This document shows, piece after piece, positions 1-64,000 of a stretch of 64,000 bases of DNA. Below the pieces are notes generated by a model. The model had not been told where the DNA came from and did not search any database. It was given only the letters and a program-made list of their open reading frames with translations. How positions within the stretch are numbered: position 1 is the first letter of the stretch; each line of letters starts with the position of its first letter. This stretch comes from Roseicella frigidaeris. GTDB taxonomy: Bacteria; Pseudomonadota; Alphaproteobacteria; Acetobacterales; Acetobacteraceae. The stretch covers positions 1 through 64,000 of the forward strand of contig NZ_QLIX01000006.1 in NCBI RefSeq assembly GCF_003258945.1. The letters are read 5' to 3'. Made by a program: the position numbers and the translations under genes.

Positions 1-59
1 ACGCCCATTCCTCCTCGCTCGTGTCGGTCGGATAGCAATATCGCCGCAGCTCAGTACAC

Positions 60-77
60 ATCCCATATATTTGGGAT
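60..77. repeat. Short inverted repeat in left-edge intergenic DNA
   Basis: ATCCCA at 60-65 is the exact reverse complement of TGGGAT at 72-77 with a 6-nt AT-rich loop. It lies just past the stop of the TonB receptor gene. There is no T-tract in the receptor's reading direction, so it is not a clear intrinsic terminator. It could be an operator for a gene outside the window. Nothing else is visible in bases 1-98. Confidence 0.35.
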
Positions 78-98
78 CAACTCGGTCCGTAACACGCT

Positions 99-2255
99 CT
101 AGAAGCGGAAGGCGAGGCTGCCGAGCACGGTTCTCGGCATGCCGGGCGACACCCAGACGCTGCTGTAGGAGCGGTCATAATAGTGCTTGTCGAACAGGTT
201 GACGATGTTGAGGTTCAGCCGGACCCGCTGGTTCACTTGGTAATAGGCCAGGGCGTCCACCGTGGTGTAGCCCGGCAAGCGGAAGCCGGGATTGGCGTTG
301 TCGCCGGCGCGCGAGCTGACATGCACGATGCCGCCGCCGAGGCCGAGCCCCTGCAACCTACCTTCCTGGAATTCGTAGACGTTCAGCAGGCTGAGGCTGT
401 TACGCGGGATGTTCAGCAGCGGCGCGCCCGCCGCCAGGGTCGCGTCGCGCGTCACCTCCGCATCGACATAGGCATAGCCGCCGATGATGCGCCAGGAAGG
501 CGTGATGGTGCCAGCCAGGGTCAGGTCGAAGCCCCGGCTGCGCGCGGCCCCGGCCGCGATGCTGAAGCCGGAATTGTTCGGATCGGCGGTCAGGACGTTC
601 TTCTTGTCGATCTGGAACAGCGCCGCGGTCAGGCTGAGCTGGTCGCGCAGCAGGTCGAGCTTGAGGCCGACCTCCCAGGCCTCGCCCTCCTCCGGCGCGA
701 AGGACCGGCCGGTCGCGTCCCCGCCGGAATTCGGCCGGAAGGAGCGCGCATAGCTGGCATAGGCCGCGACCGTCTCGGTGAGGTCGTAGATCAACCCGAT
801 CCGCGGCGAGGCGGCGGTCTGCGATTGCGGCGTGGCCAGGCTGGTGGCCCGCTGCACGAAATCCTGCTCGTATTGCTCGACGCGGACCCCTGCGACCGCC
901 TTGAGGCGCGGGGTGAGTGCGATCTGGTCCTGCAGATAGGCCGCATAGACCTGGGTCTGCTCCAGCGTGTCGCTGCGCCGGGTGAGCGCCGGCGCGGCCT
1001 GGCCGTAGCCCGGCGCGAGGATGTCGATGGCATAGGGCGCCGCATTCGGAATGGAGCGCAGCAGCCGTTCGCGGTTCCGGTAATTCTCGTATTCGAGGCC
1101 GGCCAACAGCGTGTGCTGCACCGGACCGGTGGCGAAGCGCCCGGTCAGCGAGGCCTGCAGGTCGAAATCATCCCAGGCGTAGTCGCGGAAGCGCCGTTCG
1201 CGCAGCAGGGTGCGGCCGTCGGCGAGCAGGCGGCTGGCCTCGGTCGCGTAACCATTCATCGTGCCGCCGAGATACTGGCCGCCGAGGCTGAGGGTCCATT
1301 GCTGGTTCAGCCGATGCTCCATGCGGAGTTGCAGCGTCGCGTTCTCGTTGCGGATGCGGCCATCGCCCGGCTCGCCCAAAAAGCGGCTGCGGGGGATCAC
1401 GCCGAGCCGGTTGCCGACGGCGACCACGCCGCGGTCGAAGGTCTGATCGTTGCGCAGGAACTCGCCGTTCAGCATCACCACCGTGTCGGGCGTCGGCTGC
1501 CAGGTGGTCGCCGGCGCCAGGAAGACGCGGTCGGTCTCGACGAAGTCGCGGAAGCTGGTCTGATGCTCGGCGCCGCCGTTGAGGCGGTAGCCGAAGCGCC
1601 CCTCCGCCCCGATGGGGCCCGACGCGTCGAAGGTGCCGCGGGCCTGGCCCGGGCTGCCGAACAGCCCGGTCAGGCCGAAGCCCGGCTCCGGCAGCGGCTG
1701 CTTGGTGACGATGTTGAAGGTGCCGCCCGGATCGCCGCGGCCGTAGAGCAGCGCCGCCGGACCACGCAGCACCTCCACCCGCTCGATCGTCGCGGCATCC
1801 GGCGTGCTCTGATAGCCGCGATTGACCGGAAAGCCGTTGCGGTAGAACTCGCCGGTCGCAAAGCCGCGGATGGCGTAGTTGAACAGCGTCTGGCCGCCGA
1901 AATTGTTCTGCCGCGTCACGCCGCCCGCATAGTCGAGCGCGCTCTCGACGCGCGTGGCGCCGAGATCCTGCAGGGCCTGTCGCGGGACGACGCTGACAGA
2001 TTGCGGCACGTCGCGGATGGCCGTGTCGGTGCGCGTCGCCGAGCCGGTGCGGGTGGCGCGGTAGCCCTGGACCGGCCCATCCGCGCGCTCCCCCGCCGCC
2101 TCCACGGTCAGTTCCGGCAGTTCGGTGACGGGCAGGGGCGCAGCCGCGGCCGGCGCGGTGGCTTGCGACCAGGCGGACGCCACGGGGACGACGAGGCCGG
2201 CCACGCCCAGCAGGATATGGATGTGGCGCCAGACTGCCGGCACTGCTGTCCCCAT
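99..2255 (-). CDS. TonB-dependent siderophore receptor
   Basis: Outer-membrane receptor of 718 aa that imports a ferric siderophore using TonB energy. The N-terminus has a signal peptide (hydrophobic stretch HILLGVAGLVVPVASA near residues 12-27). A plug domain follows, with DVPQSVSVVPRQ, the RGF motif and the VEVLRGPAALLYGRGDPGG segment typical of FpvA/FoxA/FhuE-type receptors. The rest is a long beta-barrel that ends in the classical C-terminal phenylalanine (LAFRF). I chose ATG at 2255 over an upstream TTG at 2321 because it starts the signal peptide directly and has GAGGCGG about 8 nt upstream. No FecI/FecR regulator pair, siderophore genes or recognisable Fur box is adjacent. Substrate unknown. 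Confidence 0.93.
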   Translation of the reverse strand: MGTAVPAVWRHIHILLGVAGLVVPVASAWSQATAPAAAAPLPVTELPELTVEAAGERADGPVQGYRATRTGSATRTDTAIRDVPQSVSVVPRQALQDLGATRVESALDYAGGVTRQNNFGGQTLFNYAIRGFATGEFYRNGFPVNRGYQSTPDAATIERVEVLRGPAALLYGRGDPGGTFNIVTKQPLPEPGFGLTGLFGSPGQARGTFDASGPIGAEGRFGYRLNGGAEHQTSFRDFVETDRVFLAPATTWQPTPDTVVMLNGEFLRNDQTFDRGVVAVGNRLGVIPRSRFLGEPGDGRIRNENATLQLRMEHRLNQQWTLSLGGQYLGGTMNGYATEASRLLADGRTLLRERRFRDYAWDDFDLQASLTGRFATGPVQHTLLAGLEYENYRNRERLLRSIPNAAPYAIDILAPGYGQAAPALTRRSDTLEQTQVYAAYLQDQIALTPRLKAVAGVRVEQYEQDFVQRATSLATPQSQTAASPRIGLIYDLTETVAAYASYARSFRPNSGGDATGRSFAPEEGEAWEVGLKLDLLRDQLSLTAALFQIDKKNVLTADPNNSGFSIAAGAARSRGFDLTLAGTITPSWRIIGGYAYVDAEVTRDATLAAGAPLLNIPRNSLSLLNVYEFQEGRLQGLGLGGGIVHVSSRAGDNANPGFRLPGYTTVDALAYYQVNQRVRLNLNIVNLFDKHYYDRSYSSVWVSPGMPRTVLGSLAFRF

Positions 2256-2564
2256 CGGCGAGACCGCCTCGATGGCGGCCCTTGCATCACACCAAGATCC
2301 AGCTTTGTCATACCACGTCAAGGCTGGCGGCTTTCGATGCCGACATGTGGGCGAGGCTTGTACCGCCCGGGACAGCGCCTCCCGCGACTGCGCGACGCTG
2401 ATGACCGACCTCTCGCCGCGGCTCGATGCGGCGGGGCCGGAGGCCGCGGGTGATTGGGCCGGGCAGGCGCTGGCGGGGGCCGACGAGGTGGGGAGGACGG
2501 AGCCGAGCAGCCGGCGGCGGCCAGCGAGCGTGACGATGCCGGGGAGCCGGGACGGCCGATGAGG
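2256..2564. other. Intergenic stretch without a supported gene
   Basis: About 310 bases between the receptor start and the first family A element. An open plus-strand frame runs out of the receptor gene and stops at 2560-2562, but its translation looks like compositional coding-like sequence and I recognise no domain. It may be the decayed end of a gene or simply high-GC open frame. No tRNA, promoter or operator was convincing. Confidence 0.4.
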
Positions 2565-2671
2565 CTAGAGCAGATCCCGATAAGGTGGACTCATCTGATC
2601 GGGTGAAGATGCTCTGAAAACAATAGCCCAGCGCGATTCCCATGAACCGGTGTTCAGGGAAAGCACCCTAG
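2565..2671 (+). repeat. Family A double-hairpin element, copy A1
   Basis: Begins CTAGAGCAGATCC and ends CCTAG. Hairpin 1 pairs CCCGATAAGGTG with CATCTGATCGGG (one mismatch and one wobble pair), enclosed by an outer stem AGAGCA/TGCTCT. The conserved GAAGATGCTCTGAAAACA box follows, then a weaker second hairpin around TTCCCATGAAC / GTTCAGGGAA. It lies between the TonB receptor and tRNA-Glu. It is the only A copy whose CTAG does not end a convincing gene. Confidence 0.8.
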
Positions 2672-2808
2672 GTGGCTGACTGTCCCCCTCGCCGGCGCTA
2701 CGGATCAGACCGTGTCTGGTCGTCCCGCGCCATGCCGGCAGTGATCGGTGGGCAGGATGGTGGGAAAACACCCGGACTTCGCAAAGCCCTGGACGCCATC
2801 GAGAACGC

Positions 2809-2884
2809 TGGCGTCCCCAACGGGATTCGAACCCGTGTTACCAACGTGAAAGGCTGGTGTCCTAGGCCTCTAGACGATGGGGAC
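2809..2884 (-). tRNA. tRNA-Glu (anticodon TTC)
   Basis: Read on the minus strand the gene starts GTCCCCATCGTCTAGAGG and folds into a cloverleaf. The acceptor stem GTCCCCA pairs with TGGGGAC, the anticodon loop CTTTCAC carries TTC, the T arm contains GGTTCGAATCC, and CCA is encoded at the 3' end (2809-2811). It lies 35 bases downstream of recJ on the same strand. Confidence 0.97.
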
Positions 2885-2919
2885 CGAGGGGTGCGGAGTA
2901 GTCGGCGCCGGCGTCGTGG

Positions 2920-4713
2920 TCAATAGCCGGGTGCCGCTGGCGCGGCATCGACGACATGCAGGCAGGCGCTGACCTCGTCGTTCCAACGCTCGGCGCGCAA
3001 TTGGCCGCAGAGATGCAGCGGCGCGCCCGAGCGCGCCAGCAGCGCCTCGGCCAGAGGCCCGTCCTTGGCCCGGAAGCAGATTGCCTTCAGCCGCCCCCCC
3101 CCCTCGCCCTCGAGGAAGGCGCGGACCGTGTTGCCGTCCTTGCCGACGCGATCGGCCCGCACGACGCGGACCCTCGGCAGGGCGAAGATCGGCTCCTCGT
3201 TGCCGGCGCCGAACGGCGCGAGACGCTCCACCTGCTGCGCCAGCGCCGCCGTCGCGGCCGGCACGGCGACCGACGCCTCGACCATGAGATCGGCTGCGCC
3301 CGGCAGGCTGCCGGCGCGCGCCAGGCGCTCGTCGAGGAACGCATGGAGATCCGGCAACCGCTCCCGCCGCAAGGCGAAGCCGGCAGCCATGGCATGGCCG
3401 CCGCCCGAGTCGAGAAGGCCCGATTGACGTGCCGCGATCACGGCGGCCCCGAGATCGAGCCCCGGCACCGAGCGTCCGGACCCCTTGGCGATGCCGTCGC
3501 TCACCCCGGCGACGCAGGCCGGCCGGTTGAAGCGCTCCTTCACCCGCCCGGCAACGATGCCGACCACGCCGGGATGCCAGCCCTCGCCGCTGACCAGCAG
3601 CACCGGATGGCCGGCGGCATGCTGCGCCTCGGCCTCGGCGAAGGCGGCCCCGAGCACCTCGGCCTCCACCTCCTGCCGGCGCCGGTTCACCGCATCGAGC
3701 CGCTCCGCCATGGCCCGCGCCTCGACCGGATCGTCGCAGAGCAGCAAGCGCAGCCCCAGATCGGGCTCGTCGATCCGCCCCGCCGCGTTGATCCGCGGCC
3801 CCAGCACGAAGCCGAGGGAATGCGCGCTCGGCAGGTCGCGCACCTGGCCGATCTCGAGTAGCGCCGCCACGCCGGCATGGCGCCGCTTGGCCATCACCTT
3901 CAGGCCCTGCGCGACGAGCGCGCGGTTCACCCCGGTCAGCGGCATGACGTCGCAGACGGTCGCCAGGGCGACGAGATCGAGCAGATCGAGCAGCGGCGGC
4001 TCCGGCCGGCGCTGGAACAGGCCCTCCCGCCGCAGCGCGCGGTGCAGGGCGACGCAGGCGAGGAAGGCGACCGCCGCGGCGCAGAGATGCCGCAGGCCGG
4101 AAGCGCAATCGAGCCGGTTCGGATTCACCACCGCGGCGACCTGCGGCACCGGTCCCTCGGATTTGTGGTGATCGAGCACCACGACATCGGCCAGGCCGCG
4201 GGCCGCCTCCAGCGCCTCATGCGCGGCGATGCCGCAATCGACGCAGACGATGAGCGTCGCCCCGCGGTCGCAGAGCGCGCGGATCGCCGCGGCGTTCGGC
4301 CCGTAGCCCTCGTTCAGCCGGTGCGGCACGTAGTGGCTCACCGTGCAGCCGAGCTGCCGCAACGCGCGCCCCATCAGCGCCCCGGCGCAGGCGCCGTCCA
4401 CGTCGTAATCGCCGAAGACGGCGACCGTCTCCGCCTCGCGCACCGCGCTCGCCATGCGGGCGGCGGCAGCGTCCATGTCGCGCAGGACGGAGGGATCGGG
4501 CAGCAGGACGCGCAGGGTCGGCTCGAGGAAATCCTGCACCGCCTCCAGCCCGATGCCGCGCGCCGCGAGCAGCCGGCCGACGAGCTCCGGCAGCTCGGCC
4601 CGCTGCGCGACCGCGAGGCCGAGCCGAGCATCGGCCTCCCGCCAGACCCAGCGGCGCCCGGTGACGCTGCGGGCGATGCCGAGCACGGCCTCCGGCTGGA
4701 GGAGCGCGTCCAT
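2920..4713 (-). CDS. recJ: Single-stranded-DNA-specific exonuclease RecJ
   Basis: 5'-3' single-strand DNA exonuclease of 597 aa used in recombinational and mismatch repair. It belongs to the DHH phosphoesterase family. GDYDVDG at residues 101-107 and the DHH triad at 181-183 are metal ligands. The DHHA1 motif SGGGHAMAAG lies near residue 430, followed by the RecJ OB domain. I chose ATG at 4713, 25 bases after glpX and preceded by a GGGGCGGGG tract, over an in-frame codon at 4791 that would overlap glpX. It ends the conserved leftward run aminotransferase - hom - glpX - recJ. A run of 11 G (3094-3104 on the plus strand as C) lies inside the coding region near residue 536; the frame is intact here. 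Confidence 0.96.
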   Translation of the reverse strand: MDALLQPEAVLGIARSVTGRRWVWREADARLGLAVAQRAELPELVGRLLAARGIGLEAVQDFLEPTLRVLLPDPSVLRDMDAAAARMASAVREAETVAVFGDYDVDGACAGALMGRALRQLGCTVSHYVPHRLNEGYGPNAAAIRALCDRGATLIVCVDCGIAAHEALEAARGLADVVVLDHHKSEGPVPQVAAVVNPNRLDCASGLRHLCAAAVAFLACVALHRALRREGLFQRRPEPPLLDLLDLVALATVCDVMPLTGVNRALVAQGLKVMAKRRHAGVAALLEIGQVRDLPSAHSLGFVLGPRINAAGRIDEPDLGLRLLLCDDPVEARAMAERLDAVNRRRQEVEAEVLGAAFAEAEAQHAAGHPVLLVSGEGWHPGVVGIVAGRVKERFNRPACVAGVSDGIAKGSGRSVPGLDLGAAVIAARQSGLLDSGGGHAMAAGFALRRERLPDLHAFLDERLARAGSLPGAADLMVEASVAVPAATAALAQQVERLAPFGAGNEEPIFALPRVRVVRADRVGKDGNTVRAFLEGEGGGRLKAICFRAKDGPLAEALLARSGAPLHLCGQLRAERWNDEVSACLHVVDAAPAAPGY

Positions 4714-4738
4714 CAGCCCCGCCCCGGGCGCAACCGCC

Positions 4739-5731
4739 TCAACTGACGAAGGCAGCGGGCTTGAGAGCGAAATTGTGGTGCGCCTCGACATAGCGCACCG
4801 TGCCGGACTTGCTGCGCATGACGATGGAATGCGTCGTCGCGCTGGTCGCGCTGCGGCGGACCCCGTGCAGCATCGGCCCGCCGGTCACGCCGGTCGCGGC
4901 GAACATGACGTTGCCGCGCGCCATCTCATAGATGCCGTAGATGCGTTTCGGGTCGGTCACGCCCATCTCGCGCGCCCGGCTGACCTGCTCATCATTCTCG
5001 AAGAGCAGCCGGCCCTGCATCTGGCCGCCGATGCAGCGCAGCGCCGCGGCCGCCAGCACGCCCTCCGGCGCGCCGCCCGAGCCCATGTAGATGTCGACGC
5101 CCGTGTCGGGCTGGGAGACGGCGATCACGCCGGCCACGTCGCCATCGCCGAGCAGCATGATGCGCGCCCCGGCCTTCCGGCAGGCCGCGATCATGTCCTT
5201 GTGCCGGTCGCGGTCGAGCGTGCAGACCATGAGGTCGCCGATCGAGCATTTCTTGGCCCGCGCCAGCTCGCGCAGGTTCTCCTCCGGCTTGGCGTCGAGA
5301 TGCACCACGCCCTCCGGCAGGCCGGGCCCGACCGCGATCTTGTCCATGTAGATGTCGGGCGCGTGCAGGAAGCCGCCGCGCTCGGCCAGCGCCACCGTGG
5401 CGATGGCGTTCGGGCCGCCCTTGGCGGTGATGGAGGTGCCTTCGAGCGGATCGACGGCGATATCCACCTCGGGGCCGCCGAGGCCGATCTTCTCGCCGAT
5501 GTAGAGCATCGGCGCCTCGTCCATCTCGCCCTCGCCGATCACCACCGTGCCGCTGATGGCGACGGTGTCGAAGGCCTTGCGCATGGCATCGACCGCTGCC
5601 CCGTCGGCGGCGTTCTTGTCGCCGCGGCCGATCCAGCGGGACGCGGCGAGCGCCGCCGCCTCCGTGACACGGACCAGTTCAAGCGCAAGGTTGCGGTCAA
5701 CCAGCAGGGTCGCCGCATCGAACTCCGCCAT
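4739..5731 (-). CDS. glpX: Class II fructose-1,6-bisphosphatase GlpX
   Basis: 330 aa, the usual GlpX length. It hydrolyses fructose-1,6-bisphosphate to fructose-6-phosphate in the cytoplasm for gluconeogenesis. Family motifs are GEGEMDEAPMLYIGE near residue 60, the metal and sugar-phosphate site DPLEGTSI near 86 and the late ATGVTGG motif near 275. It starts 73 bases after hom and is followed after 25 bases by recJ, all on the minus strand, so co-transcription with the threonine/methionine branch-point gene hom is likely. Some bacteria use this enzyme also on sedoheptulose-bisphosphate; no Calvin-cycle gene is nearby. Confidence 0.96.
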   Translation of the reverse strand: MAEFDAATLLVDRNLALELVRVTEAAALAASRWIGRGDKNAADGAAVDAMRKAFDTVAISGTVVIGEGEMDEAPMLYIGEKIGLGGPEVDIAVDPLEGTSITAKGGPNAIATVALAERGGFLHAPDIYMDKIAVGPGLPEGVVHLDAKPEENLRELARAKKCSIGDLMVCTLDRDRHKDMIAACRKAGARIMLLGDGDVAGVIAVSQPDTGVDIYMGSGGAPEGVLAAAALRCIGGQMQGRLLFENDEQVSRAREMGVTDPKRIYGIYEMARGNVMFAATGVTGGPMLHGVRRSATSATTHSIVMRSKSGTVRYVEAHHNFALKPAAFVS

Positions 5732-5804
5732 GTGAGCCTCCGTCTGCTGGGGCCAGACTACACGCAGCCGGGGCCCGCCGGAAGCGGCAGGGCAACCCGG
5801 CCGT

Positions 5805-7097
5805 TCAGAGAGGCTCGATGCGGATCAGCGCCGGCTTCTCCAGCACCGCGTCGAGGGCGGCGATGCGGGCGAGCGCCCGGCGCATCTGCGCCTCCTCGCA
5901 ATCATGCGTCGTCAGCACCACCGGCACCGCCTCGCCGGGGGCGCGGCCGCGCTGCAGCATGGCCTCGAGGCTGATCGCCTGGTCGCGCAGGATGCCGGTG
6001 ACATCGGCGATCACGCCCGGCCGGTCGAGCACCATCAGCCGCAGGTAGTAGGCGCCGACATGCCGATCCATCGGCACCGAGGGCACCGAGGCCAGGGCGC
6101 CGGGCGCGGCACCCCAGACCGGCGTCACCCGGCCGCGCGCCAAGTCGATCAGGTCGGCCACGACGGCGCTCGCCGTCGGGCCGGCCCCGGCCCCGCGTCC
6201 CTCCAGCATCACCCGCCCGACATGGTCGCCCTCCGCCACCACGGCGTTGAACACCCCGTCGACGCGGGCGATCGGCGCCGCCACCGGCACCATGCAGGGA
6301 TGCACCCGGGCGGAGATGCCGGATGCGGTCCGCGCCGCGAGGCCGAGCAGCTTGATGCGGTAGCCGAGCTCCTCGGCGAGGGCGATGTCGAGGGCGCTGA
6401 CCTCGCGGATGCCCTCGACATGCACGGCGGCGAAGTCGACCGGGCGGCCGAAGGCGAGCGCGGCCAGGATCGCCAGCTTGTGCGCCGCGTCCACGCCGTC
6501 GATGTCGAAGGACGGGTCGGCCTCGGCATAGCCGAGCTTCTGCGCCTCGGCGAGCACTTCGCCGAATTCCCGCTTCTGCTCGCGCATCACGGTCAGGATG
6601 TAGTTGCAGGTGCCGTTCAGGATGCCGGCGACGCGGCGGATCCGGTTCGCCGCGAGCCCTTCCCGCAGGGCCTTGATGGCCGGGATGCCGCCGGCGACGG
6701 CCGCCTCGAAGGCGAGCGGCACGCCCTGCGCTTCCGCCCGCTCGGCGATCGCCGCGCCATGCACCGCCAGCAGCGCCTTGTTGGCGGTGACGACCGGCTT
6801 GCCGGCGGCCAGCGCCGCCTCGACCAGCGCCCGCGCCGGCCCCTCGCTGCCGCCGATCAGCTCCACCACCACATCCGTGGCGGGATCGGCGGCGAGTGCC
6901 ACCGGGTCGTCGTACCAGCGGAGCGTCGAGACCGGCACGCCGCGGTCGCGCAGGCGGTCGCGCGCCGAGACCGCCTTGACCACGACGGGCCGCCCGGCCC
7001 GCGCGGCGACGATCTCGGCATTCTCCGAAAGCAGCCTGAGGACGCCGGCGCCGACCGTGCCCAGGCCGGCGACGGCGATGGAGAGCGGCCGGCTCAT
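5805..7097 (-). CDS. hom: Homoserine dehydrogenase
   Basis: 430 aa. It reduces aspartate semialdehyde to homoserine, the common precursor of threonine and methionine. The NAD(P)-binding motif GLGTVGAG lies at residues 11-18, the catalytic homoserine dehydrogenase core carries GILNGTCNYIL, and the C-terminus is an ACT domain (LMVLDRPGVIADVTGIL), the usual site for threonine feedback. The start at 7097 overlaps the stop of the upstream aminotransferase by 4 bases (ATGA), which indicates translational coupling; an upstream extension of the frame was rejected for that reason. Confidence 0.96.
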   Translation of the reverse strand: MSRPLSIAVAGLGTVGAGVLRLLSENAEIVAARAGRPVVVKAVSARDRLRDRGVPVSTLRWYDDPVALAADPATDVVVELIGGSEGPARALVEAALAAGKPVVTANKALLAVHGAAIAERAEAQGVPLAFEAAVAGGIPAIKALREGLAANRIRRVAGILNGTCNYILTVMREQKREFGEVLAEAQKLGYAEADPSFDIDGVDAAHKLAILAALAFGRPVDFAAVHVEGIREVSALDIALAEELGYRIKLLGLAARTASGISARVHPCMVPVAAPIARVDGVFNAVVAEGDHVGRVMLEGRGAGAGPTASAVVADLIDLARGRVTPVWGAAPGALASVPSVPMDRHVGAYYLRLMVLDRPGVIADVTGILRDQAISLEAMLQRGRAPGEAVPVVLTTHDCEEAQMRRALARIAALDAVLEKPALIRIEPL

Positions 7098-8329
7098 GCC
7101 TGGACCGGTTCCTTCAGCGCGGGCTCCTCGCCCAACAGTGGCGGCGCGAGGTTGTCGCCCTGGAGGAAGCCGCGGATGCCACGCAGGGCCTGGCGGATGC
7201 GGTGGCTGTTCTCGACCAGGGCGATGCGGACATGGCCGTCGCCATGCTCGCCGAAGCCGAGGCCAGGGGCAACCGCCACCTTGGCGCGGGCCAGCAGCAG
7301 CTTCGAGAACTCGACGCTGCCGAGATGGCGGAAGCGCTCGGGGATCGGCGCCCAGAGGAACATCGAGCCCTCCGGCGAGGGCACGTCCCATCCCGCGGCC
7401 TTGAGGCCCTTCACCAGAAGATCCCGCCGCTCGCGGTACAGCACCCGCATCTCGGCCACCGTGTCCTGCGGCCCGTTCAGCGCCGCCGCCGCGGCCACCT
7501 GGATCGGGGTGAAGGCGCCGTAGTCGAGATAGCTCTTCACCCGCGCCAGCGCCGCGATCAGCCGCGGGTTGCCGGCGGCGAAGCCCATGCGCCAGCCCGG
7601 CATGTTGTAGGTCTTCGACATCGAGGTGAACTCGACGGTGATGTCCTTCGCGCCCTCGACCTCGAGCACCGAGGGCGGCGGCACGCTGCCGAAGTAGAGC
7701 TCGGCATAGGCGAGGTCGGAGAGGATGAACAATTCGTGGCGGCGGCAGAGCGCCACCAACTCCCGATAGAACTCGATGGACGCCAGATTGGCGGTCGGAT
7801 TGGAGGGGAAATTGACGATCACTGCCGTCGGCTTCGGCACGGAATGCCGGACCGCACGGTCGATCGCCGCCAGCATCTCGTCATCCGGGGTGCAGGGCAG
7901 GCTGCGGGCGGTGGCGCCGGCGATGATGAAGCCGAATTGGTGGATCGGGTAGCTCGGATTCGGCACCAGGATGGTGTCGCCCGGCGAGGAGATGGCCTGG
8001 GCGAGGTTGGCCAGCCCCTCCTTCGAGCCGAGGGTCGCCACCACCTCCGTCTCCGGGTCGAGCTTCACGCCGAACCGGCGGGCATAGTAGCCGGCCAGCG
8101 CCTTGCGTAGACCGGGGATGCCCTTCGACATGGAGTAGCGGTGGGTCCGCGGGTCCTGCACCGCCTCGACCAGCTTGGCGACGATATGCGGTGGCGTCGG
8201 GCTGTCGGGGTTGCCCATGCCGAGATCCACGATGTCCTCTGCCGCTGCGCGCGCCTTGGCCTTCGCCGCGTTGACCTCGGCGAAGACATAGGGGGGCAGG
8301 CGGCGGATGCGGTGGAATTCCTCGGTCAT
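7094..8329 (-). CDS. Class I/II pyridoxal-phosphate aminotransferase (AlaC / LL-DAP-aminotransferase-like)
   Basis: 411 aa fold-type I aminotransferase. It shows the substrate motif LGMGNPDSPTPPHI near residue 36, the PNPSYPIH segment, NFPSNPTA near 170 and the PLP-binding lysine in SMSKTYNMPGWRMGF near 240. Closest families by motif are AlaC (alanine-synthesising) and the LL-diaminopimelate aminotransferase-like group that sits before hom in many Alphaproteobacteria. The exact amino acid cannot be told from sequence alone. I chose ATG at 8329 (MTEEFHRIRRLPPYVF), the typical N-terminus of the family. It is the first gene of the hom operon and overlaps hom by 4 bases. Confidence 0.9.
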   Translation of the reverse strand: MTEEFHRIRRLPPYVFAEVNAAKAKARAAAEDIVDLGMGNPDSPTPPHIVAKLVEAVQDPRTHRYSMSKGIPGLRKALAGYYARRFGVKLDPETEVVATLGSKEGLANLAQAISSPGDTILVPNPSYPIHQFGFIIAGATARSLPCTPDDEMLAAIDRAVRHSVPKPTAVIVNFPSNPTANLASIEFYRELVALCRRHELFILSDLAYAELYFGSVPPPSVLEVEGAKDITVEFTSMSKTYNMPGWRMGFAAGNPRLIAALARVKSYLDYGAFTPIQVAAAAALNGPQDTVAEMRVLYRERRDLLVKGLKAAGWDVPSPEGSMFLWAPIPERFRHLGSVEFSKLLLARAKVAVAPGLGFGEHGDGHVRIALVENSHRIRQALRGIRGFLQGDNLAPPLLGEEPALKEPVQA

Positions 8330-8430
8330 CGACTTGGATCCGTGTGCTTGACCCGCGCCTCGGCTCGGCGCGGCCCGCCGGTATAGAGCCGATTGCACGG
8401 GGATGTCAGCGTTTCGCCACGCCGGGGAGC

Positions 8431-8454
8431 AAAAACCCCGATGCGAAGCGGGGG
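8431..8454 (-). terminator. Intrinsic terminator after the proline-rich lipoprotein gene
   Basis: On the minus strand a CCCCG stem, an 8-nt loop and CGGGG are followed immediately by TTTTT. This is a textbook Rho-independent terminator two bases past the stop codon at 8456. It also isolates the downstream aminotransferase-hom operon. Confidence 0.85.
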
Positions 8455-8455
8455 A

Positions 8456-8998
8456 TCAGCGCGGGCGCGGTGGCGGGCCGAGCAGATCCGGCGGCGGCGC
8501 GGCCGGCGCCTCGTCCGGCACCTCCGGCAGGCGCGGGGCGGCCGGGGCGGAGGGGCGCAGTGCGCCGGCCGGCGCGCGCGGCGTGGCCGGGCCCTCGGCC
8601 CAGGGGACCGGCGGCGCCGCGGCCAGCGAGGCGCGCGGCGGCGGGGCGGCCGGCACGGGGGGGCTGCCAGGCGAAGGACCGGCCGCGGGGGGCGCCGGTG
8701 TCCCCCGCAGCACCAGGGGATCGCGGGACTGCGTCCGGTCCCTTGCCAGGGAATCCGTCACCGCCTGGCGGAACTCCGGCGAAGGCCGCTCCGGCCGCGG
8801 CGGGATGCTGGCGAGGTTCGGCGTCGGCCCGTCCATGCCGGGCGGCGGCAGGCGCGCGGCATCATCGGCGCCGGAGACGCGGTTGTAGATCGCCACCGGG
8901 TTGACTTCCGGCGGCACGGCGCAGGCTGCCAGCAGCCCGACCGTCGCCAGCATGGCCAGCCTTGCCCCGCCGGCCCCGACACCGCCTTGCCGCGCCAC
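8456..8998 (-). CDS. Proline/alanine-rich putative lipoprotein
   Basis: 180 aa. Residues 1-26 form a lipoprotein signal with lipobox LLAAC (cysteine near 26), so it is probably lipid-anchored in the envelope. A short conserved-looking segment PNLASIPPRPERPSPEFR (near residues 60-77) is followed by a disordered tail very rich in Pro and Ala. GTG at 8998 has a GGGAGG sequence about 8 nt upstream; the next ATG would leave an unusually short signal. I do not recognise a characterised family. It is divergent from phaC and ends at a strong terminator. Confidence 0.75.
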   Translation of the reverse strand: MARQGGVGAGGARLAMLATVGLLAACAVPPEVNPVAIYNRVSGADDAARLPPPGMDGPTPNLASIPPRPERPSPEFRQAVTDSLARDRTQSRDPLVLRGTPAPPAAGPSPGSPPVPAAPPPRASLAAAPPVPWAEGPATPRAPAGALRPSAPAAPRLPEVPDEAPAAPPPDLLGPPPRPR

Positions 8999-9185
8999 CT
9001 GCCCGCCCTCCCGCTCAGCGATACCCTGCCGCCGGCAGGGTTAGAGGAAATTCGCCCGGCGCGATATCCATCCCAGCCCGGTGGGCATCGCCGCATCGCA
9101 CAACGCCCCAGACTGGCCGCCGTGGCAAGAATTCGTCACGCGGCCAGGCGTTCACGGCCGTCGCGCTTCTGCACTAGACTGCGGC

Positions 9186-10988
9186 ATGGACCAGGAAAAG
9201 CCGCAGGACCACCCGCAATTCCGGCTGCCGGACCCGGCGCTGGTGACGCGCACCATGTCGGAGGTGGCCGAGCGCGGGCAGCGGATCGTCACCGATTTCC
9301 TGCGCCGCCAGGCGGATGCCGAGGCGGTGCCGGACCCGCTGAACATCGGCGGCGCCTTCCTCGACATGACGGCGCGGCTGATGGCCAACCCGGCGCGGCT
9401 GATGCAGGCACAGCTCGGCTTCTGGCAGGACTACCTGACCCTCTGGCAGAACACGGCTCGGCGGATCATGGGCGAGACCCCGGCGCCGGTGATCGCCGAG
9501 GACCCCCGCGACCGCCGCTTCAAGGACGATGCCTGGCGGGAGAACGAGGTTTTCGACTTCATCAAGCAGAGCTATCTGCTCTCGGCGCGCTACTTCCAGA
9601 CCGTCGTCGGCAGCGTCGAGGGACTCGAGCCCAAGGCGGCGCAGAAGGTGGATTTCTACACGCGGCAATTCGTCGATGCCATGAGCCCGTCGAATTTCCT
9701 GCTGACCAATCCCGAGGTGCTGCGCCGCACCGCCGAGACGGGCGGCGAGAACCTGCTGAAGGGGCTGTCGCACCTCCTCGCCGATCTCGAGCGCGGCAAG
9801 GGCCGGCTGCGCATCCGCATGACGGATGACAGCAAGTTCAAGGTCGGCCAGAACATCGCGGTGACGCCGGGCAAGGTCGTCTACCAGAACGACCTGATGC
9901 AGCTCATCCAGTACGCCCCGTCCACCGGGACCGTGCTGAAGCGACCGTTGCTGATCCTGCCGCCCTGGATCAACAAATTCTACATCCTCGACCTCAGGCC
10001 GCGGAACAGCTTCATCCGCTGGGCGGTCGAGCAGGGGCACACCGTCTTCGTCGTCTCCTGGGTCAACCCGGACGAGCACCTCGCCCGCAAGGGGTTCGAC
10101 GACTACATGCAGGAGGGCATCTACGACGCGCTGACCGCGATCGAGCAGGCGACCGGCGAGACGGAGGTGAACGCCATCGGCTACTGCCTCGGCGGCACGC
10201 TGCTGGCAACCACGCTGGCGCATATGGCGGCGCGGGGCGATACCCGCATCGCCACCGCAACCTTCTTCGTCACCATGACGGATTTCGAGGAAGCGGGCGA
10301 GCTCGGCGTCTTCATCGACGAGGAGCAACTGCACTGCCTCGAGGAGCAGATGCAGAAGCGCGGCTATCTCGAGGGTCGCGAGATGGCGACGACCTTCAAC
10401 ATGCTGCGCGCCAACGACCTGATCTGGTCCTTCGTCGTCAACAACTACCTGCTGGGGCAGGAGCCCTTCCCTTTCGACCTGCTCTACTGGAACGACGACA
10501 GCACCCGCATGCCGGCGCGGATGCACAGCTTCTACCTCCGCCGCATGTACCAGCAGAACGACCTGGTGAAGCCCGGCGCCATCGAGCTGCTGGGGGAGAG
10601 GATCGACCTGCGGAAGATCCGCATCCCCTGCTACCTGATCTCGACGCGCGAGGATCACATCGCCCCCTGGAAGAGCACCTATCGCGCGACGCAGATCTAT
10701 GGCGGCCCGGTGCGCTTCGTGCTCGCCGCCTCCGGCCATATCGCCGGCGTGGTGAACCCACCCGATTCAGGCAAGTACAGCCATTGGGTGAACGAGCAGC
10801 TGCCGCCCGATCCGGAGGCGTGGTTCCAGGGCGCGACGGAGCTCTCCGGCTCCTGGTGGCCCGACTGGCAACGCTGGGTGACGGCGCAGGGGCGCGACCA
10901 GGTGCCGGCCCGCATCCCCGGCGACGGCAAGCTGGTGCCGATCGAGGACGCGCCCGGCCGCTATGTCCAGGTGATGACGACGGATTGA
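9186..10988 (+). CDS. phaC: Class I poly(3-hydroxyalkanoate) synthase PhaC
   Basis: 600 aa. It polymerises (R)-3-hydroxyacyl-CoA into polyester storage granules. The N-terminal PhaC domain precedes an alpha/beta-hydrolase core with the lipase-like box GYCLGG, where Cys334 is the predicted nucleophile. Later conserved pieces are YWNDDSTRMP, STREDHIAPW (catalytic Asp/His region) and SGHIAGVVNPP (catalytic His). Length and box match class I synthases that act without PhaE or PhaR. The start ATG at 9186 begins MDQEKPQ; the longer upstream frame has no Shine-Dalgarno support. phaA, phaB, phasin and phaR are not in the window. Confidence 0.97.
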   Translation: MDQEKPQDHPQFRLPDPALVTRTMSEVAERGQRIVTDFLRRQADAEAVPDPLNIGGAFLDMTARLMANPARLMQAQLGFWQDYLTLWQNTARRIMGETPAPVIAEDPRDRRFKDDAWRENEVFDFIKQSYLLSARYFQTVVGSVEGLEPKAAQKVDFYTRQFVDAMSPSNFLLTNPEVLRRTAETGGENLLKGLSHLLADLERGKGRLRIRMTDDSKFKVGQNIAVTPGKVVYQNDLMQLIQYAPSTGTVLKRPLLILPPWINKFYILDLRPRNSFIRWAVEQGHTVFVVSWVNPDEHLARKGFDDYMQEGIYDALTAIEQATGETEVNAIGYCLGGTLLATTLAHMAARGDTRIATATFFVTMTDFEEAGELGVFIDEEQLHCLEEQMQKRGYLEGREMATTFNMLRANDLIWSFVVNNYLLGQEPFPFDLLYWNDDSTRMPARMHSFYLRRMYQQNDLVKPGAIELLGERIDLRKIRIPCYLISTREDHIAPWKSTYRATQIYGGPVRFVLAASGHIAGVVNPPDSGKYSHWVNEQLPPDPEAWFQGATELSGSWWPDWQRWVTAQGRDQVPARIPGDGKLVPIEDAPGRYVQVMTTD

Positions 10989-10998
10989 GCGCCGAGGC

Positions 10999-11667
10999 TC
11001 AGTAGCCCACGCTGGTATCGGCGCCGAAGCCGAAGCTCGAGCCGAGGCTGGCATTGGTCTCGCTCGGCCGGCCGCCGGGCCAGCCGCCGGTCGCATCCAG
11101 CCGCGCCACCACCTGCGCCAGGTTGGCGCTGGCGATGGCGCATTGCGGCAGGGGACCGAGCTCGCCGAGCCGCTGCACGCTGCGCTCCCCGCCCGGCCGG
11201 AACATGGGGGCCGGCAACACCGCCGCCGCCCGCGCCGCATCGCCCCGGCGCAACGCCTGCGCCGCACTCACCAGGGCACGCACCACCGGCTCCGGCGCCG
11301 CGCCCTCCGCGACGCCGAGCGCATCGCGCAGCTCCGTGCGTGCGAGCAGGAAATCCCGCCGGACGCTCTCCGGCACGGCCGCGTAGCGCGGATCGCGCGG
11401 GATGGCCGCGGTGACGAATTCGAGTTGCGCGGCGGCCTGCGCCGCCTCCGCCGGGCGGCTGGCGAGGGCCCGGCCCTGGTCGGCGAAGGCGGGCGTCATG
11501 GCCTGCATGGCGCCGCGAATCGGATCGGCGGTATCGGGCGTGAGGGCCGCGATGGGCAGCCGGGGCGGTGCCGTGCGCATCTCCGCGCAGGCGGCGAGGC
11601 CAAGGGCGAGCAGCAGGGCGCGCCGGGGCGACGGAAGGCGCGCAACGGCAGAGAGCGATACGACCAC
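10999..11667 (-). CDS. Putative lipoprotein, unknown function
   Basis: 222 aa. The N-terminus has a signal with LALGLAACAEM, a lipobox whose cysteine is near residue 27. The rest is mostly helical and alanine-rich. It contains SVQRLGELGPLPQCAIASANLAQV, where a second cysteine occurs, and a glycine/serine-rich end (SLGSSFGFGADTSVGY). No family recognised. The start is GTG at 11667 and is uncertain. The gene converges with phaC with only 10 bases between the stops. Confidence 0.7.
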   Translation of the reverse strand: MVVSLSAVARLPSPRRALLLALGLAACAEMRTAPPRLPIAALTPDTADPIRGAMQAMTPAFADQGRALASRPAEAAQAAAQLEFVTAAIPRDPRYAAVPESVRRDFLLARTELRDALGVAEGAAPEPVVRALVSAAQALRRGDAARAAAVLPAPMFRPGGERSVQRLGELGPLPQCAIASANLAQVVARLDATGGWPGGRPSETNASLGSSFGFGADTSVGY

Positions 11668-11703
11668 GGCCCGCGATGGCTCCTTCCCCGAAGGGCCGGA
11701 AGC

Positions 11704-11810
11704 CTAGAGCAGATCCCGCTCCGGTGGAATCACCGGAGCGGGTGGAGATGCTCTGAAAACAAAAGGCTAGAGCATTGGCTGTGAACGCGGGTGAACGGAC
11801 GATGCCCTAG
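11704..11810 (+). repeat. Family A double-hairpin element, copy A2
   Basis: Starts CTAGAGCAGATCC. Hairpin 1 has a different stem from the other copies yet pairs perfectly: CCCGCTCCGGTG with CACCGGAGCGGG. The outer stem AGAGCA/TGCTCT and the box ending CTGAAAACAA are kept. The second hairpin is only partly paired. The terminal CTAG at 11807-11810 contains the TAG stop codon of the neighbouring minus-strand reductase gene. Confidence 0.85.
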
Positions 11811-12784
11811 TAGCAGCCCGCGAGGCGCGCCCGGGTTCGCAGCAGCGCCAGGATCATCCGGCTGGTCGGCGCCGGCACCCCGGTCATCTCCGCCAGCTCG
11901 ACGACGCTGCCGAGCAGCGCATCCACCTCCATCGGCCGGCCCTTCTCCAGGTCCTGCAGCATGGAGGTCTTGTGCGCCCCGACCTCGGCGCCGCCGGCGA
12001 TGCGCTTGTCGACATCGATGGCGAAGCGCACGCCGAGCGCCTCGGCCACCGCCTGCCCCTCGAGCATCATGGCCCGGACGATGCTGCGCAGCTCGGCATC
12101 GCCGGTGATGACGTCGAGGGTTGCTGTGGTCAGCGCCGAGAGCGGGTTGAAGGCCATGTTGCCCCAGAGCTTCACCCAGATCTCGTCGCGGATCTTCGGC
12201 CGCACCGGCGCCTTGAAGCCGGCGCCGACCAGCGCGGCGGCCAATGCACCGGCCCGCTCGCTGCGGCTGCCATCCGGCTCGCCGAGGCTGAAGCGGTCGC
12301 CATAGGTGTGCAGGATGACGCCGGGCTCCACCACCTCGGCCGCCGGGTAGATGATGCAGCCGAGCACCCGCTCGGGCGGCAGCAAGCGGCCGATCTCGCC
12401 ATCGGGGTCGACGCTCGTCACCCGCCGCCCCTCATAGGGGCCGGCGAGCTTGTGGAAATACCACCAGGGGATGCCGTTCACCGCCGAGACGATGGTGGTG
12501 CCCGCGCCGATCAGCGGCTGCATCTGCACCGCCGCGCCCGCCAGGGCCGGGGCCTTCAGGGTGATGAGGACATAGTCCTGCGGCCCCGCCTCCACCGCGC
12601 TGGCGACGCAGCGCGGATGCACCACGCGCTCCTCGCCCCCGCTGATGAGCTTCAGCCCCCTGGCCTGCATGGCCGCGAGATGCGGCCCGCGGGCGATGAC
12701 GGTGACGTCCACATCGCCCTTGGCGGCCAGCTTCGCGGCCATGAGCCCGCCGATCGCGCCGGCGCCGAAGATGCAGAGTTTCAT
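11807..12784 (-). CDS. Ketopantoate reductase family protein (2-dehydropantoate 2-reductase-like)
   Basis: 325 aa. An N-terminal Rossmann domain with GAGAIGGLMAAKLA (near residues 7-20) binds NADP(H), and the C-terminal helical domain carries KLWGNMAFNPLSALT (near 195-210), typical of ApbA/PanE. It may make pantoate for coenzyme A or reduce another 2-oxo acid; several such paralogues occur in Alphaproteobacteria, so I leave the symbol empty. ATG at 12784 is preferred to a TTG three codons upstream. Its stop codon is supplied by repeat A2. It lies 70 bases downstream of the CoA ligase on the same strand. Confidence 0.88.
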   Translation of the reverse strand: MKLCIFGAGAIGGLMAAKLAAKGDVDVTVIARGPHLAAMQARGLKLISGGEERVVHPRCVASAVEAGPQDYVLITLKAPALAGAAVQMQPLIGAGTTIVSAVNGIPWWYFHKLAGPYEGRRVTSVDPDGEIGRLLPPERVLGCIIYPAAEVVEPGVILHTYGDRFSLGEPDGSRSERAGALAAALVGAGFKAPVRPKIRDEIWVKLWGNMAFNPLSALTTATLDVITGDAELRSIVRAMMLEGQAVAEALGVRFAIDVDKRIAGGAEVGAHKTSMLQDLEKGRPMEVDALLGSVVELAEMTGVPAPTSRMILALLRTRARLAGCY

Positions 12785-12854
12785 GGCGGTCAATCCCGGT
12801 CAGGCGGCGCGCCCGGGACCGCCAGGCCCGCGGGCGCGCGATGGAGGCAGAGGG

Positions 12855-14372
12855 TCAGGCCGTGATGCCAAGCTTCTGCGCCAGCCCGATGCGCATCAAC
12901 TTGCCGGTGGCGCCCTTCGGGATCTCCGGCAGGAAGACGACCTTCCGCGGTACCTTGAAATCCGCCAGGTGCTTCGCGGCGAAGTCGCGCAGCTCGCGCT
13001 CGGTGCAGTCCATGCCCTCGCGCAGCACGATCGCCGCGCCCACCTCCTCGCCGAGCATCGGGTGCGGGATGCCGAAGGTGAGCGCCTGCGCGACGGCCGG
13101 ATGCTCGGAGAGGATGCCGTCCACCTCGAGCGGGCTCACCTGCTCGCCGCCGCGCTTGATCAGCTCCTTCAGCCGGCCGGTCAGCATCAGGTAGCCATCG
13201 GCATCGAACATGCCCTGGTCGCCGGTGCGGAACCAGCCATCGGTGAAGGCCTTGGCATTGGCCTCGGGATTGGCCTCATAGCCCTTGGTGACGTTGGGGC
13301 CGCGGATCACCACCTCGCCGATCTCGCCCTGCGGCAGGATGCGGCCGTCCTCGGCCATGATCGCCACCTCCGGCCCCGCCGGCAGGCCGACCAGGCCCGG
13401 CTTCTGCGGCCGCGGCGGCAGCGGGTTGCTGCACATCTGGTGGCTGGCCTCGGTCATGCCATAGGCCTCGATCACCGGGGCGTCGAAGGCGGCGCTGAGA
13501 TCCTTCATCGCCTGCGCCGGCAGGCTGGCCGAGGAGCTGCGCAGGAAGCGCAGCGGCGCCCGGGCGATGATCTCGCGGTTGCGCTCGGCGCGTTGCAGGA
13601 TCGCCTGGTGCATGGTCGGCACCGCCGTGTACCAGCTCGGCCGCTCGGCATCGAGCCAGCCGAAGAATTTCAGGGCGTTGAAGCCCGGTGTGCAGATCAC
13701 CGCGCCGCCGGCCGCGAGCGAGGCGAGCGTCGCCGCGATCAGCCCGTGGATGTGGAACAGCGGCATGACGTTGAGGCAGGCATCCTCGGGCGTCAGTTCC
13801 AGGGTGCGGGCGATGCTGGCCGCCGAGGCGGTGACATTGGCTTGGGTCAGCGGCACGATCTTCGGCCGCGCCGTGGTGCCGGAGGTGTGCAGCACCAGGG
13901 CCACATCCTCCGCCTCCGCCATGCCCGGCCGCGCCGCCTGCCCCGGCTGGCCGCCCGCGAGGCTGAACGCGCCCGCCGCCTCGCCCGGGACCAGTTCGAC
14001 CACCGGCACGCCGAGCCGGGCCGCGACGGCGCGCGCCGGGCTCTCCATGCCCTGCTGGATGACGAGGGCCTTGGCCTTCAGGTCGGTCAGGTAGAACTCG
14101 AACTCCTCCTCCTTGTAGGCGGGGTTCAAGGGGGCCGTGGTGGCGCCGCAGGCGATGGCGACGAAGGCCGCCGCCATCTCGGGCCCGTTCGGCAGCACGA
14201 TGGCCACCCGGTCGCCACGGCCGATGCCGATGGAATTGAGCGCCGCCACCGTCCGCTCCGCCAGCGCCCGCAGCCCGTCATAGGTCAGGGAAGGCCGCTC
14301 CGGCGCCCGAATGGCGGGCCGCCCGGCCTCCCCGGCGGCGAGCAGTGCGGCAATGGTGCTGGCAGCGGTCAT
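12855..14372 (-). CDS. AMP-dependent acyl-CoA synthetase (oxalyl/malonyl-CoA ligase-like)
   Basis: 505 aa ANL-superfamily enzyme that activates a carboxylic acid with ATP and CoA. The P-loop-like motif LHTSGTTARPKIVPLT lies near residue 160. GYEANPEANAKAF, WFRTGDQG and the hinge GRLKELIKRGGEQVSPLEVD are present, and the C-terminal lysine motif is GKLMRIGL. The segment NVMPLFHIHGLIAATLASLAAGG is characteristic of the small Pcs60/oxalyl-CoA synthetase branch. The true acid is not determined. It is divergent from the tctCBA transporter across a 222-base gap, so transport and activation of a di- or tricarboxylate could be linked. Confidence 0.9.
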   Translation of the reverse strand: MTAASTIAALLAAGEAGRPAIRAPERPSLTYDGLRALAERTVAALNSIGIGRGDRVAIVLPNGPEMAAAFVAIACGATTAPLNPAYKEEEFEFYLTDLKAKALVIQQGMESPARAVAARLGVPVVELVPGEAAGAFSLAGGQPGQAARPGMAEAEDVALVLHTSGTTARPKIVPLTQANVTASAASIARTLELTPEDACLNVMPLFHIHGLIAATLASLAAGGAVICTPGFNALKFFGWLDAERPSWYTAVPTMHQAILQRAERNREIIARAPLRFLRSSSASLPAQAMKDLSAAFDAPVIEAYGMTEASHQMCSNPLPPRPQKPGLVGLPAGPEVAIMAEDGRILPQGEIGEVVIRGPNVTKGYEANPEANAKAFTDGWFRTGDQGMFDADGYLMLTGRLKELIKRGGEQVSPLEVDGILSEHPAVAQALTFGIPHPMLGEEVGAAIVLREGMDCTERELRDFAAKHLADFKVPRKVVFLPEIPKGATGKLMRIGLAQKLGITA

Positions 14373-14594
14373 GACTCGTCATCCCCTCGCGGGCCTCGGC
14401 GAGGCCTGCTGTGCAACAGCCCTTCCGGGACGGCAAGTCGCTCCCTGCCGGAGGCGGAAGAAATTTGTGGCACGTTTTACACGCTTTTCGTTGCTTTACC
14501 TGACTTTCGGCCCGAAGCCCGAGGCAAGGCCGGGACATGACAGGTGTTTCGGCAGCAGCAGCTTGCGCCCCTGGCGCATCCGGGAAGAGAGGGT

Positions 14595-15596
14595 ATGACG
14601 GTAGCGACATCTCGCCGCTCGGTTCTTCTGGGCCTCGCCGCCGCCGCCGTCGCGGGCGGCGCGCAGGCCCGCGGCTGGGAGCCCAGCCGCCCCGTGCAGT
14701 TCGTGGTGCCGGCCGGGACCGGCGGCGGCGCCGACCAGATGGCGCGGGTCATCCAGGGCATCGTTTCCAAGCACGCGCTCATGCGCCAGCCCATGGTGGT
14801 GGTGAACAAGGCGGGGGGCGCGGGCGCCGAGGGCTTCCTTGAGGCCAAGGGCGCGCGGGGCAACCCGCACATGCTGGTCATCACCCTCTCCAACCTGTTC
14901 ACGACCCCGCTCGCAACGGGGGTGCCCTTCAGCTGGAAGGACCTCACCCCGGTCACCATGATGGCGCTGGACGAGTTCGTGTTCTGGGTGAATGCGAATT
15001 CATCCTGGCGGTCGGTGCAGGACCTCATCGCCGCGGCGAAGCAGCAGCGCCTCAAGATCGGTGGCACCGGCTCCAAGCAGGAGGACCAGATCATCGCCGC
15101 CGCCATCACCAAGGCGAGCGGCGCGCAGTTCACCTACGTGCCCTTCCGCGGCGGCGGCGAGGTCGCGGTGCAGCTCGTCGGCGGCCATATCGACGCCACG
15201 GTGAACAACCCGATCGAAGCGGTGACTCACTGGCGCTCCGGCGCGCTGCGGCCGCTCTGCGTCTTCGACACGAAGCGCCTGGCCGATACCGGGAAGATGA
15301 CCGAGACGCAGGCCTGGTCCGACATCCCGACCTGCCGGGAGCAGGGCCTCGATGTCGACTACCTGATGCTGCGCGGCATCTTCATGCCGGCCGGCGTGAA
15401 GCCGGAGCAGGTCGCCTTCTACGAGGGGCTGATGGCGAAGGTGCGCGAGACGCCGGAGTGGAAGGATCTCATGCAGCAGGGCGCCTTCAACACCACCAGC
15501 CTGACCGGCGAGGCCTTCGGCGCTTGGCTGGCGCGGGAGGACGAGCGGCACCGGTCGCTGATGCAGGATGCCGGTTTCCTGGCAAATCCGGCCTGA
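14595..15596 (+). CDS. Tripartite tricarboxylate transporter substrate-binding protein (Bug/TctC family)
   Basis: 333 aa periplasmic binding protein that captures a carboxylate for the TctAB membrane complex. The N-terminus TSRRSVLLGLAAAAVAGGAQA is an export signal with a twin arginine. The mature part opens with the Bug-family segment RPVQFVVPAGTGGGADQMAR and contains MVVVNKAGGAGAEGF near residue 70. GAGAGAGGG-type purine-rich sequence lies just upstream of ATG 14595. It is followed by tctB after 12 bases and tctA after a further 34. Confidence 0.93.
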   Translation: MTVATSRRSVLLGLAAAAVAGGAQARGWEPSRPVQFVVPAGTGGGADQMARVIQGIVSKHALMRQPMVVVNKAGGAGAEGFLEAKGARGNPHMLVITLSNLFTTPLATGVPFSWKDLTPVTMMALDEFVFWVNANSSWRSVQDLIAAAKQQRLKIGGTGSKQEDQIIAAAITKASGAQFTYVPFRGGGEVAVQLVGGHIDATVNNPIEAVTHWRSGALRPLCVFDTKRLADTGKMTETQAWSDIPTCREQGLDVDYLMLRGIFMPAGVKPEQVAFYEGLMAKVRETPEWKDLMQQGAFNTTSLTGEAFGAWLAREDERHRSLMQDAGFLANPA

Positions 15597-15608
15597 GGGA
15601 TACAGAGC

Positions 15609-16139
15609 ATGAGCACGACCACTCTCGATCTGGCCCCTGCCGCGGGCCGCAGCAGCCAGGGCGTCCGGCGGAGCGCGATGGAGGTGGCCACCTCCCTTGC
15701 CCTCGCCCTGATCGGCGCGGCGGCGATCTGGGACAGCAGCCGGCTCGGCGCCGGCTGGGGCGCGGAAGGGCCGCAATCCGGCTACTTCCCCTTCTGGATC
15801 GGCCTCATCCTGGCCGGCACGAGCCTGGCCAACCTGGTCCCTGTCCTGCGCGCCAGGGGCGCGGCGGCCGAGGCGATGTTCGTCACCTGGCCGCAGCTCC
15901 GCCTGGTGATGTCGGTGCTGATCCCGACGGTCTTCTACGTCGCCGCCATCCCGCTGAGCGGCATCTACCTCGCCTCCGCGGCGCTGGTCGCCTACTTCAT
16001 GATGCGCCTCGGCGAGTTCACCTGGCGCAGCGCGCTGCCGGCAGCCGTCGCGACGGCGCTGGTGGCCTTCGTCACCTTCGAGGTCTGGTTCCTGGTCGGC
16101 TTGCCCAAGGGCCCGATCGAAGAGCTGCTCGGCTTCTGA
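15609..16139 (+). CDS. tctB: Tripartite tricarboxylate transporter small membrane subunit TctB
   Basis: 176 aa with four predicted hydrophobic segments, the usual TctB size. The small subunit pairs with TctA in the inner membrane. Conserved features include GPQSGYFPFWIGLIL near residue 53 and the C-terminal FEVWFLVGLPKGPIEELLGF-like end. It lies between the binding protein and TctA in one plus-strand operon. Confidence 0.93.
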   Translation: MSTTTLDLAPAAGRSSQGVRRSAMEVATSLALALIGAAAIWDSSRLGAGWGAEGPQSGYFPFWIGLILAGTSLANLVPVLRARGAAAEAMFVTWPQLRLVMSVLIPTVFYVAAIPLSGIYLASAALVAYFMMRLGEFTWRSALPAAVATALVAFVTFEVWFLVGLPKGPIEELLGF

Positions 16140-16173
16140 CCGTCCGACGCCCCGCCCGGATACCCCCTCTCCC

Positions 16174-17688
16174 ATGGAAGAAATCGGCCTCCTGATGCAG
16201 GGCTTCGCCGTGGCCCTGCAGCCCGGGAACATGCTGCTCATGCTGGTCGGCGTCGTGCTCGGCGTGCTGATCGGCGTGCTGCCCGGCCTCGGCGGCGCCA
16301 ACGGCATCGCCATCCTGCTGCCGCTGACCTTCGCCATGCCGCCGGTCTCGGCGGTGATCATGCTCTCCTGCATCTACTGGGGCGCGTTGTTCGGCGGCGC
16401 CATCACCTCCATCCTGTTCAACATCCCGGGCGAGCCCTGGTCCGTCGCCACCACCTTCGACGGCTACCCGATGGCGCAGCAGGGCCGGGCCGGCGAGGCG
16501 CTGACGGCGGCCTTCACCTCCTCTTTCTTCGGCGCCTTCGTCGCGGTGGTGATGATCACCTTCGTCGCGCCGATCATCGCCGGCTTCGCCCTGCGCTTCG
16601 GGCCGCCGGAATTCTTCGCGGTGATGTTCCTCTCCTTCGCCTGCTTCGTGGGCATGGCGAAGGGCTCGCCGCTGAAGACCCTCGCCGCGATGATGCTGGG
16701 CTTCCTGCTGGCCGCGGTTGGCATGGACACCGTGACCGGCCAGCTCCGCATGACCTTCGGCTCGGAGGAGATGATCCGCGGCTTCGACTTCCTGGTCGCG
16801 GTCATCGGCCTCTTCGGCATCAGCGAGATCCTCTGCTCGATCGAGGAGGGGCTGCACTTCCGGGGGCAGAAGGCGAAGATCGACCTGAAGGTGGTGCTGC
16901 GCACCTGGGCGGAGCTGCCGCGGCATTGGTTCCTGGCGATCCGCTCGGCCCTCATCGGCTGCTGGATGGGCATCACGCCGGCGGGCGCCACCCCGGCCTC
17001 CTTCATGTCCTACGGCGTCGCCCGACGGATGTCGAAGGACCCGGCCGGCTTCGGGCAGGGCAGGATCGAGGGCGTGGTCGCGCCCGAGACCGCGGCGCAT
17101 GCCGCCGGCACCTCGGCCCTGCTGCCGATGCTGACCCTCGGCGTGCCGGGCTCGCCCACCGCGGCGGTGCTGCTCGGCGGCCTGATCATGTGGGGGCTGC
17201 AGCCGGGGCCGATGCTCTTCGTCGAGCAGAAGGAGTTCGTCTGGGGCCTCGTCGCCTCCATGTATCTCGGCAACGTCGCCGGGCTGCTGGTGGTGTTGGT
17301 GGCGGTGCCCTGGTTCGCCGCGATCCTGCGGGTGCCCTTCCCGATCATCGCCGCGCTGATCCTGACGGTCTGCGCCATCGGCGCCTACACGGTCAGCAAC
17401 GCCGAGTTCGACATCGTGCTAATGCTGATCTTCGGCATCGTCGGCTATGTGATGAAGAAGCTGGACTACCCGCTGGCGCCGCTGGTGCTGGCGCTGGTTC
17501 TCGGCGATCGGACGGAAGAAGCCTTCCGGCAGTCGCTGCTGGTCAGCAATGGAGATCTCGGCATCTTCTTCCACAACTGGCTGAGCGGCGGGATCATGGC
17601 GGCCGGTATCGCCCTGCTCCTCTGGCCGGCCCTCGCCTGGGCCCGCGCCGCGCTGGCCAGCGGCCTCGGACGCGCCCGGGCGGCATAG
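16174..17688 (+). CDS. tctA: Tripartite tricarboxylate transporter large membrane subunit TctA
   Basis: 504 aa with about 11-12 hydrophobic segments. It forms the main permease of the sodium- or proton-coupled carboxylate carrier. Family motifs seen are GVLPGLGGANGIAILLPLTF near residue 34, GALFGGAITSILFNIPGEP near 70 and the second repeat TLGVPGSPTAAVLLGGL near 323. It ends a three-gene operon, followed by a hairpin that may serve as a bidirectional terminator. Confidence 0.95.
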   Translation: MEEIGLLMQGFAVALQPGNMLLMLVGVVLGVLIGVLPGLGGANGIAILLPLTFAMPPVSAVIMLSCIYWGALFGGAITSILFNIPGEPWSVATTFDGYPMAQQGRAGEALTAAFTSSFFGAFVAVVMITFVAPIIAGFALRFGPPEFFAVMFLSFACFVGMAKGSPLKTLAAMMLGFLLAAVGMDTVTGQLRMTFGSEEMIRGFDFLVAVIGLFGISEILCSIEEGLHFRGQKAKIDLKVVLRTWAELPRHWFLAIRSALIGCWMGITPAGATPASFMSYGVARRMSKDPAGFGQGRIEGVVAPETAAHAAGTSALLPMLTLGVPGSPTAAVLLGGLIMWGLQPGPMLFVEQKEFVWGLVASMYLGNVAGLLVVLVAVPWFAAILRVPFPIIAALILTVCAIGAYTVSNAEFDIVLMLIFGIVGYVMKKLDYPLAPLVLALVLGDRTEEAFRQSLLVSNGDLGIFFHNWLSGGIMAAGIALLLWPALAWARAALASGLGRARAA

Positions 17689-17694
17689 TGGGCA

Positions 17695-17731
17695 CTGGCG
17701 GAGGGGGGAATGCCGTTCCCTTCCCCGCCAG
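17695..17731. terminator. Hairpin between convergent genes
   Basis: CTGGCGG at the left pairs with CCGCCAG at the right, and GGGGAA with TTCCCT/TTCCCC inside, with a short TGCCG loop. It lies between the stops of tctA (plus) and the carbonic-anhydrase-like gene (minus). Pairing is imperfect and there is no long T-tract on either side, so the terminator role is inferred from position. Confidence 0.55.
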
Positions 17732-17739
17732 CGCGTGCC

Positions 17740-18303
17740 TCAGCGCCGCAGCGAGGCGCGGTGCCGCCCGGAGAGCTCGACGTAATGCGGCGCAGTGCGG
17801 TCGAAGCCGGCGCGCTGCTCCGGCGTCAGCACCCGCAGCAGCTTCGCCGGGTTGCCCATCCAGAGCTCGAGGCGGCCGATGCGCTTGCCCGGCGGCAGCA
17901 CGCTGCCGGCGGCGAGCACGCCCCCCTCCTCGATCACCGCGCCGTCCAGCACCGTCGCCCCCATGCCGACGAAGGCGCGGTCCTCGAGCTGGCAGGCATG
18001 GATGATGGCGGCATGGCCAACGGTGACATCGGCGCCGACGATGGTGGCGAAGTTGTCCGAGGTGGCGCGCCCGGAATTCACATGGACGATCGTGCCGTCC
18101 TGGATGTTCGAGCGCGGGCCGATGCGGATGATGTTGGTGTCGCCGCGCAGCACGCAGTGATACCAGATATTCGCCCCCTCGGCGATTTCGACATCGCCGA
18201 TCACCGCCGCGGTCGGCGCCACCCAGGCGCCGGCATGCACCACCGGCACCTTGCCTTCGAAGGGATAGAGCGGCGGCAGCACCGTCGCGACCTGCTGGTC
18301 CAT
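17740..18303 (-). CDS. Gamma-carbonic anhydrase family protein (left-handed beta-helix)
   Basis: 187 aa with hexapeptide-repeat rhythm. The likely metal and structural motifs are RGDTNIIRIG near residue 54, NIQDGTIVHVN near 66, VGHAAIIHACQLEDR near 92 and FVGMGA near 107. The family includes gamma-carbonic anhydrases, CaiE/PaaY and many uncharacterised metal-dependent hydrolases or acyltransferases. It is the last of four leftward genes, 5 bases after argC. Confidence 0.88.
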   Translation of the reverse strand: MDQQVATVLPPLYPFEGKVPVVHAGAWVAPTAAVIGDVEIAEGANIWYHCVLRGDTNIIRIGPRSNIQDGTIVHVNSGRATSDNFATIVGADVTVGHAAIIHACQLEDRAFVGMGATVLDGAVIEEGGVLAAGSVLPPGKRIGRLELWMGNPAKLLRVLTPEQRAGFDRTAPHYVELSGRHRASLRR

Positions 18304-18308
18304 GCGCC

Positions 18309-19262
18309 CTACTCCGCCGCCGCCGCCAGCCGCGTCTCGACCGGCACGCCGAGCATGAGGCCGAGATTCTGCACCGCCGCGCCCGAGGCGCCCTTGCCGA
18401 GATTGTCGTAGCGCGCCGTCAGCACCGCCTGCTGCCGAGCCGCATTGCCGTGCACCCTTAGCTCCAGCAGGTTGGTGTTGTTCAGCGCCTCCGGCTCCAG
18501 CTTCGCCCCGGCCGGGACGACGCGGATATACTCGCTGCCGGCATAGCGCTTCGCCAGCACCGCCTCGATTGCCTCCGGCTTCGGCCGGCCGGGCAGCAGG
18601 TCGAGATGCAGCGGGATGCTGTCGATCATGCCCTGGCGGAAGTCGCCGACCGAGGGGACGAAGATCGGCCGCCGGGCGAGCCCTGAATAGAGCTGCAGCT
18701 CGGCGACGTGCTTGTGCTCCAGCCCGAGGCCGTAGAGCTCGAAATCCGGCGCCGTGCGGGCCTCATAGGCGGCGATCATGGCATTGCCGCCGCCGGAATA
18801 GCCGGAGACGGCGTTGACCGAGATCGGCATATCGGCCGGCAGCAGCCCTGCCTCGATCAACGGCCGCAGCAGCAGGATGGCGCCGGTGGGATAGCAACCT
18901 GGGTTGGAGACGCGCGGCGCCGCGGCGATCCTCGCCGGCTGCTCCGGCGAGAGCTCCGGCAGGCCATAGGCCCAGTCCGGATCCACCCGGTGCGCCGTGC
19001 TGGCATCGAGCACCTTGGGCGCCTCGGCGCCGAGCGAGGCGGCCAGCGCCGCGCTCTCCTTCGCCGCCTCGTCGGGCAGGCAGAGGATGACCAGGTCGAC
19101 CTCGGCCATCAGCGCCCGCCGGGCCTCGGGGTCCTTGCGGCGGGCCGGGTCGATGCTGCGCAGCGCGACATGCGGCAGCAGGTCCAGACGCTCGCGGATC
19201 TGCAGGCCGGTGGTGCCGGCCTCGCCATCGATGAACACCGTCGGGATGCTGCCCTTGGCCAT
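18309..19262 (-). CDS. argC: N-acetyl-gamma-glutamyl-phosphate reductase, type 2
   Basis: 317 aa. It reduces N-acetylglutamyl-phosphate to the semialdehyde in arginine synthesis. The short N-terminal form [17 protein letters not shown] is characteristic of the type-2 enzyme. [13 protein letters not shown] and the catalytic cysteine region [18 protein letters not shown] are visible near residues 90-130. Start ATG at 19262 ([10 protein letters not shown]). The rpsI - argC order is common in Alphaproteobacteria, with 133 bases separating them here. Confidence 0.95.
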
Positions 19263-19395
19263 GGCCTGCTCTCCTCTGCCGCCCATTTGCCGCGCAAAGC
19301 GGCCGAAAAAGCAAGAGGGGCGGACCCGCTGCGGATCCACCCCTCCCGTATGACAATCCGAAGCCGGACCGGCGCCTGACGCCGCTCCGCAGGCG

Positions 19396-19890
19396 TCAGC
19401 GCTTGCTGAACTGGAAGGAACGTCGCGCCTTCGCCTTGCCGTACTTCTTCCGCTCGACGACGCGCGGGTCGCGGGTCAGGAAGCCGGCCTTCTTCAGGAT
19501 GGAGCGCAGCTCCGGCTCGTAGTTGGTCAGGGCGCGGCTGATGCCGTGCCGCACCGCGCCGGCCTGGCCGGAGAGGCCGCCGCCGGTCACCGTCGCCATG
19601 ACGTCGAACTGCTGGTAGCGGTCGGCGACGAGGAAGGGCTGGGTGATCAGCATCCGCAGCACCGGCCGGGCGAAATACTGCACCACCGGCTTGCCGTTGA
19701 CCTCGATCTGCCCCTTGCCGGGCTTCACCCAGACGCGGGCGACCGCATCCTTGCGGCGGCCCGTGGCATAGGCGCGGCCCCACTGGTCGCGCTTCGGCTC
19801 GCGCGGCGCCGACGGGGACTCGCCGGCGGCGGGCGTGCCCTGCACCAGCGTCTTCAGGTCGGCGAGCGTGCCGGTCATTTGCTCGCTCAT
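19396..19890 (-). CDS. rpsI: 30S ribosomal protein S9
   Basis: 164 aa. It has a short N-terminal extension (about 30 aa) before the S9 core, which begins [17 protein letters not shown]. The core contains [34 protein letters not shown] and the C-terminal [17 protein letters not shown], whose last Lys-Arg contacts P-site tRNA. ATG at 19890 overlaps the stop of rplM by 4 bases (ATGA), so the pair is translationally coupled. Confidence 0.97.
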
Positions 19891-20393
19891 GCGGAGACAA
19901 CCTTCTGTGCCGCGCCGCCACCGGCGACGTTCTTGCGGTTCATGCCGGCGACGTCGAGCGGCGCGGGCTGCTGGCCGGCATGCGGATGCTCCGGACCGGC
20001 ATAGACGTGCAGGCTCTTCATCTGGAGCCGGCCGAGCGGGCCGCGGGTGATCATCCGCTCCACCGCCTTCTCGATCACGCGCTCGGGGTGCTTGCCCTCG
20101 AGCCGCTCGCGCACCGTGCGCTGCTTGATGCCGCCGGGATAGCCGGTGTGCCAGTAGAAGATGGACTGCTCGGCCTTCTGGCCGGTCACCTTCACCTTGC
20201 GGGCATTCACCACGACGACGTGGTCCCCGCAATCGACATGCGGGGTGAACTGGGGCTTGTGCTTGCCGCGGAGGCGGTTGGCGATGATGGTGGCGAGGCG
20301 GCCGAGCACGAGGCCCTCCGCATCCACCACCACCCAGGCCTTCTGCACCTCCGCTGGCTTCAGCGAGCGGGTCTGCGTCTGCAGCTGCGGCAT
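19887..20393 (-). CDS. rplM: 50S ribosomal protein L13
   Basis: 168 aa; the L13 core plus a short N-terminal tail. Motifs are [17 protein letters not shown] near residue 19, [32 protein letters not shown] and the late [16 protein letters not shown]. First gene of the rplM-rpsI operon, with a good sigma-70-type promoter upstream at 20427-20455. Confidence 0.97.
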
Positions 20394-20426
20394 CGTCCGA
20401 GCGGGTCCGGTCTGAAAGAGAGCGGG

Positions 20427-20455
20427 CTTATGCCGGGCGACGGCTCGCAGGTCAA
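20427..20455 (-). promoter_or_regulatory. Sigma-70-type promoter of rplM-rpsI
   Basis: On the minus strand TTGACC (-35, 20455-20450) and CATAAG (-10, 20432-20427) are separated by exactly 17 bases. They point toward rplM, whose start codon is about 34 bases further on. Confidence 0.65.
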
Positions 20456-20478
20456 GGCAGGACAAGGCTTTTTTGGCA

Positions 20479-20496
20479 GCGGTATTATGATACCGC
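20479..20496. promoter_or_regulatory. Perfect palindrome, possible operator
   Basis: GCGGTAT at 20479-20485 and ATACCGC at 20490-20496 pair perfectly around TATG. It lies between the divergent rplM promoter and the VOC - dehydratase - amidohydrolase genes. The GGTAT..ATACC form resembles operators of GntR-type regulators, but no regulator gene is adjacent. Confidence 0.45.
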
Positions 20497-20565
20497 ATGG
20501 CTGGCCCGGCCGTGCCAAGGCCGCCCGGCCATGCCATGCTGCCGCCAGCAGCCGCAGGTCGCCGC

Positions 20566-21010
20566 ATGTTCAGCCATGTCACCCTCGGGGTCGGGGATAT
20601 CGACCGCGCCATGGCCTTCTACGACGCCGTGCTGGCGCCGCTCGGGCTCGCGCGGCAGGTCTCGGACCGGGCCGCGGGGCAGGCCGGCTATGCCGCGGCG
20701 CCGGCGGGCCGGGCGGGGTTCTGGCTTCTCCGGCCGCGCGACGGCCGCCCGGCCAGCGTCGGCAACGGCACCACCATCGCCTTCGAGGCCGCCGACCGCG
20801 CCACGGTCGATGCGGTGCATGCCGCGGCGCTGGCCGCGGGCGGGCGGGCGGGATGAGGGTGGACCCGGTCTCCGGCCGCACTACCATGCCGCCTATTACG
20901 GGGCCTATATGCGCGATCCGGACGGCAACAAGCTCTGCTGCGTCTGCCACCGCCCGCTGGCCGGGCCGGGGCGCGCCGACCGCGGCGGGGCCGGAGGAGC
21001 GGCGACATGA
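20566..21010 (+). pseudogene. VOC (glyoxalase/bleomycin-resistance) family protein, frameshifted
   Basis: Frame 1 from ATG 20566 encodes a typical VOC start ([22 protein letters not shown]) and runs to a premature TGA at 20854-20856. The rest of the domain (DEGGPGLRPHYHAAYYGAY followed by RDPDGNKLCCVCH) continues in the next frame to 21010. The break falls in a tandem GGGC/CGGG tract at about 20837-20853. Removing one 4-base unit restores AGGRDEG, the sequence expected in the family. So this is either a slipped-strand mutation (possibly reversible) or an assembly error. The restored end overlaps the dehydratase start by 4 bases. Intact, it would be a metal-dependent enzyme of about 147 aa. 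Confidence 0.8.
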
Positions 21011-22710
21011 CCACCAAACCACCCCATGGCCTCGGCCGCGACGTCGCCAATTACGGCGACCGGGAGTTCTCCCACTACCTCCGCCGCAGCTTCGCCAGCT
21101 CGATGGGCTATTCCCGCGCCATGCTGGAGAAGCCGATCATCGGCATCGCCGACACCGCCAGCGACTACAACAACTGCCACCGCGGCGTGCCCGAGCTGAA
21201 GGAGGCGGTGAAGCGCGGGGTGCTGGCCGCCGGCGCCCTCCCCTTCGCCTTCCCCACCGTCAGCCTCTGCGAGCCCTCGCTGACGCCCACCTCCATGCAC
21301 TACCGCAACCTCATGGCGCTCGACACCGAGGCGATGCTCTCGGCCCAGCCCATGGACGCCGCGGTGCTGATCGGCGGCTGCGACAAGACGGTGCCGGCCC
21401 AGCTCATGGCCGCGGCCAGTGCCGATGTCCCGAGCGCCCTGCTGGTCACCGGCCCGATGCTGGCGCAGCGCTTCGAGGGCGAGCGCCTGGCCGCCTGCAC
21501 CGATTGCCGCCGCTACTGGGCGCGCTACCGCGCCGGCGACGTCTCGGCCGAGCGGATCGGCGAGATCGAGGGCAAGCTGGCCACCACCTCGGGCACCTGC
21601 GGCGTCATGGGCACCGCCTCGACCATGGCCTGCCTCGCCGCGGCGCTCGGCTTCATGCCGCTGATGGCCGCCTCCGCCCCGGCGGTGCATGCTGACCGGC
21701 TGCGCTTCGCCGAGGAGGCCGGGACGCTGGCGGTGCAGCTCATCCGGCATCCCATCCGCCCCTCGCAGCTCATCACCCCGAAGAGCGTCGAGAATGCGCT
21801 GCGTGTGCTGCTCTCCCTCGGCGGCTCGACCAATGCGCTGATCCACCTGACGGCCATCGCCGGCCGGGCGGGGGTGACGATCGACCTCCGGCGGCTCGAC
21901 GCGCTCTCCGAGGAGACGCCGGTGCTGGTCGACCTGAAGCCGACCGGCGAGGGCTACATGGAGGATTTCCATGCCGCCGGCGGCATGGTCGCCCTGCTGC
22001 GGGAGCTGCGCGACCTGCTGCACCTCGACACCATCGACGTCTATGGCCGGACGCTGGCCGAGCAGATCGATGCCGGCCCCGCCTTCGTCGACCGCACCTA
22101 TATCCGGGCGCGGGAGACGCCGGTCAGCCCGGTCGGCGGGCTGGTCGCGCTCTTTGGCAGCCTCGCCCCGGACGGCGCCATCCTCAAGCGCAGCGCCGCC
22201 ACCCCGGCGCTGTTCGAGACCGAGGCGCGCTGCCTGGTCTTCGACGGGCTGGAGGACCTCGCCAGTCGCATCGACGATGACGCGCTGGAAGTGACGCCGC
22301 AGGACATCCTCATCCTCAAGAATGCCGGCCCCCTCACCCCGGCCGGCATGCCGGAGGCGGGCTACCTGCCCATCCCGCGCAAGCTGGCCCGGGCCGGGGT
22401 GAAGGACATGGTGCGGATGAGCGATTGCCGGATGTCCGGCACCGCCTTCGGCACCATCGTCCTGCACATCGCCCCCGAGGCGGCGGCCGGCGGGCCGCTG
22501 GCGCTGGTCGAGACCGGCGACCGGGTGCGCCTCTCGGTGCGGGAGCGGCGGCTCGACCTGCTGGTGGAGGAGGCCGAGCTCGGCCGCCGCCGCGCCGCCT
22601 GGCGGCCGCCGGCCCGGCCGAAGCGCGGCTGGGACCGGCTGGTCCACGACCAGGTGCTGCAGGCCCCGGACGGCGTCGATCTCGGCTTCCTCCGCCCCGA
22701 GGGTCATTGA
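21007..22710 (+). CDS. IlvD/Edd family dehydratase (sugar-acid or dihydroxy-acid)
   Basis: 567 aa Fe-S-dependent dehydratase. Cysteines expected to hold the cluster occur in DYNNCHRG near residue 57, IGGCDKT near 125 and SGTCGVMGTASTMA near 198. The late MSDCRMSGTAFG segment near 475 carries the candidate catalytic serine. The family covers dihydroxyacid dehydratase (IlvD), phosphogluconate dehydratase (Edd) and sugar-acid dehydratases. The catabolic setting (VOC gene before, M20 amidohydrolase after) favours a sugar-acid or aromatic-derived substrate over valine/isoleucine synthesis, but this is inference. Confidence 0.9.
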   Translation: MTTKPPHGLGRDVANYGDREFSHYLRRSFASSMGYSRAMLEKPIIGIADTASDYNNCHRGVPELKEAVKRGVLAAGALPFAFPTVSLCEPSLTPTSMHYRNLMALDTEAMLSAQPMDAAVLIGGCDKTVPAQLMAAASADVPSALLVTGPMLAQRFEGERLAACTDCRRYWARYRAGDVSAERIGEIEGKLATTSGTCGVMGTASTMACLAAALGFMPLMAASAPAVHADRLRFAEEAGTLAVQLIRHPIRPSQLITPKSVENALRVLLSLGGSTNALIHLTAIAGRAGVTIDLRRLDALSEETPVLVDLKPTGEGYMEDFHAAGGMVALLRELRDLLHLDTIDVYGRTLAEQIDAGPAFVDRTYIRARETPVSPVGGLVALFGSLAPDGAILKRSAATPALFETEARCLVFDGLEDLASRIDDDALEVTPQDILILKNAGPLTPAGMPEAGYLPIPRKLARAGVKDMVRMSDCRMSGTAFGTIVLHIAPEAAAGGPLALVETGDRVRLSVRERRLDLLVEEAELGRRRAAWRPPARPKRGWDRLVHDQVLQAPDGVDLGFLRPEGH

Positions 22711-22799
22711 CGCCGGCGCCGGGAGGCCCGCCGCGCCGGACTTGCATCCCCGGGCACGGCATCTGATAGCTTGCGGCGAACAAGTCCGGGCCGAAACCA

Positions 22800-23975
22800 A
22801 TGCCGATCCTGAACCGTATTGCGGAATTCCACCCCGAGCTCACGGCCTGGCGTCAGGACCTGCACGCCCATCCCGAGATCGCCTTCGAGGAGGTCCGGAC
22901 CAGCGGCATCGTGGCCGAGCGGCTGCGGCAGTTCGGCTGCGACGCGGTGCATACCGGCATCGCCGGCACCGGCGTGGTCGGCGTCATCCGCGGCCAGGGC
23001 GATGGCGACAGGGCGATCGGGCTGCGCGCCGACATGGATGCGCTGCCGATCGAGGAGGCGACGGGCCTGCCCTATGCCTCCACCGTGCCGGGAAAGATGC
23101 ATGCCTGCGGCCATGACGGCCACACCACCATGCTGCTCGGCGCCGCCCGCTACCTGGCCGAGACCCGCAATTTCAGCGGCACGGTCTACCTGATCTTCCA
23201 GCCCGCCGAGGAAGCCGGCGGCGGCGGCAACGTCATGGTGCAGGAAGGGCTGTTCGAGCGCTTCCCGATGGAGCGGGTCTTCGGCATGCACAACTGGCCC
23301 GGCGCGCCGGCGGGCAGCTTCCTCTGGCGCGATGGGCCGGTGATGGCCGCGACGGCCAACCTGCGCGCCACCATCACCGGCAAGGGCGCGCATGGCGCCA
23401 TGCCGCACCAGGGCAACGACCCGATCGTCATCGCCTCGCAGATCGTCACCGCGCTGCAGAGCGTCGTCGCCCGCAATGTCGAGCCGGTCGAGGCCGGGGT
23501 GATCACCATCGGCCACATCCAGGGCGGCGATACCTGGAACGTCATCCCGCAGAGCGTCACCCTCCGCGGCACCGCCCGCTGGTTCAAGCCGGAGGTCGGC
23601 GACCTGCTGGAGGAGAAGTTCACCAGCCTCGTCACCGGCATCGCCACTGCCTTCGGCGCCGCGGCGGAGGCGGTCTTCGAGCGTGGCTATCCCGCCGTCG
23701 TCAACGACCCCGAGAGCACCCTGCTGGCCCGCCAGGCCGCGCTCGCCGTGGCCGGAGAGGCGCGGGTGGTGGAGATGCCCCGCCCCACCATGGGGGGCGA
23801 GGACTTCTCCTACATGCTGAACGCCAAGACCGGGAATTACATCATGCTCGGCGCCGGCCGCGGCCCGGCCGACCCGCAGGTCCACCACCCGCGCTACGAC
23901 TTCAACGACGCGGTGCTGCCGATCGGGGCGAGCTACTGGGCGATGCTGGTCGAACAGCAACTGCCCCGCGGCTAG
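22800..23975 (+). CDS. M20 family amidohydrolase (hippurate hydrolase / IAA-amino-acid hydrolase type)
   Basis: 391 aa zinc or manganese metallohydrolase that cleaves N-acyl amino acids. Metal-binding and catalytic motifs are LRADMDALPIEE near residue 75, KMHACGHDGHTTMLLG near 98, FQPAEEAGGGG near 135 and the late MGGEDFSYML near 335, with GKGAHGAMPH in the dimerisation domain. It lies 89 bases after the dehydratase on the same strand. The true acyl amino acid is not determinable. Confidence 0.93.
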   Translation: MPILNRIAEFHPELTAWRQDLHAHPEIAFEEVRTSGIVAERLRQFGCDAVHTGIAGTGVVGVIRGQGDGDRAIGLRADMDALPIEEATGLPYASTVPGKMHACGHDGHTTMLLGAARYLAETRNFSGTVYLIFQPAEEAGGGGNVMVQEGLFERFPMERVFGMHNWPGAPAGSFLWRDGPVMAATANLRATITGKGAHGAMPHQGNDPIVIASQIVTALQSVVARNVEPVEAGVITIGHIQGGDTWNVIPQSVTLRGTARWFKPEVGDLLEEKFTSLVTGIATAFGAAAEAVFERGYPAVVNDPESTLLARQAALAVAGEARVVEMPRPTMGGEDFSYMLNAKTGNYIMLGAGRGPADPQVHHPRYDFNDAVLPIGASYWAMLVEQQLPRG

Positions 23976-24043
23976 GCCGGCCGGCGCATCGCAGCGGAGA
24001 AGCCGCACAGCCCCTCCCCCACGCTCAAGCACGCGTCAAAATG

Positions 24044-24153
24044 GTCGCTGCCCGTTGCCCTGCCGCGGCTTCGCCGCGGCAGGCTGTGGCGCATCAAGCC
24101 TCAGGAGCGAATCCCGGCTTCCCCGCGATGGCGCGTGGCGGCGTCGTGGGGAG
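24044..24153 (+). repeat. Family C element, copy C1
   Basis: About 110 bases opening with GTCGCTGCCCGTTG and a perfect 11-bp hairpin (CCTGCCGCGGC, TTC loop, GCCGCGGCAGG), then a variable middle, closing with CCCCGCGAtGGCGCG and GTCGTGGGGAGC. Both ends match copy C2 at 50425-50536. Its right edge meets the stop codon of the MFS gene (CTA at 24154-24156 on the plus strand). It lies between convergent genes, so it may also work as a terminator. Confidence 0.8.
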
Positions 24154-25464
24154 CTATTCTGCCGGCGCCGCCTCCCGCTGCTCGAGGGCCGGGTCATGGC
24201 CCATGGCCAGCACCAGGATGCCGGCCGCGAGCGGCAGGACGGCGAGGGCCAGCAGCGCCATGGCGAAGCTGCCGCTGCTCTCCTTCACCCAGCCCACCGC
24301 ATAGGGGCCGACGAAGCCCGCAAGATTCCCGATCGAGTTGATCAGCGCGATGCCGCCCGCCGCGGCGCTGCCCGAGAGCAGCGCGGTCGGCAGCGTCCAG
24401 AAGGGCGGCAGGCAGCCGAAGATGCCGAGCGCGCCGATGCTGAGCACCAGCATCACCATCACCGGGCTGCCCAGCACGGCGCAGGCGGCGAGGCCGGCGG
24501 CCGCCAGCAGCGCCGCCCCGGCGGTGTGCCAGACCCGCTCGCCGGTGCGGTCCGAGCTGCGGCCCCAGAGCACCATGGCGACGGCGCCGAAGGCATAGGG
24601 GATGGCGGTGACGAAGCCGGTGGCGAGGTTGCTCAGCCCGAAGCCCTTGACGATCTGCGGCAGCCAGAAGGACAGGCCGTAATTCGAGGCGACCACGCCG
24701 AAATAGACCAGGCCGAGGCCGATCACCCGCGGATGGCGCAGCGCCTCGCCGAGGGTGAAATGCACCACCGCCTCCTTGCTCCGCCGCTCCTCCTCCAGCC
24801 GGTTCGCCAGCCATTGCCGCTGCGCTGGCTCCAGCCACTGCGCATCGGCGGGCTTGTCGGTGAGGTAGAACAGCACGGCGACCGAGAGCAGCACCGCCGG
24901 CACCGCCTCGATGATGAAGAGCCATTGCCAGCCATCGAGACCCATCACCCCGTGCAGGCCGAGCAGCATGCCGGAGATCGGCGCGCCGATGACCGTCGAG
25001 ATCGGGATGGCGACCATGAAGGCACCGACGATGCCGGCCCGGTAGGTCGCCGGGAACCAGTAGGTCAGGTAGAGGATGATGCCCGGGAAGAAACCCGCCT
25101 CGGCGATGCCGAGCAGGAAGCGGACCAGATAGAGGCTCCATTCGCCCTGCACCAGCGCCATGCAGCCCGAGAGGATGCCCCAGGTGACCATGATGCGGGC
25201 GATCCAGCGCCGCGCGCCCACCTTCTCGAGGATGACGTTGCTCGGCACCTCGAAGAGGAAATAGGCGAGGAAGAAGATGCCGGCGCCCCAGGCATAGGCG
25301 GTGGGGCTGAGGCCGAGCGCCTTGTTCATCTCGAGCGCGGCGAAGCCGACATTCACCCGGTCGAGATAGGCGATGAAGTAGCATAGCATCAGGAACGGAA
25401 CGAGGCGGCGCGACACGCGCGCCATCGTCTCCCGCTCCAGCGCCGAGGTGGTGCTGGCGGACAT
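24154..25464 (-). CDS. MFS transporter, anion:cation symporter (ACS/phthalate permease-like) family
   Basis: 436 aa with about 12 membrane segments. The first reads VPFLMLCYFIAYLDRVNVGFAAL, a hallmark of the ACS family of organic-anion symporters (phthalate, glucarate, tartrate, 4-hydroxyphenylacetate carriers). GVGARRW-like and FFPGIILYLTYWFPATYRA segments support this. I chose ATG at 25464 (MSASTTS). It converges with the amidohydrolase, so it may import the substrate of that neighbour, though they are not in one operon. Confidence 0.92.
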   Translation of the reverse strand: MSASTTSALERETMARVSRRLVPFLMLCYFIAYLDRVNVGFAALEMNKALGLSPTAYAWGAGIFFLAYFLFEVPSNVILEKVGARRWIARIMVTWGILSGCMALVQGEWSLYLVRFLLGIAEAGFFPGIILYLTYWFPATYRAGIVGAFMVAIPISTVIGAPISGMLLGLHGVMGLDGWQWLFIIEAVPAVLLSVAVLFYLTDKPADAQWLEPAQRQWLANRLEEERRSKEAVVHFTLGEALRHPRVIGLGLVYFGVVASNYGLSFWLPQIVKGFGLSNLATGFVTAIPYAFGAVAMVLWGRSSDRTGERVWHTAGAALLAAAGLAACAVLGSPVMVMLVLSIGALGIFGCLPPFWTLPTALLSGSAAAGGIALINSIGNLAGFVGPYAVGWVKESSGSFAMALLALAVLPLAAGILVLAMGHDPALEQREAAPAE

Positions 25465-25640
25465 GCGTCTCTCTCCCTGCGCGCCGGCACCACCGCGGCC
25501 CCGGCGCACGCCGGCCGGATCAGGCGGCCGTGCGGCCGCCCCGATACACGCCCGGGATCATCCGATCCAGCGTCCCGCGGCATTCGTTGCGGCCGGGATC
25601 GGCCCTGGCGGCGGCGGTGGATTACCGGCGGTTCAGGAAG

Positions 25641-25723
25641 CCGGTTCGCGGACCGGGCCCGGCGCCTCGTTTGGTCGCGTGGAGCACGCCTTCGGTGAGT
25701 CCGTCTCGGGCGATCACGCGTTA
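25641..25723 (+). repeat. Family B element, copy B1
   Basis: Shares CCGGTTCGCGGA, GTTTGGTCGCGTG, CACGCCTTCGGTG and GGCGATCACGC, in the same order and near-identical spacing, with copy B2 at about 33227-33307. GCGTG/CACGC pairs can form nested stems. Its right border (GCGTTAGG) contains the stop codon of the second MFS gene at 25721-25723. The remainder of the 25465-25640 gap shows no gene. Confidence 0.75.
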
Positions 25724-26830
25724 GGCGGCGATGCGCCGGACCAGCCAGAGCAGCAGCAGGGCCAGCCCCGCCAGCAGCACGGGCACCAGGGCGACCGGGG
25801 CCAGGCCGAGCAGGGCCGGCAGCAATCCGGCGCCGAGCGTCGCGGCCGCCACCTGGAAGCCCACGGCATGCACCGCCAGCGCCCCGCCGAGCCGTGCGGG
25901 CGTACGGGCCATGAGCGTCGGGTAGAGCGGCGCCAGCGCGACCGCGAGGAGGCCGACCGAGACGAGGTCCAACCCCGGCGGCGCGAAGGCGAATCCGGCC
26001 GAGGCAACCGCAGCGACGAGCACCGCGATGCGCAGCATCCGGTCCGGCCCGATCCGGTCGACGAGGAAGCCGAGCCCGACCCGGCCGGCCGCCAGCGCGC
26101 CCCAGAAGAGCGCCGTCGCGGCCCCGGCCAGCGCCGGGTCGGCCCCCCGCGCCGCGACCAGGATGGTGGCCAGCCACTGGCCCGTCCCGGCCTCGACGCC
26201 GCAATAGACGAAGAAGGCCAGCACCTGCCGCCGCGCCATGGCGCTGCGCAGCGCCGCGCCCATGGAGGCGGGGGGCCCGCGATCCTCGACCGGCCCGCCC
26301 CAGCACTGCCGCGTCGCCGCGAAGGCGAGCGCCAGCGCCCCCAGCAGCAGCCCGATCACCAGGTAGACATGCCGCCAGGAGGCGCCGCCGGCCAGCAGCA
26401 GGGTGGCGATGGCGGGGCTGAGCGTGGCGCCGATGCCCCAGCAGGCATGCATCCAGTTCAGGTGCCGGGGCGCGAAGCGGGCGGCGGCGAAGAGGTTCAT
26501 CGCCGCATCCACTGCCCCGGCGCCGAGGCCGCTCAGCAGCGCCAGGGCCACCAGCAGCCCCCAGGGCGGCGCCGTGGCGGCGGCCAGCGCCGCGATCGCC
26601 GTCAGGCCGAGGCTGCCCGCCAGCACGCCGCCGATGCCGAGGCGGGCGATGGCGCGGCCCGCCAGCAGGCTGGCGGCCATGGTGCCGCCGGAGACGGCGA
26701 GCAGCAGCAGGCCGAGCGCCGCCTCCGGCCGGCCGTAATCCAACCGCAGCACCGGCCAGAGCGTGCCGGGCAGCGGGTCCGGCAGGCCGAGGCCGATGAA
26801 GGCGATATAGGCGAGGGCCAGCAGCGGCAT
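25721..26830 (-). CDS. MFS transporter
   Basis: 369 aa with about 11-12 hydrophobic segments. The start IAFIGLGLPDPLPGTLWPVL resembles the MFS subgroup of FucP/YbjJ-like carriers. The conserved AGRAIARLGI loop lies between segments 2 and 3, and NLFAAARFAPRHLNWMHACWGIGA is in the middle. No substrate can be assigned. It starts 37 bases after the aspartate dehydrogenase gene on the same strand, suggesting a two-gene operon. Confidence 0.85.
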   Translation of the reverse strand: MPLLALAYIAFIGLGLPDPLPGTLWPVLRLDYGRPEAALGLLLLAVSGGTMAASLLAGRAIARLGIGGVLAGSLGLTAIAALAAATAPPWGLLVALALLSGLGAGAVDAAMNLFAAARFAPRHLNWMHACWGIGATLSPAIATLLLAGGASWRHVYLVIGLLLGALALAFAATRQCWGGPVEDRGPPASMGAALRSAMARRQVLAFFVYCGVEAGTGQWLATILVAARGADPALAGAATALFWGALAAGRVGLGFLVDRIGPDRMLRIAVLVAAVASAGFAFAPPGLDLVSVGLLAVALAPLYPTLMARTPARLGGALAVHAVGFQVAAATLGAGLLPALLGLAPVALVPVLLAGLALLLLWLVRRIAA

Positions 26831-26867
26831 GAGGAGCGCGGCGCCGGGACCGGGGATGCCCGATGCC

Positions 26868-27680
26868 CTAGCTGCCGACCTTCAGCGTGCTGGTCAGGCC
26901 CCGCAGGCAGGCGAGGATGGAGAGCGGCGTGATCTTGCCGGTGCGGGGATTCTCCTCGCTCGGCACGTTCTCGATCGTCATGGTCAGCCGCGCCGCCTCG
27001 GCCTCGACCCGGATGGTGTGGGTGTTGCGGGTGACGGTCGGGTCGGCCCAGATCTCGACCATGGTGCGCTCCGGCCCGATGCCGGCCAGCGCCAGGGCGG
27101 CGGCGACGTTCACATTGGCCGGGAAGCCGCGCGCCGCGTCGAAGGCATTGCCGCGGAAGACCACGGTCGGCGCGGCGATGCCGCCGAGATCGACGCCCCG
27201 CTCCACCAGATAGGGCGCGCCCTCGAGCCCGCGCGGCGGCTTGCGCGTCTCGATCGTCACGCTCGCCACCGTCCCCTCCGCCGCCGCCCGCACCGCATCG
27301 AGGCCGAGCAGCGCGCCGGTCGGCACGATGATGCGCGCGCCCGTCTCCCGCGCCCGCGCGACGAGGTGCATCCGCGGCAGCAGCGCGCCGACGGAGGAGG
27401 GGACGAAGATGCGGCCCCGCGCGATCGCCGGCTCGGCGATCTGCTCGAAGACCGCGGCCGGCGCCGCCTCGACCACGATCTCGGCCGCCTCGGCGAGTTC
27501 GGGCAGGGCGACGAGGCGCGGCGGCGCGCGGAAGCCGACGAGGCTGCGGCGCGCCTTCTCCTGATCGCGCGCGCTGACGGCGACGAGGCGCAGGCCCTCG
27601 ACCCCGGCATCGAGGACACGGGCGAGATGCGCGCCGATCGCACCCAGGCCGCCGATCGCTACCGTCCTGTCGCCCGCCAT
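26868..27680 (-). CDS. Aspartate dehydrogenase (NadX-like)
   Basis: 270 aa. It has an N-terminal Rossmann fold with GGLGAIGAHLARVLD near residue 8. The catalytic domain carries GALLGLDAVRAAAEG near 122, FPANVNVAAALALAG (with the GFPANVN family signature) near 185 and ADPTVTRNTHTI near 215. The family oxidises L-aspartate to iminoaspartate for NAD synthesis or for catabolism. nadA and nadC are not adjacent, and the partner is an MFS carrier, so catabolic use is possible. I chose ATG at 27680; an extension to 27734 is unsupported. Confidence 0.88.
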   Translation of the reverse strand: MAGDRTVAIGGLGAIGAHLARVLDAGVEGLRLVAVSARDQEKARRSLVGFRAPPRLVALPELAEAAEIVVEAAPAAVFEQIAEPAIARGRIFVPSSVGALLPRMHLVARARETGARIIVPTGALLGLDAVRAAAEGTVASVTIETRKPPRGLEGAPYLVERGVDLGGIAAPTVVFRGNAFDAARGFPANVNVAAALALAGIGPERTMVEIWADPTVTRNTHTIRVEAEAARLTMTIENVPSEENPRTGKITPLSILACLRGLTSTLKVGS

Positions 27681-27852
27681 GCCGCGCCCTCCCCATCCGT
27701 CCCGCCGCCGCGCGCCCGGTTGGGCGCCCGGCAAGGCGGTTAGCAGAGGCAGCGGCCGGGCACGAGGGGGCGGAACCGTGCCGGGCGCGGGGCGCTATGC
27801 GCAACGACCGGCCCAGACGCAGGTCCGCAACAGATCCAGGAGGACCGCCACC

Positions 27853-28206
27853 ATGGCATCGCATCCGCTGCTGCACGGCATCGCCGCCGCAGCCCTGCTC
27901 ACCAGCCTCGCCGCCTGCAGCAACTCGCGCGACGGCAGCCCCGGCAACCCGCCCAGCACCTCGCTGCAGCGGGCCTATGACCGGGCGACTGGCAGCCCGC
28001 GCACCAGCGCCGACGGCACCGGCAACAACCCGAGCGGCACCGCCGCCGAGCGGGCGCTCGACCGCGCCGCCGGCACCGATGTCTCCGGCGCCTATCCGCG
28101 GCAGGCGGACGGCAAGCCGGGCAACCCGCCCGGCACGGCGGCCGAGCGCGCCTATGACCGGGCGACGGGCTCGAACACCTCGGGCGCCTATCCGGCCAAC
28201 CGCTGA
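27853..28206 (+). CDS. Small repeat-built lipoprotein
   Basis: 117 aa. The signal ends in the lipobox SLAACSN (cysteine near residue 22). The mature part consists of about three imperfect repeats of roughly 30-35 aa, each with GNPPGTAAERAYDRATG followed by a short TSGAYP-like spacer. AGGA lies upstream of ATG 27853. Highly polar, glycine- and proline-rich and probably disordered; no known family recognised. It converges with the SDR gene. Confidence 0.78.
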   Translation: MASHPLLHGIAAAALLTSLAACSNSRDGSPGNPPSTSLQRAYDRATGSPRTSADGTGNNPSGTAAERALDRAAGTDVSGAYPRQADGKPGNPPGTAAERAYDRATGSNTSGAYPANR

Positions 28207-28211
28207 GCCGC

Positions 28212-28242
28212 GCCGGGGAGGCGGCCCGCGCCCCTCCCCGGC
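28212..28242. terminator. Perfect hairpin between convergent genes
   Basis: GCCGGGGAGG at 28212-28221 pairs perfectly with CCTCCCCGGC at 28233-28242 over an 11-nt loop. It follows the repeat lipoprotein stop by 6 bases and precedes the SDR stop. No T-tract follows; the terminator role is inferred. Confidence 0.55.
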
Positions 28243-28257
28243 TCCCCTCGCCGCCGG

Positions 28258-29043
28258 TCAGACCACCGGGCTGCGGCCGCCATCGACATTGATCGCGGTG
28301 CCGGCGATGTAGCCGCCCGCCTCGCTGCAGAGGAACAGCGCGGTCGCGGCGAACTCCTCCGGCCGGCCGTAGCGGCCCATGGGCAGCGCGGCGCCGAGCT
28401 TGCCGAGCCACTCCTCGTAGCTCTCGTTGGTCTTGCTCGCGGCGTGCCGGCGGCGGTGCTGATCGCTATCGATCAGGCCGACCAGCAGGGCGTTCACCAG
28501 GATGTTGTGCTTCGCGCCCTCATTGGCCTGCACCTTGGTCAGCGCCATGCCGGCGGCGCGGCTGACCGCGGTCGGCGCCCCCTCGGCCGGCGGCGCCTTG
28601 GCGCCGGTGTTGAGCACGTTGATGATGCGCCCCCAGCGCCGCGCCTGCATGCCCGGCCAGGCCAGCCGGCCGAGCCGGATGGCGGCGAAGAGCTTGAGGT
28701 CGAGATCGTTCTGCCAGAGCGCGTCGGAGATCTCGAGGAAGGGCCCGCGCTGGCTGGTGCCGGCGTTGTTCACCAGGATGTCGAGCTTGCCGAAGGCCTT
28801 CTCGGCCGCGGCGAAGGCCGCCTCGCAACCCTCGGCGGTGCTGATATCGGCGGCGACCGGGGCGATGGCGGCGCCCGGCGCGGCGCGTTCGATCTCGGCC
28901 TTGGCCTGCGCGAGTTGCTCGGCGCCGCGCGCGACGATCGCCACCTGCGCCCCGGCGGCGGCGAAGGCCCGCGCGATGGCGAGGCCGAGCCCCTTCGAGC
29001 CGCCGGTGATCAGCGCCGCCCGGCCATCCAATCGCAATTCCAT
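28258..29043 (-). CDS. Short-chain dehydrogenase/reductase (SDR)
   Basis: 261 aa classical SDR. The cofactor motif TGGSKGLGLAIA lies near residue 13 and NNAG near 90. The catalytic serine falls in the NVLNTGAK-type strand and the YxxxK region is altered: PTAVSRAAGMALTKVQ shows Ser-Arg-Ala-Ala before the lysine-containing helix rather than a clear Tyr-x3-Lys. Substrate unknown. ATG 29043 begins MELRLDGRAALITGG; extension upstream would run into tRNA-His. The C-terminus INVDGGRSPVV is typical. Confidence 0.88.
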   Translation of the reverse strand: MELRLDGRAALITGGSKGLGLAIARAFAAAGAQVAIVARGAEQLAQAKAEIERAAPGAAIAPVAADISTAEGCEAAFAAAEKAFGKLDILVNNAGTSQRGPFLEISDALWQNDLDLKLFAAIRLGRLAWPGMQARRWGRIINVLNTGAKAPPAEGAPTAVSRAAGMALTKVQANEGAKHNILVNALLVGLIDSDQHRRRHAASKTNESYEEWLGKLGAALPMGRYGRPEEFAATALFLCSEAGGYIAGTAINVDGGRSPVV

Positions 29044-29120
29044 GGAGCGTTCCCCCATCCCTCTCTGGCGGCATCCTGCCGGGCCGGCGGCCAAGGGGAA
29101 AGAGAGGGGGGGGGGGGAAG

Positions 29121-29197
29121 ATGGGGCGACCAACGGGACTCGAACCCGTGACATCCAGGACCACAACCTGGCGCTCTACCAACTGAGCTATGGCCGC
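29121..29197 (-). tRNA. tRNA-His (anticodon GTG)
   Basis: The minus strand reads GGCGGCCATAGCTCAGTTGG and folds into a cloverleaf. The anticodon loop TTGTGGT carries GTG. The extra 5' G (-1) opposite C73, the identity mark of tRNA-His, is present. The T arm has GGTTCGAGTCC and CCA is encoded (29121-29123). A run of 11 C follows a few bases downstream on the minus strand. Confidence 0.97.
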
Positions 29198-29311
29198 CAC
29201 CGAGCCCGGGCGCCGTGGCACCCGGGCGGCGCGTGATAGGGCTCCGGCGAAGTGCGGTCAAGATTGGCCGCACGCCGCCCCGGGCGATTGGTCAGGGGGC
29301 GGAGTCCCGCT

Positions 29312-30505
29312 CTAGCCGGCGGCCGCCGTCAACTGCCGGCCACGCCCGGCCGCCCAGGCCCGCAGCCGCTCCAGCGCCTCGTCCAGCACCGCCTCGCCCT
29401 TGCAGAAGGCGAAGCGGGCATAGTGGCTCGGCGCCTCGGCCGAGGCGTAGAAGGCGGTGACCGGGATGGCGGTCACCTTCGCCTCCTCGGTGATGGTCCG
29501 GCAGAAGGCGACGTCGTCGCCGTTGAAGCCGAGCGGCCGGACATCGGTGGTGATGAAGTAGGAGCCCTGGGTCGGCAGCACGCCGAAGCCGATCGCCGCC
29601 AGGCCACGCGCCAGGCGGTCGCGCTTGGCCTGGAGCTGCGCCGAGAGGCCGGCGAAATAGGCATCCTCCTTCATCAGCCCGACCGCGACGCCGCGCTGCA
29701 GGTTCGGCGCCGTGGTGAAGGTGAGGTTCTGGTGCGCCTTGGCGACATTGCCGGCGAGGCTGCGGTCGCAGGTGATGTAGCCGACCTTCCAGCCGGTGAG
29801 GCTGAAGGTCTTGCCGGCGCTGCCGATGCGCATGCAGCGCTCGCGCATGCCGGGCAGCGTCATCAGCGGGATGTGCCGCCAGCCGTCGAAGGTGAGGTGC
29901 TCGTAGACCTCGTCGCAGATGGCGTAGCAATCGTGCCGGCGGATCAGCTCGGCGAGGAAGGCGAGCTCGGCGGTGGTGAAGACCTTGCCGGTCGGGTTCA
30001 TCGGCGTGTTGAGCAGGATCGCCTTGGTCCTCGGCCCGAAGGCGGCGGCCAGCTCGGCCCGCGGCAGCGCCCAGTCGGGCGGCGAGAGCCGCACCAGCTT
30101 CGGCACCGCGCCGAGCAGCTTCACCACCGGCAGGTAGGTGTCATACAGCGGCTCGATCAGCACGCATTCGTCGCCGGGATTGAGCACGGCCATGAGGCAG
30201 GCGGTGATCGCCTCGGTGGCGCCGGAGGTGACGACCACCTCGCTCGCCGGATCGGCCTCGATGCCGTAGAAGCGGCGGTTGTGCGCGGCGACGGCCTGGC
30301 GAAGTTCGGGCACGCCGGTCAGCGGCGGGTACTGGTTGCGGCCATCCCGGAGCGCCGCCGCGGCCGCCTCGATCACGTCCTCCGGCCCGTCATAGTCGGG
30401 GAAGCCCTGGCCGAGATTGATCGCGCCGTGCTCCAGCGCCAGCGCGCTCATGACGGTGAAGATGGTCGTGCCGGTGGCCGATAGCAGGCTGTTCTGGGGC
30501 TGCAT
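29312..30505 (-). CDS. Class I aminotransferase (kynurenine/methionine aminotransferase-like)
   Basis: 397 aa fold-type I PLP enzyme. Motifs are NLGQGFPDYDGPEDV near residue 29, TSGATEAITACLMA near 93, LLNTPMNPTGKVF near 164 and the PLP lysine in SAGKTFSLTGWKVGYI near 234. The pattern fits the KAT/YbdL group that transaminates methionine, kynurenine or glutamine-type substrates, also annotated as DapC-like in some genomes. Monocistronic, divergent from glnB. Confidence 0.9.
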   Translation of the reverse strand: MQPQNSLLSATGTTIFTVMSALALEHGAINLGQGFPDYDGPEDVIEAAAAALRDGRNQYPPLTGVPELRQAVAAHNRRFYGIEADPASEVVVTSGATEAITACLMAVLNPGDECVLIEPLYDTYLPVVKLLGAVPKLVRLSPPDWALPRAELAAAFGPRTKAILLNTPMNPTGKVFTTAELAFLAELIRRHDCYAICDEVYEHLTFDGWRHIPLMTLPGMRERCMRIGSAGKTFSLTGWKVGYITCDRSLAGNVAKAHQNLTFTTAPNLQRGVAVGLMKEDAYFAGLSAQLQAKRDRLARGLAAIGFGVLPTQGSYFITTDVRPLGFNGDDVAFCRTITEEAKVTAIPVTAFYASAEAPSHYARFAFCKGEAVLDEALERLRAWAAGRGRQLTAAAG

Positions 30506-31195
<690 letters not shown>

Positions 31196-31341
31196 TCGCA
31201 GCGGCGGCCCGGCAGGACGGGCCGCCGCAGACACGCTGCGGCCGGGACAAGCCCACGGCCCGCGGCGGCGAGCCCGGGTTCCGCGTCGCCGAGGCGGCGC
31301 GGGCGCGGGTTGCGGCGTGCGCCGCGCCTAGGGGGCGAAGG

Positions 31342-31362
31342 GGAGACCCCGCAAGGGTCTCC
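31342..31362 (+). repeat. Perfect hairpin in the glnB-glnA gap
   Basis: GGAGACCC at 31342-31349 pairs perfectly with GGGTCTCC at 31355-31362 around CGCAA. It ends 30 bases before the glnA start codon and lacks a T-tract. It could stabilise or attenuate the glnA message; function unknown. Confidence 0.6.
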
Positions 31363-31392
31363 GGGACCAGTCAGAGTAACAGGACGCACGAC

Positions 31393-32814
31393 ATGGCAGA
31401 TAACACAGCCGCCGTCTCCAAGGTCATGGACATGATCAAGGAGCACAGCGTCGAGTACGTGGACTTCCGCTTCACCGACCCGCGCGGCAAGTGGCAGCAT
31501 ACCGCCCAGCACGTCTCCACCGTGAGCGAAGACACCTTCGTCGACGGCATCATGTTCGACGGCTCCTCGATCGCCGGCTGGAAGGCGATCAACGAGTCCG
31601 ACATGATCCTGATGCCGGATGCCGAGACGGCCTGCATGGATCCGTTCTCCGCCAAGCCGCAGCTGATCCTGATCTGCGACATCATCGAGCCCTCGACCGG
31701 CCAGTTCTACGCCCGCGACCCGCGCGCCACGGCCAAGCTGGCCTCGGCCTATGTGCAGTCGAGCGGCGTCGGCGACACGGTGCTGGTGGGCGCCGAGGCC
31801 GAGTTCTTCGTCTTCGACAGCGTGCGCTTCGGCACGGGCGGCAATTTCGGCAGCTACTTCCTCGAGAGCATCGAGGGCCCGGGCGCCAACATGAAGGAGT
31901 ACCCGGAAGGCAATATGGGCCACCGGCCCGGCGTGAAGGGCGGCTACTTCCCGGTCCCGCCGGTCGATAGCGAGCAGGACCTGCGCGCCGAGATGCTCTC
32001 GACCATGGGCGAGATGGGCCTGCCGATCGAGAAGCACCACCACGAGGTGGCGCAGTCTCAGCACGAGCTCGGCACCCGCTTCGGCAAGCTGGTCACGATG
32101 GCCGACCAGATGCAGATCTACAAGTACTGCGTGCACAACGTGGCGCACAGCTACGGCAAGACCGCGACCTTCATGCCGAAGCCGATCTACGGCGACAACG
32201 GCTCGGGCATGCACACCCATCTTTCCATCTGGAAGGAGGGCAAGCCGATGTTCGCCGGGACCGGCTATGCCGACCTGAGCGAGATGTGCCTCTACGCCAT
32301 CGGCGGCATCATCAAGCACGCCAAGGCGGTGAACGCCTTCACCAACCCCTCCACCAACTCCTACAAGCGGCTGATCCCGGGCTTCGAGGCGCCGGTGCTG
32401 CTGGCCTATTCGGCCCGCAACCGCTCCGCCTCCTGCCGCATCCCCTACACCACCAGCCCGAAGGCGAAGCGCGTCGAGGTGCGGTTCCCCGACCCGTCGG
32501 CGAACCCCTACCTCGCCTATGCCGCGCTCACCATGGCGGCGATGGACGGGATCAAGAACAAGATCCATCCGGGCGACCCGATGGACAAGGACCTCTACGA
32601 CCTGCCGCCGGAGGAGCTGAAGGGCATCCCGACGGTCTGCGGCTCGCTGCGCGAGGCGCTCGGCGCGCTGGAGGCGGATCACGAGTTCCTGCTCGAGGGC
32701 GGCGTCTTCTCCGAGGACCAGATCGCCAGCTACATCGAGCTCAAGTGGAACGAGGTGTACCGCTTCGAGCACACGCCGCACCCGGTCGAGTTCGAGATGT
32801 ACTACTCGGTCTGA
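31393..32814 (+). CDS. glnA: Glutamine synthetase type I
   Basis: 473 aa, standard GSI-beta length. It makes glutamine from glutamate, ammonia and ATP as a dodecamer. Visible motifs are [16 protein letters not shown] near residue 50, [13 protein letters not shown] near 132, [13 protein letters not shown] near 270 and [10 protein letters not shown] near 340. The adenylylation tyrosine falls in [10 protein letters not shown] (Tyr402), so GlnE-mediated control is expected. ATG 31393 begins [15 protein letters not shown]. Two strong hairpins follow the stop codon. Confidence 0.98.
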
Positions 32815-32822
32815 GGGTCCGG

Positions 32823-32855
32823 GGCCGGCGCCGTCCCGCGCGGACGGCGCCGGCC
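32823..32855 (+). terminator. First hairpin after glnA
   Basis: A perfect 14-bp stem: GGCCGGCGCCGTCC (32823-32836) with GGACGGCGCCGGCC (32842-32855) over a 5-nt CGCGC loop. It starts 8 bases past the glnA stop. No T-tract follows directly, so it may act jointly with the next hairpin. Confidence 0.7.
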
Positions 32856-32868
32856 GCCCATTCTGCCA

Positions 32869-32899
32869 CGCCGCCGGGCGCCCGCGCCCGGCGGCGTCT
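32869..32899 (+). terminator. Second hairpin after glnA
   Basis: CGCCGCCGGGC (32869-32879) pairs perfectly with GCCCGGCGGCG (32886-32896), followed by TCTT. With the previous hairpin it forms a tandem terminator for the glnBA transcript. Confidence 0.7.
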
Positions 32900-32968
32900 T
32901 GCGTCCTGCCACCCGCGCCGGCGGCGGGATCGGAAACCGATGCCGCTTCGATGCTTTGTTGAGGCGTG

Positions 32969-33250
32969 ATGTACCTTCTCGCCCTGCTCGTCCCGCCCCT
33001 CGCCATCCTGCTCGCCGGCCGTCCCTTCCAGGCGGTGTTCAACGGCCTGCTCTGGCTGGCCGGGCTGCTGCTCCTGATCCTTCCCTTCGTGCCGGGGCTG
33101 CTGACCTGGGCTCTCGCCGTGCTATGGGCCGTCCTCGTCGTGCGCGGCCGGAAGCAGGAGGCGCGCGACCGGCGACTGATCGAGACGGCGCTCGAGCGCG
33201 ACCGCGCTAGACCACGATCCGCTCACTCCGGTTCGCGGAGCATGGTCTAG
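32969..33250 (+). CDS. YqaE/Pmp3-like small membrane protein with repeat-encoded tail
   Basis: 93 aa. Two hydrophobic segments with VPPLAILLAGRPFQAVFNGLLW resemble the YqaE/Pmp3 (UPF0057) family of small stress-linked membrane proteins. A charged tail RGRKQEARDRRLIETALERD follows. The last 15 or so residues and the stop codon are encoded inside a CTAG-bounded palindrome (33204-33253). ATG at 32969 and an adjacent GTG at 32966 are both possible starts. The family's core is about 50-60 aa, so this protein is long. Confidence 0.75.
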   Translation: MYLLALLVPPLAILLAGRPFQAVFNGLLWLAGLLLLILPFVPGLLTWALAVLWAVLVVRGRKQEARDRRLIETALERDRARPRSAHSGSRSMV

Positions 33251-33253
33251 CGC
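33204..33253. repeat. CTAG-containing palindrome inside a gene's 3' end
   Basis: GCGCTAGACCA at the left and TGGTCTAGCGC at the right are perfectly complementary, with further pairing inward (GATCCGC / GCGGAGC, mismatched at two positions) around a 12-nt loop. The left half is read through as codons, and the right CTAG gives the stop codon of the YqaE-like gene. It touches family B copy B2. Confidence 0.75.
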
Positions 33254-33307
33254 GTTGTTTGGTCGCGTGATTCACGCCTTCGGTGTTTCCACCTCAGGCG
33301 ATCACGC
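33227..33307 (+). repeat. Family B element, copy B2
   Basis: Shares CCGGTTCGCGGA, GTTTGGTCGCGTG, CACGCCTTCGGTG and GGCGATCACGC with copy B1 (25641-25723), at matched spacing. GCGTGAT / ATCACGC and CGCCT / AGGCG, with GGTG / CACC inside, form a nested stem. It overlaps the right half of the CTAG palindrome at 33204-33253. Confidence 0.75.
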
Positions 33308-33364
33308 TCCAGCCGGGTCGGCTGATCCCGCGGCCATTGCGGCCCGGGCAGGGGGAGGATGCGG

Positions 33365-33565
33365 ATGGCGCGATCGCTCTGGTCGCTCGGGGCGTTGCTC
33401 GTGCTGCTCGGGCTCGCCGCCCATGTCTTCGGCTGGGACAGCCTGCTGGAAATCCCGGAAGCGGCCATCGCCGCGATCAGGGCGGCGCCCGCCACCTATG
33501 GGGTCGTCGCCCTCGGTGTGCTGCTGATGCTGGTCGCGCGCATGATGGGGCGCCGGCGCGGCTGA
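33365..33565 (+). CDS. Small membrane protein, unknown
   Basis: 66 aa with two hydrophobic segments (SLGALLVLLGLAAHVFGW and TYGVVALGVLLMLVARMM) joined by a short amphipathic stretch with LLEIPEAAIAAIRAAP, ending in basic GRRRG. GGGGGAGG sits about 7 bases before ATG 33365, so I prefer it to ATG 33359, which would touch the ribosome-binding site. No family recognised. Confidence 0.6.
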   Translation: MARSLWSLGALLVLLGLAAHVFGWDSLLEIPEAAIAAIRAAPATYGVVALGVLLMLVARMMGRRRG

Positions 33566-33650
33566 GGGCATCTGCGGCAGGCAACCCATCGCCGGTCTCC
33601 GCGTAGACTCACCCGATAGCGTCCCCCTCCACAGCCACAGGGAATGCGCC

Positions 33651-33929
33651 ATGGAACCCTGGAAGCCGATCACGTCGGCGCCGCGGGATGGCAGCACGGT
33701 CCTCGCCTATCTGCCGGCGCAGCTCGATCCGGACCGGCGGCAGGATGTCGTGGCGATCTTCTGGGACGCCGCCTGCGGCTGGTCGACCGCCTATAGCGGC
33801 GCGCGCCTCGACAGCGAGCCGACCTATTGGATGCCGTTGCCGCCGCCGCCGGGCCAGGCTGCGGCGCCAGCCGCGCCGCGCGGCCGCCGCCGGTCCCCCT
33901 CCCCCCGGCCGAATCACCTGCATCCCTGA
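33651..33929 (+). CDS. DUF551-like small protein
   Basis: 92 aa. The start WKPITSAPRDGSTVLAYLP and the late PTYWMPLPPPP frame a short domain reminiscent of DUF551, often found in phage and bacterial genomes with unknown function. A basic, proline-rich tail follows. It converges with the phosphodiesterase gene 15 bases away. Family call is by motif resemblance only. Confidence 0.6.
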   Translation: MEPWKPITSAPRDGSTVLAYLPAQLDPDRRQDVVAIFWDAACGWSTAYSGARLDSEPTYWMPLPPPPGQAAAPAAPRGRRRSPSPRPNHLHP

Positions 33930-33944
33930 CCCCCGCGACCAGCC

Positions 33945-34763
33945 TCAACCGGTCGTCGTCTCGGCCCGGATCTCGGCCAGCCAGGGACAGTCAAGCCCCT
34001 CGGGGGCGACCAGCGCCGTCTCGACGGCCTCCGCGCCGAGCCGGTGCAGCAGCGCGCCGGTGCGCCGCTCCCCCGGGATGCCGCGCTGCATCTCGGGCTC
34101 GCAGACGAAGGAGAGCGGCGGCGCCCAGGCATAGCGCACCGGCCCGAGCTGGAAGCCGTGATGCAGGTGCAGATGGCCTGAGGCGACGAGGCGCAGCGCC
34201 GGATGGTCGAGCAGCGGCCGCAGGGCCGGCCGTGCCTCGGGCGCGACGGACCAGTAGTCGAAGCCCGGATCCTCGAGCCGGGTCGTGAAGACGGGGGTGT
34301 GCAGGAAGACCGCCAGGCGGCGGTCGCCGAGGCCGGCCGTGGCGTCCCGGATGAAGCCCGCCTGCACCCCCTCCTCCGCCAGCCCGGTGCCCATGACCTC
34401 GCTGTTGAGGCCGATGATCCGCCAGCCCGGCAGGTCGCGCCGCCAGGCATCCGGGCCGGCGATGCGGCGGAAGCGCGCCAGCCTTGCGGTCTCCACCGGC
34501 TGCGTCGGGCTGGTGCGCGGGTCGCTGCCGACATCGTGGTTGCCGGGCAGCATCAGCACCGGGGCCGGCAGGTCGCGCAGCAGCCCGGCGGCGAATTCCA
34601 GATCGGCATCGCCGCCCGCGCCGTCCAGCGACAGGTCGCCCGTCGCCACGACCAGCCCCGGCCGCGCCGCCGCCGCCCAGTCCCGGATCAGGGCGAGGTT
34701 GCGCCGGAACAAGGTGTTGCGGGGCGAGAGGTGCAGGTCGGTGATCTGCAGGATGCTGGTCAT
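33945..34763 (-). CDS. Calcineurin-like metallophosphoesterase (cyclic-nucleotide phosphodiesterase-like)
   Basis: 272 aa. Metal-binding motifs in the expected order are ITDLHLS (D-x-H) near residue 7, ATGDLSLDG (GD) near 40, LPGNHDVG (GNHD) near 72, FLHTPVF near 152 and SGHLHLHHG (GHxH) near 195. The arrangement fits the CpdA/Icc class of phosphodiesterases. Start ATG 34763 (MTSILQITDLHLS); the much longer upstream open frame is antisense to the DMT carrier and was rejected. Confidence 0.9.
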   Translation of the reverse strand: MTSILQITDLHLSPRNTLFRRNLALIRDWAAAARPGLVVATGDLSLDGAGGDADLEFAAGLLRDLPAPVLMLPGNHDVGSDPRTSPTQPVETARLARFRRIAGPDAWRRDLPGWRIIGLNSEVMGTGLAEEGVQAGFIRDATAGLGDRRLAVFLHTPVFTTRLEDPGFDYWSVAPEARPALRPLLDHPALRLVASGHLHLHHGFQLGPVRYAWAPPLSFVCEPEMQRGIPGERRTGALLHRLGAEAVETALVAPEGLDCPWLAEIRAETTTG

Positions 34764-34901
34764 GCGGCGCCCTCTCGTGACCCGCCAGGATAGTCGCCAT
34801 CCGGCGCTGAAAGTGAAGGGCAGGAGCGGGACGGCCGGTGCCCAAGGCCCTATCCTGGGTGGAACCCCACCGCATGGCCACCGGCCGGCAAGGACCCTGC
34901 C

Positions 34902-35813
34902 TTGAGCGCGACCACCACCGACGCGGCCCCCGAGCGGGTCCTGCGCGGCGTCCTCCTGATCATCGCCTCGGTCATCCTCTTCTCCGTCTCGGACGCGATG
35001 TCGAAGCTGCTGCGGCTGCAGGGCATGCCCGTGGTCGAGATCGCCTGGATCCGCTACATCGTCTTCCTCCTCTTCGCGCTCGGCATCGCCTGGCACGGCC
35101 GCGCGATGCGCCTGCGGCCGAAGCGGCTCCGCCTGCAGCTGCTGCGCGGGATCACCCTGGTCGGCTCGGCGGTGCTCTTCGTCGCCGGGCTCGGGCATCT
35201 GCAGATCGCCGAGGCGACGGCGATCACCTATGTCTCCCCCGGCTTCGTCACCGCGCTGTCCATCCTCTTCCTCGGCGAGAAGGTCGGCATCCGGCGCTGG
35301 GCGGCGGTGCTGGTCGGGTTCATCGGGGTGATGATCGTCATCCGGCCGGGCAGCGGCGCGATCCAGATGGCGGCCCTCTTCCCCCTCGCCTCCGCCTTCT
35401 GCTGGGCGGCGACCATCGTCATCACCCGCCGCATGGGCGCCGGCGACCTGACCGAGACAACGGTGCTCTGGTCGGCCGGCACCGGCCTCCTGCTCCTCAC
35501 CCTCCTCGTGCCCTTCGTCTTCCAGACCCCCAACCTCGCCCAGCTCGGCATCGGGCTGCTGCACGGCGCCTGCGCCTCGGTCGGGCAGTATCTCGTCATC
35601 CTCGCCTACCGGCAGGCCGCGGCCTCGGTGCTCGCGCCCTTCTCCTATGTGCAGCTGCTGTTCTCGACCACGCTCGGCTGGCTCATCTTCGCCTCGGTGC
35701 CGGATGGCGGCACGCTGCTCGGCGCCGCGGTCATCATCGCCAGCGGCCTCTACACCGTGCACCGCGAGCGGGTGCGGGCGCGGGAGCGCCGGATGCAGGC
35801 ACGGCATGGCTGA
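34902..35813 (+). CDS. EamA-family (DMT superfamily) transporter
   Basis: 303 aa with ten hydrophobic segments in two EamA repeats. It is an inner-membrane drug/metabolite carrier of unknown substrate. FSVSDAMSKLLRLQGMPVVEIAWIRY opens repeat 1, and the AEATAITYVSPGFVTALSILFLGEK segment is typical. The start is TTG at 34902 with AAGGA 7 bases upstream. First of four consecutive plus-strand genes reaching 39136. Confidence 0.9.
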   Translation: MSATTTDAAPERVLRGVLLIIASVILFSVSDAMSKLLRLQGMPVVEIAWIRYIVFLLFALGIAWHGRAMRLRPKRLRLQLLRGITLVGSAVLFVAGLGHLQIAEATAITYVSPGFVTALSILFLGEKVGIRRWAAVLVGFIGVMIVIRPGSGAIQMAALFPLASAFCWAATIVITRRMGAGDLTETTVLWSAGTGLLLLTLLVPFVFQTPNLAQLGIGLLHGACASVGQYLVILAYRQAAASVLAPFSYVQLLFSTTLGWLIFASVPDGGTLLGAAVIIASGLYTVHRERVRARERRMQARHG

Positions 35814-35878
35814 GGGGCGGGGTTGCCGGAGCGCCAGGATCGCCGCACCATGCCGCAGTGCAACAGGCGGGGTGCACG

Positions 35879-36652
35879 ATGCAGCAGGGCGGACAGGCCG
35901 GCCGCTTCGCCGGGCGGGTCGCCGTCGTCACCGGCGCCGCGCGTGGCATCGGCGCGGCGACCGCGGCGCGGCTGGCGGCCGAGGGCGCGCGGCTCCTGCT
36001 CGCCGACCGGCTGCCGGCGGTGGCCGGGACGGCCGCGGCGATCGGCGCCGAATCCCTCACCCTCGACCTCGCTTCGCGCGAGGCCGGGGAGGCGCTGGCC
36101 GCCGCCGCCCTCGGCGCCTTCGGCCGCATCGACATCCTGGTCAACAATGCCGGCATCGGCGGCTCCAGGCCCCTCGCCGACTCGGACGACGCGCTGCTCG
36201 AGCGCTTCATCGACACCAACCTGACCGCGGTGCTGCGCGTGACCCGGGCGGTGCTGCCGCATCTGCCGCGGCCGGGCGGGCGCATCGTCTCGGTCTCCTC
36301 CGTCTTCGGCCTCGCCGGGGTGCCGGGCACGACGGCCTATGCGGTCGCCAAGGCCGGCATCGCGCAGATGACGCGCCAGCTCGCCGCCGAGCTTGGCCCC
36401 GCCGGCATCCTGGTGAATGCCGTGGCGCCCGGCGTCATCGAGACGGCGATGACCGAGGGCCATCTGGCGAATGCCTATTACCACCGCGCGGTGCTTGCCC
36501 CGACGCCGCTGCGCCGCGCCGCGAAGCCGGAGGAGGTCGCCGCGGTGATCGCCTTCCTCGCCTCGGAGGACGCCTCCTACGTCACCGGCCAGGTGATCGG
36601 CGTCGATGGCGGCTGGCTCGCGGCCCGGCACCTGCCGCGCGAGGAGGATTGA
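35879..36652 (+). CDS. Short-chain dehydrogenase/reductase
   Basis: 257 aa classical [18 protein letters not shown] near residue 18 binds NAD(P), and NNAGIGGS lies near 84. The catalytic serine region is VSSVFGLAG, and YAVAKAG gives the Tyr-x3-Lys pair near 150. The C-terminus YVTGQVIGVDGGW is canonical. Substrate unknown. It lies 65 bases after the DMT carrier and 44 before the deacetylase. Confidence 0.92.
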   Translation: MQQGGQAGRFAGRVAVVTGAARGIGAATAARLAAEGARLLLADRLPAVAGTAAAIGAESLTLDLASREAGEALAAAALGAFGRIDILVNNAGIGGSRPLADSDDALLERFIDTNLTAVLRVTRAVLPHLPRPGGRIVSVSSVFGLAGVPGTTAYAVAKAGIAQMTRQLAAELGPAGILVNAVAPGVIETAMTEGHLANAYYHRAVLAPTPLRRAAKPEEVAAVIAFLASEDASYVTGQVIGVDGGWLAARHLPREED

Positions 36653-36696
36653 CCCGGCGGCCCCTTCGCCGCCCGCCCGGACGAGAGGACAGTGCG

Positions 36697-37527
36697 ATGA
36701 TCGACATGCGCGTGCGATGGCCGAACGGCGCCCGGGTGGCGGTCGCCCTCACCTTCGACTTCGATGCCGAGACGCTCTGGATGGCGCGCGACCCGGACAA
36801 CATCCGCCGCCCCGGCATCCTCAGCCAGGGCCGCTACGGCGCCAGGGTGGGCGTGCCGAAGATCCTCGAGACGCTGCGGGATGCCGGCGTCCCGGCCACC
36901 TTCTTCATCCCCGGCTGGACGGTCGAGAACCACACCGACCGCTGCGAGATGGTGCTGCGCGAGGGCCATGAGATCGGCCATCACAGCTATTCCCATGCCT
37001 GGATCGACCCGGCCTTCCCCGACCAGGAGGTCGAGGAGATGGAGCGCGGGCTCGACAGCCTGAAGCGGGTGCTCGGCGTCACGCCGAAGGGCTACCGCTC
37101 GCCCGCCGGCGAGACCAGCGACAACCTGATCCGCCTGCTCGACAAGCACGGCTTCCTCTACGATTCCTCGCTGCTCGACGACATCAACCCCTATCGCCAC
37201 GCCATGCCGGACGGCCGCCCGGGGCCGGTGGAGCTGCCCTGGCACTGGAGCCTCGACGACGCGCCCTATGCGCTGTTCTCCATCAAGGGGCCGCGGCCGA
37301 TCTTCACCAACAGCCATATCAGGGAGATCTTCCAGGCCGAGTTCCAGGAGATCCATCGCTGGGGCGGGCTGTACAACCTGGTCATGCACCCGCAGGTGAG
37401 CGGGCGGCCGAGCCGCATCGCCCTGCTGCGCGAGATGATCGCCTGGATCCGGGAGTTCCCCGGCGTCTGGTTCGCCACCTGCACCGAGATCGCCGAGGCC
37501 TGGGCGACGCATCATGAAGCCCGCTGA
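36697..37527 (+). CDS. Polysaccharide deacetylase family protein (PuuE/PgdA-like)
   Basis: 276 aa NodB-homology domain. VALTFDFDAE near residue 16 supplies the catalytic and metal Asp, and GHHSYSH near 92 supplies the two metal histidines. YRSPAGETSDNLI and the late LVMHPQVSGRPSR follow. There is no signal peptide, so it is cytoplasmic like PuuE-type enzymes that hydrolyse small amide or ureide rings, rather than a secreted cell-wall deacetylase. It overlaps the downstream binding protein by 14 bases. Confidence 0.9.
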   Translation: MIDMRVRWPNGARVAVALTFDFDAETLWMARDPDNIRRPGILSQGRYGARVGVPKILETLRDAGVPATFFIPGWTVENHTDRCEMVLREGHEIGHHSYSHAWIDPAFPDQEVEEMERGLDSLKRVLGVTPKGYRSPAGETSDNLIRLLDKHGFLYDSSLLDDINPYRHAMPDGRPGPVELPWHWSLDDAPYALFSIKGPRPIFTNSHIREIFQAEFQEIHRWGGLYNLVMHPQVSGRPSRIALLREMIAWIREFPGVWFATCTEIAEAWATHHEAR

Positions 37528-39136
37528 GCCGATGCCGCGCCGCGCGGGGCTGCGCCGGCTCGCCGCCGTCCTCGCCCTCGGCGCCCTGCTGGCGCCGGCG
37601 GTCGCCCGGGCGCAGCCGCAGGACCGGCCGCTCCGCCTGGTGCTGAATGTCGGGCTGCAGACGCTCGACCCGATCTCCAGCCCGAGCTTCGTCACCCGCA
37701 ACTTCGCCTACATGGTCTTCGACACCCTGGTCGCCATGGACGGCAAGGGCGGCTACCGGCCGCAGATGCTGGACTCCTGGGAGGCCAGCCCGGACCGCCT
37801 GCTCTGGACCTTCCGCCTGCGCCCGGGGCTCGCCTTCCATGACGGCACGGCGGTGACCGCCGCGGATGCGGTCGCCTCCCTCCGCCGCTGGGGCCAGCGC
37901 GACGCCATCGGCCGGCGGCTGATGGCGGCGACGCAGGCGATGGAGGTGGTCGATCCGGCGACCTTCACGCTCCGGCTCCAGCAGCCCTTCGGCCATGTGA
38001 TCGAGGCGCTCGGCAAGCCGAGCGTGCACGTCCCCTTCATCATGCCCGCCCGCATCGCCGATGCGACGCCGCCGACCCAGGCGGCGAAGGAGATCATGGG
38101 CAGCGGGCCCTTCCTCTTCGCCAGGGAGGAATGGGTCCCGGGCGAGCGGGCCGCCTTCCGCCGCAACCCCGCCTACCAGCCGCGCGAGGAGCCGGCGGAT
38201 GGGCTCGCCGGCGGCAAGCGGCCGCTCGCCGCGCGGGTCGAGTTCCTCACCATGACGGATGTCTCGCTGCGCGCCGCCGCCATCACGCAGGGCGAGGTCG
38301 ACTACCTGGAATACGCGCCCTTCGACTACCTGCCGCGCTTCCGACGCGACAGGAACCTGGTGATCTCGCAGGCGGGCGGCATCAGCCAGATCATGGGCGG
38401 CGTCTCGATCAACCACCACCTGCCGCCCTTCGACCGGAACCTGGCGCTGCGCCGCGCCGTGCAGGCCGCGCTCGACCGCAGCGAGATCGTCGCCGCGCAT
38501 GGGCTGCCGGCGGACATGACCTCGCCCGACTGCGTCTCCCTCTATCTCTGCGGCACACCTTATGCGAGCAAGGCCGGCGGCGAGGCCATCCGCCAGCCGA
38601 GCCTCGAACGGGCGCGCGCCCTGCTCCAGGAGGCCGGCTACCGGAACGAGCCGATCGTCCTTCTGCAACCGGCCGATTCGGCGCTGATCAACCCGATGGC
38701 GCTGGTGGTGATCGACCGGCTGAAGCGCGCCGGCTTCAACCTCGACGTCCAGACCGCCGACTGGTCCTCGATCGCCGGCCGCTGGGTGGGACGCGAGCCG
38801 GTCGAGCGCGGCGGCTGGAACCTGGTGCCGGTGGTCTATACCGGCTTCGACCTCGCCGACCCGCTGTCCAATGTCGGCATCGGCTACAACTGCTCGGGCA
38901 ACCAGCCCTGGGGCTATTGCGTCGAGGCGATGAAGCCCGTCCTCGACGCCTATGTGGCGGAGGGCGATCCGGCGAAGCGCAAGGCGCTGGCCGCCGAGCT
39001 GCAGAGGCTGGCGATCGAGAACGTCACCTTCCCGACCAGCGGCCAGTTCCGCAGCCCGGCGGTCTGGCGCGCCGAGCTGAAAGGCGTGATCGATTTCGGC
39101 TTCCCGGTGCTCTGGAACATCGAGCGGGCGAAATAG
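37514..39136 (+). CDS. ABC transporter substrate-binding protein, family 5 (peptide/nickel type)
   Basis: 540 aa. The signal peptide is RRLAAVLALGALLAPAVARA, cleaved near residue 33. The SBP_bac_5 domain starts RLVLNVGLQTLDPISSP and contains LAFHDGTAVTAADAVASLRRW, the family signature. It has the length of DppA/OppA-type binders. No permease or ATPase gene is adjacent, so the membrane parts must lie elsewhere. Overlap with the deacetylase suggests the bound solute is its substrate or product; the ligand is unknown. Confidence 0.92.
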   Translation: MKPAEPMPRRAGLRRLAAVLALGALLAPAVARAQPQDRPLRLVLNVGLQTLDPISSPSFVTRNFAYMVFDTLVAMDGKGGYRPQMLDSWEASPDRLLWTFRLRPGLAFHDGTAVTAADAVASLRRWGQRDAIGRRLMAATQAMEVVDPATFTLRLQQPFGHVIEALGKPSVHVPFIMPARIADATPPTQAAKEIMGSGPFLFAREEWVPGERAAFRRNPAYQPREEPADGLAGGKRPLAARVEFLTMTDVSLRAAAITQGEVDYLEYAPFDYLPRFRRDRNLVISQAGGISQIMGGVSINHHLPPFDRNLALRRAVQAALDRSEIVAAHGLPADMTSPDCVSLYLCGTPYASKAGGEAIRQPSLERARALLQEAGYRNEPIVLLQPADSALINPMALVVIDRLKRAGFNLDVQTADWSSIAGRWVGREPVERGGWNLVPVVYTGFDLADPLSNVGIGYNCSGNQPWGYCVEAMKPVLDAYVAEGDPAKRKALAAELQRLAIENVTFPTSGQFRSPAVWRAELKGVIDFGFPVLWNIERAK

Positions 39137-39227
39137 CGCATCCTTCCGCCGGCCTGCGGCGTGCGGCGGCGCACTTGTCCATCGCCATCGGCCCCGGCAC
39201 CGTCGCGGGCCCTGGGGAGGGGGCGGC

Positions 39228-41423
39228 ATGGGACGCAGGCTCGTCGTCTTCGCCGACGGCACGGGCAATGCCTATGCCGTCCGCGAGTCCAATGTCTGGC
39301 GCCTCTACCAGGCGCTGGACCGCAAGGATTGCGACCAGCTCGCGCGCTACATCAAGGGCGTCGGCACCAGCGGCTTCCGCCCCCTGGCGCTGCTCGACGG
39401 CGCGACCGGCTTCGGCGTGCCGGGCAACATCCGCGAGCTCTACCGCTTCCTCAGCTACAACTGGCGCCCCGGCGACGAGATCTGGGCCTTCGGCTTCAGC
39501 CGCGGCGCCTTCACCATCCGCAGCCTGATCGGCCTCATCGACAGCCAGGGGCTGATGCCGGCCGAGATCGATGGCCGGCCGGTGACGCGGGCCGAGATGA
39601 AGCGGAACGCCATGGCGGCCTGGCGCGCCTACCGGGCCAGCGGCCGGTCCTGGCAGCGCCGCTGGCCGACCATCGCGGCGACCCGCCTGCTGCGCGACGC
39701 GATCCTCGGCATCTGGCACCGCCTGCTCCGCCACCGCCCCTACCGCCAGGTGCTCGCGGCACGCCATCCCGATGCCGCCACGCCGAGGCTTCGCTTCCTC
39801 GGCCTCTTCGACACGGTCGAGGCCTATGGCGTGCCGATCGGCCTGCTGCGGACGGCGATCGACCAGGCGATCTGGCCGCTCTCCTTCCGCAACCGCCACC
39901 TCTCCCCCCGGGTCGAGGCGGCGCGCCACGCGCTCTCGCTCGATGACGAGCGGCTCACCTTCCATCCGGTGCTGTTCCAGCGTCGCGATGCTGCCGATGC
40001 CGCGCGCATCCGGGAGCTCTGGTTCGCCGGGGCGCACAGCGATGTCGGCGGCGGATACCCCGACGACAGCCTGGCCGGCGTGCCGCTCGGCTGGATGGCG
40101 GAGGAGGCATCCCGGGCGGGGCTGCGCTTCCGCGAGGAGACGCTGGCCGCGGGCCGCACCACCGCCTCGGCCCTCGGCGATGCGCATGAATCCCGGGCCG
40201 GGCTCGGCATCTTCTATCGCTACGCGCCGCGCCGGGTCCGCATCGACGGGCCCCGGGGGCCGGAGCCCGCGGACATCCACCCGGCCGTCCTTGCCAGGAT
40301 CGCCGACGGCACCGATGCCTATGCCCCGGTCGCCCTGCCGCAGGCCGCGCTGCTGCGGCGGGACGGAGCGCCCGCGGCCAGCCTGGCCGGCCTCCTGCCG
40401 CAGACCGATGCGCGCGGCAAGGCGGCCGGCGCCGGCAAGCGGGCGCTGATCTGGTGGCGCCGCGCCGCCCATGCGCTGATGGCGCCGGCGAGCCTCGGCG
40501 CCCTGTTCGCGCCCTTCCTGGTCGGTCCCCCCGGTGGCGACGGGGCCTATGCCAGGCTCGACGGCGCCGCCTCGGCGCTGCTGGCGCCGCCGATCCTGGC
40601 ACTGGGGTCCCTCCTGCCGGCGCCGCTGGAGGGCTGGCTGCAACGCCTCGCGGCGCATCCGCTGCCCTCGCTGCTGCTGCTCCTGATCGTCCTCGGCCTC
40701 ATCGGCTGGAGCGGCGCGTTGCGCGACCGCATCGCGGCGCTGGCGCGCTACGGCTGGCGCCGGGCGCCGATGGAGCAGCCGCCGCCACCGGTCTCCCGCC
40801 TGGCCATCGCCATCGCCGAGCGGCTTTGCCGGCTTGGCCAGGCCGCCTGGACGCAGCGTCTGGCCGGGGAGGTCGTGCTGCCGGCTGGGCTGCTGGGGGG
40901 GCTCCTGCTGGGAGGGCTCGTCCTGCTGCATCCGGTCGGCCTGGCGCTGCGCACCGAGCTGGGCAGCCTCTGCCCCGCCTCGGCGAGGGTCACGCCCCTC
41001 GCGGCCGGCGAGAGCCTCGCGCGGGAGGGCTTCACGGCGGGCGACCCCTGCTGGGCGAGCGGCATCGGGCTGGCGGCCGGGGCGCGGTATCACATCGAGA
41101 TCGCGCCGGGGATCCCGCGCCCCGAGGCGGAGACGGGCCGCTTTCTGCCCTGGCGGCGCTGGTGGAGCGCCGGCTGGGGGCAGCCCATCGGCCGGGTCGG
41201 GCGGGGCAGCCGCGCGGAATGGGTGCTGCAGCCGCTGCCGGATGCGGCGTCGTCCGATGCGACGCCCGTCGCGCCGGGGGTCTTCGTCGCGCGCTTCACC
41301 GCGCCGCAGGCGGGCGAGTTCCACCTCTTTCTGAACGGCATGCTGCCCTTCGGCTTCGACCTCGGGCCCGGCCGTGCCGGGAGCGGCGCCACGGCGCGGG
41401 TGACGCTGCGGCGCCTGCCCTGA
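39228..41423 (+). CDS. DUF2235 alpha/beta-hydrolase with C-terminal membrane region
   Basis: 731 aa. The N-terminal half is a DUF2235 (T6SS phospholipase-like) domain: LVVFADGTGNAY near residue 5, the nucleophile elbow FGFSRGAFTIRSL near 85 and WFAGAHSDVGGGYPD near 270 carrying the acid residue. The second half is unusual: hydrophobic segments near 425-445, 450-470, 485-500 and 555-575, then a soluble glycine-rich beta-like end (CWASGIGLAAGARYHIEI). No signal peptide and no T6SS gene (vgrG, PAAR, hcp) is nearby, so a housekeeping membrane-linked lipase or esterase is as likely as an effector. Confidence 0.85.
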   Translation: MGRRLVVFADGTGNAYAVRESNVWRLYQALDRKDCDQLARYIKGVGTSGFRPLALLDGATGFGVPGNIRELYRFLSYNWRPGDEIWAFGFSRGAFTIRSLIGLIDSQGLMPAEIDGRPVTRAEMKRNAMAAWRAYRASGRSWQRRWPTIAATRLLRDAILGIWHRLLRHRPYRQVLAARHPDAATPRLRFLGLFDTVEAYGVPIGLLRTAIDQAIWPLSFRNRHLSPRVEAARHALSLDDERLTFHPVLFQRRDAADAARIRELWFAGAHSDVGGGYPDDSLAGVPLGWMAEEASRAGLRFREETLAAGRTTASALGDAHESRAGLGIFYRYAPRRVRIDGPRGPEPADIHPAVLARIADGTDAYAPVALPQAALLRRDGAPAASLAGLLPQTDARGKAAGAGKRALIWWRRAAHALMAPASLGALFAPFLVGPPGGDGAYARLDGAASALLAPPILALGSLLPAPLEGWLQRLAAHPLPSLLLLLIVLGLIGWSGALRDRIAALARYGWRRAPMEQPPPPVSRLAIAIAERLCRLGQAAWTQRLAGEVVLPAGLLGGLLLGGLVLLHPVGLALRTELGSLCPASARVTPLAAGESLAREGFTAGDPCWASGIGLAAGARYHIEIAPGIPRPEAETGRFLPWRRWWSAGWGQPIGRVGRGSRAEWVLQPLPDAASSDATPVAPGVFVARFTAPQAGEFHLFLNGMLPFGFDLGPGRAGSGATARVTLRRLP

Positions 41424-41484
41424 CGCCGCGGCCGGTGCCCCCTGCGCGGGCCTGTCGTACGTCCAGGCCCGCCCGCGCCCTGCC

Positions 41485-42354
41485 CTACCCGGCCAGATGC
41501 GGCCGGCGCCAGAACCGGGGCAGCAGCCCGTCCACCGGCCCGAGCAGCACCGAGACCAGCCAGGCCAGCCCGGCCGCCAGCACCACCGCCGGCCCGCTCG
41601 GCACATCGGCATGGAAGGAGAGGAGCAGCCCGGCATAGGCGCTCAGCGCGGCGATGGCGACCGCGGCATAGACGATGCCGCCGACCCGTGTCGCCCAGTG
41701 CCGCGCGGCGATCGCCGGCAGCATCATCAGCCCGACCGACATCAGCGTGCCGAGCGCCTGGAAGGCGGCGATCAGGTTCAGCACCACCAGCGCCAGGAAG
41801 GCCATGTGCCACCAGGCGCCACGCGCCCCGACGGCGCGGGCGAAGCTCGGGTCGAGGCATTCCAGCACCAGCGGCCGCCAGGCCAGCGCCAGCACCGGCA
41901 GGGTGAGGGTCGCCGCCCCGGCCATCAGCAGCAGCGCCGCGTCGTCGACTCCGAGGACGCTGCCGAAGAGCAGGTTGGTCAGTTCCACCGCGCCGCCGCG
42001 CCAGGAGACCAGGGCGACGCCGAGGGCGAGCGCCACGAGGTAGAGCGCGGCGAGCGAGGCATCCTCCCGCCCCCCGGTCGCCCGCGACAGCGCCCCCGCG
42101 CCGACGGCCACCACCAGCCCCGCCAGGGCGCCGCCGAGCGCCATCGCCGGCAGGGAGAGCCCGGCGAGGAGGAAGCCGGCGGCGACGCCGGGCAGGATGC
42201 CGTGGCCCAGCACATCGGCGGTCAGGCTCATCCGCCGCAGCATCAGGAAGACGCCGAGCGGCGGCGCGGCCAGGGCGAGCGCCAGGCAGCCGACCAGGGC
42301 CCGGCGCAGGAAGCCGAATTCCTGGAACGGGCCGAAGAGCAGGTCGTGGATCAG
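41485..42354 (-). CDS. Zinc/manganese ABC transporter permease (ZnuB-like), likely CTG start
   Basis: 289 aa ABC-3 family permease with about eight membrane segments. GFLRRALVGCLAL near residue 13, LMLRRMSLTADVLGHGILPGVAAGFLL near 37 and the late LGTLMSVGLMMLPAIAARHW are canonical. The reading frame lacks an ATG. CTG at 42354 overlaps the ATPase stop as CTGA, mirroring the ATGA couplings elsewhere here, and gives the family N-terminus (L)IHDLLFGPFQEFGF. GTG at 42375 is the alternative. Third gene of the zinc operon. Confidence 0.88.
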   Translation of the reverse strand: MIHDLLFGPFQEFGFLRRALVGCLALALAAPPLGVFLMLRRMSLTADVLGHGILPGVAAGFLLAGLSLPAMALGGALAGLVVAVGAGALSRATGGREDASLAALYLVALALGVALVSWRGGAVELTNLLFGSVLGVDDAALLLMAGAATLTLPVLALAWRPLVLECLDPSFARAVGARGAWWHMAFLALVVLNLIAAFQALGTLMSVGLMMLPAIAARHWATRVGGIVYAAVAIAALSAYAGLLLSFHADVPSGPAVVLAAGLAWLVSVLLGPVDGLLPRFWRRPHLAG

Positions 42355-43094
42355 GCGGCGTCCCGCCGCTGGCACAGCTCGGGCCCGGCCATCCAGGCCT
42401 CGGCCATCCGGCGGGCCTGCAGCCGGTTGGCGGCGCTGAGCGCCGCTTCGGTCGGGCCCCAGCCGAGGCAGTCGCGGGCCAGCAGCAGCGCCTCGGGGAA
42501 TTCGCGCTGGACCAGCTCGAGATCGTGCAGCACCGCGATGACGGTGCGGCCCTCGCCGTGCCAGCGATGCACCATGGCGAGCAGGTCGGCCGCGGTGCGG
42601 GCATCGAGCGCGTTGAAGGGCTCGTCCAGCAGGATCACCGGCGCGTCCTGCAGCAGCAGCCGGGCGAAGAGCAGGCGCTGGAACTGGCCGGTCGAGAGGC
42701 TGCCGACCGGCCGCGCCTCGAAGCCGCCGAGCCCGACCGCCGCCAGCGCCGCCCGCGCCCGCTCCCGCCCGGCGCGGGTGACCGCCCGGAAGGCGCCGCT
42801 CTCGCCCCAGAGGCCGAAGAGCACGAGGTCGAGGCAGGCGATCGGGAAGGCGCGATCCAGCGCCACGGCCTGCGGCAGCAGCGCCACCTGGCCCGCGGCG
42901 CCCTCGACCCGGCCCGATTCCGGCTGCTGCAGCCCGGCCAGGGTGCGCAGCAGGGTGGACTTGCCGGCGCCGTTCGGCCCGACCACGGCCGTGAGGCTGC
43001 CGGGGGCGAAGCGGCCGGAGAGATGGTGCACCGCCGGCCGCCGGCCATAGGAAACGGTGAGGTCGGTCAGGCGGATCTCGGCCGGCCGCATCAT
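42351..43094 (-). CDS. Zinc/manganese ABC transporter ATP-binding protein (ZnuC-like)
   Basis: 247 aa ABC ATPase. Walker A VGPNGAGKST near residue 39, Q-loop ALLPQAVALDRAFP near 73, signature LSTGQFQRLLFARLL near 133 (STGQ in place of SGGQ), Walker B VILLDEPFNALD near 155 and the switch histidine in VLHDLELV. The pattern fits the MntB/ZnuC subclass. It is coupled by 4-base overlaps both to the small ORF before it and to the permease after it. No periplasmic binding protein gene (znuA) is present in the operon. Confidence 0.92.
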   Translation of the reverse strand: MMRPAEIRLTDLTVSYGRRPAVHHLSGRFAPGSLTAVVGPNGAGKSTLLRTLAGLQQPESGRVEGAAGQVALLPQAVALDRAFPIACLDLVLFGLWGESGAFRAVTRAGRERARAALAAVGLGGFEARPVGSLSTGQFQRLLFARLLLQDAPVILLDEPFNALDARTAADLLAMVHRWHGEGRTVIAVLHDLELVQREFPEALLLARDCLGWGPTEAALSAANRLQARRMAEAWMAGPELCQRRDAA

Positions 43095-43210
43095 GGCTGA
43101 AGCGCCCAGGCCACGCCGACCCAGAGGACCGCCACCGCCGCCGCCGCCAGCAGGAGGCGGGAACCGGCGCCCGAGGACAGGGCAAGCGGGTCGGGGATGC
43201 TCAGGGCCAT
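43091..43210 (-). CDS. 39-aa predicted membrane peptide heading the zinc ABC operon
   Basis: Encodes MALSIPDPLALSSGAG followed by a single hydrophobic helix (LLLAAAAVAVLWVGVAWAL) and ends QP. Its TGA stop overlaps the ATG of the ATP-binding protein (ATGA), the same coupling seen across this operon, which argues that it is translated. No Shine-Dalgarno precedes it. The putative -10 lies about 9 bases before the ATG, so a leaderless message is plausible. No family recognised. Confidence 0.55.
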   Translation of the reverse strand: MALSIPDPLALSSGAGSRLLLAAAAVAVLWVGVAWALQP

Positions 43211-43229
43211 GACGTTATCACATAACATC
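43211..43229. promoter_or_regulatory. Zur-like operator of the zinc ABC operon
   Basis: GACGTTATCACATAACATC is a near-perfect 19-bp palindrome of half-sites ACGTTAT and ATAACAT around CAC, with one mismatch. GTTAT-N3-ATAAC inverted repeats are the form of alphaproteobacterial Zur boxes. It covers the putative -10 and abuts the first start codon, so bound repressor would block initiation. A zur gene lies about 8 kb away at 51455-51961. Confidence 0.75.
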
Positions 43230-43246
43230 CTCGGCCGGCGTGGCAA
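43219..43246 (-). promoter_or_regulatory. Putative promoter of the zinc ABC operon
   Basis: On the minus strand TTGCCA (-35, 43246-43241) and TATGTG (-10, 43224-43219) are 16 bases apart. The predicted start site falls at or within two bases of the ATG at 43210. The -10 is weak and embedded in the Zur-like palindrome. Confidence 0.45.
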
Positions 43247-43394
43247 GCCGGCATCGCCCCATCGGAGGCTGTCGTCGGAGGGATGACAACCGGCATGCGA
43301 TCCGTTAGCGATACCTCTCGGCGCCGTGAAGCAAATTTAGCCTTTTTGTGAGAATGGTGGCCGAGGCAATCAACCTGGAACCGTCGTCTGGGAC

Positions 43395-45806
43395 ATGCGT
43401 CAGGCGTTCACCGCCCCCCGCGAGCACCGGGTTGCCGGGATGTCACGCAGCGCGATCGCCTCGCCGCGGCTTCGCCCGGCGAGCATGCGGCTGGCCACGC
43501 GGCTGGTCCTCATCATCACCACCTCGCTGCTGCCGGTCTTCGCCATGCAGGTGGCCATCGCCTGGGGCCAATGGTCGGAGCGGAAGGCCCAGCTCGGCGA
43601 TCTGACGATCCAGCAGGCGCAGCTCCTGGCCGGCAACCTCGAAGGCATCGCCCAGGGGGCCCGCATCCTGCTCGGCGCCGCGACCGAGAGCGAGGCGGTC
43701 CGCCAGCTCGCCCCCGGCTGCGACCGGCAGCTCGCCCGGCTGCGCCGGCACGCGCCGGGCTACGCCTTCATCGCCCTGGTCGATCCTGCCGGCAACATCG
43801 CCTGCGCCTCGGACGGCAAGCTGGCGCGCCTCGACGCCAAGGCCGATTGGATCGCCGCGGCGCGCGCCGCGCAGGGGTTCGAGGCCGGCCGCTACACCCG
43901 CACCGCCGGCTCCCCGGACGGGGTGCTGCCCTTCTACCTGCCGGTCGAGACCGCGCAGTCGAGCGGCGGCACGCTGGTGGCAGGGCTGGAGCTCGGCTGG
44001 CTGGAGCAGGCCTTGCAGCGCATGAAGCGCGACGGCTCGCCCTTCGTCGGCGCCAGCGTGCTCACCCTCACCGATGCCGAGGGCACCATCATCGCGCGCG
44101 ACCAGCGGCATGCCGACTTCGTCGGGCACAGCCTGCCCCCGGGCGCGCTGCCGGTGCTGCAGGGCGAGGCTCCCGGGACCATCCGCGTGCCGGGGGTCGA
44201 TGGGGTCGAGCGGCTGATCGGCTACGTGCCGCCCACCCGGACGAGCTACGGCGTCGCCGCGCTGGTCGGCTTCGAGGAGCCGGAGCTGCTGCACGACATC
44301 CGCCGGGCCATGCTGCGCGGCCTGCTCATCACCCTCGGCGGCAGCCTGCTCGCCCTCGGGCTGACGCTGCTGGTCGCGCGGCGCTTCATCGCCCGGCCGA
44401 CCGAGGCGCTGCTGGCGGCCGCCCGCCGCTGGCGCGCGGGCGACCTGATGGCGCGTGCCCCCGGGGCCGACAACCGCTCGGAATTCGGCCAGCTCGCCGG
44501 CGCCTTCAATGCCATGGCGGCGGCGCTGCAGCAGCGCGAGGACGAGCTGCGCCAGCATGCGCAGCTGCTCGAGCGCCATGTCACCGAGCGCACCCAGGCG
44601 CTGCAGGATTCACATGCCCGGCTCGAGGCCGAGATCCAGGAGCGCCGCAACACCGAGGCGGCGCTGCTGCAGGCGCAGAAGCTGCAGGCCGTCGGCCAGC
44701 TCGCCGGCGGCATCGCGCACGACTTCAACAACGTGCTGCAGGCCGTCCTCGGCGGCGTCGCCCTGATCGGCCGCCGCGCCGGCGACCCGCAGGCGGTGGC
44801 CCGGCTCACCGGCATGGTGGAGGAGGCGGCCAAGCGCGGCCAGTCGATCACCCGCCGCCTGCTCGCCTTCTCCCGCCGCGAGGAGCTGCGGGCCGACCGC
44901 CTCGATGTCGGCACGCTGCTGGCCGGGCTGCGCGAGGTGCTGGCGGCGACCCTCGGGGCCCGGATCCGGGTGGAGATCGAGGCGCCGGCGGCGCTCCCGG
45001 CGGTCTTCGCCGATCGCGGCCAGCTCGAGACGGTGCTGGTCAACCTCGCCACGAACGCCCGCGACGCCATGGAGGAGGGAGGGCGGCTGACGCTCTCGGC
45101 CAGCCTCCTCGCCGTGCCCCCGGATGGCGGGCCCGGGCTCGCCCCTGGCCCCTATGTCCGCCTGACCGTCGCCGATACCGGCGCCGGCATGAGCCAGGCG
45201 ACGCTCGCCCGGGCCGGCGAGCCCTTCTTCACCACCAAGCCGGTCGGCAAGGGCACCGGCCTCGGCCTCGCCATGGCCCGCAGCTTCGCCGAGGGGTCCG
45301 GCGGCCGGATGACGATCGAGAGCCGGCCGGGCCGCGGCACCCGGATCTCGCTCTGGCTGCCGGCGATCCGCGATGACGAGGCGCCGCCGGCGCCGGCGCC
45401 GCGGGCGCCGGCGCCGTGGGAGGGGGGCTGCGGCCGGGTTCTTCTCGTGGATGACGAACCGGTGGTGCGCGAGGTCCTGGCCGGCCAGCTCGTCGATGCC
45501 GGCTACGAGGTCGTCGATGCCGCGGACGGCGCGACGGCGCTGGCCCAGCTGGCGCACGGGCCGGGCTTCGACCTCCTGGTCTCCGACCTGGCGATGGATG
45601 GGATCGACGGCGTCACCCTGATCCGCGAGGCGCGCAAGCTGCGGCCGGGCCTGCCGGCCATCCTGGTCACCGGCTATGCCGGCGATGCCGCGGCGCTCGC
45701 CATCGGCCAGGAAGTGGATGGCGGCTTCGCCCTGCTGCGCAAGCCGGTGACGGGGAGCCAGCTCATCGACCAGGTCGCCGCGCTGCTCGCCGCCGAAGGC
45801 CGGTAG
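43395..45806 (+). CDS. Hybrid sensor histidine kinase with extracytoplasmic sensor and receiver
   Basis: 803 aa. TM1 is near residues 36-52. A periplasmic dCache/PDC-like sensor spans about 55-300, TM2 is near 305-330, HAMP follows, then a coiled coil (QREDELRQHAQLLERHVTERT). The HisKA motif GGIAHDFNNVLQ places the phosphorylated His at 442. HATPase boxes are NLATNARDAM, DTGAGM and GTGLGLAMARSF. A C-terminal receiver domain (DDEP; Asp731 in SDLAMDGIDG; late Lys in LLRKPV) makes it hybrid. Start ATG 43395 or 43440 cannot be decided. No separate response regulator is adjacent. Signal unknown. Confidence 0.92.
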   Translation: MRQAFTAPREHRVAGMSRSAIASPRLRPASMRLATRLVLIITTSLLPVFAMQVAIAWGQWSERKAQLGDLTIQQAQLLAGNLEGIAQGARILLGAATESEAVRQLAPGCDRQLARLRRHAPGYAFIALVDPAGNIACASDGKLARLDAKADWIAAARAAQGFEAGRYTRTAGSPDGVLPFYLPVETAQSSGGTLVAGLELGWLEQALQRMKRDGSPFVGASVLTLTDAEGTIIARDQRHADFVGHSLPPGALPVLQGEAPGTIRVPGVDGVERLIGYVPPTRTSYGVAALVGFEEPELLHDIRRAMLRGLLITLGGSLLALGLTLLVARRFIARPTEALLAAARRWRAGDLMARAPGADNRSEFGQLAGAFNAMAAALQQREDELRQHAQLLERHVTERTQALQDSHARLEAEIQERRNTEAALLQAQKLQAVGQLAGGIAHDFNNVLQAVLGGVALIGRRAGDPQAVARLTGMVEEAAKRGQSITRRLLAFSRREELRADRLDVGTLLAGLREVLAATLGARIRVEIEAPAALPAVFADRGQLETVLVNLATNARDAMEEGGRLTLSASLLAVPPDGGPGLAPGPYVRLTVADTGAGMSQATLARAGEPFFTTKPVGKGTGLGLAMARSFAEGSGGRMTIESRPGRGTRISLWLPAIRDDEAPPAPAPRAPAPWEGGCGRVLLVDDEPVVREVLAGQLVDAGYEVVDAADGATALAQLAHGPGFDLLVSDLAMDGIDGVTLIREARKLRPGLPAILVTGYAGDAAALAIGQEVDGGFALLRKPVTGSQLIDQVAALLAAEGR

Positions 45807-45822
45807 GGCGCCGCGCCGGCGG

Positions 45823-46734
45823 TCACCGGCGCAGCCCGAGCGTGACCTCCCGGTGCCAGATGAAGAGGCCGCTGGCCACCAGCACCGCCATGCCGAGCAG
45901 GTCCCAGCCATCCGGCAGCTCGCTCCAGACCAGCGCGCCGAGGCCCGTGGTCCAGAGGATCGCCGAATACTCGAAGGGCGCCAGCAGGGTCGCCTCGCCG
46001 CGGCGATAGGCCTCGGTCATCATCACCTGCGCCAGGGCTGAGATCAGGCCGACGCCGATCAGCAGCCCCCACTGCCCGGGCTGCGGCGGCACCCAGCCGG
46101 GCAGCGCGACCAGGCCCGAGACCAGCATCGCGCCGAGCGCGAACCAGAGCACGATGGCGACGTTCGCCTCCCCGGCATCGCCCATCCGCCGGATGGTGAT
46201 CATGGCGAGCGCCCAGCCGACGGCGCCGAGCAGCACCGCGGCGAGGCCGAGCCAGTGGGCCCCCGCCGCGCCGCCCGGCAGCGTCATCAGCAGCACGCCG
46301 CCGAAGCCGGCCAGCACCGCCCCGCCGCGGCGCGGCCCGACCCGCTCGCCGAGCAGCGGGATGGAGAGCAGCGTCAGGAAGAGCGGCATGGTGAAGCCGA
46401 GCGCCGTGACCGTCGCCAGCGGCAGCACCGCATAGCCGTAGAAGGCGCCCACCATCCCGAGCAGCCCGCCGGCCAGCCGCACCGCATGCAGGCCGGGATG
46501 GCGCGTGCGCAGCGCCGCCAGGCCGCCCGCGCGCCAGAGCAGCGGCAGCAGCGCCGGGAGGGCGAAGAGGTTGCGGCACAGCACCACCTGCGCCAGCGGC
46601 ACGCTGCCATCGAGCGCCTTCACCAGGGCGCCGGCGAGCGAGAACAGCCCGGCGGCGCCGAGGATCATCAGGATGGCGTGGCGACGGGCGGCGGCGGCCG
46701 TCGCGGCAGGCAGGGTGATGGGCGTTCCCGGCAT
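45823..46734 (-). CDS. EamA-family (DMT superfamily) transporter
   Basis: 303 aa with ten hydrophobic segments in two EamA repeats. AAGLFSLAGALVKALDGSVPLAQVVLCRN opens the first, and FEYSAILWTTGLGALVWSELPD the second. Similar in build to the carrier at 34902-35813 but clearly diverged. Substrate unknown. It converges with the histidine kinase gene, with 16 bases between the stops. Confidence 0.9.
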   Translation of the reverse strand: MPGTPITLPAATAAAARRHAILMILGAAGLFSLAGALVKALDGSVPLAQVVLCRNLFALPALLPLLWRAGGLAALRTRHPGLHAVRLAGGLLGMVGAFYGYAVLPLATVTALGFTMPLFLTLLSIPLLGERVGPRRGGAVLAGFGGVLLMTLPGGAAGAHWLGLAAVLLGAVGWALAMITIRRMGDAGEANVAIVLWFALGAMLVSGLVALPGWVPPQPGQWGLLIGVGLISALAQVMMTEAYRRGEATLLAPFEYSAILWTTGLGALVWSELPDGWDLLGMAVLVASGLFIWHREVTLGLRR

Positions 46735-46842
46735 TCCTCGGTTCCTGGGCCGCGGCCCGCGACAGGGACAGCGACCCTCGATGGCCATCCTCCCCCGGGG
46801 GCGTTTCCGGCCGGCGGCAATCTGCTCTAGGGTCGCCGCCGC

Positions 46843-47484
46843 ATGAAGGCCAGACCCGCAAAGGCGCCGCCCATCCCGGCGCATCCCGGCGTGACGGTGC
46901 TCGAGGACGAGGTCGTCTGGGACGGCCGTTTCCCGCTGCAGCGCGTGCGCTTCACCTATACCCGATTCGACGGCCGCCCCTCCGGCGAGCTGGTCTGGGA
47001 GCTGTGGCGCCGGCATGGCGGCGTCGCCATCCTCCCCTACGACCCTTCGGCGGATGCCGTCGCGCTGATCGAGCAATTCCGCCTGCCCGCCCTCGCCGCC
47101 GGGCTCGAGCCGGTGATGGTCGAATGCCCGGCCGGGCTGCGCGAGCCGGGCGAGACGCCGGAGGCGGTGGCGCGGCGCGAGACGCTGGAGGAGACCGGGC
47201 TGCGCCCCGACCGCTTCGAGCCGATCTGCCGCACCATGCTGCTGCAGGGCGGCTGCGACGAGACCATGCATCTCTTCGCCGCCCGCATCGCCCTGCCGCC
47301 GCCGGGCAGCGCCGGGACGCATGGCCTGGCCGAGGAGCAGGAGGATACCCGCCTGCTGGTCGTGCCGGCGGCCGAGGCCTTCGCCATGCTCGACGCCAAC
47401 CGCATCATGAACGCGACGACCATGCTGTGCCTCTGGTGGCTGCGACACCACCGCGCGCGGCTGCGACAGGACTGGGCCCGATGA
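46843..47484 (+). CDS. NUDIX hydrolase (ADP-ribose pyrophosphatase-like)
   Basis: 213 aa. The complete Nudix box GLREPGETPEAVARRETLEETGL-type pattern (G-x5-E-x7-REx2EE-x-G) lies near residues 98-120, preceded by VALIEQFRLPA as in NudF-type ADP-ribose/ADP-sugar hydrolases. First gene of a coupled plus-strand operon; its TGA overlaps the alaX start by 4 bases. Confidence 0.9.
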   Translation: MKARPAKAPPIPAHPGVTVLEDEVVWDGRFPLQRVRFTYTRFDGRPSGELVWELWRRHGGVAILPYDPSADAVALIEQFRLPALAAGLEPVMVECPAGLREPGETPEAVARRETLEETGLRPDRFEPICRTMLLQGGCDETMHLFAARIALPPPGSAGTHGLAEEQEDTRLLVVPAAEAFAMLDANRIMNATTMLCLWWLRHHRARLRQDWAR

Positions 47485-48233
47485 CGACCGAGCTGCTCTT
47501 CCGCACGGATGCCTATTGCGCCGAGGCCGGCGCGACGGTGCTCGCCGCCGGGCCGGAGGGGATCCTGCTGGACCGCACCCCCTTCTACGCCCAGGGCGGC
47601 GGCCAGCCGGGCGATGCCGGCACGCTGCGCTGGCCTGGGGGCGAGACGCCGATCCTGCGGGCGGTGAAGGGGCCGGAGGAGACGGTGCTGCACCTGCCCG
47701 CCGACGGCGCCCCCCTGCCCGCCGTGGGCACCCCGGTCACCGCCCGCCTCGACTGGGCGCCGCGCCATCGGCACATGCGCATGCACACCGCCCTGCACCT
47801 GCTCTGCAGCCTGCTGCCCGGGGCCGGCGTCACCGGCGGGCAGATCGGCACCGAGCGGTCGCGCCTCGATTTCGACCTGGCCGAGCCGCCGGGCCGGGAC
47901 TGGCTGACCGAGGCGTTGAACCGCCTGGTCGGCGAGGACCATCCGGTGGGCGAGCGCTGGATCACCGAGGCCGAGCTCGACGCCAATCCCGGCCTCGTCC
48001 GCACCCTCTCGGTGCAGCCGCCGCGCGGCGCCGGCCGCATCCGCCTGGTGCGCATCGGCCCCGAGGCGGCGCCGGTGGACCTGCAGCCCTGCGGCGGCAC
48101 GCATGTCCGCCGCACCGGGGAGATCGGCCGCGTCGAGGTGGCGAAGCTCGAGAACAAGGGCAAGCAGAACCGCCGCGTCTACCTCGTCCTGCCGGACCCG
48201 GCGGCCGAAGGGGCGGCCGGAGGAGCGGCATGA
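47481..48233 (+). CDS. Alanyl-tRNA editing protein AlaX
   Basis: 250 aa freestanding editing domain that deacylates mischarged Ser-tRNA(Ala) (and Gly). The substrate motif LDRTPFYAQGGGQPGD lies near residue 29. Zinc ligands are HTALH near 98 (H-x3-H) and CGGTHVRRTGEIG near 203 (C-x3-H). Size fits AlaX-M. It overlaps the Nudix gene by 4 bases. The functional link to sulfur amino-acid genes downstream is not obvious. Confidence 0.94.
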   Translation: MTTELLFRTDAYCAEAGATVLAAGPEGILLDRTPFYAQGGGQPGDAGTLRWPGGETPILRAVKGPEETVLHLPADGAPLPAVGTPVTARLDWAPRHRHMRMHTALHLLCSLLPGAGVTGGQIGTERSRLDFDLAEPPGRDWLTEALNRLVGEDHPVGERWITEAELDANPGLVRTLSVQPPRGAGRIRLVRIGPEAAPVDLQPCGGTHVRRTGEIGRVEVAKLENKGKQNRRVYLVLPDPAAEGAAGGAA

Positions 48234-48309
48234 GGCGCGGCGCGGCGACGGCAGGCCCAGGACAGGGCACCGGACAGGGCGCCAAACAGGGCGCAGGAGA
48301 GTGAGCGGC

Positions 48310-49155
48310 ATGGACAACCTGGTCTCGACCGAGTGGCTGGCGGCGGAGCTCGGCAAGCCCGACCTGCTGGTCTTCGACTGCTCGACCTACCTGCCCGGCG
48401 AGCCCGGCAGCAAGCAGGAGGGGTTCCGCGCCGCGCATATCCCGGGCGCGCAGCTCTTCGACATCGACCAGATCGCCGATCCGGAGACCGACTTGCCGCA
48501 TATGGTGCCGACGCCGGCGCGCTTCGCCCGGCTGGCCGGCGAGCTCGGCATCTCGAACGCCGCGCGGCTCGTCTTCTACGACCAGCACGGCCTGCGGTCC
48601 TCGGCCCGCGGCTGGTGGATGCTGCGCCTCTTCGGCCATGACGCGGTGGCGGTGCTGGATGGCGGGCTGCCGAAATGGCAGCGCGAGGGACGGCCGGTCG
48701 AGACCGGCGAGGGCGCGGCGCGGCCGGCGGCGCGCTTCGTCGCCGATTTCCGGGCGGAGCGGCTGCGCGGCATCGGCGACGTCAAGCGCATCGTGCGCCA
48801 GGGCGGCGGCGAGGCGCTGATCCTCGATGCCAGGGCCCGCGGCCGCTTCGACGGCAGCGCCCCCGAGCCGCGCAAGGAGCTGCCCTCGGGCCACATGCCG
48901 GGCGCCGCCAACCTCCCCTCCTCCGAGCTGCTGAACCCCGACCTCACCCTGAAGGACCCGGCGACCCTGCACCGGATGTTCGAGGCGGCCGGCGTGACCG
49001 CGGAGCGGCCGGTCGTCACCTCCTGCGGCTCGGGCGTCACCGCCTGCGCCCTCGCCCTCGGCCTGGTCCGCGCCGGCTTCCCGGAGCCCGCGGTCTATGA
49101 CGGCTCCTGGAGCGAATGGGCGGCCCGCCCCGAGACCCCGAAGGTGACCGGCTGA
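48310..49155 (+). CDS. Sulfurtransferase (3-mercaptopyruvate sulfurtransferase / thiosulfate sulfurtransferase)
   Basis: 281 aa with two rhodanese domains. The first is inactive and carries RAAHIPGAQLFDIDQIAD. The second has the active-site loop SCGSGVTA with catalytic Cys239. The CGSGVT loop favours mercaptopyruvate over thiosulfate. ATG 48310 lies 10 bases past AGGAG; an in-frame GTG at 48301 touches that site. The stop overlaps the metC start by one base (TGATG). Confidence 0.93.
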   Translation: MDNLVSTEWLAAELGKPDLLVFDCSTYLPGEPGSKQEGFRAAHIPGAQLFDIDQIADPETDLPHMVPTPARFARLAGELGISNAARLVFYDQHGLRSSARGWWMLRLFGHDAVAVLDGGLPKWQREGRPVETGEGAARPAARFVADFRAERLRGIGDVKRIVRQGGGEALILDARARGRFDGSAPEPRKELPSGHMPGAANLPSSELLNPDLTLKDPATLHRMFEAAGVTAERPVVTSCGSGVTACALALGLVRAGFPEPAVYDGSWSEWAARPETPKVTG

Positions 49156-50354
49156 TGCCCGACGACATGACCCCGCAGCGCCGCCAGGGCTTCGCCACGC
49201 GGATGAGCCATGCCGGGCGCGCCGGCACGCATGTGCATGGCTTCGTGAACCCGGCCGTGCATCGCGGCTCGACCGTCCTGTTCCCGGATTGCGCGGCGCG
49301 GCGCGAGGGCGCGAAGCACCGCTTCGAGCAGTACATGACCTACGGCACCCAGGGCGGGCCGACCCACTATGCCCTGGAGGACGTGGTCGCCGAGATCGAG
49401 GGCGGCAGCCGCGCCCTCATCCTCGGCACCGGCCTCGCCGCGGTGACCGTGCCGCTGCAGGCCTGGCTGAAATCCGGCGACCACTGCCTGATGCCGGACA
49501 GCGTCTATGGCCCGGCGCGCAATTTCTGCGACGGCCTGCTGCGCGGCTGGGGCGTCGAGACCACCTACTACGATCCCTGCGTGGACGAGGCCGGCATGGC
49601 CGCGCTGATCCGGCCGAACACGAAGGTCGTCTACACCGAGAGCCCCGGCAGCCACAGCTTCGAGATCCAGGACATCCCGGCCATCGCCCGGGCCGCGCAT
49701 GCCCGTGGCGCCAAGGTGATGATGGACAACACCTGGGGCATCCACCACTTCCGCCCCTTCGAGAAGGGCGTCGACGTCTCGATCCAGGCGCTGACCAAAT
49801 ATGTCGGCGGCCATTCCGACATCCTGCTCGGCAGCGTCACCGTCAACAGCGAGGAGGATTGGCGGGTGCTGCGCGCCGCCGCCTCGCAGCTCGGCCAGTA
49901 TGCCTCGCCGGATGATTGCTGGCTGGCGCTGCGCGGCGTGCGCACCATGGCGGTGCGGCTGCAGCGGCAGGCGGCGAGCGGGCTCGAGGTGGCGCGCTGG
50001 CTGAGCGCCCGGCCGGAGGTGCTGCGGGTGATGCACCCCGCCTTGCCCAAGCACCCGCAGCATGCGCTCTGGCAGCGCGACTTCTCCGGCACCTGCAGCC
50101 TGTTCGGGGTGGTCTTCCAGCCGCGCTACACGCTCGACGACCTCTGCCGCTTCATCGACGGCCTCGCCCTCTTCGGCATCGGCGCGAGCTGGGGCGGCTA
50201 TGAGAGCCTCTGCATCGCCACCACCGGCAACATCACCCGCACCGCCGGCACCGGCGAATTCGGCGGGCCGATGTGCCGCATCCATGTCGGGCTGGAGGAG
50301 CCGGCCGACCTGATCGCCGATCTCGAGCAGGGCCTCGCCCGGCTCGGCGGCTGA
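49155..50354 (+). CDS. metC: Cystathionine beta-lyase
   Basis: 399 aa Cys/Met-metabolism PLP enzyme that cleaves cystathionine to homocysteine, pyruvate and ammonia. Conserved pieces are YMTYGTQGGPTHYALE near residue 54, GTGLAAVTVPL near 92, MMDNTWGIHHFRPFEKG near 190 and the PLP lysine K215 in QALTKYVGGHSD. The N-terminus (HVHGFVNPAVHRGSTVLF) is typical of the proteobacterial MetC branch. Translationally coupled to the sulfurtransferase, which could handle sulfur released by side reactions. Confidence 0.93.
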   Translation: MPDDMTPQRRQGFATRMSHAGRAGTHVHGFVNPAVHRGSTVLFPDCAARREGAKHRFEQYMTYGTQGGPTHYALEDVVAEIEGGSRALILGTGLAAVTVPLQAWLKSGDHCLMPDSVYGPARNFCDGLLRGWGVETTYYDPCVDEAGMAALIRPNTKVVYTESPGSHSFEIQDIPAIARAAHARGAKVMMDNTWGIHHFRPFEKGVDVSIQALTKYVGGHSDILLGSVTVNSEEDWRVLRAAASQLGQYASPDDCWLALRGVRTMAVRLQRQAASGLEVARWLSARPEVLRVMHPALPKHPQHALWQRDFSGTCSLFGVVFQPRYTLDDLCRFIDGLALFGIGASWGGYESLCIATTGNITRTAGTGEFGGPMCRIHVGLEEPADLIADLEQGLARLGG

Positions 50355-50424
50355 ACCCGCCCGCGTGGCCGGCCAACGGCTTCGCGGGACCGTCGCTCAG
50401 GGGTCCGGGCCAACTGTCGAAGGC

Positions 50425-50536
50425 GTCGCCGCCCGTTGTCCTGCCGCGGCTTTGCCGCGGCAGGCTGGGACCTATCCAGGGCCCGAGGCGACTGACCGGG
50501 GCCCCCGCGACGGCGCGCAGCGACGTCGTGGGGAGC
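50425..50536 (+). repeat. Family C element, copy C2
   Basis: Opens GTCGCCGCCCGTTG, then the perfect 11-bp hairpin CCTGCCGCGGC / GCCGCGGCAGG with TTT loop. A variable middle follows, and it closes CCCCGCGAcGGCGCG and GTCGTGGGGAGC, like C1 at 24044-24153. It is joined within two bases to family A copy A3. It lies just beyond metC and may act as its terminator. Confidence 0.8.
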
Positions 50537-50538
50537 AC

Positions 50539-50645
50539 CTAGAGCAGATCCCGATCAGGTGGATCTCGCCTGATCGGGTGAAGATGCTCTGAAAACAAAA
50601 GCCTAGGGCACTTCTCCTGAACCGGTGTCAGGGGAAGTGCCCTAG
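50539..50645 (+). repeat. Family A double-hairpin element, copy A3
   Basis: Starts CTAGAGCAGATCC. Hairpin 1: CCCGATCAGG with CCTGATCGGG. Outer stem AGAGCA/TGCTCT kept, then CTGAAAACAA. Hairpin 2 is long: GGGCACTTCTCCTGA with TCAGGGGAAGTGCCC (one wobble). The terminal CCTAG supplies the TAG stop codon of the glycine-zipper lipoprotein gene on the minus strand. Confidence 0.88.
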
Positions 50646-50914
50646 CGCCGCGAGGCGCGGCCCTGGTAGTAGCCCTGCTGGTAGGCGCGCTGCTGCGACT
50701 GCTGGCTCTGGTCGAAGAGGTAGCCGCCGCCGGCGCCGAGGCCGCCGCCGATCAGCGCGCCGAGGCCGGCATCGCCGGCGATCGCGCCGATCAGCGCGCC
50801 GCCCGCGGCCCCCGCCGCGCCGCCGGTCAGGGTGCGCTGCTGGGTCGGGTTCAGGTCGCCGCAGCCGGCGAGGCCGAGCGCGAGGAGGGCGGGCAGGAGA
50901 ACGGTCTTGCGCAT
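50642..50914 (-). CDS. Glycine-zipper lipoprotein
   Basis: 90 aa. The lipoprotein signal ends LALGLAGCGD (cysteine at residue 18). A glycine-zipper hairpin follows (GGAAGAAGGALIGAIAGDAG and GALIGGGLGAGGG), then a Gln/Tyr-rich end (QSQQSQQRAYQQGYYQGR). It resembles the small YMGG/SlyB-like outer-membrane lipoproteins that respond to envelope stress. ATG 50914 lies 10 bases after the Rap1a/Tai-like gene. Its stop codon is part of repeat A3. Confidence 0.85.
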   Translation of the reverse strand: MRKTVLLPALLALGLAGCGDLNPTQQRTLTGGAAGAAGGALIGAIAGDAGLGALIGGGLGAGGGYLFDQSQQSQQRAYQQGYYQGRASRR

Positions 50915-50924
50915 GGCGGGGCCC

Positions 50925-51338
50925 TCAGCGGCGCGTCCGCGGCGCCTGGGCGCGCGGGCAGGGATAGGTGTCGGCGGCGAAGCGGGAGAGGCCGTCCACC
51001 GCCCGCTCCTCGGCATATTGCGGATGGCTGCCGGCCCAGGCGACGAAGGCCTGGCGCGCCTGTTCCAGCGTCGGCTCCGGCGTCGGCAGGCAGAACAGCG
51101 ACCGGCCGCCCGCCCCGGCCGCGGCGACGGATTGGTGGTACTGCCCGGCCCCGACCAGGAAGCCATGGCACCAGGCGACGGCCACGGAATGCAGCGGGTC
51201 CTGCGTGCCGGCGCCGCAGAGGGCGGCGAGGTCGCCGGTGCGGCCGCCGCGGAAATTCTGCCGCGTGACCTCGGCCGTGGCGGGCATCGCCGCCAGGGCC
51301 AGGCCGAGGGCGAGAACGAGGGATGTGCGTGTCGGCAT
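50925..51338 (-). CDS. Rap1a/Tai family periplasmic protein
   Basis: 137 aa. Signal peptide SLVLALGLALAAMPATA, cleaved near residue 22. The domain shows FRGGRTGDLAALCGAG, AVAWCHGFLVGAGQYHQ, LFCLPTP and TYPCPR, matching the Rap1a/Tai (immunity to type VI amidase effectors) family, with four cysteines available for disulfides. No effector or T6SS gene is in the window. In Alphaproteobacteria the domain also occurs in standalone proteins of unknown role. It heads a two-gene unit with the glycine-zipper lipoprotein. Confidence 0.8.
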   Translation of the reverse strand: MPTRTSLVLALGLALAAMPATAEVTRQNFRGGRTGDLAALCGAGTQDPLHSVAVAWCHGFLVGAGQYHQSVAAAGAGGRSLFCLPTPEPTLEQARQAFVAWAGSHPQYAEERAVDGLSRFAADTYPCPRAQAPRTRR

Positions 51339-51454
51339 TCCATGTCTCCCTGCGGGCCTTCCGGCCGCGCTGGCCCAGCAGACACCGGCCGGCCGGAGTC
51401 CTGCAACCGGCGCCGGCGAGCCGGGACGACCGGGAGCGTCCCGGCCGGGCGGGC

Positions 51455-51961
51455 TCAGGCGGCCCCGGGGGCAGGCTCCGGGCCGGCGGCGCAGCGGGCG
51501 CAGAGGCCCTCGACCTCGACCGTCGCCCGCCGCGGCGCGAAGCCCACCTGCCGCGCCGCCCGCGCCAGCGCCGCGGCCACACCGGCATCGCTGATCTCGG
51601 CCGTCGCGCCGCAGCGGCCGCAGATCAGGAATTGATGCGGATGGTCATGCGCCGCGTCGCAGCCGCAATCCGCCGGGTGGTCGAGCGCGTCGGTGCAGCC
51701 GATGAAGGCGTTCAGCCGCTCCACCTTGTGGATCAGCCCCTGCTCGACCAGGAAGTCGAGGGCGCGGTAGACCGTGGGCGGCGCCGCGCGGTCGCGGCTC
51801 GCCTTCAGCCGATCGAGCAGGGCATAGGCCCCGACCGGCGATTCGGCCTCCAGCACCAGCCGCAGCACCTGCCGCCGCAGCGGGGTGAGCTGCGCCCCGC
51901 GCCGGGCGCAGAGCGCGGCGGCGTGGTCGAGGCTCGTCTCCGTCGGCGCGACCTGCGTCAT
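51455..51961 (-). CDS. zur: Zinc uptake regulator Zur (Fur family)
   Basis: 168 aa Fur-family repressor. The winged-helix domain contains [14 protein letters not shown] and [29 protein letters not shown], the latter typical of Zur. Zinc ligands available: HPHQF (H107, H109), C114/C117 in CGRC, and C154/C157 in CARC. ATG 51961 has GGAGGGG upstream; ATG 51979 is a possible alternative. Divergent from hisI-COG0523 across about 52 bases. Predicted to bind the GTTAT-N3-ATAAC palindrome at 43211-43229. Confidence 0.92.
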
Positions 51962-51998
51962 GCCCGTCTTCCCCTCCATTCTCGCCGGGGTCATCCCT

Positions 51999-52012
51999 CC
52001 CCTATATAGGGG
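51999..52012. promoter_or_regulatory. Perfect palindrome with symmetric -10 between zur and hisI
   Basis: CCCCTATATAGGGG is a 14-bp perfect palindrome whose centre TATATA can serve as a -10 element in both directions. Its right end is one base from the hisI ATG at 52014, so a transcript toward hisI would be nearly or fully leaderless. A convincing -35 is not visible on either side. Confidence 0.45.
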
Positions 52013-52013
52013 C

Positions 52014-52438
52014 ATGACAACCGCCGCCGCGAAACCCGCCACCGCCGATGCCGCCAGCCGCGCCCGGCTGCTCGAGGCCATCCGCTTCGATGCCCGCGGC
52101 CTCGTCCCCTGCATCGCCCAGCAGCACGATACCGGGGAGGTGCTGATGCTCGCCTGGATGACCCGCGAGGCGGTGGAGGAGACGCTGGCGACCGGCCGGG
52201 TCTGCTACTTCTCCCGCAGCCGCGGCGGGCTCTGGCGCAAGGGCGAGACCTCCGGCCAGCAGCAGCGTCTGGTCGATCTGCGGCTCGATTGCGATGGCGA
52301 CACGCTGCTCGCCCTGGTCGAGCAGACCGGCGTCGCCTGCCATACCGGCCGGCGCTCCTGCTTCTACCGGGCGCTGCGCGACGGGGCGCTGGCCGAGATC
52401 GCCGCGCCCGAGATCGCGCCGGAGGCGCTCTACGGCCG

Positions 52439-52442
<4 letters not shown>
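52014..52442 (+). CDS. hisI: Phosphoribosyl-AMP cyclohydrolase HisI
   Basis: 142 aa. It opens the adenine ring of PR-AMP in histidine synthesis and depends on zinc. Motifs are [15 protein letters not shown] near residue 44, [17 protein letters not shown] near 64, the Mg-binding DCDGDTLL near 90 and [12 protein letters not shown] near 108. The three cysteines expected to hold zinc are kept, so this is the zinc-dependent form. Its TGA overlaps the COG0523 GTPase start by 4 bases. Confidence 0.95.
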
Positions 52443-53572
<1,130 letters not shown>

Positions 53573-53619
53573 GCGCGGTGGCGTTTGCGCCCGGCGGCCG
53601 ACCTGCCTATCTCGGCCGC

Positions 53620-54219
53620 ATGAGCCCCTCCCCCCTCCGGCTGGAGACCCTCTCGGGCGCGGCGCTGCAGGCGGCGCTGCCCGCCCTGTCGCGGCTGCGC
53701 ATCGCGGTCTTCGCCGAATATCCCTATCTCTACGATGGCGACCCGGCGCATGAGGCGCGCTACATCGCCGCCTATGCCGCCGACCCCGCGGCCGCGGTGG
53801 TGGTCGCCTTCGACGGCGAGGCGCCGGTCGGCATGGCCACCTGCCAGCCCATGACCGCGTCGCACGAGGCGGTCCCGGCCGCCTTCCGGGCCCGCGGGCT
53901 CGACCCGGCGCGCTACTGCTATTTCGGCGAGAGCGTGCTGCTGCCGGCCTATCGCGGCCGCGGCGCCGGGGTCGGCTTCTTCGCGGCGCGGGAGGCGCAT
54001 GCCCGCGCCCTCGGCCTGCCGGCGGCGGCCTTCTGCGCCGTGGTGCGCAACCCGAACGATCCGCGCCGGCCGGAAGGCTATGCGCCGCTCGACGGGTTCT
54101 GGCGGCATCGCGGCTATGTCCACCGGCCCGACCTGTCCTGCCTGCTCTCCTGGAAGGAGCATGGCGACGACCGGGAGACGCCGCACACCCTCGCCTTCTG
54201 GCTGAAGGAGCCGCTGTGA
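53620..54219 (+). CDS. GNAT family N-acetyltransferase
   Basis: 199 aa. RLRIAVFAEYPYLYDGDPAHEARY near residue 23 and the acetyl-CoA-binding stretch YFGESVLLPAYRGRGAGVGFFAAREAHA near 106-133 (R-G-R-G-A-G signature) define the fold. CAVVRNPNDPRRPEGY follows. Target unknown. Its stop overlaps the nitrilase start (GTGA), and homologues of these two are often adjacent in Alphaproteobacteria by my recollection. Confidence 0.88.
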   Translation: MSPSPLRLETLSGAALQAALPALSRLRIAVFAEYPYLYDGDPAHEARYIAAYAADPAAAVVVAFDGEAPVGMATCQPMTASHEAVPAAFRARGLDPARYCYFGESVLLPAYRGRGAGVGFFAAREAHARALGLPAAAFCAVVRNPNDPRRPEGYAPLDGFWRHRGYVHRPDLSCLLSWKEHGDDRETPHTLAFWLKEPL

Positions 54220-55097
54220 CCGCGCTCCGTCTCGGCGCCCTGGCCTGGCCGGTGGGACGGCCGGCGGATATCGGCGACTTCGCCGCCCGGCTGGACCACT
54301 GGCTCGGGCAGGCGGCCGGCCGGATCGACCTCGCCCTGCTGCCGGAATATGCCTGCGTCGAGCTCGGCGCGGCGCTCGCCGGCCGGGTGGTGGCCGACGA
54401 GGCGGCCGAGCTGCGGGCCATGGTCGGTGCGGCGCCCGCGATCCTGGAGGCGATGCGGGCGGCGGCGCGGCGGCACGGGATCTGGCTGCAACCCGGCACC
54501 CTGCCCATGGCGCTGGACGGCCGGGTGGTGAACCGGGCGCCGCTGATCACGCCGGAGGGCCGCATCGCCTTCCAGGACAAGCGCCTGATGACCCGCTTCG
54601 AGGCGGAGCGCTGGGGCGTCTCGCCCGGCCGCGCGCCGGGGGTCTTCGAGACGCCCTGGGGGAGGATCGGCCTCTCGGTCTGCTACGATTCCGAGTTCCC
54701 CTCCCACGTCCGCGCCCAGGTGGAGGCCGGCGCCTGGCTGCTGCTGGTGCCGACCTGCACCGACACGCGGCACGGCTTCAACCGGGTGCGCTTCGCCGCC
54801 CAGGCGCGGGCGCTGGAGAACCAGTGCTTCGTCGCGGTGGCGCCGACCGTCGGCACCGCCCCCTGGTCGGCGGCGCTCGACGAGAATCGCGGCCAGGCGG
54901 CCATCTTCGGCCCGGTCGATCGCGGCTTCCCGGAGGATGGCGTCATCGCCGAGGCGGCCATGGACGCGCCGGGCTGGGCCATCGCCAGCCTCGACCCCGC
55001 CCGGATCGAGGCGGTGCGCCGCGAGGGCGCGGTCCTCAACCACCGGGACTGGCCGCGGACACCCTTCGCCGCCGCGGCGCCGGCGGCGTTCGCGTGA
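54216..55097 (+). CDS. Carbon-nitrogen hydrolase (nitrilase superfamily)
   Basis: 293 aa. The Glu-Lys-Cys triad is visible: Glu in LLPEYACVE near residue 45, Lys in FQDKRLMTRFE near 124, and Cys156 in SVCYDSEFPSHV. The family hydrolyses amides or carbamoyl compounds; the substrate is unknown. GTG start at 54216, coupled to the acetyltransferase. It is followed by lpxB after 58 bases. Confidence 0.92.
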   Translation: MTALRLGALAWPVGRPADIGDFAARLDHWLGQAAGRIDLALLPEYACVELGAALAGRVVADEAAELRAMVGAAPAILEAMRAAARRHGIWLQPGTLPMALDGRVVNRAPLITPEGRIAFQDKRLMTRFEAERWGVSPGRAPGVFETPWGRIGLSVCYDSEFPSHVRAQVEAGAWLLLVPTCTDTRHGFNRVRFAAQARALENQCFVAVAPTVGTAPWSAALDENRGQAAIFGPVDRGFPEDGVIAEAAMDAPGWAIASLDPARIEAVRREGAVLNHRDWPRTPFAAAAPAAFA

Positions 55098-55155
55098 GCC
55101 CCAGCCCCCGTCCCAGCCCCGGCCTTGGCGGCCCGGCCGCGACGCCGGCCCGCGC

Positions 55156-56328
55156 GTGACGCTGGTCTACCTCCTCGCCGGCGAGGCCAGCGGCGACCTG
55201 CTCGGCGGCCGGCTGATGGCCGCGCTGCGGCGCCGCCGACCCGACATCGCCTTCGCCGGCGTGGGCGGCGAGCGCATGGCCGAGCAGGGGTTGCAGAGCC
55301 TCTTCCCGATGCGGGAGCTGTCGTTGATGGGGCTGCTGGAGGTGGTGCCGCGGCTGCGCGGCATCGCCCGTCGCCTCGACGAGACCGAGGCCGACATCCT
55401 GGCCCGCCGTCCGGCCGTGCTGGTGACGATCGACGCGCCGAGCTTCACCCTGCGCGTCGCGGCGCGGGTGCGGCCGCGCGGCATCCCGGTGGTGCACTAC
55501 GTCGCCCCGCAGGTCTGGGCCTGGCGGCCGGGGCGGGTGCGCAAGATCGCCAGCCGGGTCGACCGCATCCTGGCGCTGCTGCCCTTCGAGGCGCCCTTCT
55601 TCGAGGCGGCGGGCATCCCGGTGAGCTTCGTCGGCCATCCGGTGCTGGAAAGCGGCGCCGAGACCGGCGATGCGACCCGTTTCCGCGCGGCGCATGGCCT
55701 CGGGCCGGAGGACCGCCCGGTGCTGGTCATGCCCGGCAGCCGGCGCGGCGAGGTCCGGCGGCTGCTCGGCCTCTTCGGCGAGGCGTTGCAGCGGACGGCG
55801 GCCGCGGTGCCGGGGCTGCGGCCGGTGCTGCCGCTCGCCGGCCCTGTCGAGGCGGCGGTGCGCGAGGGCACCGCCGCCTGGCCGATCCGGCCCATCCTGG
55901 TCCGCAGCCCGGCGGAGAAGCACGACGCCTATGCGGCGGTGGCCGGATCGGGCGGCGCCGGGCTGATCAAATCCGGCACCTCCAGCCTGGAGATGGCGGT
56001 GGCCGGGGTGCCGCATGTGGTGGCCTACCGGGTCAACCCGGTGACGGCGGCGATCGTCCGGCGGCTGATCCAGGTGCCGCATGCCTCGCTGGTGAACCTG
56101 CTGGCCGAGCGCGAGGTGGTGCCGGAGCGCCTGCAGGAGGCCTGCACCCCCTCGGCCCTCGCCGGCCTGCTGAACGGCCTGTTGCAGCAGCCCGCCCGGG
56201 CCGCGGCGCAGCGCGCCGGCTTCGCCGAGGTGCTGGCGCGGCTGCGGCCGCCCGAGGGCCTGCCGAGCGAGGCCGCCGCCGCCGCGGTGCTGGCGCAGAT
56301 CGACCGGGAGGGCGGCGCGGCCCGCTGA
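55156..56328 (+). CDS. lpxB: Lipid-A-disaccharide synthase
   Basis: 390 aa GT19 glycosyltransferase that joins UDP-2,3-diacylglucosamine to lipid X in lipid A synthesis at the inner membrane. AGEASGDLLGGRLMAAL near residue 8, MGLLEVVPRL near 56, YVAPQVWAWRPGRV near 115, VMPGSRRGEVRRL near 193 and the UDP-site SGTSSLEMAVAGVPHVVAYRV near 275 are all present. The start is GTG at 55156. The usual lpxD-fabZ-lpxA neighbours are absent; here it follows GNAT and nitrilase genes. Confidence 0.96.
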   Translation: MTLVYLLAGEASGDLLGGRLMAALRRRRPDIAFAGVGGERMAEQGLQSLFPMRELSLMGLLEVVPRLRGIARRLDETEADILARRPAVLVTIDAPSFTLRVAARVRPRGIPVVHYVAPQVWAWRPGRVRKIASRVDRILALLPFEAPFFEAAGIPVSFVGHPVLESGAETGDATRFRAAHGLGPEDRPVLVMPGSRRGEVRRLLGLFGEALQRTAAAVPGLRPVLPLAGPVEAAVREGTAAWPIRPILVRSPAEKHDAYAAVAGSGGAGLIKSGTSSLEMAVAGVPHVVAYRVNPVTAAIVRRLIQVPHASLVNLLAEREVVPERLQEACTPSALAGLLNGLLQQPARAAAQRAGFAEVLARLRPPEGLPSEAAAAAVLAQIDREGGAAR

Positions 56329-56358
56329 CGACCAGGGCGGCTGACCTGATGCGGAATG

Positions 56359-56465
56359 CCAGGGCGCTTCCCGTGAACGCCGGGTCATGGGAAGCGCCTT
56401 AGGCTATTGTTTTCAGAGCATCTTCACCTGTCCGGATGAGGTCATCCGGACAGGATCTGCTCTAG
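56359..56465 (-). repeat. Family A double-hairpin element, copy A4 (inverted)
   Basis: Read on the minus strand it starts CTAGAGCAGATCC. Hairpin 1 has a third stem sequence, again perfectly paired: CCTGTCCGGATG with CATCCGGACAGG. Outer stem AGAGCA/TGCTCT and CTGAAAACAA are kept. Hairpin 2 pairs AGGCGCTTCCCATGA with a near-perfect partner. Its CTAG supplies the stop codon of the Gfo/Idh gene; the other end lies 30 bases past lpxB. Confidence 0.88.
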
Positions 56466-57436
56466 GACAGGCGCGGCGCGCGGCGGCGCCGGGCGGGTTG
56501 CGGCTGGTCACCGGCCACCGCCTGCTCGATCCGCAGCGCGGCGTCGAGCGCCCGCAGCCCGACCTCGCCGCTCGCCTCCACCGGCGCGCCCTGCTCGATG
56601 CTGGCCGTGAAGGCCGTCTGCTCCGCCTCCAGGCTGTCATGCTCCGTCCAGGTGGCGCGGTCGATGCCCCAGCCGGGCATGGTGGCGACCGGCTCGGCGC
56701 CGCCGGGATGCAGGCGTTCCAGGCTGCGGGCGAGGAAATCCACCCGCGTCTCGCCCTCGGGGCCGAGTAGCCGCAGCCGCCGCTCCAGCCCGACGCTGAT
56801 CCGGCTCGCGGTGATGGTCGCGGCGGCGCCGCTGGCGAAGCGGAGCTGGGCGACGACGAAATCCGGATGGTCGGACATCACCCGCCGCCCGACCGCCGCC
56901 ACCTCGACGAGCGGCGAGGCGGCGAGGCTCAGGATCAGGTCGATGTCGTGGATCATCAGGTCCAGCACCACCGACACGTCGAGGCTGCGCGGGCGGAAGG
57001 GGGCGACGCGGATGGCCTCGAGGGCCAGCGCCCCCTCGGCGGCGCCGCTCTCGCGCAGGGTGCGGATGGCGGCCGAGTAGCGCTCGATATGCCCGACCTG
57101 CAGCACCAGCCCGCGATCGCGGGCGCCGCGGATGATGGCCTCGGCCTGGGCGGTGGTCGCCGCGATCGGCTTCTCGACCAGAAGATGCCGGCCGGCGGCG
57201 ATCGCCTGCAAGGCATAGGCATGGTGGAAGGCGGTGGGGACGGTGATGATGACCGCGTCGCTGCCGTCGATCAGCCCGGCGGCGTCGCGGGCCTGGGAGC
57301 CGCATTCGGCCGCGACGGCCCGGGCCCGGGCCGGATCGGCGTCGTGCACGCCCGAGAGGACGCCGCGCGCCGCCAGCTTGAGGGCGTGGAAGCGCCCGAA
57401 ATGCCCGGTGCCGATGACGCCGATCCTGAGAGCCAT
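56462..57436 (-). CDS. Gfo/Idh/MocA family oxidoreductase
   Basis: 324 aa. N-terminal Rossmann domain IGVIGTGHFGRFHALKLA near residue 4. The catalytic EKPIA motif (HLLVEKPIAAT) is near 92 with VGHIERYS near 122 and HDIDLIL near 168. It oxidises a sugar or sugar nucleotide; the substrate is unknown. It converges on lpxB; one Gfo/Idh branch (GnnA) makes 3-amino-GlcNAc for lipid A, but there is no adjacent aminotransferase (GnnB). Its stop codon is part of repeat A4. Confidence 0.9.
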   Translation of the reverse strand: MALRIGVIGTGHFGRFHALKLAARGVLSGVHDADPARARAVAAECGSQARDAAGLIDGSDAVIITVPTAFHHAYALQAIAAGRHLLVEKPIAATTAQAEAIIRGARDRGLVLQVGHIERYSAAIRTLRESGAAEGALALEAIRVAPFRPRSLDVSVVLDLMIHDIDLILSLAASPLVEVAAVGRRVMSDHPDFVVAQLRFASGAAATITASRISVGLERRLRLLGPEGETRVDFLARSLERLHPGGAEPVATMPGWGIDRATWTEHDSLEAEQTAFTASIEQGAPVEASGEVGLRALDAALRIEQAVAGDQPQPARRRRAPRLS

Positions 57437-57522
57437 GCCGCCCGTCCGATCCCCTGGGAGGCGCCGGGCGCCGCTCCCAGCGCCTGCGGGACCAGCCGGC
57501 CGCGGCCCGGAGATCCGGTGCC

Positions 57523-57561
57523 GGACCGCCTGCGGTGCCAAGCGGACGGCACCTGCGGTCC
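57523..57561. repeat. Imperfect hairpin upstream of the Gfo/Idh gene
   Basis: GGACCGC and GGTGCC on the left pair with GGCACC and GCGGTCC on the right, with small bulges. It lies about 90 bases before the minus-strand start at 57436. It could be a leader structure or a remnant repeat; nothing else in 57437-57608 is interpretable. Confidence 0.45.
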
Positions 57562-57608
57562 GCCGCGGGGACGGAACGCCCGCCCCTGCCGGCGCCCTCT
57601 AGCGGATG

Positions 57609-57639
57609 GCGGCCGGGGGCTCAAATCCCGCCCGGCCGC
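57609..57639 (-). terminator. Hairpin after the GlsB/YeaQ gene
   Basis: GCGGCCGGG pairs perfectly with CCCGGCCGC over a 13-nt loop. It lies about 70 bases past the minus-strand stop at 57707 and lacks a T-tract. A short direct repeat of GACATGGGG is just to its right. Terminator role inferred from position. Confidence 0.45.
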
Positions 57640-57706
57640 AGGGGGTGACATGGGGCCGACATGGGGGCGGCGGCGCCCCCGTGTCTTCCTGCTCCTCGCC
57701 CCGGCC

Positions 57707-57958
57707 TCAGGCCGAGCGCCGCGCCACCATGCCCCAGACCGCGAGCACGATGACCGCGCCGACGATCGCGCCGATGAAGCCGGCCCCCTCGCCGGCACGG
57801 TACCAGCCGACCGCCTGGCCGAGATAGGTGGCCACCACGGCGCCGACGATGCCGAGCAGCGTCGTGATGATGAAGCCGCCCGGGTCGCGCCCCGGATGCA
57901 GGAATTTGGCGACCAGCCCGGCGAGGAAGCCGATGATGATGGTCCCGATGATGCCCAT
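57707..57958 (-). CDS. GlsB/YeaQ/YmgE family stress-response membrane protein
   Basis: 83 aa, three hydrophobic segments (IIGTIIIGFLAGLVAKFL, GFIITTLLGIVGAVVATYLG, GAIVGAVIVLAVWGMV). The LHPGRDPGGFI loop after segment 1 is characteristic of the transglycosylase-associated/YeaQ family. Inner-membrane, often induced under stress; biochemical role unknown. Divergent from secDF. Confidence 0.92.
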   Translation of the reverse strand: MGIIGTIIIGFLAGLVAKFLHPGRDPGGFIITTLLGIVGAVVATYLGQAVGWYRAGEGAGFIGAIVGAVIVLAVWGMVARRSA

Positions 57959-58155
57959 GGTGATCCCTCCAGTGCCGCCCGGTTAAGCCCCGGCGGCGAC
58001 GTTGGTTGCATCGCGGAATGGCCCGCCGGCGGCGCCCCGGCCCGGGCCCGGCGCCGAGGCTTGCATCCCTCGGCCCCCGTCGTCACATTCCCGGCCGAAT
58101 TTCCAGGGGGGCCGTGCCCCCGAAGGACGAGCCAGCCCATGAGCCCGACCGCGCC

Positions 58156-60735
58156 ATGATGTATTTCGCGCGCTGGAAGACCCTCTCCATCCTGGCGGTC
58201 TGCCTGCTCGGGGCGCTGCTCTGCATCCCCAATTTCGTCCCGAAATCCGAGCTGCCCACCTGGGCGCGGCAATTCTCCCTCGGCCTCGACCTGCGCGGCG
58301 GCTCCTATCTGCTGCTGGAGGTGGATCTCGACGCCGTGGTGCGCGAGCGGCTGGAGGGGCTGGCCGATGGCGCCCGGACCCGGCTGCGGCAGCAGAATAT
58401 CGGCTATTCCAACCTCGCCGCCGAGCCGGCGCAGCGGCGCCTCTCGCTCCGCGTCCGTGACACGGCCCAGGCGGCGGCCGCTGCCGGGCTGCTGCGCGAG
58501 CTGGCCAACCAGATCCCGACCGGGCTCGGCACCAGCACGCCGGACATCGAGGTCGCCAGCACGCCGGATGGCACCCTCACCGCCACACTCACCGAGGCCG
58601 GGCTGCGCGCCAAGGCCACCGGCGCGGTGGAGCAGTCGATCGAGATCGTCCGCCGGCGCATCGACGAGACCGGCGTCGCCGAGGCGCTGATCGCCCGCCA
58701 GGGGCAGAACCGCATCCTGGTGCAGCTGCCCGGCGTCGAGGACCCGAACCGCATCAAGGACCTGCTGGGCAAGACCGCCCGCATGACCTTCCATCTGCTG
58801 GACGAGAGCGCCAACCCGGCCGCGGCGACGCCGCCCCCCGGGGTGATGTTCCTCACCGGCGAGAACCGCGCCGGCCAGACCGAGCGCCATGCCGTCCGCC
58901 GGCGGGTGGAGGTGGACGGCGCCAACCTCACCGATGCCCGCGCCGGCCAGGATGGCCGCAACGGCGAATGGGTGGTGAACTTCACCTTCGATTCCATCGG
59001 CACCCGCCGCTTCGCCGAGGTCACGCGCGCCAATGTCGGGCGGCCCTTCGCCATCGTGCTCGACGACAAGGTGATCACCGCGCCCGTGATCCGTGAGCCG
59101 ATCACCGGTGGCCGTGGCCAGATCAGCGGCAATTTCAACGCCAAGTCGGCCGCCGACCTGGCCGTGCTGCTGCGCGCCGGCGCGCTGCCGGCGCCGCTCA
59201 CCGTGGTCGAGGAGCGGACGGTCGGGCCCGAGCTGGGGGCGGATGCGATCCGGGCCGGCATCATGGCGCTCGGCGCCGGCGCCCTCTTCGTCTTCCTCTA
59301 TATGGGCTTCGCCTACGGCCTGTTCGGCTGGCTCGCCGACATCGCGCTGCTGGTCAACATCATGCTGATGCTGGCGGCGCTCTCGGTGCTGGAGGCGACG
59401 CTGACCCTGCCCGGCATCGCCGGCATCGTGCTCACCCTCGGCACCGCGCTCGATGCCAACATCCTGATCAACGAGCGCATCCGCGAGGAGGTGAAGAACG
59501 GCCGCACGCCCATCTCGGCGCTCGAGGCCGGCTTCACCAAGGCCTCCGGCACGATCATGGATTCGAACCTGACGAACCTGATCGCCATGGCCTGCCTCTA
59601 CATCTTCGGCAGCGGCACGGTGAAGGGCTTCGCCGTGACGGTGGCGATCGGCACCATCGTGCAGATGTGGACCGCGACCACGCTGGTCCGCCTCATGGTC
59701 TCCTGGTGGTACCGCGCCCGGCGGCCGAAGGAGCTGCCGGTGCTCGAGGGCGGGCGCGGCCTGCTCGACCGGCTCTCGCGCCCGCTCTTCCGGCTGGTGC
59801 CGGACGTGACGACCATCCCCTTCATGCGCGGCGCCCGCGCCGGCCTCATGGTCTCGGCGGTGCTCTCCACCCTGTCGCTCATCGGCGCCTTCTATCCCGG
59901 GCTGCAGAAGGGCGTCGACTTCAAGGGCGGCATCACCATGGAGGTCCGCACGCCGGAGGCGGCGAACCTCGCGGCGTTGCGCTCGGCGGTCGCCGCCCTC
60001 GACCTCGGCGATGTCGGCTTGCAGCAATTCGGCGACGACAGCACGGTGCTGGTCCGCCTGCCGGTGCAGGGCGACGAGGCCGGCACCCAGACGGCCGTGA
60101 ATGCCGTGCGCGGCGCGGTCGAGCGGGTGGCGCCGGGGACGCGCATCCTGCGCGTCGAGGCGGTGGGCAACCGGGTCTCGGACGAGCTCTTCCGCGGCGG
60201 CATGATCGCCCTCGGCCTCAGCCTCGTGGCGATGCTCTTCTATATCTGGTTCCGCTTCGAGTGGCAGTTCGCCATCGCGGCCATCGCCACCCTCATCCTC
60301 GACACCACCAAGACCGTCGGCTTCATGGTGCTGTTCGGCGTCGAGTTCAACCTGACCACCGTCGCCGCCATCCTCACCGTCATCGGCTTCTCGGCCAACG
60401 ACAAGGTGGTGGTGTTCGACCGGATGCGGGAGAACCTGCGCAAATACAAGCAGATGCCGCTGCGCCAGCTGGTCGACCAGTCGATCAACGAGACGCTGAA
60501 CCGCTCCCTCGGCACCTCCATGACGCTGCTGCTCTCGGCGGTGCCGCTGGCGCTCTTCGGCGGCGACACGCTGGCGGGCTTCGCCTGGGTGATGCTGTTC
60601 GGCATCGTGGTGAGCGCCTCCTCCTCGGTCTTCATCGCGGCGCCGATCGTGCTGTTCACGGGGCGGAACCGCCTGCGCCGGGGCGAGGCAAGCCCGCCCA
60701 AGCCGGCCAAGGCCGGGGCGCCGGTCGGCATTTGA
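58156..60735 (+). CDS. secDF: Protein translocase SecDF, fused
   Basis: 859 aa single chain combining SecD and SecF. They use the proton gradient to pull exported proteins across the inner membrane. SecD part: SLGLDLRGGSYLLLEVD near residue 41, the P1 domain, DANILINERIREE near 435. SecF part begins near residue 550: VDFKGGITMEV near 590, SVNDK-like GFSANDKVVVFDRMRENLRKY near 750 and SLGTSMTLLLSAVPLALFGG. Twelve membrane segments are expected. ATG 58156 has a weak ribosome-binding site; an in-frame GTG at 58114 has AGGGGGG just upstream and is a serious alternative. yajC is not visible upstream. Confidence 0.94.
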   Translation: MMYFARWKTLSILAVCLLGALLCIPNFVPKSELPTWARQFSLGLDLRGGSYLLLEVDLDAVVRERLEGLADGARTRLRQQNIGYSNLAAEPAQRRLSLRVRDTAQAAAAAGLLRELANQIPTGLGTSTPDIEVASTPDGTLTATLTEAGLRAKATGAVEQSIEIVRRRIDETGVAEALIARQGQNRILVQLPGVEDPNRIKDLLGKTARMTFHLLDESANPAAATPPPGVMFLTGENRAGQTERHAVRRRVEVDGANLTDARAGQDGRNGEWVVNFTFDSIGTRRFAEVTRANVGRPFAIVLDDKVITAPVIREPITGGRGQISGNFNAKSAADLAVLLRAGALPAPLTVVEERTVGPELGADAIRAGIMALGAGALFVFLYMGFAYGLFGWLADIALLVNIMLMLAALSVLEATLTLPGIAGIVLTLGTALDANILINERIREEVKNGRTPISALEAGFTKASGTIMDSNLTNLIAMACLYIFGSGTVKGFAVTVAIGTIVQMWTATTLVRLMVSWWYRARRPKELPVLEGGRGLLDRLSRPLFRLVPDVTTIPFMRGARAGLMVSAVLSTLSLIGAFYPGLQKGVDFKGGITMEVRTPEAANLAALRSAVAALDLGDVGLQQFGDDSTVLVRLPVQGDEAGTQTAVNAVRGAVERVAPGTRILRVEAVGNRVSDELFRGGMIALGLSLVAMLFYIWFRFEWQFAIAAIATLILDTTKTVGFMVLFGVEFNLTTVAAILTVIGFSANDKVVVFDRMRENLRKYKQMPLRQLVDQSINETLNRSLGTSMTLLLSAVPLALFGGDTLAGFAWVMLFGIVVSASSSVFIAAPIVLFTGRNRLRRGEASPPKPAKAGAPVGI

Positions 60736-60879
60736 GACGGCGCATCCGGAACGACAGCCACGCCCTGGGACACTCTGCACACCGAAAGAGCCCTCTCAAA
60801 ATTGTCTCATCCTCGCTGAAATCTACCGTGGCCCGGGGAGCGATTCGCGGTATATTCCCGCATTAGTGTTATCGGAAGC

Positions 60880-62055
60880 GTGGCCGTGCACTCTTCAGGC
60901 GTATCTCCTGGCAGCACGCGTGGAGAGCAGGTCCTCGTCCTTGCCCGCGATCCCATCCAGATCGCGGCGGCCACCGCCGCCACGGCGCGCCTTGGCTGGC
61001 TGACCCGCTTCGTCCGCAGCGGTGACGAAGCGCTGGCCCGCCTGGCCGGTCCCGGCCCCGCCCCTGGTCATCTCGTCTGCGATCCCGTGGCCGCCGGCGC
61101 CGCCTGGCCCGGCCTGCTGGCGACCCTCGCAGATCCGGCCACCCGCACCGCCCTGATCCTGCTCGCCCCCGCCCCCGGTGCCGCGCATTGGGCGCCGCCC
61201 GTGCCCGGGGAGGCCGATGCGCTGGCCCGCGCCCTGGCCGCTCCCGGACCTGCACCCGGCCCCGCGGCCGGCGGCCCGCCGCAGGACGGCCATTCCGCCG
61301 GGGCGCTGCGCGAGAGCCTGGCGCGGGGCGAGATCAGCGTGCACTACCAACCGGTCGTGCGGCTGTCGGATCGCCGGCCGGTGATGGTCGAGGCGCTGGC
61401 GCGCTGGCACCGGCCGGAGGCGGCGGTGCCGCCCGATGCCTTCGTGCCGCTGGCCGAGCGGCATGGGATGGGGCGCAGCCTGTCGCTCAGCGTCGCCCGC
61501 ACCGCGGCGCTCGAGATCGGCCACCTCTGGCCGCGGCTGCGGCTCGGCGTGTCGATCAACCTGCCCTTGGCGCAGCTCCTGCAGGGCGACCTGCAAACCT
61601 GGCTGCGGCAGGCGCTGGGCCGGCACGGGCTCGGGCCGCGGCAGCTGGCGCTGGAGCTGACCGAGACCACGCCGGTGCACGACCTGGCCCGGCTGCACCG
61701 CGTGCTGCTGGGGCTGCGCCAGGCCGGCTATCGCGTGCTGCTCGACGACGTCACCCCGGGCGATGGGCGGGAGGCGCTGCTTCACCTGCCCTTCGCCGGG
61801 CTGAAGCTCGACCGGTCGCTGGTGCAGCGCCTGCCGGTCGAGGCGCATGGCCGCCAGGAGGTCCGGCGGCTGGTGCGGCTGGCGCGGGCGCAGGGGCAGA
61901 CGGTGGTTGCCGAGGGCATCTCCGACCGCCGCATATGGATGGCGGTCTGCGATCTCGGCGTCGATTTCGGCCAGGGCTACGCGGTCGGGCGGCCCTTGCC
62001 GGCGCCGGCGCTGTTCGGCTGGTGGGCACGCTGGCGGCGCAGCCGCCTGGCCTAG
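60880..62055 (+). CDS. EAL-domain protein with degenerate loop 6 and receiver-like N-terminus
   Basis: 391 aa. Residues 1-125 resemble a worn receiver domain (QVLVLARDPIQIAAATAATARLG). The EAL domain spans about 145-380: VEALARWHRP near 170, SINLPLAQ near 228, LELTETTP near 260, then LLDDVTPGD near 288 where active enzymes have DDFGTGxS, LKLDRSLV near 309 and VAEGISD near 345. Most metal ligands are kept but loop 6 is altered, so activity is doubtful and a c-di-GMP-binding or regulatory role is possible. GTG at 60880 or 60886. The stop codon belongs to repeat A5. Confidence 0.85.
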   Translation: MAVHSSGVSPGSTRGEQVLVLARDPIQIAAATAATARLGWLTRFVRSGDEALARLAGPGPAPGHLVCDPVAAGAAWPGLLATLADPATRTALILLAPAPGAAHWAPPVPGEADALARALAAPGPAPGPAAGGPPQDGHSAGALRESLARGEISVHYQPVVRLSDRRPVMVEALARWHRPEAAVPPDAFVPLAERHGMGRSLSLSVARTAALEIGHLWPRLRLGVSINLPLAQLLQGDLQTWLRQALGRHGLGPRQLALELTETTPVHDLARLHRVLLGLRQAGYRVLLDDVTPGDGREALLHLPFAGLKLDRSLVQRLPVEAHGRQEVRRLVRLARAQGQTVVAEGISDRRIWMAVCDLGVDFGQGYAVGRPLPAPALFGWWARWRRSRLA

Positions 62056-62160
62056 AGCAGATCCCGATCAGGTGGACCCACCTGATCGGGTGAAGAGGCC
62101 CTGAAAACAATGCTCTAGAGCCGATTGCGTTCGGATGGACCCATCCGAACGCGGGGCGAT
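62052..62160 (+). repeat. Family A double-hairpin element, copy A5
   Basis: Starts CTAGAGCAGATCC, where TAG is the stop of the EAL gene. Hairpin 1: CCCGATCAGGTG with CACCTGATCGGG, perfect. The outer stem is broken here (GGCCCT instead of TGCTCT). Hairpin 2 has yet another sequence, perfectly paired: GCGTTCGGATG with CATCCGAACGC, preceded by a second CTAGAGC. It ends a few bases before the stop of the alcohol dehydrogenase gene. Confidence 0.85.
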
Positions 62161-62167
62161 TCCCGCG

Positions 62168-63334
62168 TCAGCCATAGACCTTGCGGTAGAGATCGATGAT
62201 CTCGGTCTCCTCCGGCACCCGGGGGTTGTTGGCCGGGCTGCCGGAGGCGAGGGCCTGGCGCGCCATCAGCGGCAGCAGCCCCTCCCAGCGATCGGCGGGG
62301 ATGCCATGCTCGCGCGGCGTCGGCACGCCGAGTTCCTGGTTGAGCGCCCGCAACTCCTCGAGCAGCTTCGAGCCGGCGACCTGGTCGGCATCCTCGACCG
62401 TGGCGACGCCGATGGCCCGCGCCGCCTCGGCATAGCGCGGCAGGGCGTCGTTCAGGCCGAATTCGGTGACCGCCGGCAGCAGCATGGCGTTGGAGAGGCC
62501 GTGCGGCACATGGAAATGCGCGCCGATCGGGCGCGACATGCCATGCACCAGCGCCACCGAGGAATTCGAGAAGGCGAGCCCCGCCTGCATGGCGCCGAGC
62601 ATCATCGCCTCGCGCGCCGCGGCGTTGCGCGGCTGATGGTAGGCGATGCGGAGATGCCGGCCGATCAGGCGCATGGCCGAGAGGGCGAGGCTGTCGGCAT
62701 GCGGGTTGGCCCGCTTCGACACGAAGGCCTCGAGCGCATGGGTCAGGCTGTCGATGCCGGTATCGGCCGTGGTGCGCGGCGGCACGCTGAAGGTCAGCTC
62801 GTGATCGACGATGGCCGCGAGCGGCAGCGCGCCCAGGCCGGCGATCAGCATCTTCTCGTCGGTCTCGGTGTCGGTGATGACGGTGAAGCGTGTCGCCTCG
62901 CTGCCGGTCCCGGCCGTGGTCGGGATGCAGACCACCGGCACCGCCGCCCGGTCCGCCTGGGCCGGCACCTTGAAGTCGCGCATGCGCGCGCCGGCGGGCG
63001 CGGCCGCGAGGATCGCCATGGCCTTCGCCGTGTCCATGGGGCTGCCGCCGCCGAAGCCGATGAGGCTGTCGAAATCCCCGGCCTGCAGCACCGCGACGCC
63101 GGCCGCGATCACGGTATCCGTCGGGTCCGGCACGGTCTCGGCGAAGATCGCCGGCGCCAGGCCGGCGGCGCGCAACGGCGCGAGGCAGCGGTCGATGGTG
63201 CCGGAGGAGACCATCCAGGGATCGGTGACGATCAACGGCCGGGACAGGCCGAAGAGGCCGAGCACCTCGGCGATCTGGCTCACGCTCCCGCCGCCGATCC
63301 GCATCAGGCGCGGCGAGACGATGGTGGCAGGCAT
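62168..63334 (-). CDS. Iron-containing (type III) alcohol dehydrogenase
   Basis: 388 aa. It has the NAD-binding GFGGGSPMDTAKAMA near residue 93 and IPTTAGTGSEATRFTVITD near 137. The metal site is TGIDSLTHALEAF near 188 (Asp and first His) with the late HGMSRPIGAHFHVPHGLSNAMLLP near 253. It oxidises or reduces an alcohol or aldehyde; the substrate is unknown. ATG 63334 (MPATIVSPRLMRIGGGS) is preferred to the longer frame. Confidence 0.93.
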   Translation of the reverse strand: MPATIVSPRLMRIGGGSVSQIAEVLGLFGLSRPLIVTDPWMVSSGTIDRCLAPLRAAGLAPAIFAETVPDPTDTVIAAGVAVLQAGDFDSLIGFGGGSPMDTAKAMAILAAAPAGARMRDFKVPAQADRAAVPVVCIPTTAGTGSEATRFTVITDTETDEKMLIAGLGALPLAAIVDHELTFSVPPRTTADTGIDSLTHALEAFVSKRANPHADSLALSAMRLIGRHLRIAYHQPRNAAAREAMMLGAMQAGLAFSNSSVALVHGMSRPIGAHFHVPHGLSNAMLLPAVTEFGLNDALPRYAEAARAIGVATVEDADQVAGSKLLEELRALNQELGVPTPREHGIPADRWEGLLPLMARQALASGSPANNPRVPEETEIIDLYRKVYG

Positions 63335-63513
63335 GCTGGCCCCTCCCCGGTTCTGGCGCGCCAGCATAGGCCGGGGCCACGGACCCGCAAGGCGAGCGGC
63401 GGCACGCCGTTTTGTGACAGCCAAGCCGCACCGGATCGCAATGTGCGCCAGGACGCAGCCAGTGGCGCCCCCGGGCGTTGCATGATGAGGACCGAGGAGG
63501 GGAGGCTGGTGTC

Positions 63514-63732
63514 ATGACAGACATGCCGGCGCGCCGGCGTCGCCCGACCGCCCCGGAACCCCCGGTGCCGGAGGACGACGCCTTCGATCTATGGTTGCGT
63601 GAGAGCCTGCGTGTTGCCTTCGACGATATTGCCTCCGAGCCGGTCCCGGAGGATCTGCTGCGCATGATCGAGGAGGATCGCGCGGAGCGGGAGCGGCTGC
63701 GGTCCCGGCGCAGGGGCGGCCCGCCGGCCTGA
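63514..63732 (+). CDS. nepR: NepR family anti-sigma factor
   Basis: 72 aa. The core DDAFDLWLRESLRVAFDDIASEPVPEDLLRMIEE-type pattern (kept here in pieces: FDLWLRESL, then EPVPEDLL) is the NepR signature: two helices that bind the EcfG sigma factor until phosphorylated PhyR takes NepR away. GAGGAGGGGAGG lies about 9 bases before ATG 63514; a TTG at 63478 is unlikely. Neither phyR nor ecfG is adjacent, and I saw no clear EcfG-type promoter (GGAAC-N16/17-CGTT) upstream. Confidence 0.85.
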   Translation: MTDMPARRRRPTAPEPPVPEDDAFDLWLRESLRVAFDDIASEPVPEDLLRMIEEDRAERERLRSRRRGGPPA

Positions 63733-63787
63733 GCCAGCGCCGCCCGGCCCTGCCCGCCGCGGCGTTAACGCCTCACCCCCAACGGTC

Positions 63788-64000
63788 TCATCGCCAGCGG
63801 AAGGTGGTGGGCGCGATCGCCTCGGCGCTGCGATGCGCCCAGTCGTGCCGCGGCACCTCCGCCTCCACGCGCTTCTGCGCCTCGTGCAGATGCGCCGCAG
63901 CAGCCGGGTAGTCCATCGTCAGCACCGTGCCATCCTCCACCACCTTGCGCCCGTCGACAAAGACGGCGCGCACCGCCCGGTCGCCCGCCGCATAGATCAG
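63788..64000 (-). CDS. Amidohydrolase family protein, C-terminal part only
   Basis: The last 70 codons of a gene that runs off the right edge. It begins in the window with LIYAAGDRAVRAVFVDGRKV and continues VEDGTVLTMDYPAAAAHL. This is the typical end of cytosine-deaminase-like / ATZ-TRZ amidohydrolases, where the VxxVFVDGRxVVxDG strand returns to the composite beta domain. Metal ligands and start lie outside. Substrate cannot be inferred. Confidence 0.75.
   Translation of the reverse strand: MIYAAGDRAVRAVFVDGRKVVEDGTVLTMDYPAAAAHLHEAQKRVEAEVPRHDWAHRSAEAIAPTTFRWR

Follow-up and report, generated by a model that had tools for sequence, protein, structure and literature searches.

Palindromic repeat modules of Roseicella frigidaeris often lie on gene stop codons, most likely through insertion into the rare word CTAG

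Introduction

Repeats that supply gene stops would seem to be known already, with the BOX element of Streptococcus pneumoniae as the published precedent. In the part of PMC3049150 that deals with gene overlaps, 36 of 58 cases had the stop codon provided by BOX, at the very 3' end of the gene, and the orthologues of the overlapped genes gave no strong evidence of truncation. BOX differs from the repeats described here in sequence and in host, and a rare target word is not invoked in that part of the BOX text. In common with BOX, the repeats of Roseicella frigidaeris are short, modular and supply the stops of genes.

The miniature elements (MITEs) of the IS630/Tc1-mariner group include RUP, Correia and Nezha. 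ISY100 inserts at TA and duplicates it, according to the relevant lines of PMC2170065, and IS630 favours the TA in CTAG, as stated in a sentence of PMC6811581 and in the title of Tenzen and Ohtsubo (1991). RUP has been linked to IS630-Spn1. As far as these extracts go, the frigidaeris modules resemble the insertion sequences and MITEs of this group in target and duplication (TA) and IS630 in the CTAG preference. MITEPsy1 of Pseudomonas syringae, an IS5-type element, is 100 nt long and non-coding and has CTAG or YTAA as its target in the excerpt of PMC3189936. The duplication given there for MITEPsy1 is 4 nt, whereas the informative arrays of R. frigidaeris duplicated TA only. REP/BIME palindromes (RAYT transposases) and rhizobial RIME are high-copy intergenic palindromes in mosaic arrays, and in these features the modules are like them. 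One end of a REP is marked by GTAG or CGTC (PMC3733652). Among the open-licence full texts in the matches listed, titles and abstract openings gave no account of these modules or of CTAG targeting as a cause of landing on stops.

Materials and Methods

The window is the whole stretch of DNA that was analysed, 64,000 nt at positions 1-64000 of its contig (C56:1-64000), from a genome of 5.82 Mb. Together with 100 further stretches it made up a sample of 1.97 Mb of the 5.82 Mb; the stretches lie mostly around M1 copies, so the sample is element-enriched, and 11 of the 100 were placed regardless of elements. Genes were called with a simple codon-usage script rather than a standard program, which gave 1853 genes, 1790 of them with a stop. 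A profile search with five module types (M1, M2, M2b, M3 and M4) found 189 arrays in the 1.97 Mb. They have 378 ends, and 62 of these were set aside as truncated. The edge word of an array was the most CTAG-like word within 3 bases.

Results

Five A copies were found in the window, at 2565-2671, 11704-11810, 50539-50645, 56359-56465 and 62052-62118, each with CTAGAGCAGATCC at its start and composed of palindromic modules joined at CTAG. The first-pass annotation had claimed that four of the five contain the stop of the adjacent gene in their outer CTAG, and this was borne out. The M1+M2 array at 50539-50645 (+) has as its right edge the CTAG at 50642-50645, which is the stop (50642-50644) of a Gly-zipper protein (lipoprotein) gene at 50642-50914 (-). 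Likewise, the right-edge CTAG of the M1+M2b array at 11704-11810 (+) is the stop (11807-11809) of a ketopantoate-reductase-like gene at 11807-12784 (-). In the M1+M2 array at 56359-56465 (-), the M1-side edge CTAG at 56462-56465 is the stop (56462-56464) of a Gfo/Idh gene at 56462-57436 (-). The copy at 62052-62118 (+) consists of M1 and then a further partial module that is absent from the profiles, and its left-edge CTAG (62052-62055) is the stop (62053-62055) of an EAL gene at 61087-62055 (+). Each of these neighbours matched its family (ketopantoate reductase, Gly-zipper, Gfo/Idh and EAL). The exception is the M1+M2 array at 2565-2671 (+), neither edge of which is a gene stop.

For three other repeats the annotation was right about the presence of a stop but not about its setting. 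The B1 copy, an M3 module at 25659-25724 (-), does hold the stop (25721-25723) of the MFS gene at 25721-26830 (-), but as TAA in the edge word CTAA and not as TAG. B2 and the palindrome beside it form an M4+M3 array at 33207-33312 (-). The small YqaE-like ORF at 32966-33250 (+) continues across M4 to a stop at 33248-33250, in the internal CTAG (33247-33250) between the two modules and not at an outer edge; its C-terminus is unlike that of its counterpart in the closest relative, Roseicella sp. DB1501 (G003, about 91% identical), which ends ERDRAGRVG where this one ends ERDRARPRSAHSGSRSMV. The C-type repeat at 24035-24156 (no strand assigned) adjoins the stop at 24154-24156, as had been noted, but this stop is ATAG and the repeat is of a different type, composed of other GC-rich hairpins and lacking a CTAG edge. 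The C type, seen for example at 24035-24156 and 50416-50540, is a GC-rich repeat unrelated to the modules, and its hairpins include TTCCCCACGAAG and CCTGCCGCGGC. It too often starts only a few bases from a stop codon, at several loci, and lacks a CTAG edge. A search of the window for Rfam RNA families at the gathering score gave only two tRNAs and no match to the arrays.

A 16-base module probe, with at most 3 mismatches, matched 132 places in the genome, against 2 for the reversed control. The M1 pattern (at most 1 mismatch) was present in 10 of the 59 genomes searched, R. frigidaeris included, with 108 matches here, 50 in G001 and 33 in DB1501, and in none of 24 genomes outside the family. 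Among the 213 untruncated array ends that face an oncoming gene, the stop lay exactly on the edge in 85, and any other distance occurred at most 4 times. The edge words of these 85 stops were CTAG (69), TTAG (8), GTAG (4), ATAG (2) and CTAA (2). The 11 stretches placed blind to elements, with 206 genes, yielded 12 arrays and 7 edge stops. The landing of the palindromic repeats on stops is thus confirmed as real and genome-wide.

Two side observations concern the arrays themselves. Of the untruncated edges other than stops (231, from the window and L009-L108), 95 still had CTAG, and CTGG (47) and CCAG (43) look like one-step decay of TA toward GC. Multi-module tandem arrays (L046, L049, L085 and others) have CTAG junctions in common, as if modules had inserted into each other's edges, and as many as six profile hits fell in one array, the palindromic M2 often being matched on both strands.

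Insertion at random near gene ends, where whichever gene runs in meets the TAG of the element and its protein is trimmed or extended, predicts a TAG frame in about one of three cases. We counted genes that reach the edge or end within 100 bases inside the array, leaving out one gene with an offset of over 1000 bases. The TAG frame was used by 89 of 96 such genes (4 of the 89 with a decayed edge) and the other two frames by 7 (p about 2e-34), which is not what random insertion gives. The ORF ending at 33248-33250 was altered in just this way, and the 7 genes entering in another frame can be read likewise; the frames, expected at about 1:2, and the gene ends, which fell on the same codon as in the relative in 10 of 15 comparisons, stand against it. 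The frame test therefore rules out random insertion with a stop supplied by the element as the main cause, and we regard it as extremely improbable. Insertion at stop codons, as the annotation suggested, gained support from this frame bias and from two clean empty sites, described below, in which a TAG stop was already there.

The distribution of CTAG in the sample was examined next to that of the arrays. CTAG is depleted: the 1.97 Mb contain it 559 times, where its trinucleotides predict 1977. Away from recognised modules, 71 CTAGs were stops, 196 intergenic and 54 within genes, so that about a quarter of the element-free non-coding CTAGs are gene stops. At array edges the numbers were 70, 90 and 3, and 75 more CTAGs, 3 of them stops, lay inside arrays. 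The annotation was to fall if copies were not enriched at stops relative to intergenic CTAGs; enrichment was found when edge CTAGs (70 of 160 being stops) were set against element-free non-coding CTAGs (71 of 267; p = 0.0003, odds about two-fold), and the remainder of the effect follows from where CTAG is located. Counted by site, arrays used 82 of 153 stop, 106 of 302 intergenic and 1 of 55 in-gene CTAGs, which means that insertions within genes are nearly absent. Relative to the intergenic CTAGs, stops were used more (odds ratio 2.1, p = 0.0002); some of the intergenic CTAGs may be remnants of modules that went unrecognised, which would inflate their number and with it this two-fold excess. 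The excess goes beyond plain availability, which does not explain it. In the sample, which is element-enriched, 69 of 144 CTAG stops bear a module.

The base before TAG was informative. Element-free TAG stops were preceded by C in 75, G in 115, A in 77 and T in 18 cases. C preceded 69 TAG stops with an element and 75 without, while T, G or A preceded 14 and 210 (p about 9e-21, odds ratio 13.8). This bias of the edge words toward C, set against the element-free stops, indicates that the base before TA is that of the gene and that C is strongly preferred. The preference for CTAG as target, by which IS630-type MITEs are recognised, was seen in 69 of 85 stop edges.

How much of the target is duplicated can be read from the 14 TAG stop edges with a non-C base, 8 of which have an untruncated far edge; the far-edge registers were fixed by the module sequence, and L022 (CTAA), which does not discriminate, was left out of the eight. 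The G of the element next to TA was kept at the far edge in all eight, where a 4-base duplication would have copied the base of the gene. It suggests that only TA is duplicated, that the element starts with G and that TA+G rebuilds TAG. A TA target-site duplication, a mark of IS630-type MITEs, was therefore found in 8 of 8 informative arrays; the empty site at L070 agrees with TA, and that at window position 23975 with either TA or CTAG. The earlier idea that a CTAG borne by the element supplies the stop consequently stood for the final G, which is the element's, and failed for the base before TA and for TA itself, which are the gene's in these arrays.

The same arrays bear on mobilisation of the IS5 type with duplication of a 4-base YTAR (CTAG), as in MITEPsy1 and IS5. 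The words CTAG, TTAG and CTAA fit the IS5 target list and the CTAG or YTAA of MITEPsy1, as given in the excerpts at hand, and another insertion sequence with TTAGAGCC ends is present on contig C64. Duplication of 4 bases at NTAG, however, predicts CTAA, CTAC or CTAT at the far edge, and the YTAR duplication typical of IS5-type MITEs was not found in the informative arrays, where the fourth far-edge base was G throughout; five of the eight read TTAG, possibly through a later change of C to T, and the other three are GTAG (two) or ATAG (one). In the GTAG case L070 the empty site of the relative likewise has a non-C base, and it fits TA better than 4 bases. We consider an IS5-type origin improbable.

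Three empty sites were compared. At L070, DB1501 has a TAG stop without a module, and the lengths agree with duplication of TA. At window position 23975 the module is absent here (CTAG-GCCG), and DB1501 reads CTAG-module-CCAG-GCCG. The site at L035 is non-decisive: a 4-base difference is compatible, with CGTC in place of CTAG.

The annotation had also proposed that elements replaced the original gene ends, and comparison of orthologue C-termini with DB1501 showed that this is not the rule. Of the 15 comparisons in which one side only carries a module at the stop, 10 showed the same end codon in both genomes (reductase, MFS, EAL, window 23975, L070 16807, L071 9955, L071 10069, L079 6391, L091 10061 and L091 18694-19323) and 5 an end shifted by 1-5 residues (window 43485, Gfo/Idh 56462, L068 7278, L091 13567 and L091 14973). 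Cases with the stop inside the array and not on its edge (window 32966, L049 2117, L086 9146), with arrays in both genomes (L095 1915) or with the array a few bases off (L079 9274) were left out. Between element-free pairs the gene end differed in 16 of 115, versus the 5 of 15 with an element (p = 0.07). Eight other relatives shown for Gfo/Idh end 11-15 residues earlier, which indicates that the tail of this gene is variable. At the reductase locus DB1501 has kept the left half of M1 further off, together with a C-type repeat. The only lipoprotein orthologue found, in Dankookia rubra, ends at the same codon with TGA.

On the element-free side of the ten same-codon comparisons the stop was TGA in 7, TAG in 2 and TAA in 1. 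The partner had TGA for 7 of 27 element-free TAG stops versus 7 of 10 with an element (p = 0.023, unadjusted), and for 2 of 6 when only element-free CTAG stops were taken (p = 0.30). The reductase has TGA in DB1501 and in five same-codon outgroups (G001, G002, G004, G019 and G025); among five further loci, L122, L127 and L128 have TGA 1-2 residues on, and L123 (TAA) and L124 (TAG) end at other places. For L071 10069, six outgroups end at the same codon, five with TGA and one with GTAG. EAL has TAA in DB1501; of four outgroups, three have TGA and one TAG. At L091 10061, DB1501 and G002 have different modules at the same CTAG stop (that of G002 judged by eye), and the module-free genomes have TGA (R. 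frigidaeris, G001, G019 and G025) or TAA (G004). Stops thus switch among TGA, TAA and TAG in this group, with modules found where the stop is TAG, and the order of events could be either way. Instability of CTAG as the origin of TGA in relatives was unsupported, in that the 4 element-free CTAG stops with a same-codon DB1501 partner were all CTAG there.

These comparisons also allow insertion to be actively directed to translation stops, or TGA to be converted to the TAG of the element, with no prior CTAG needed. The TGA of the reductase in the six same-codon relatives, the different modules on one stop at L091 10061 and the two-fold excess over intergenic CTAGs speak for it. Against it, the far edge of stop-anchored arrays had C as first base in 53 of 57 readable cases (28 more are truncated). 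This is what would follow from a G after TA, with the old stop already TAG, although the choice of the most CTAG-like edge word favours C. Moreover, both clean empty sites have TAG, and we know of no transposition chemistry that turns TGA into TAG. We give this explanation little weight. It is also rather unlikely that modules are steered to stops beyond the availability of CTAG, repeatedly and independently in related species, with TGA exchanged for the TAG of the element at TGA genes and the gene end unmoved; if it were true, a mobile element would be reshaping the stop codon usage of its host.

Arrays might, on the other hand, be selected as portable gene ends, providing a stop together with a transcription terminator, so that insertions at stops are kept as helpful. 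Shuffled versions of the array at the lipoprotein stop fold much less well than the array itself (z = -7.05), and the succession of M2 and the T-rich side of M1 is reminiscent of an intrinsic terminator. With truncated ends included, edge stops occurred in 50 of 82 arrays flanked by convergent genes and in 35 of 87 flanked by tandem genes. No preference of orientation was seen, however, the stop lying at 39 of 71 M1-side ends and 26 of 49 M2-side ends (p = 0.85), whereas a T run behind the hairpin is expected on the M2 side only. Such selection seems to us an unlikely cause.

As to the enzyme, the genome has six matches to the IS630-type DDE_3 domain, five of them over the cut-off. The IS630 copy at L113 has the HTH_Tnp_IS630 and DDE_3 domains in separate frames and CTAGAGCGG (CTAGAGC) at both ends; it matches 4 places in the genome, the ends being read for part of them. 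The element, at L113:1353-2391, overlaps the end of an ORF that by eye resembles an amino-acid ABC permease. Modules mostly start with CTAGAGC or CTAGGGC, and TAGAGC only is in common with the IS630 ends read. Unlike the IS630 copies, with which they share few terminal bases, the modules are GC-rich and form mosaic arrays. Judged from these terminal sequences the resemblance is short, and the IS630 partner is a candidate only. The Y1 (RAYT) transposase, PF01797, had no match in the genome (98.48% complete), as against 5 of 14 control genomes with one, and the modules differ in this from the REP/RAYT system. Mobilisation by RAYT was ruled out on this basis.

Discussion

The position of the arrays on stop edges is most likely owed to insertion into the rare word CTAG, which is found disproportionately at gene ends; the gene keeps its stop and the protein is usually unchanged. 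We think it probable that the repeats are mobile modules, non-autonomous and of the IS630/Tc1-mariner type, which insert at TA mostly in CTAG, duplicate TA and find in stops a target that is large and harmless. This reading is built on four observations: the bias in frame, the favouring of C ahead of TAG, the finding that the informative arrays duplicate TA and nothing more, and the two clean empty sites.

According to the mechanism proposed, a module would insert at a TA dinucleotide, with strong preference for a CTAG context, and TA would be duplicated. Module ends would begin with G, and after insertion in the TA of a TAG stop, TA and this G would form TAG again on the gene side. Since TA+G rebuilds TAG, the protein would not be altered. 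The genome is strongly depleted of CTAG, above all within genes, and a fair number of the CTAGs left are C+TAG at gene ends. Because the remaining CTAGs are often such gene ends, stop codons may serve as a large target at which insertion does no harm. Later modules would insert into the CTAG of earlier ones and so build mosaic arrays. A transposase of the IS630 type may be the mover, arrays may grow by insertion at module edges, and modules at stops are presumably retained neutrally.

Taken together, the data offer a simple explanation for the crowding of small mobile repeats at gene ends: an element whose rare palindromic target includes a stop codon, and whose own first base restores that stop, has a safe place to land. 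They also carry a warning that mobile DNA in genomes of this kind can shape 3' regions as well as stop codon usage.
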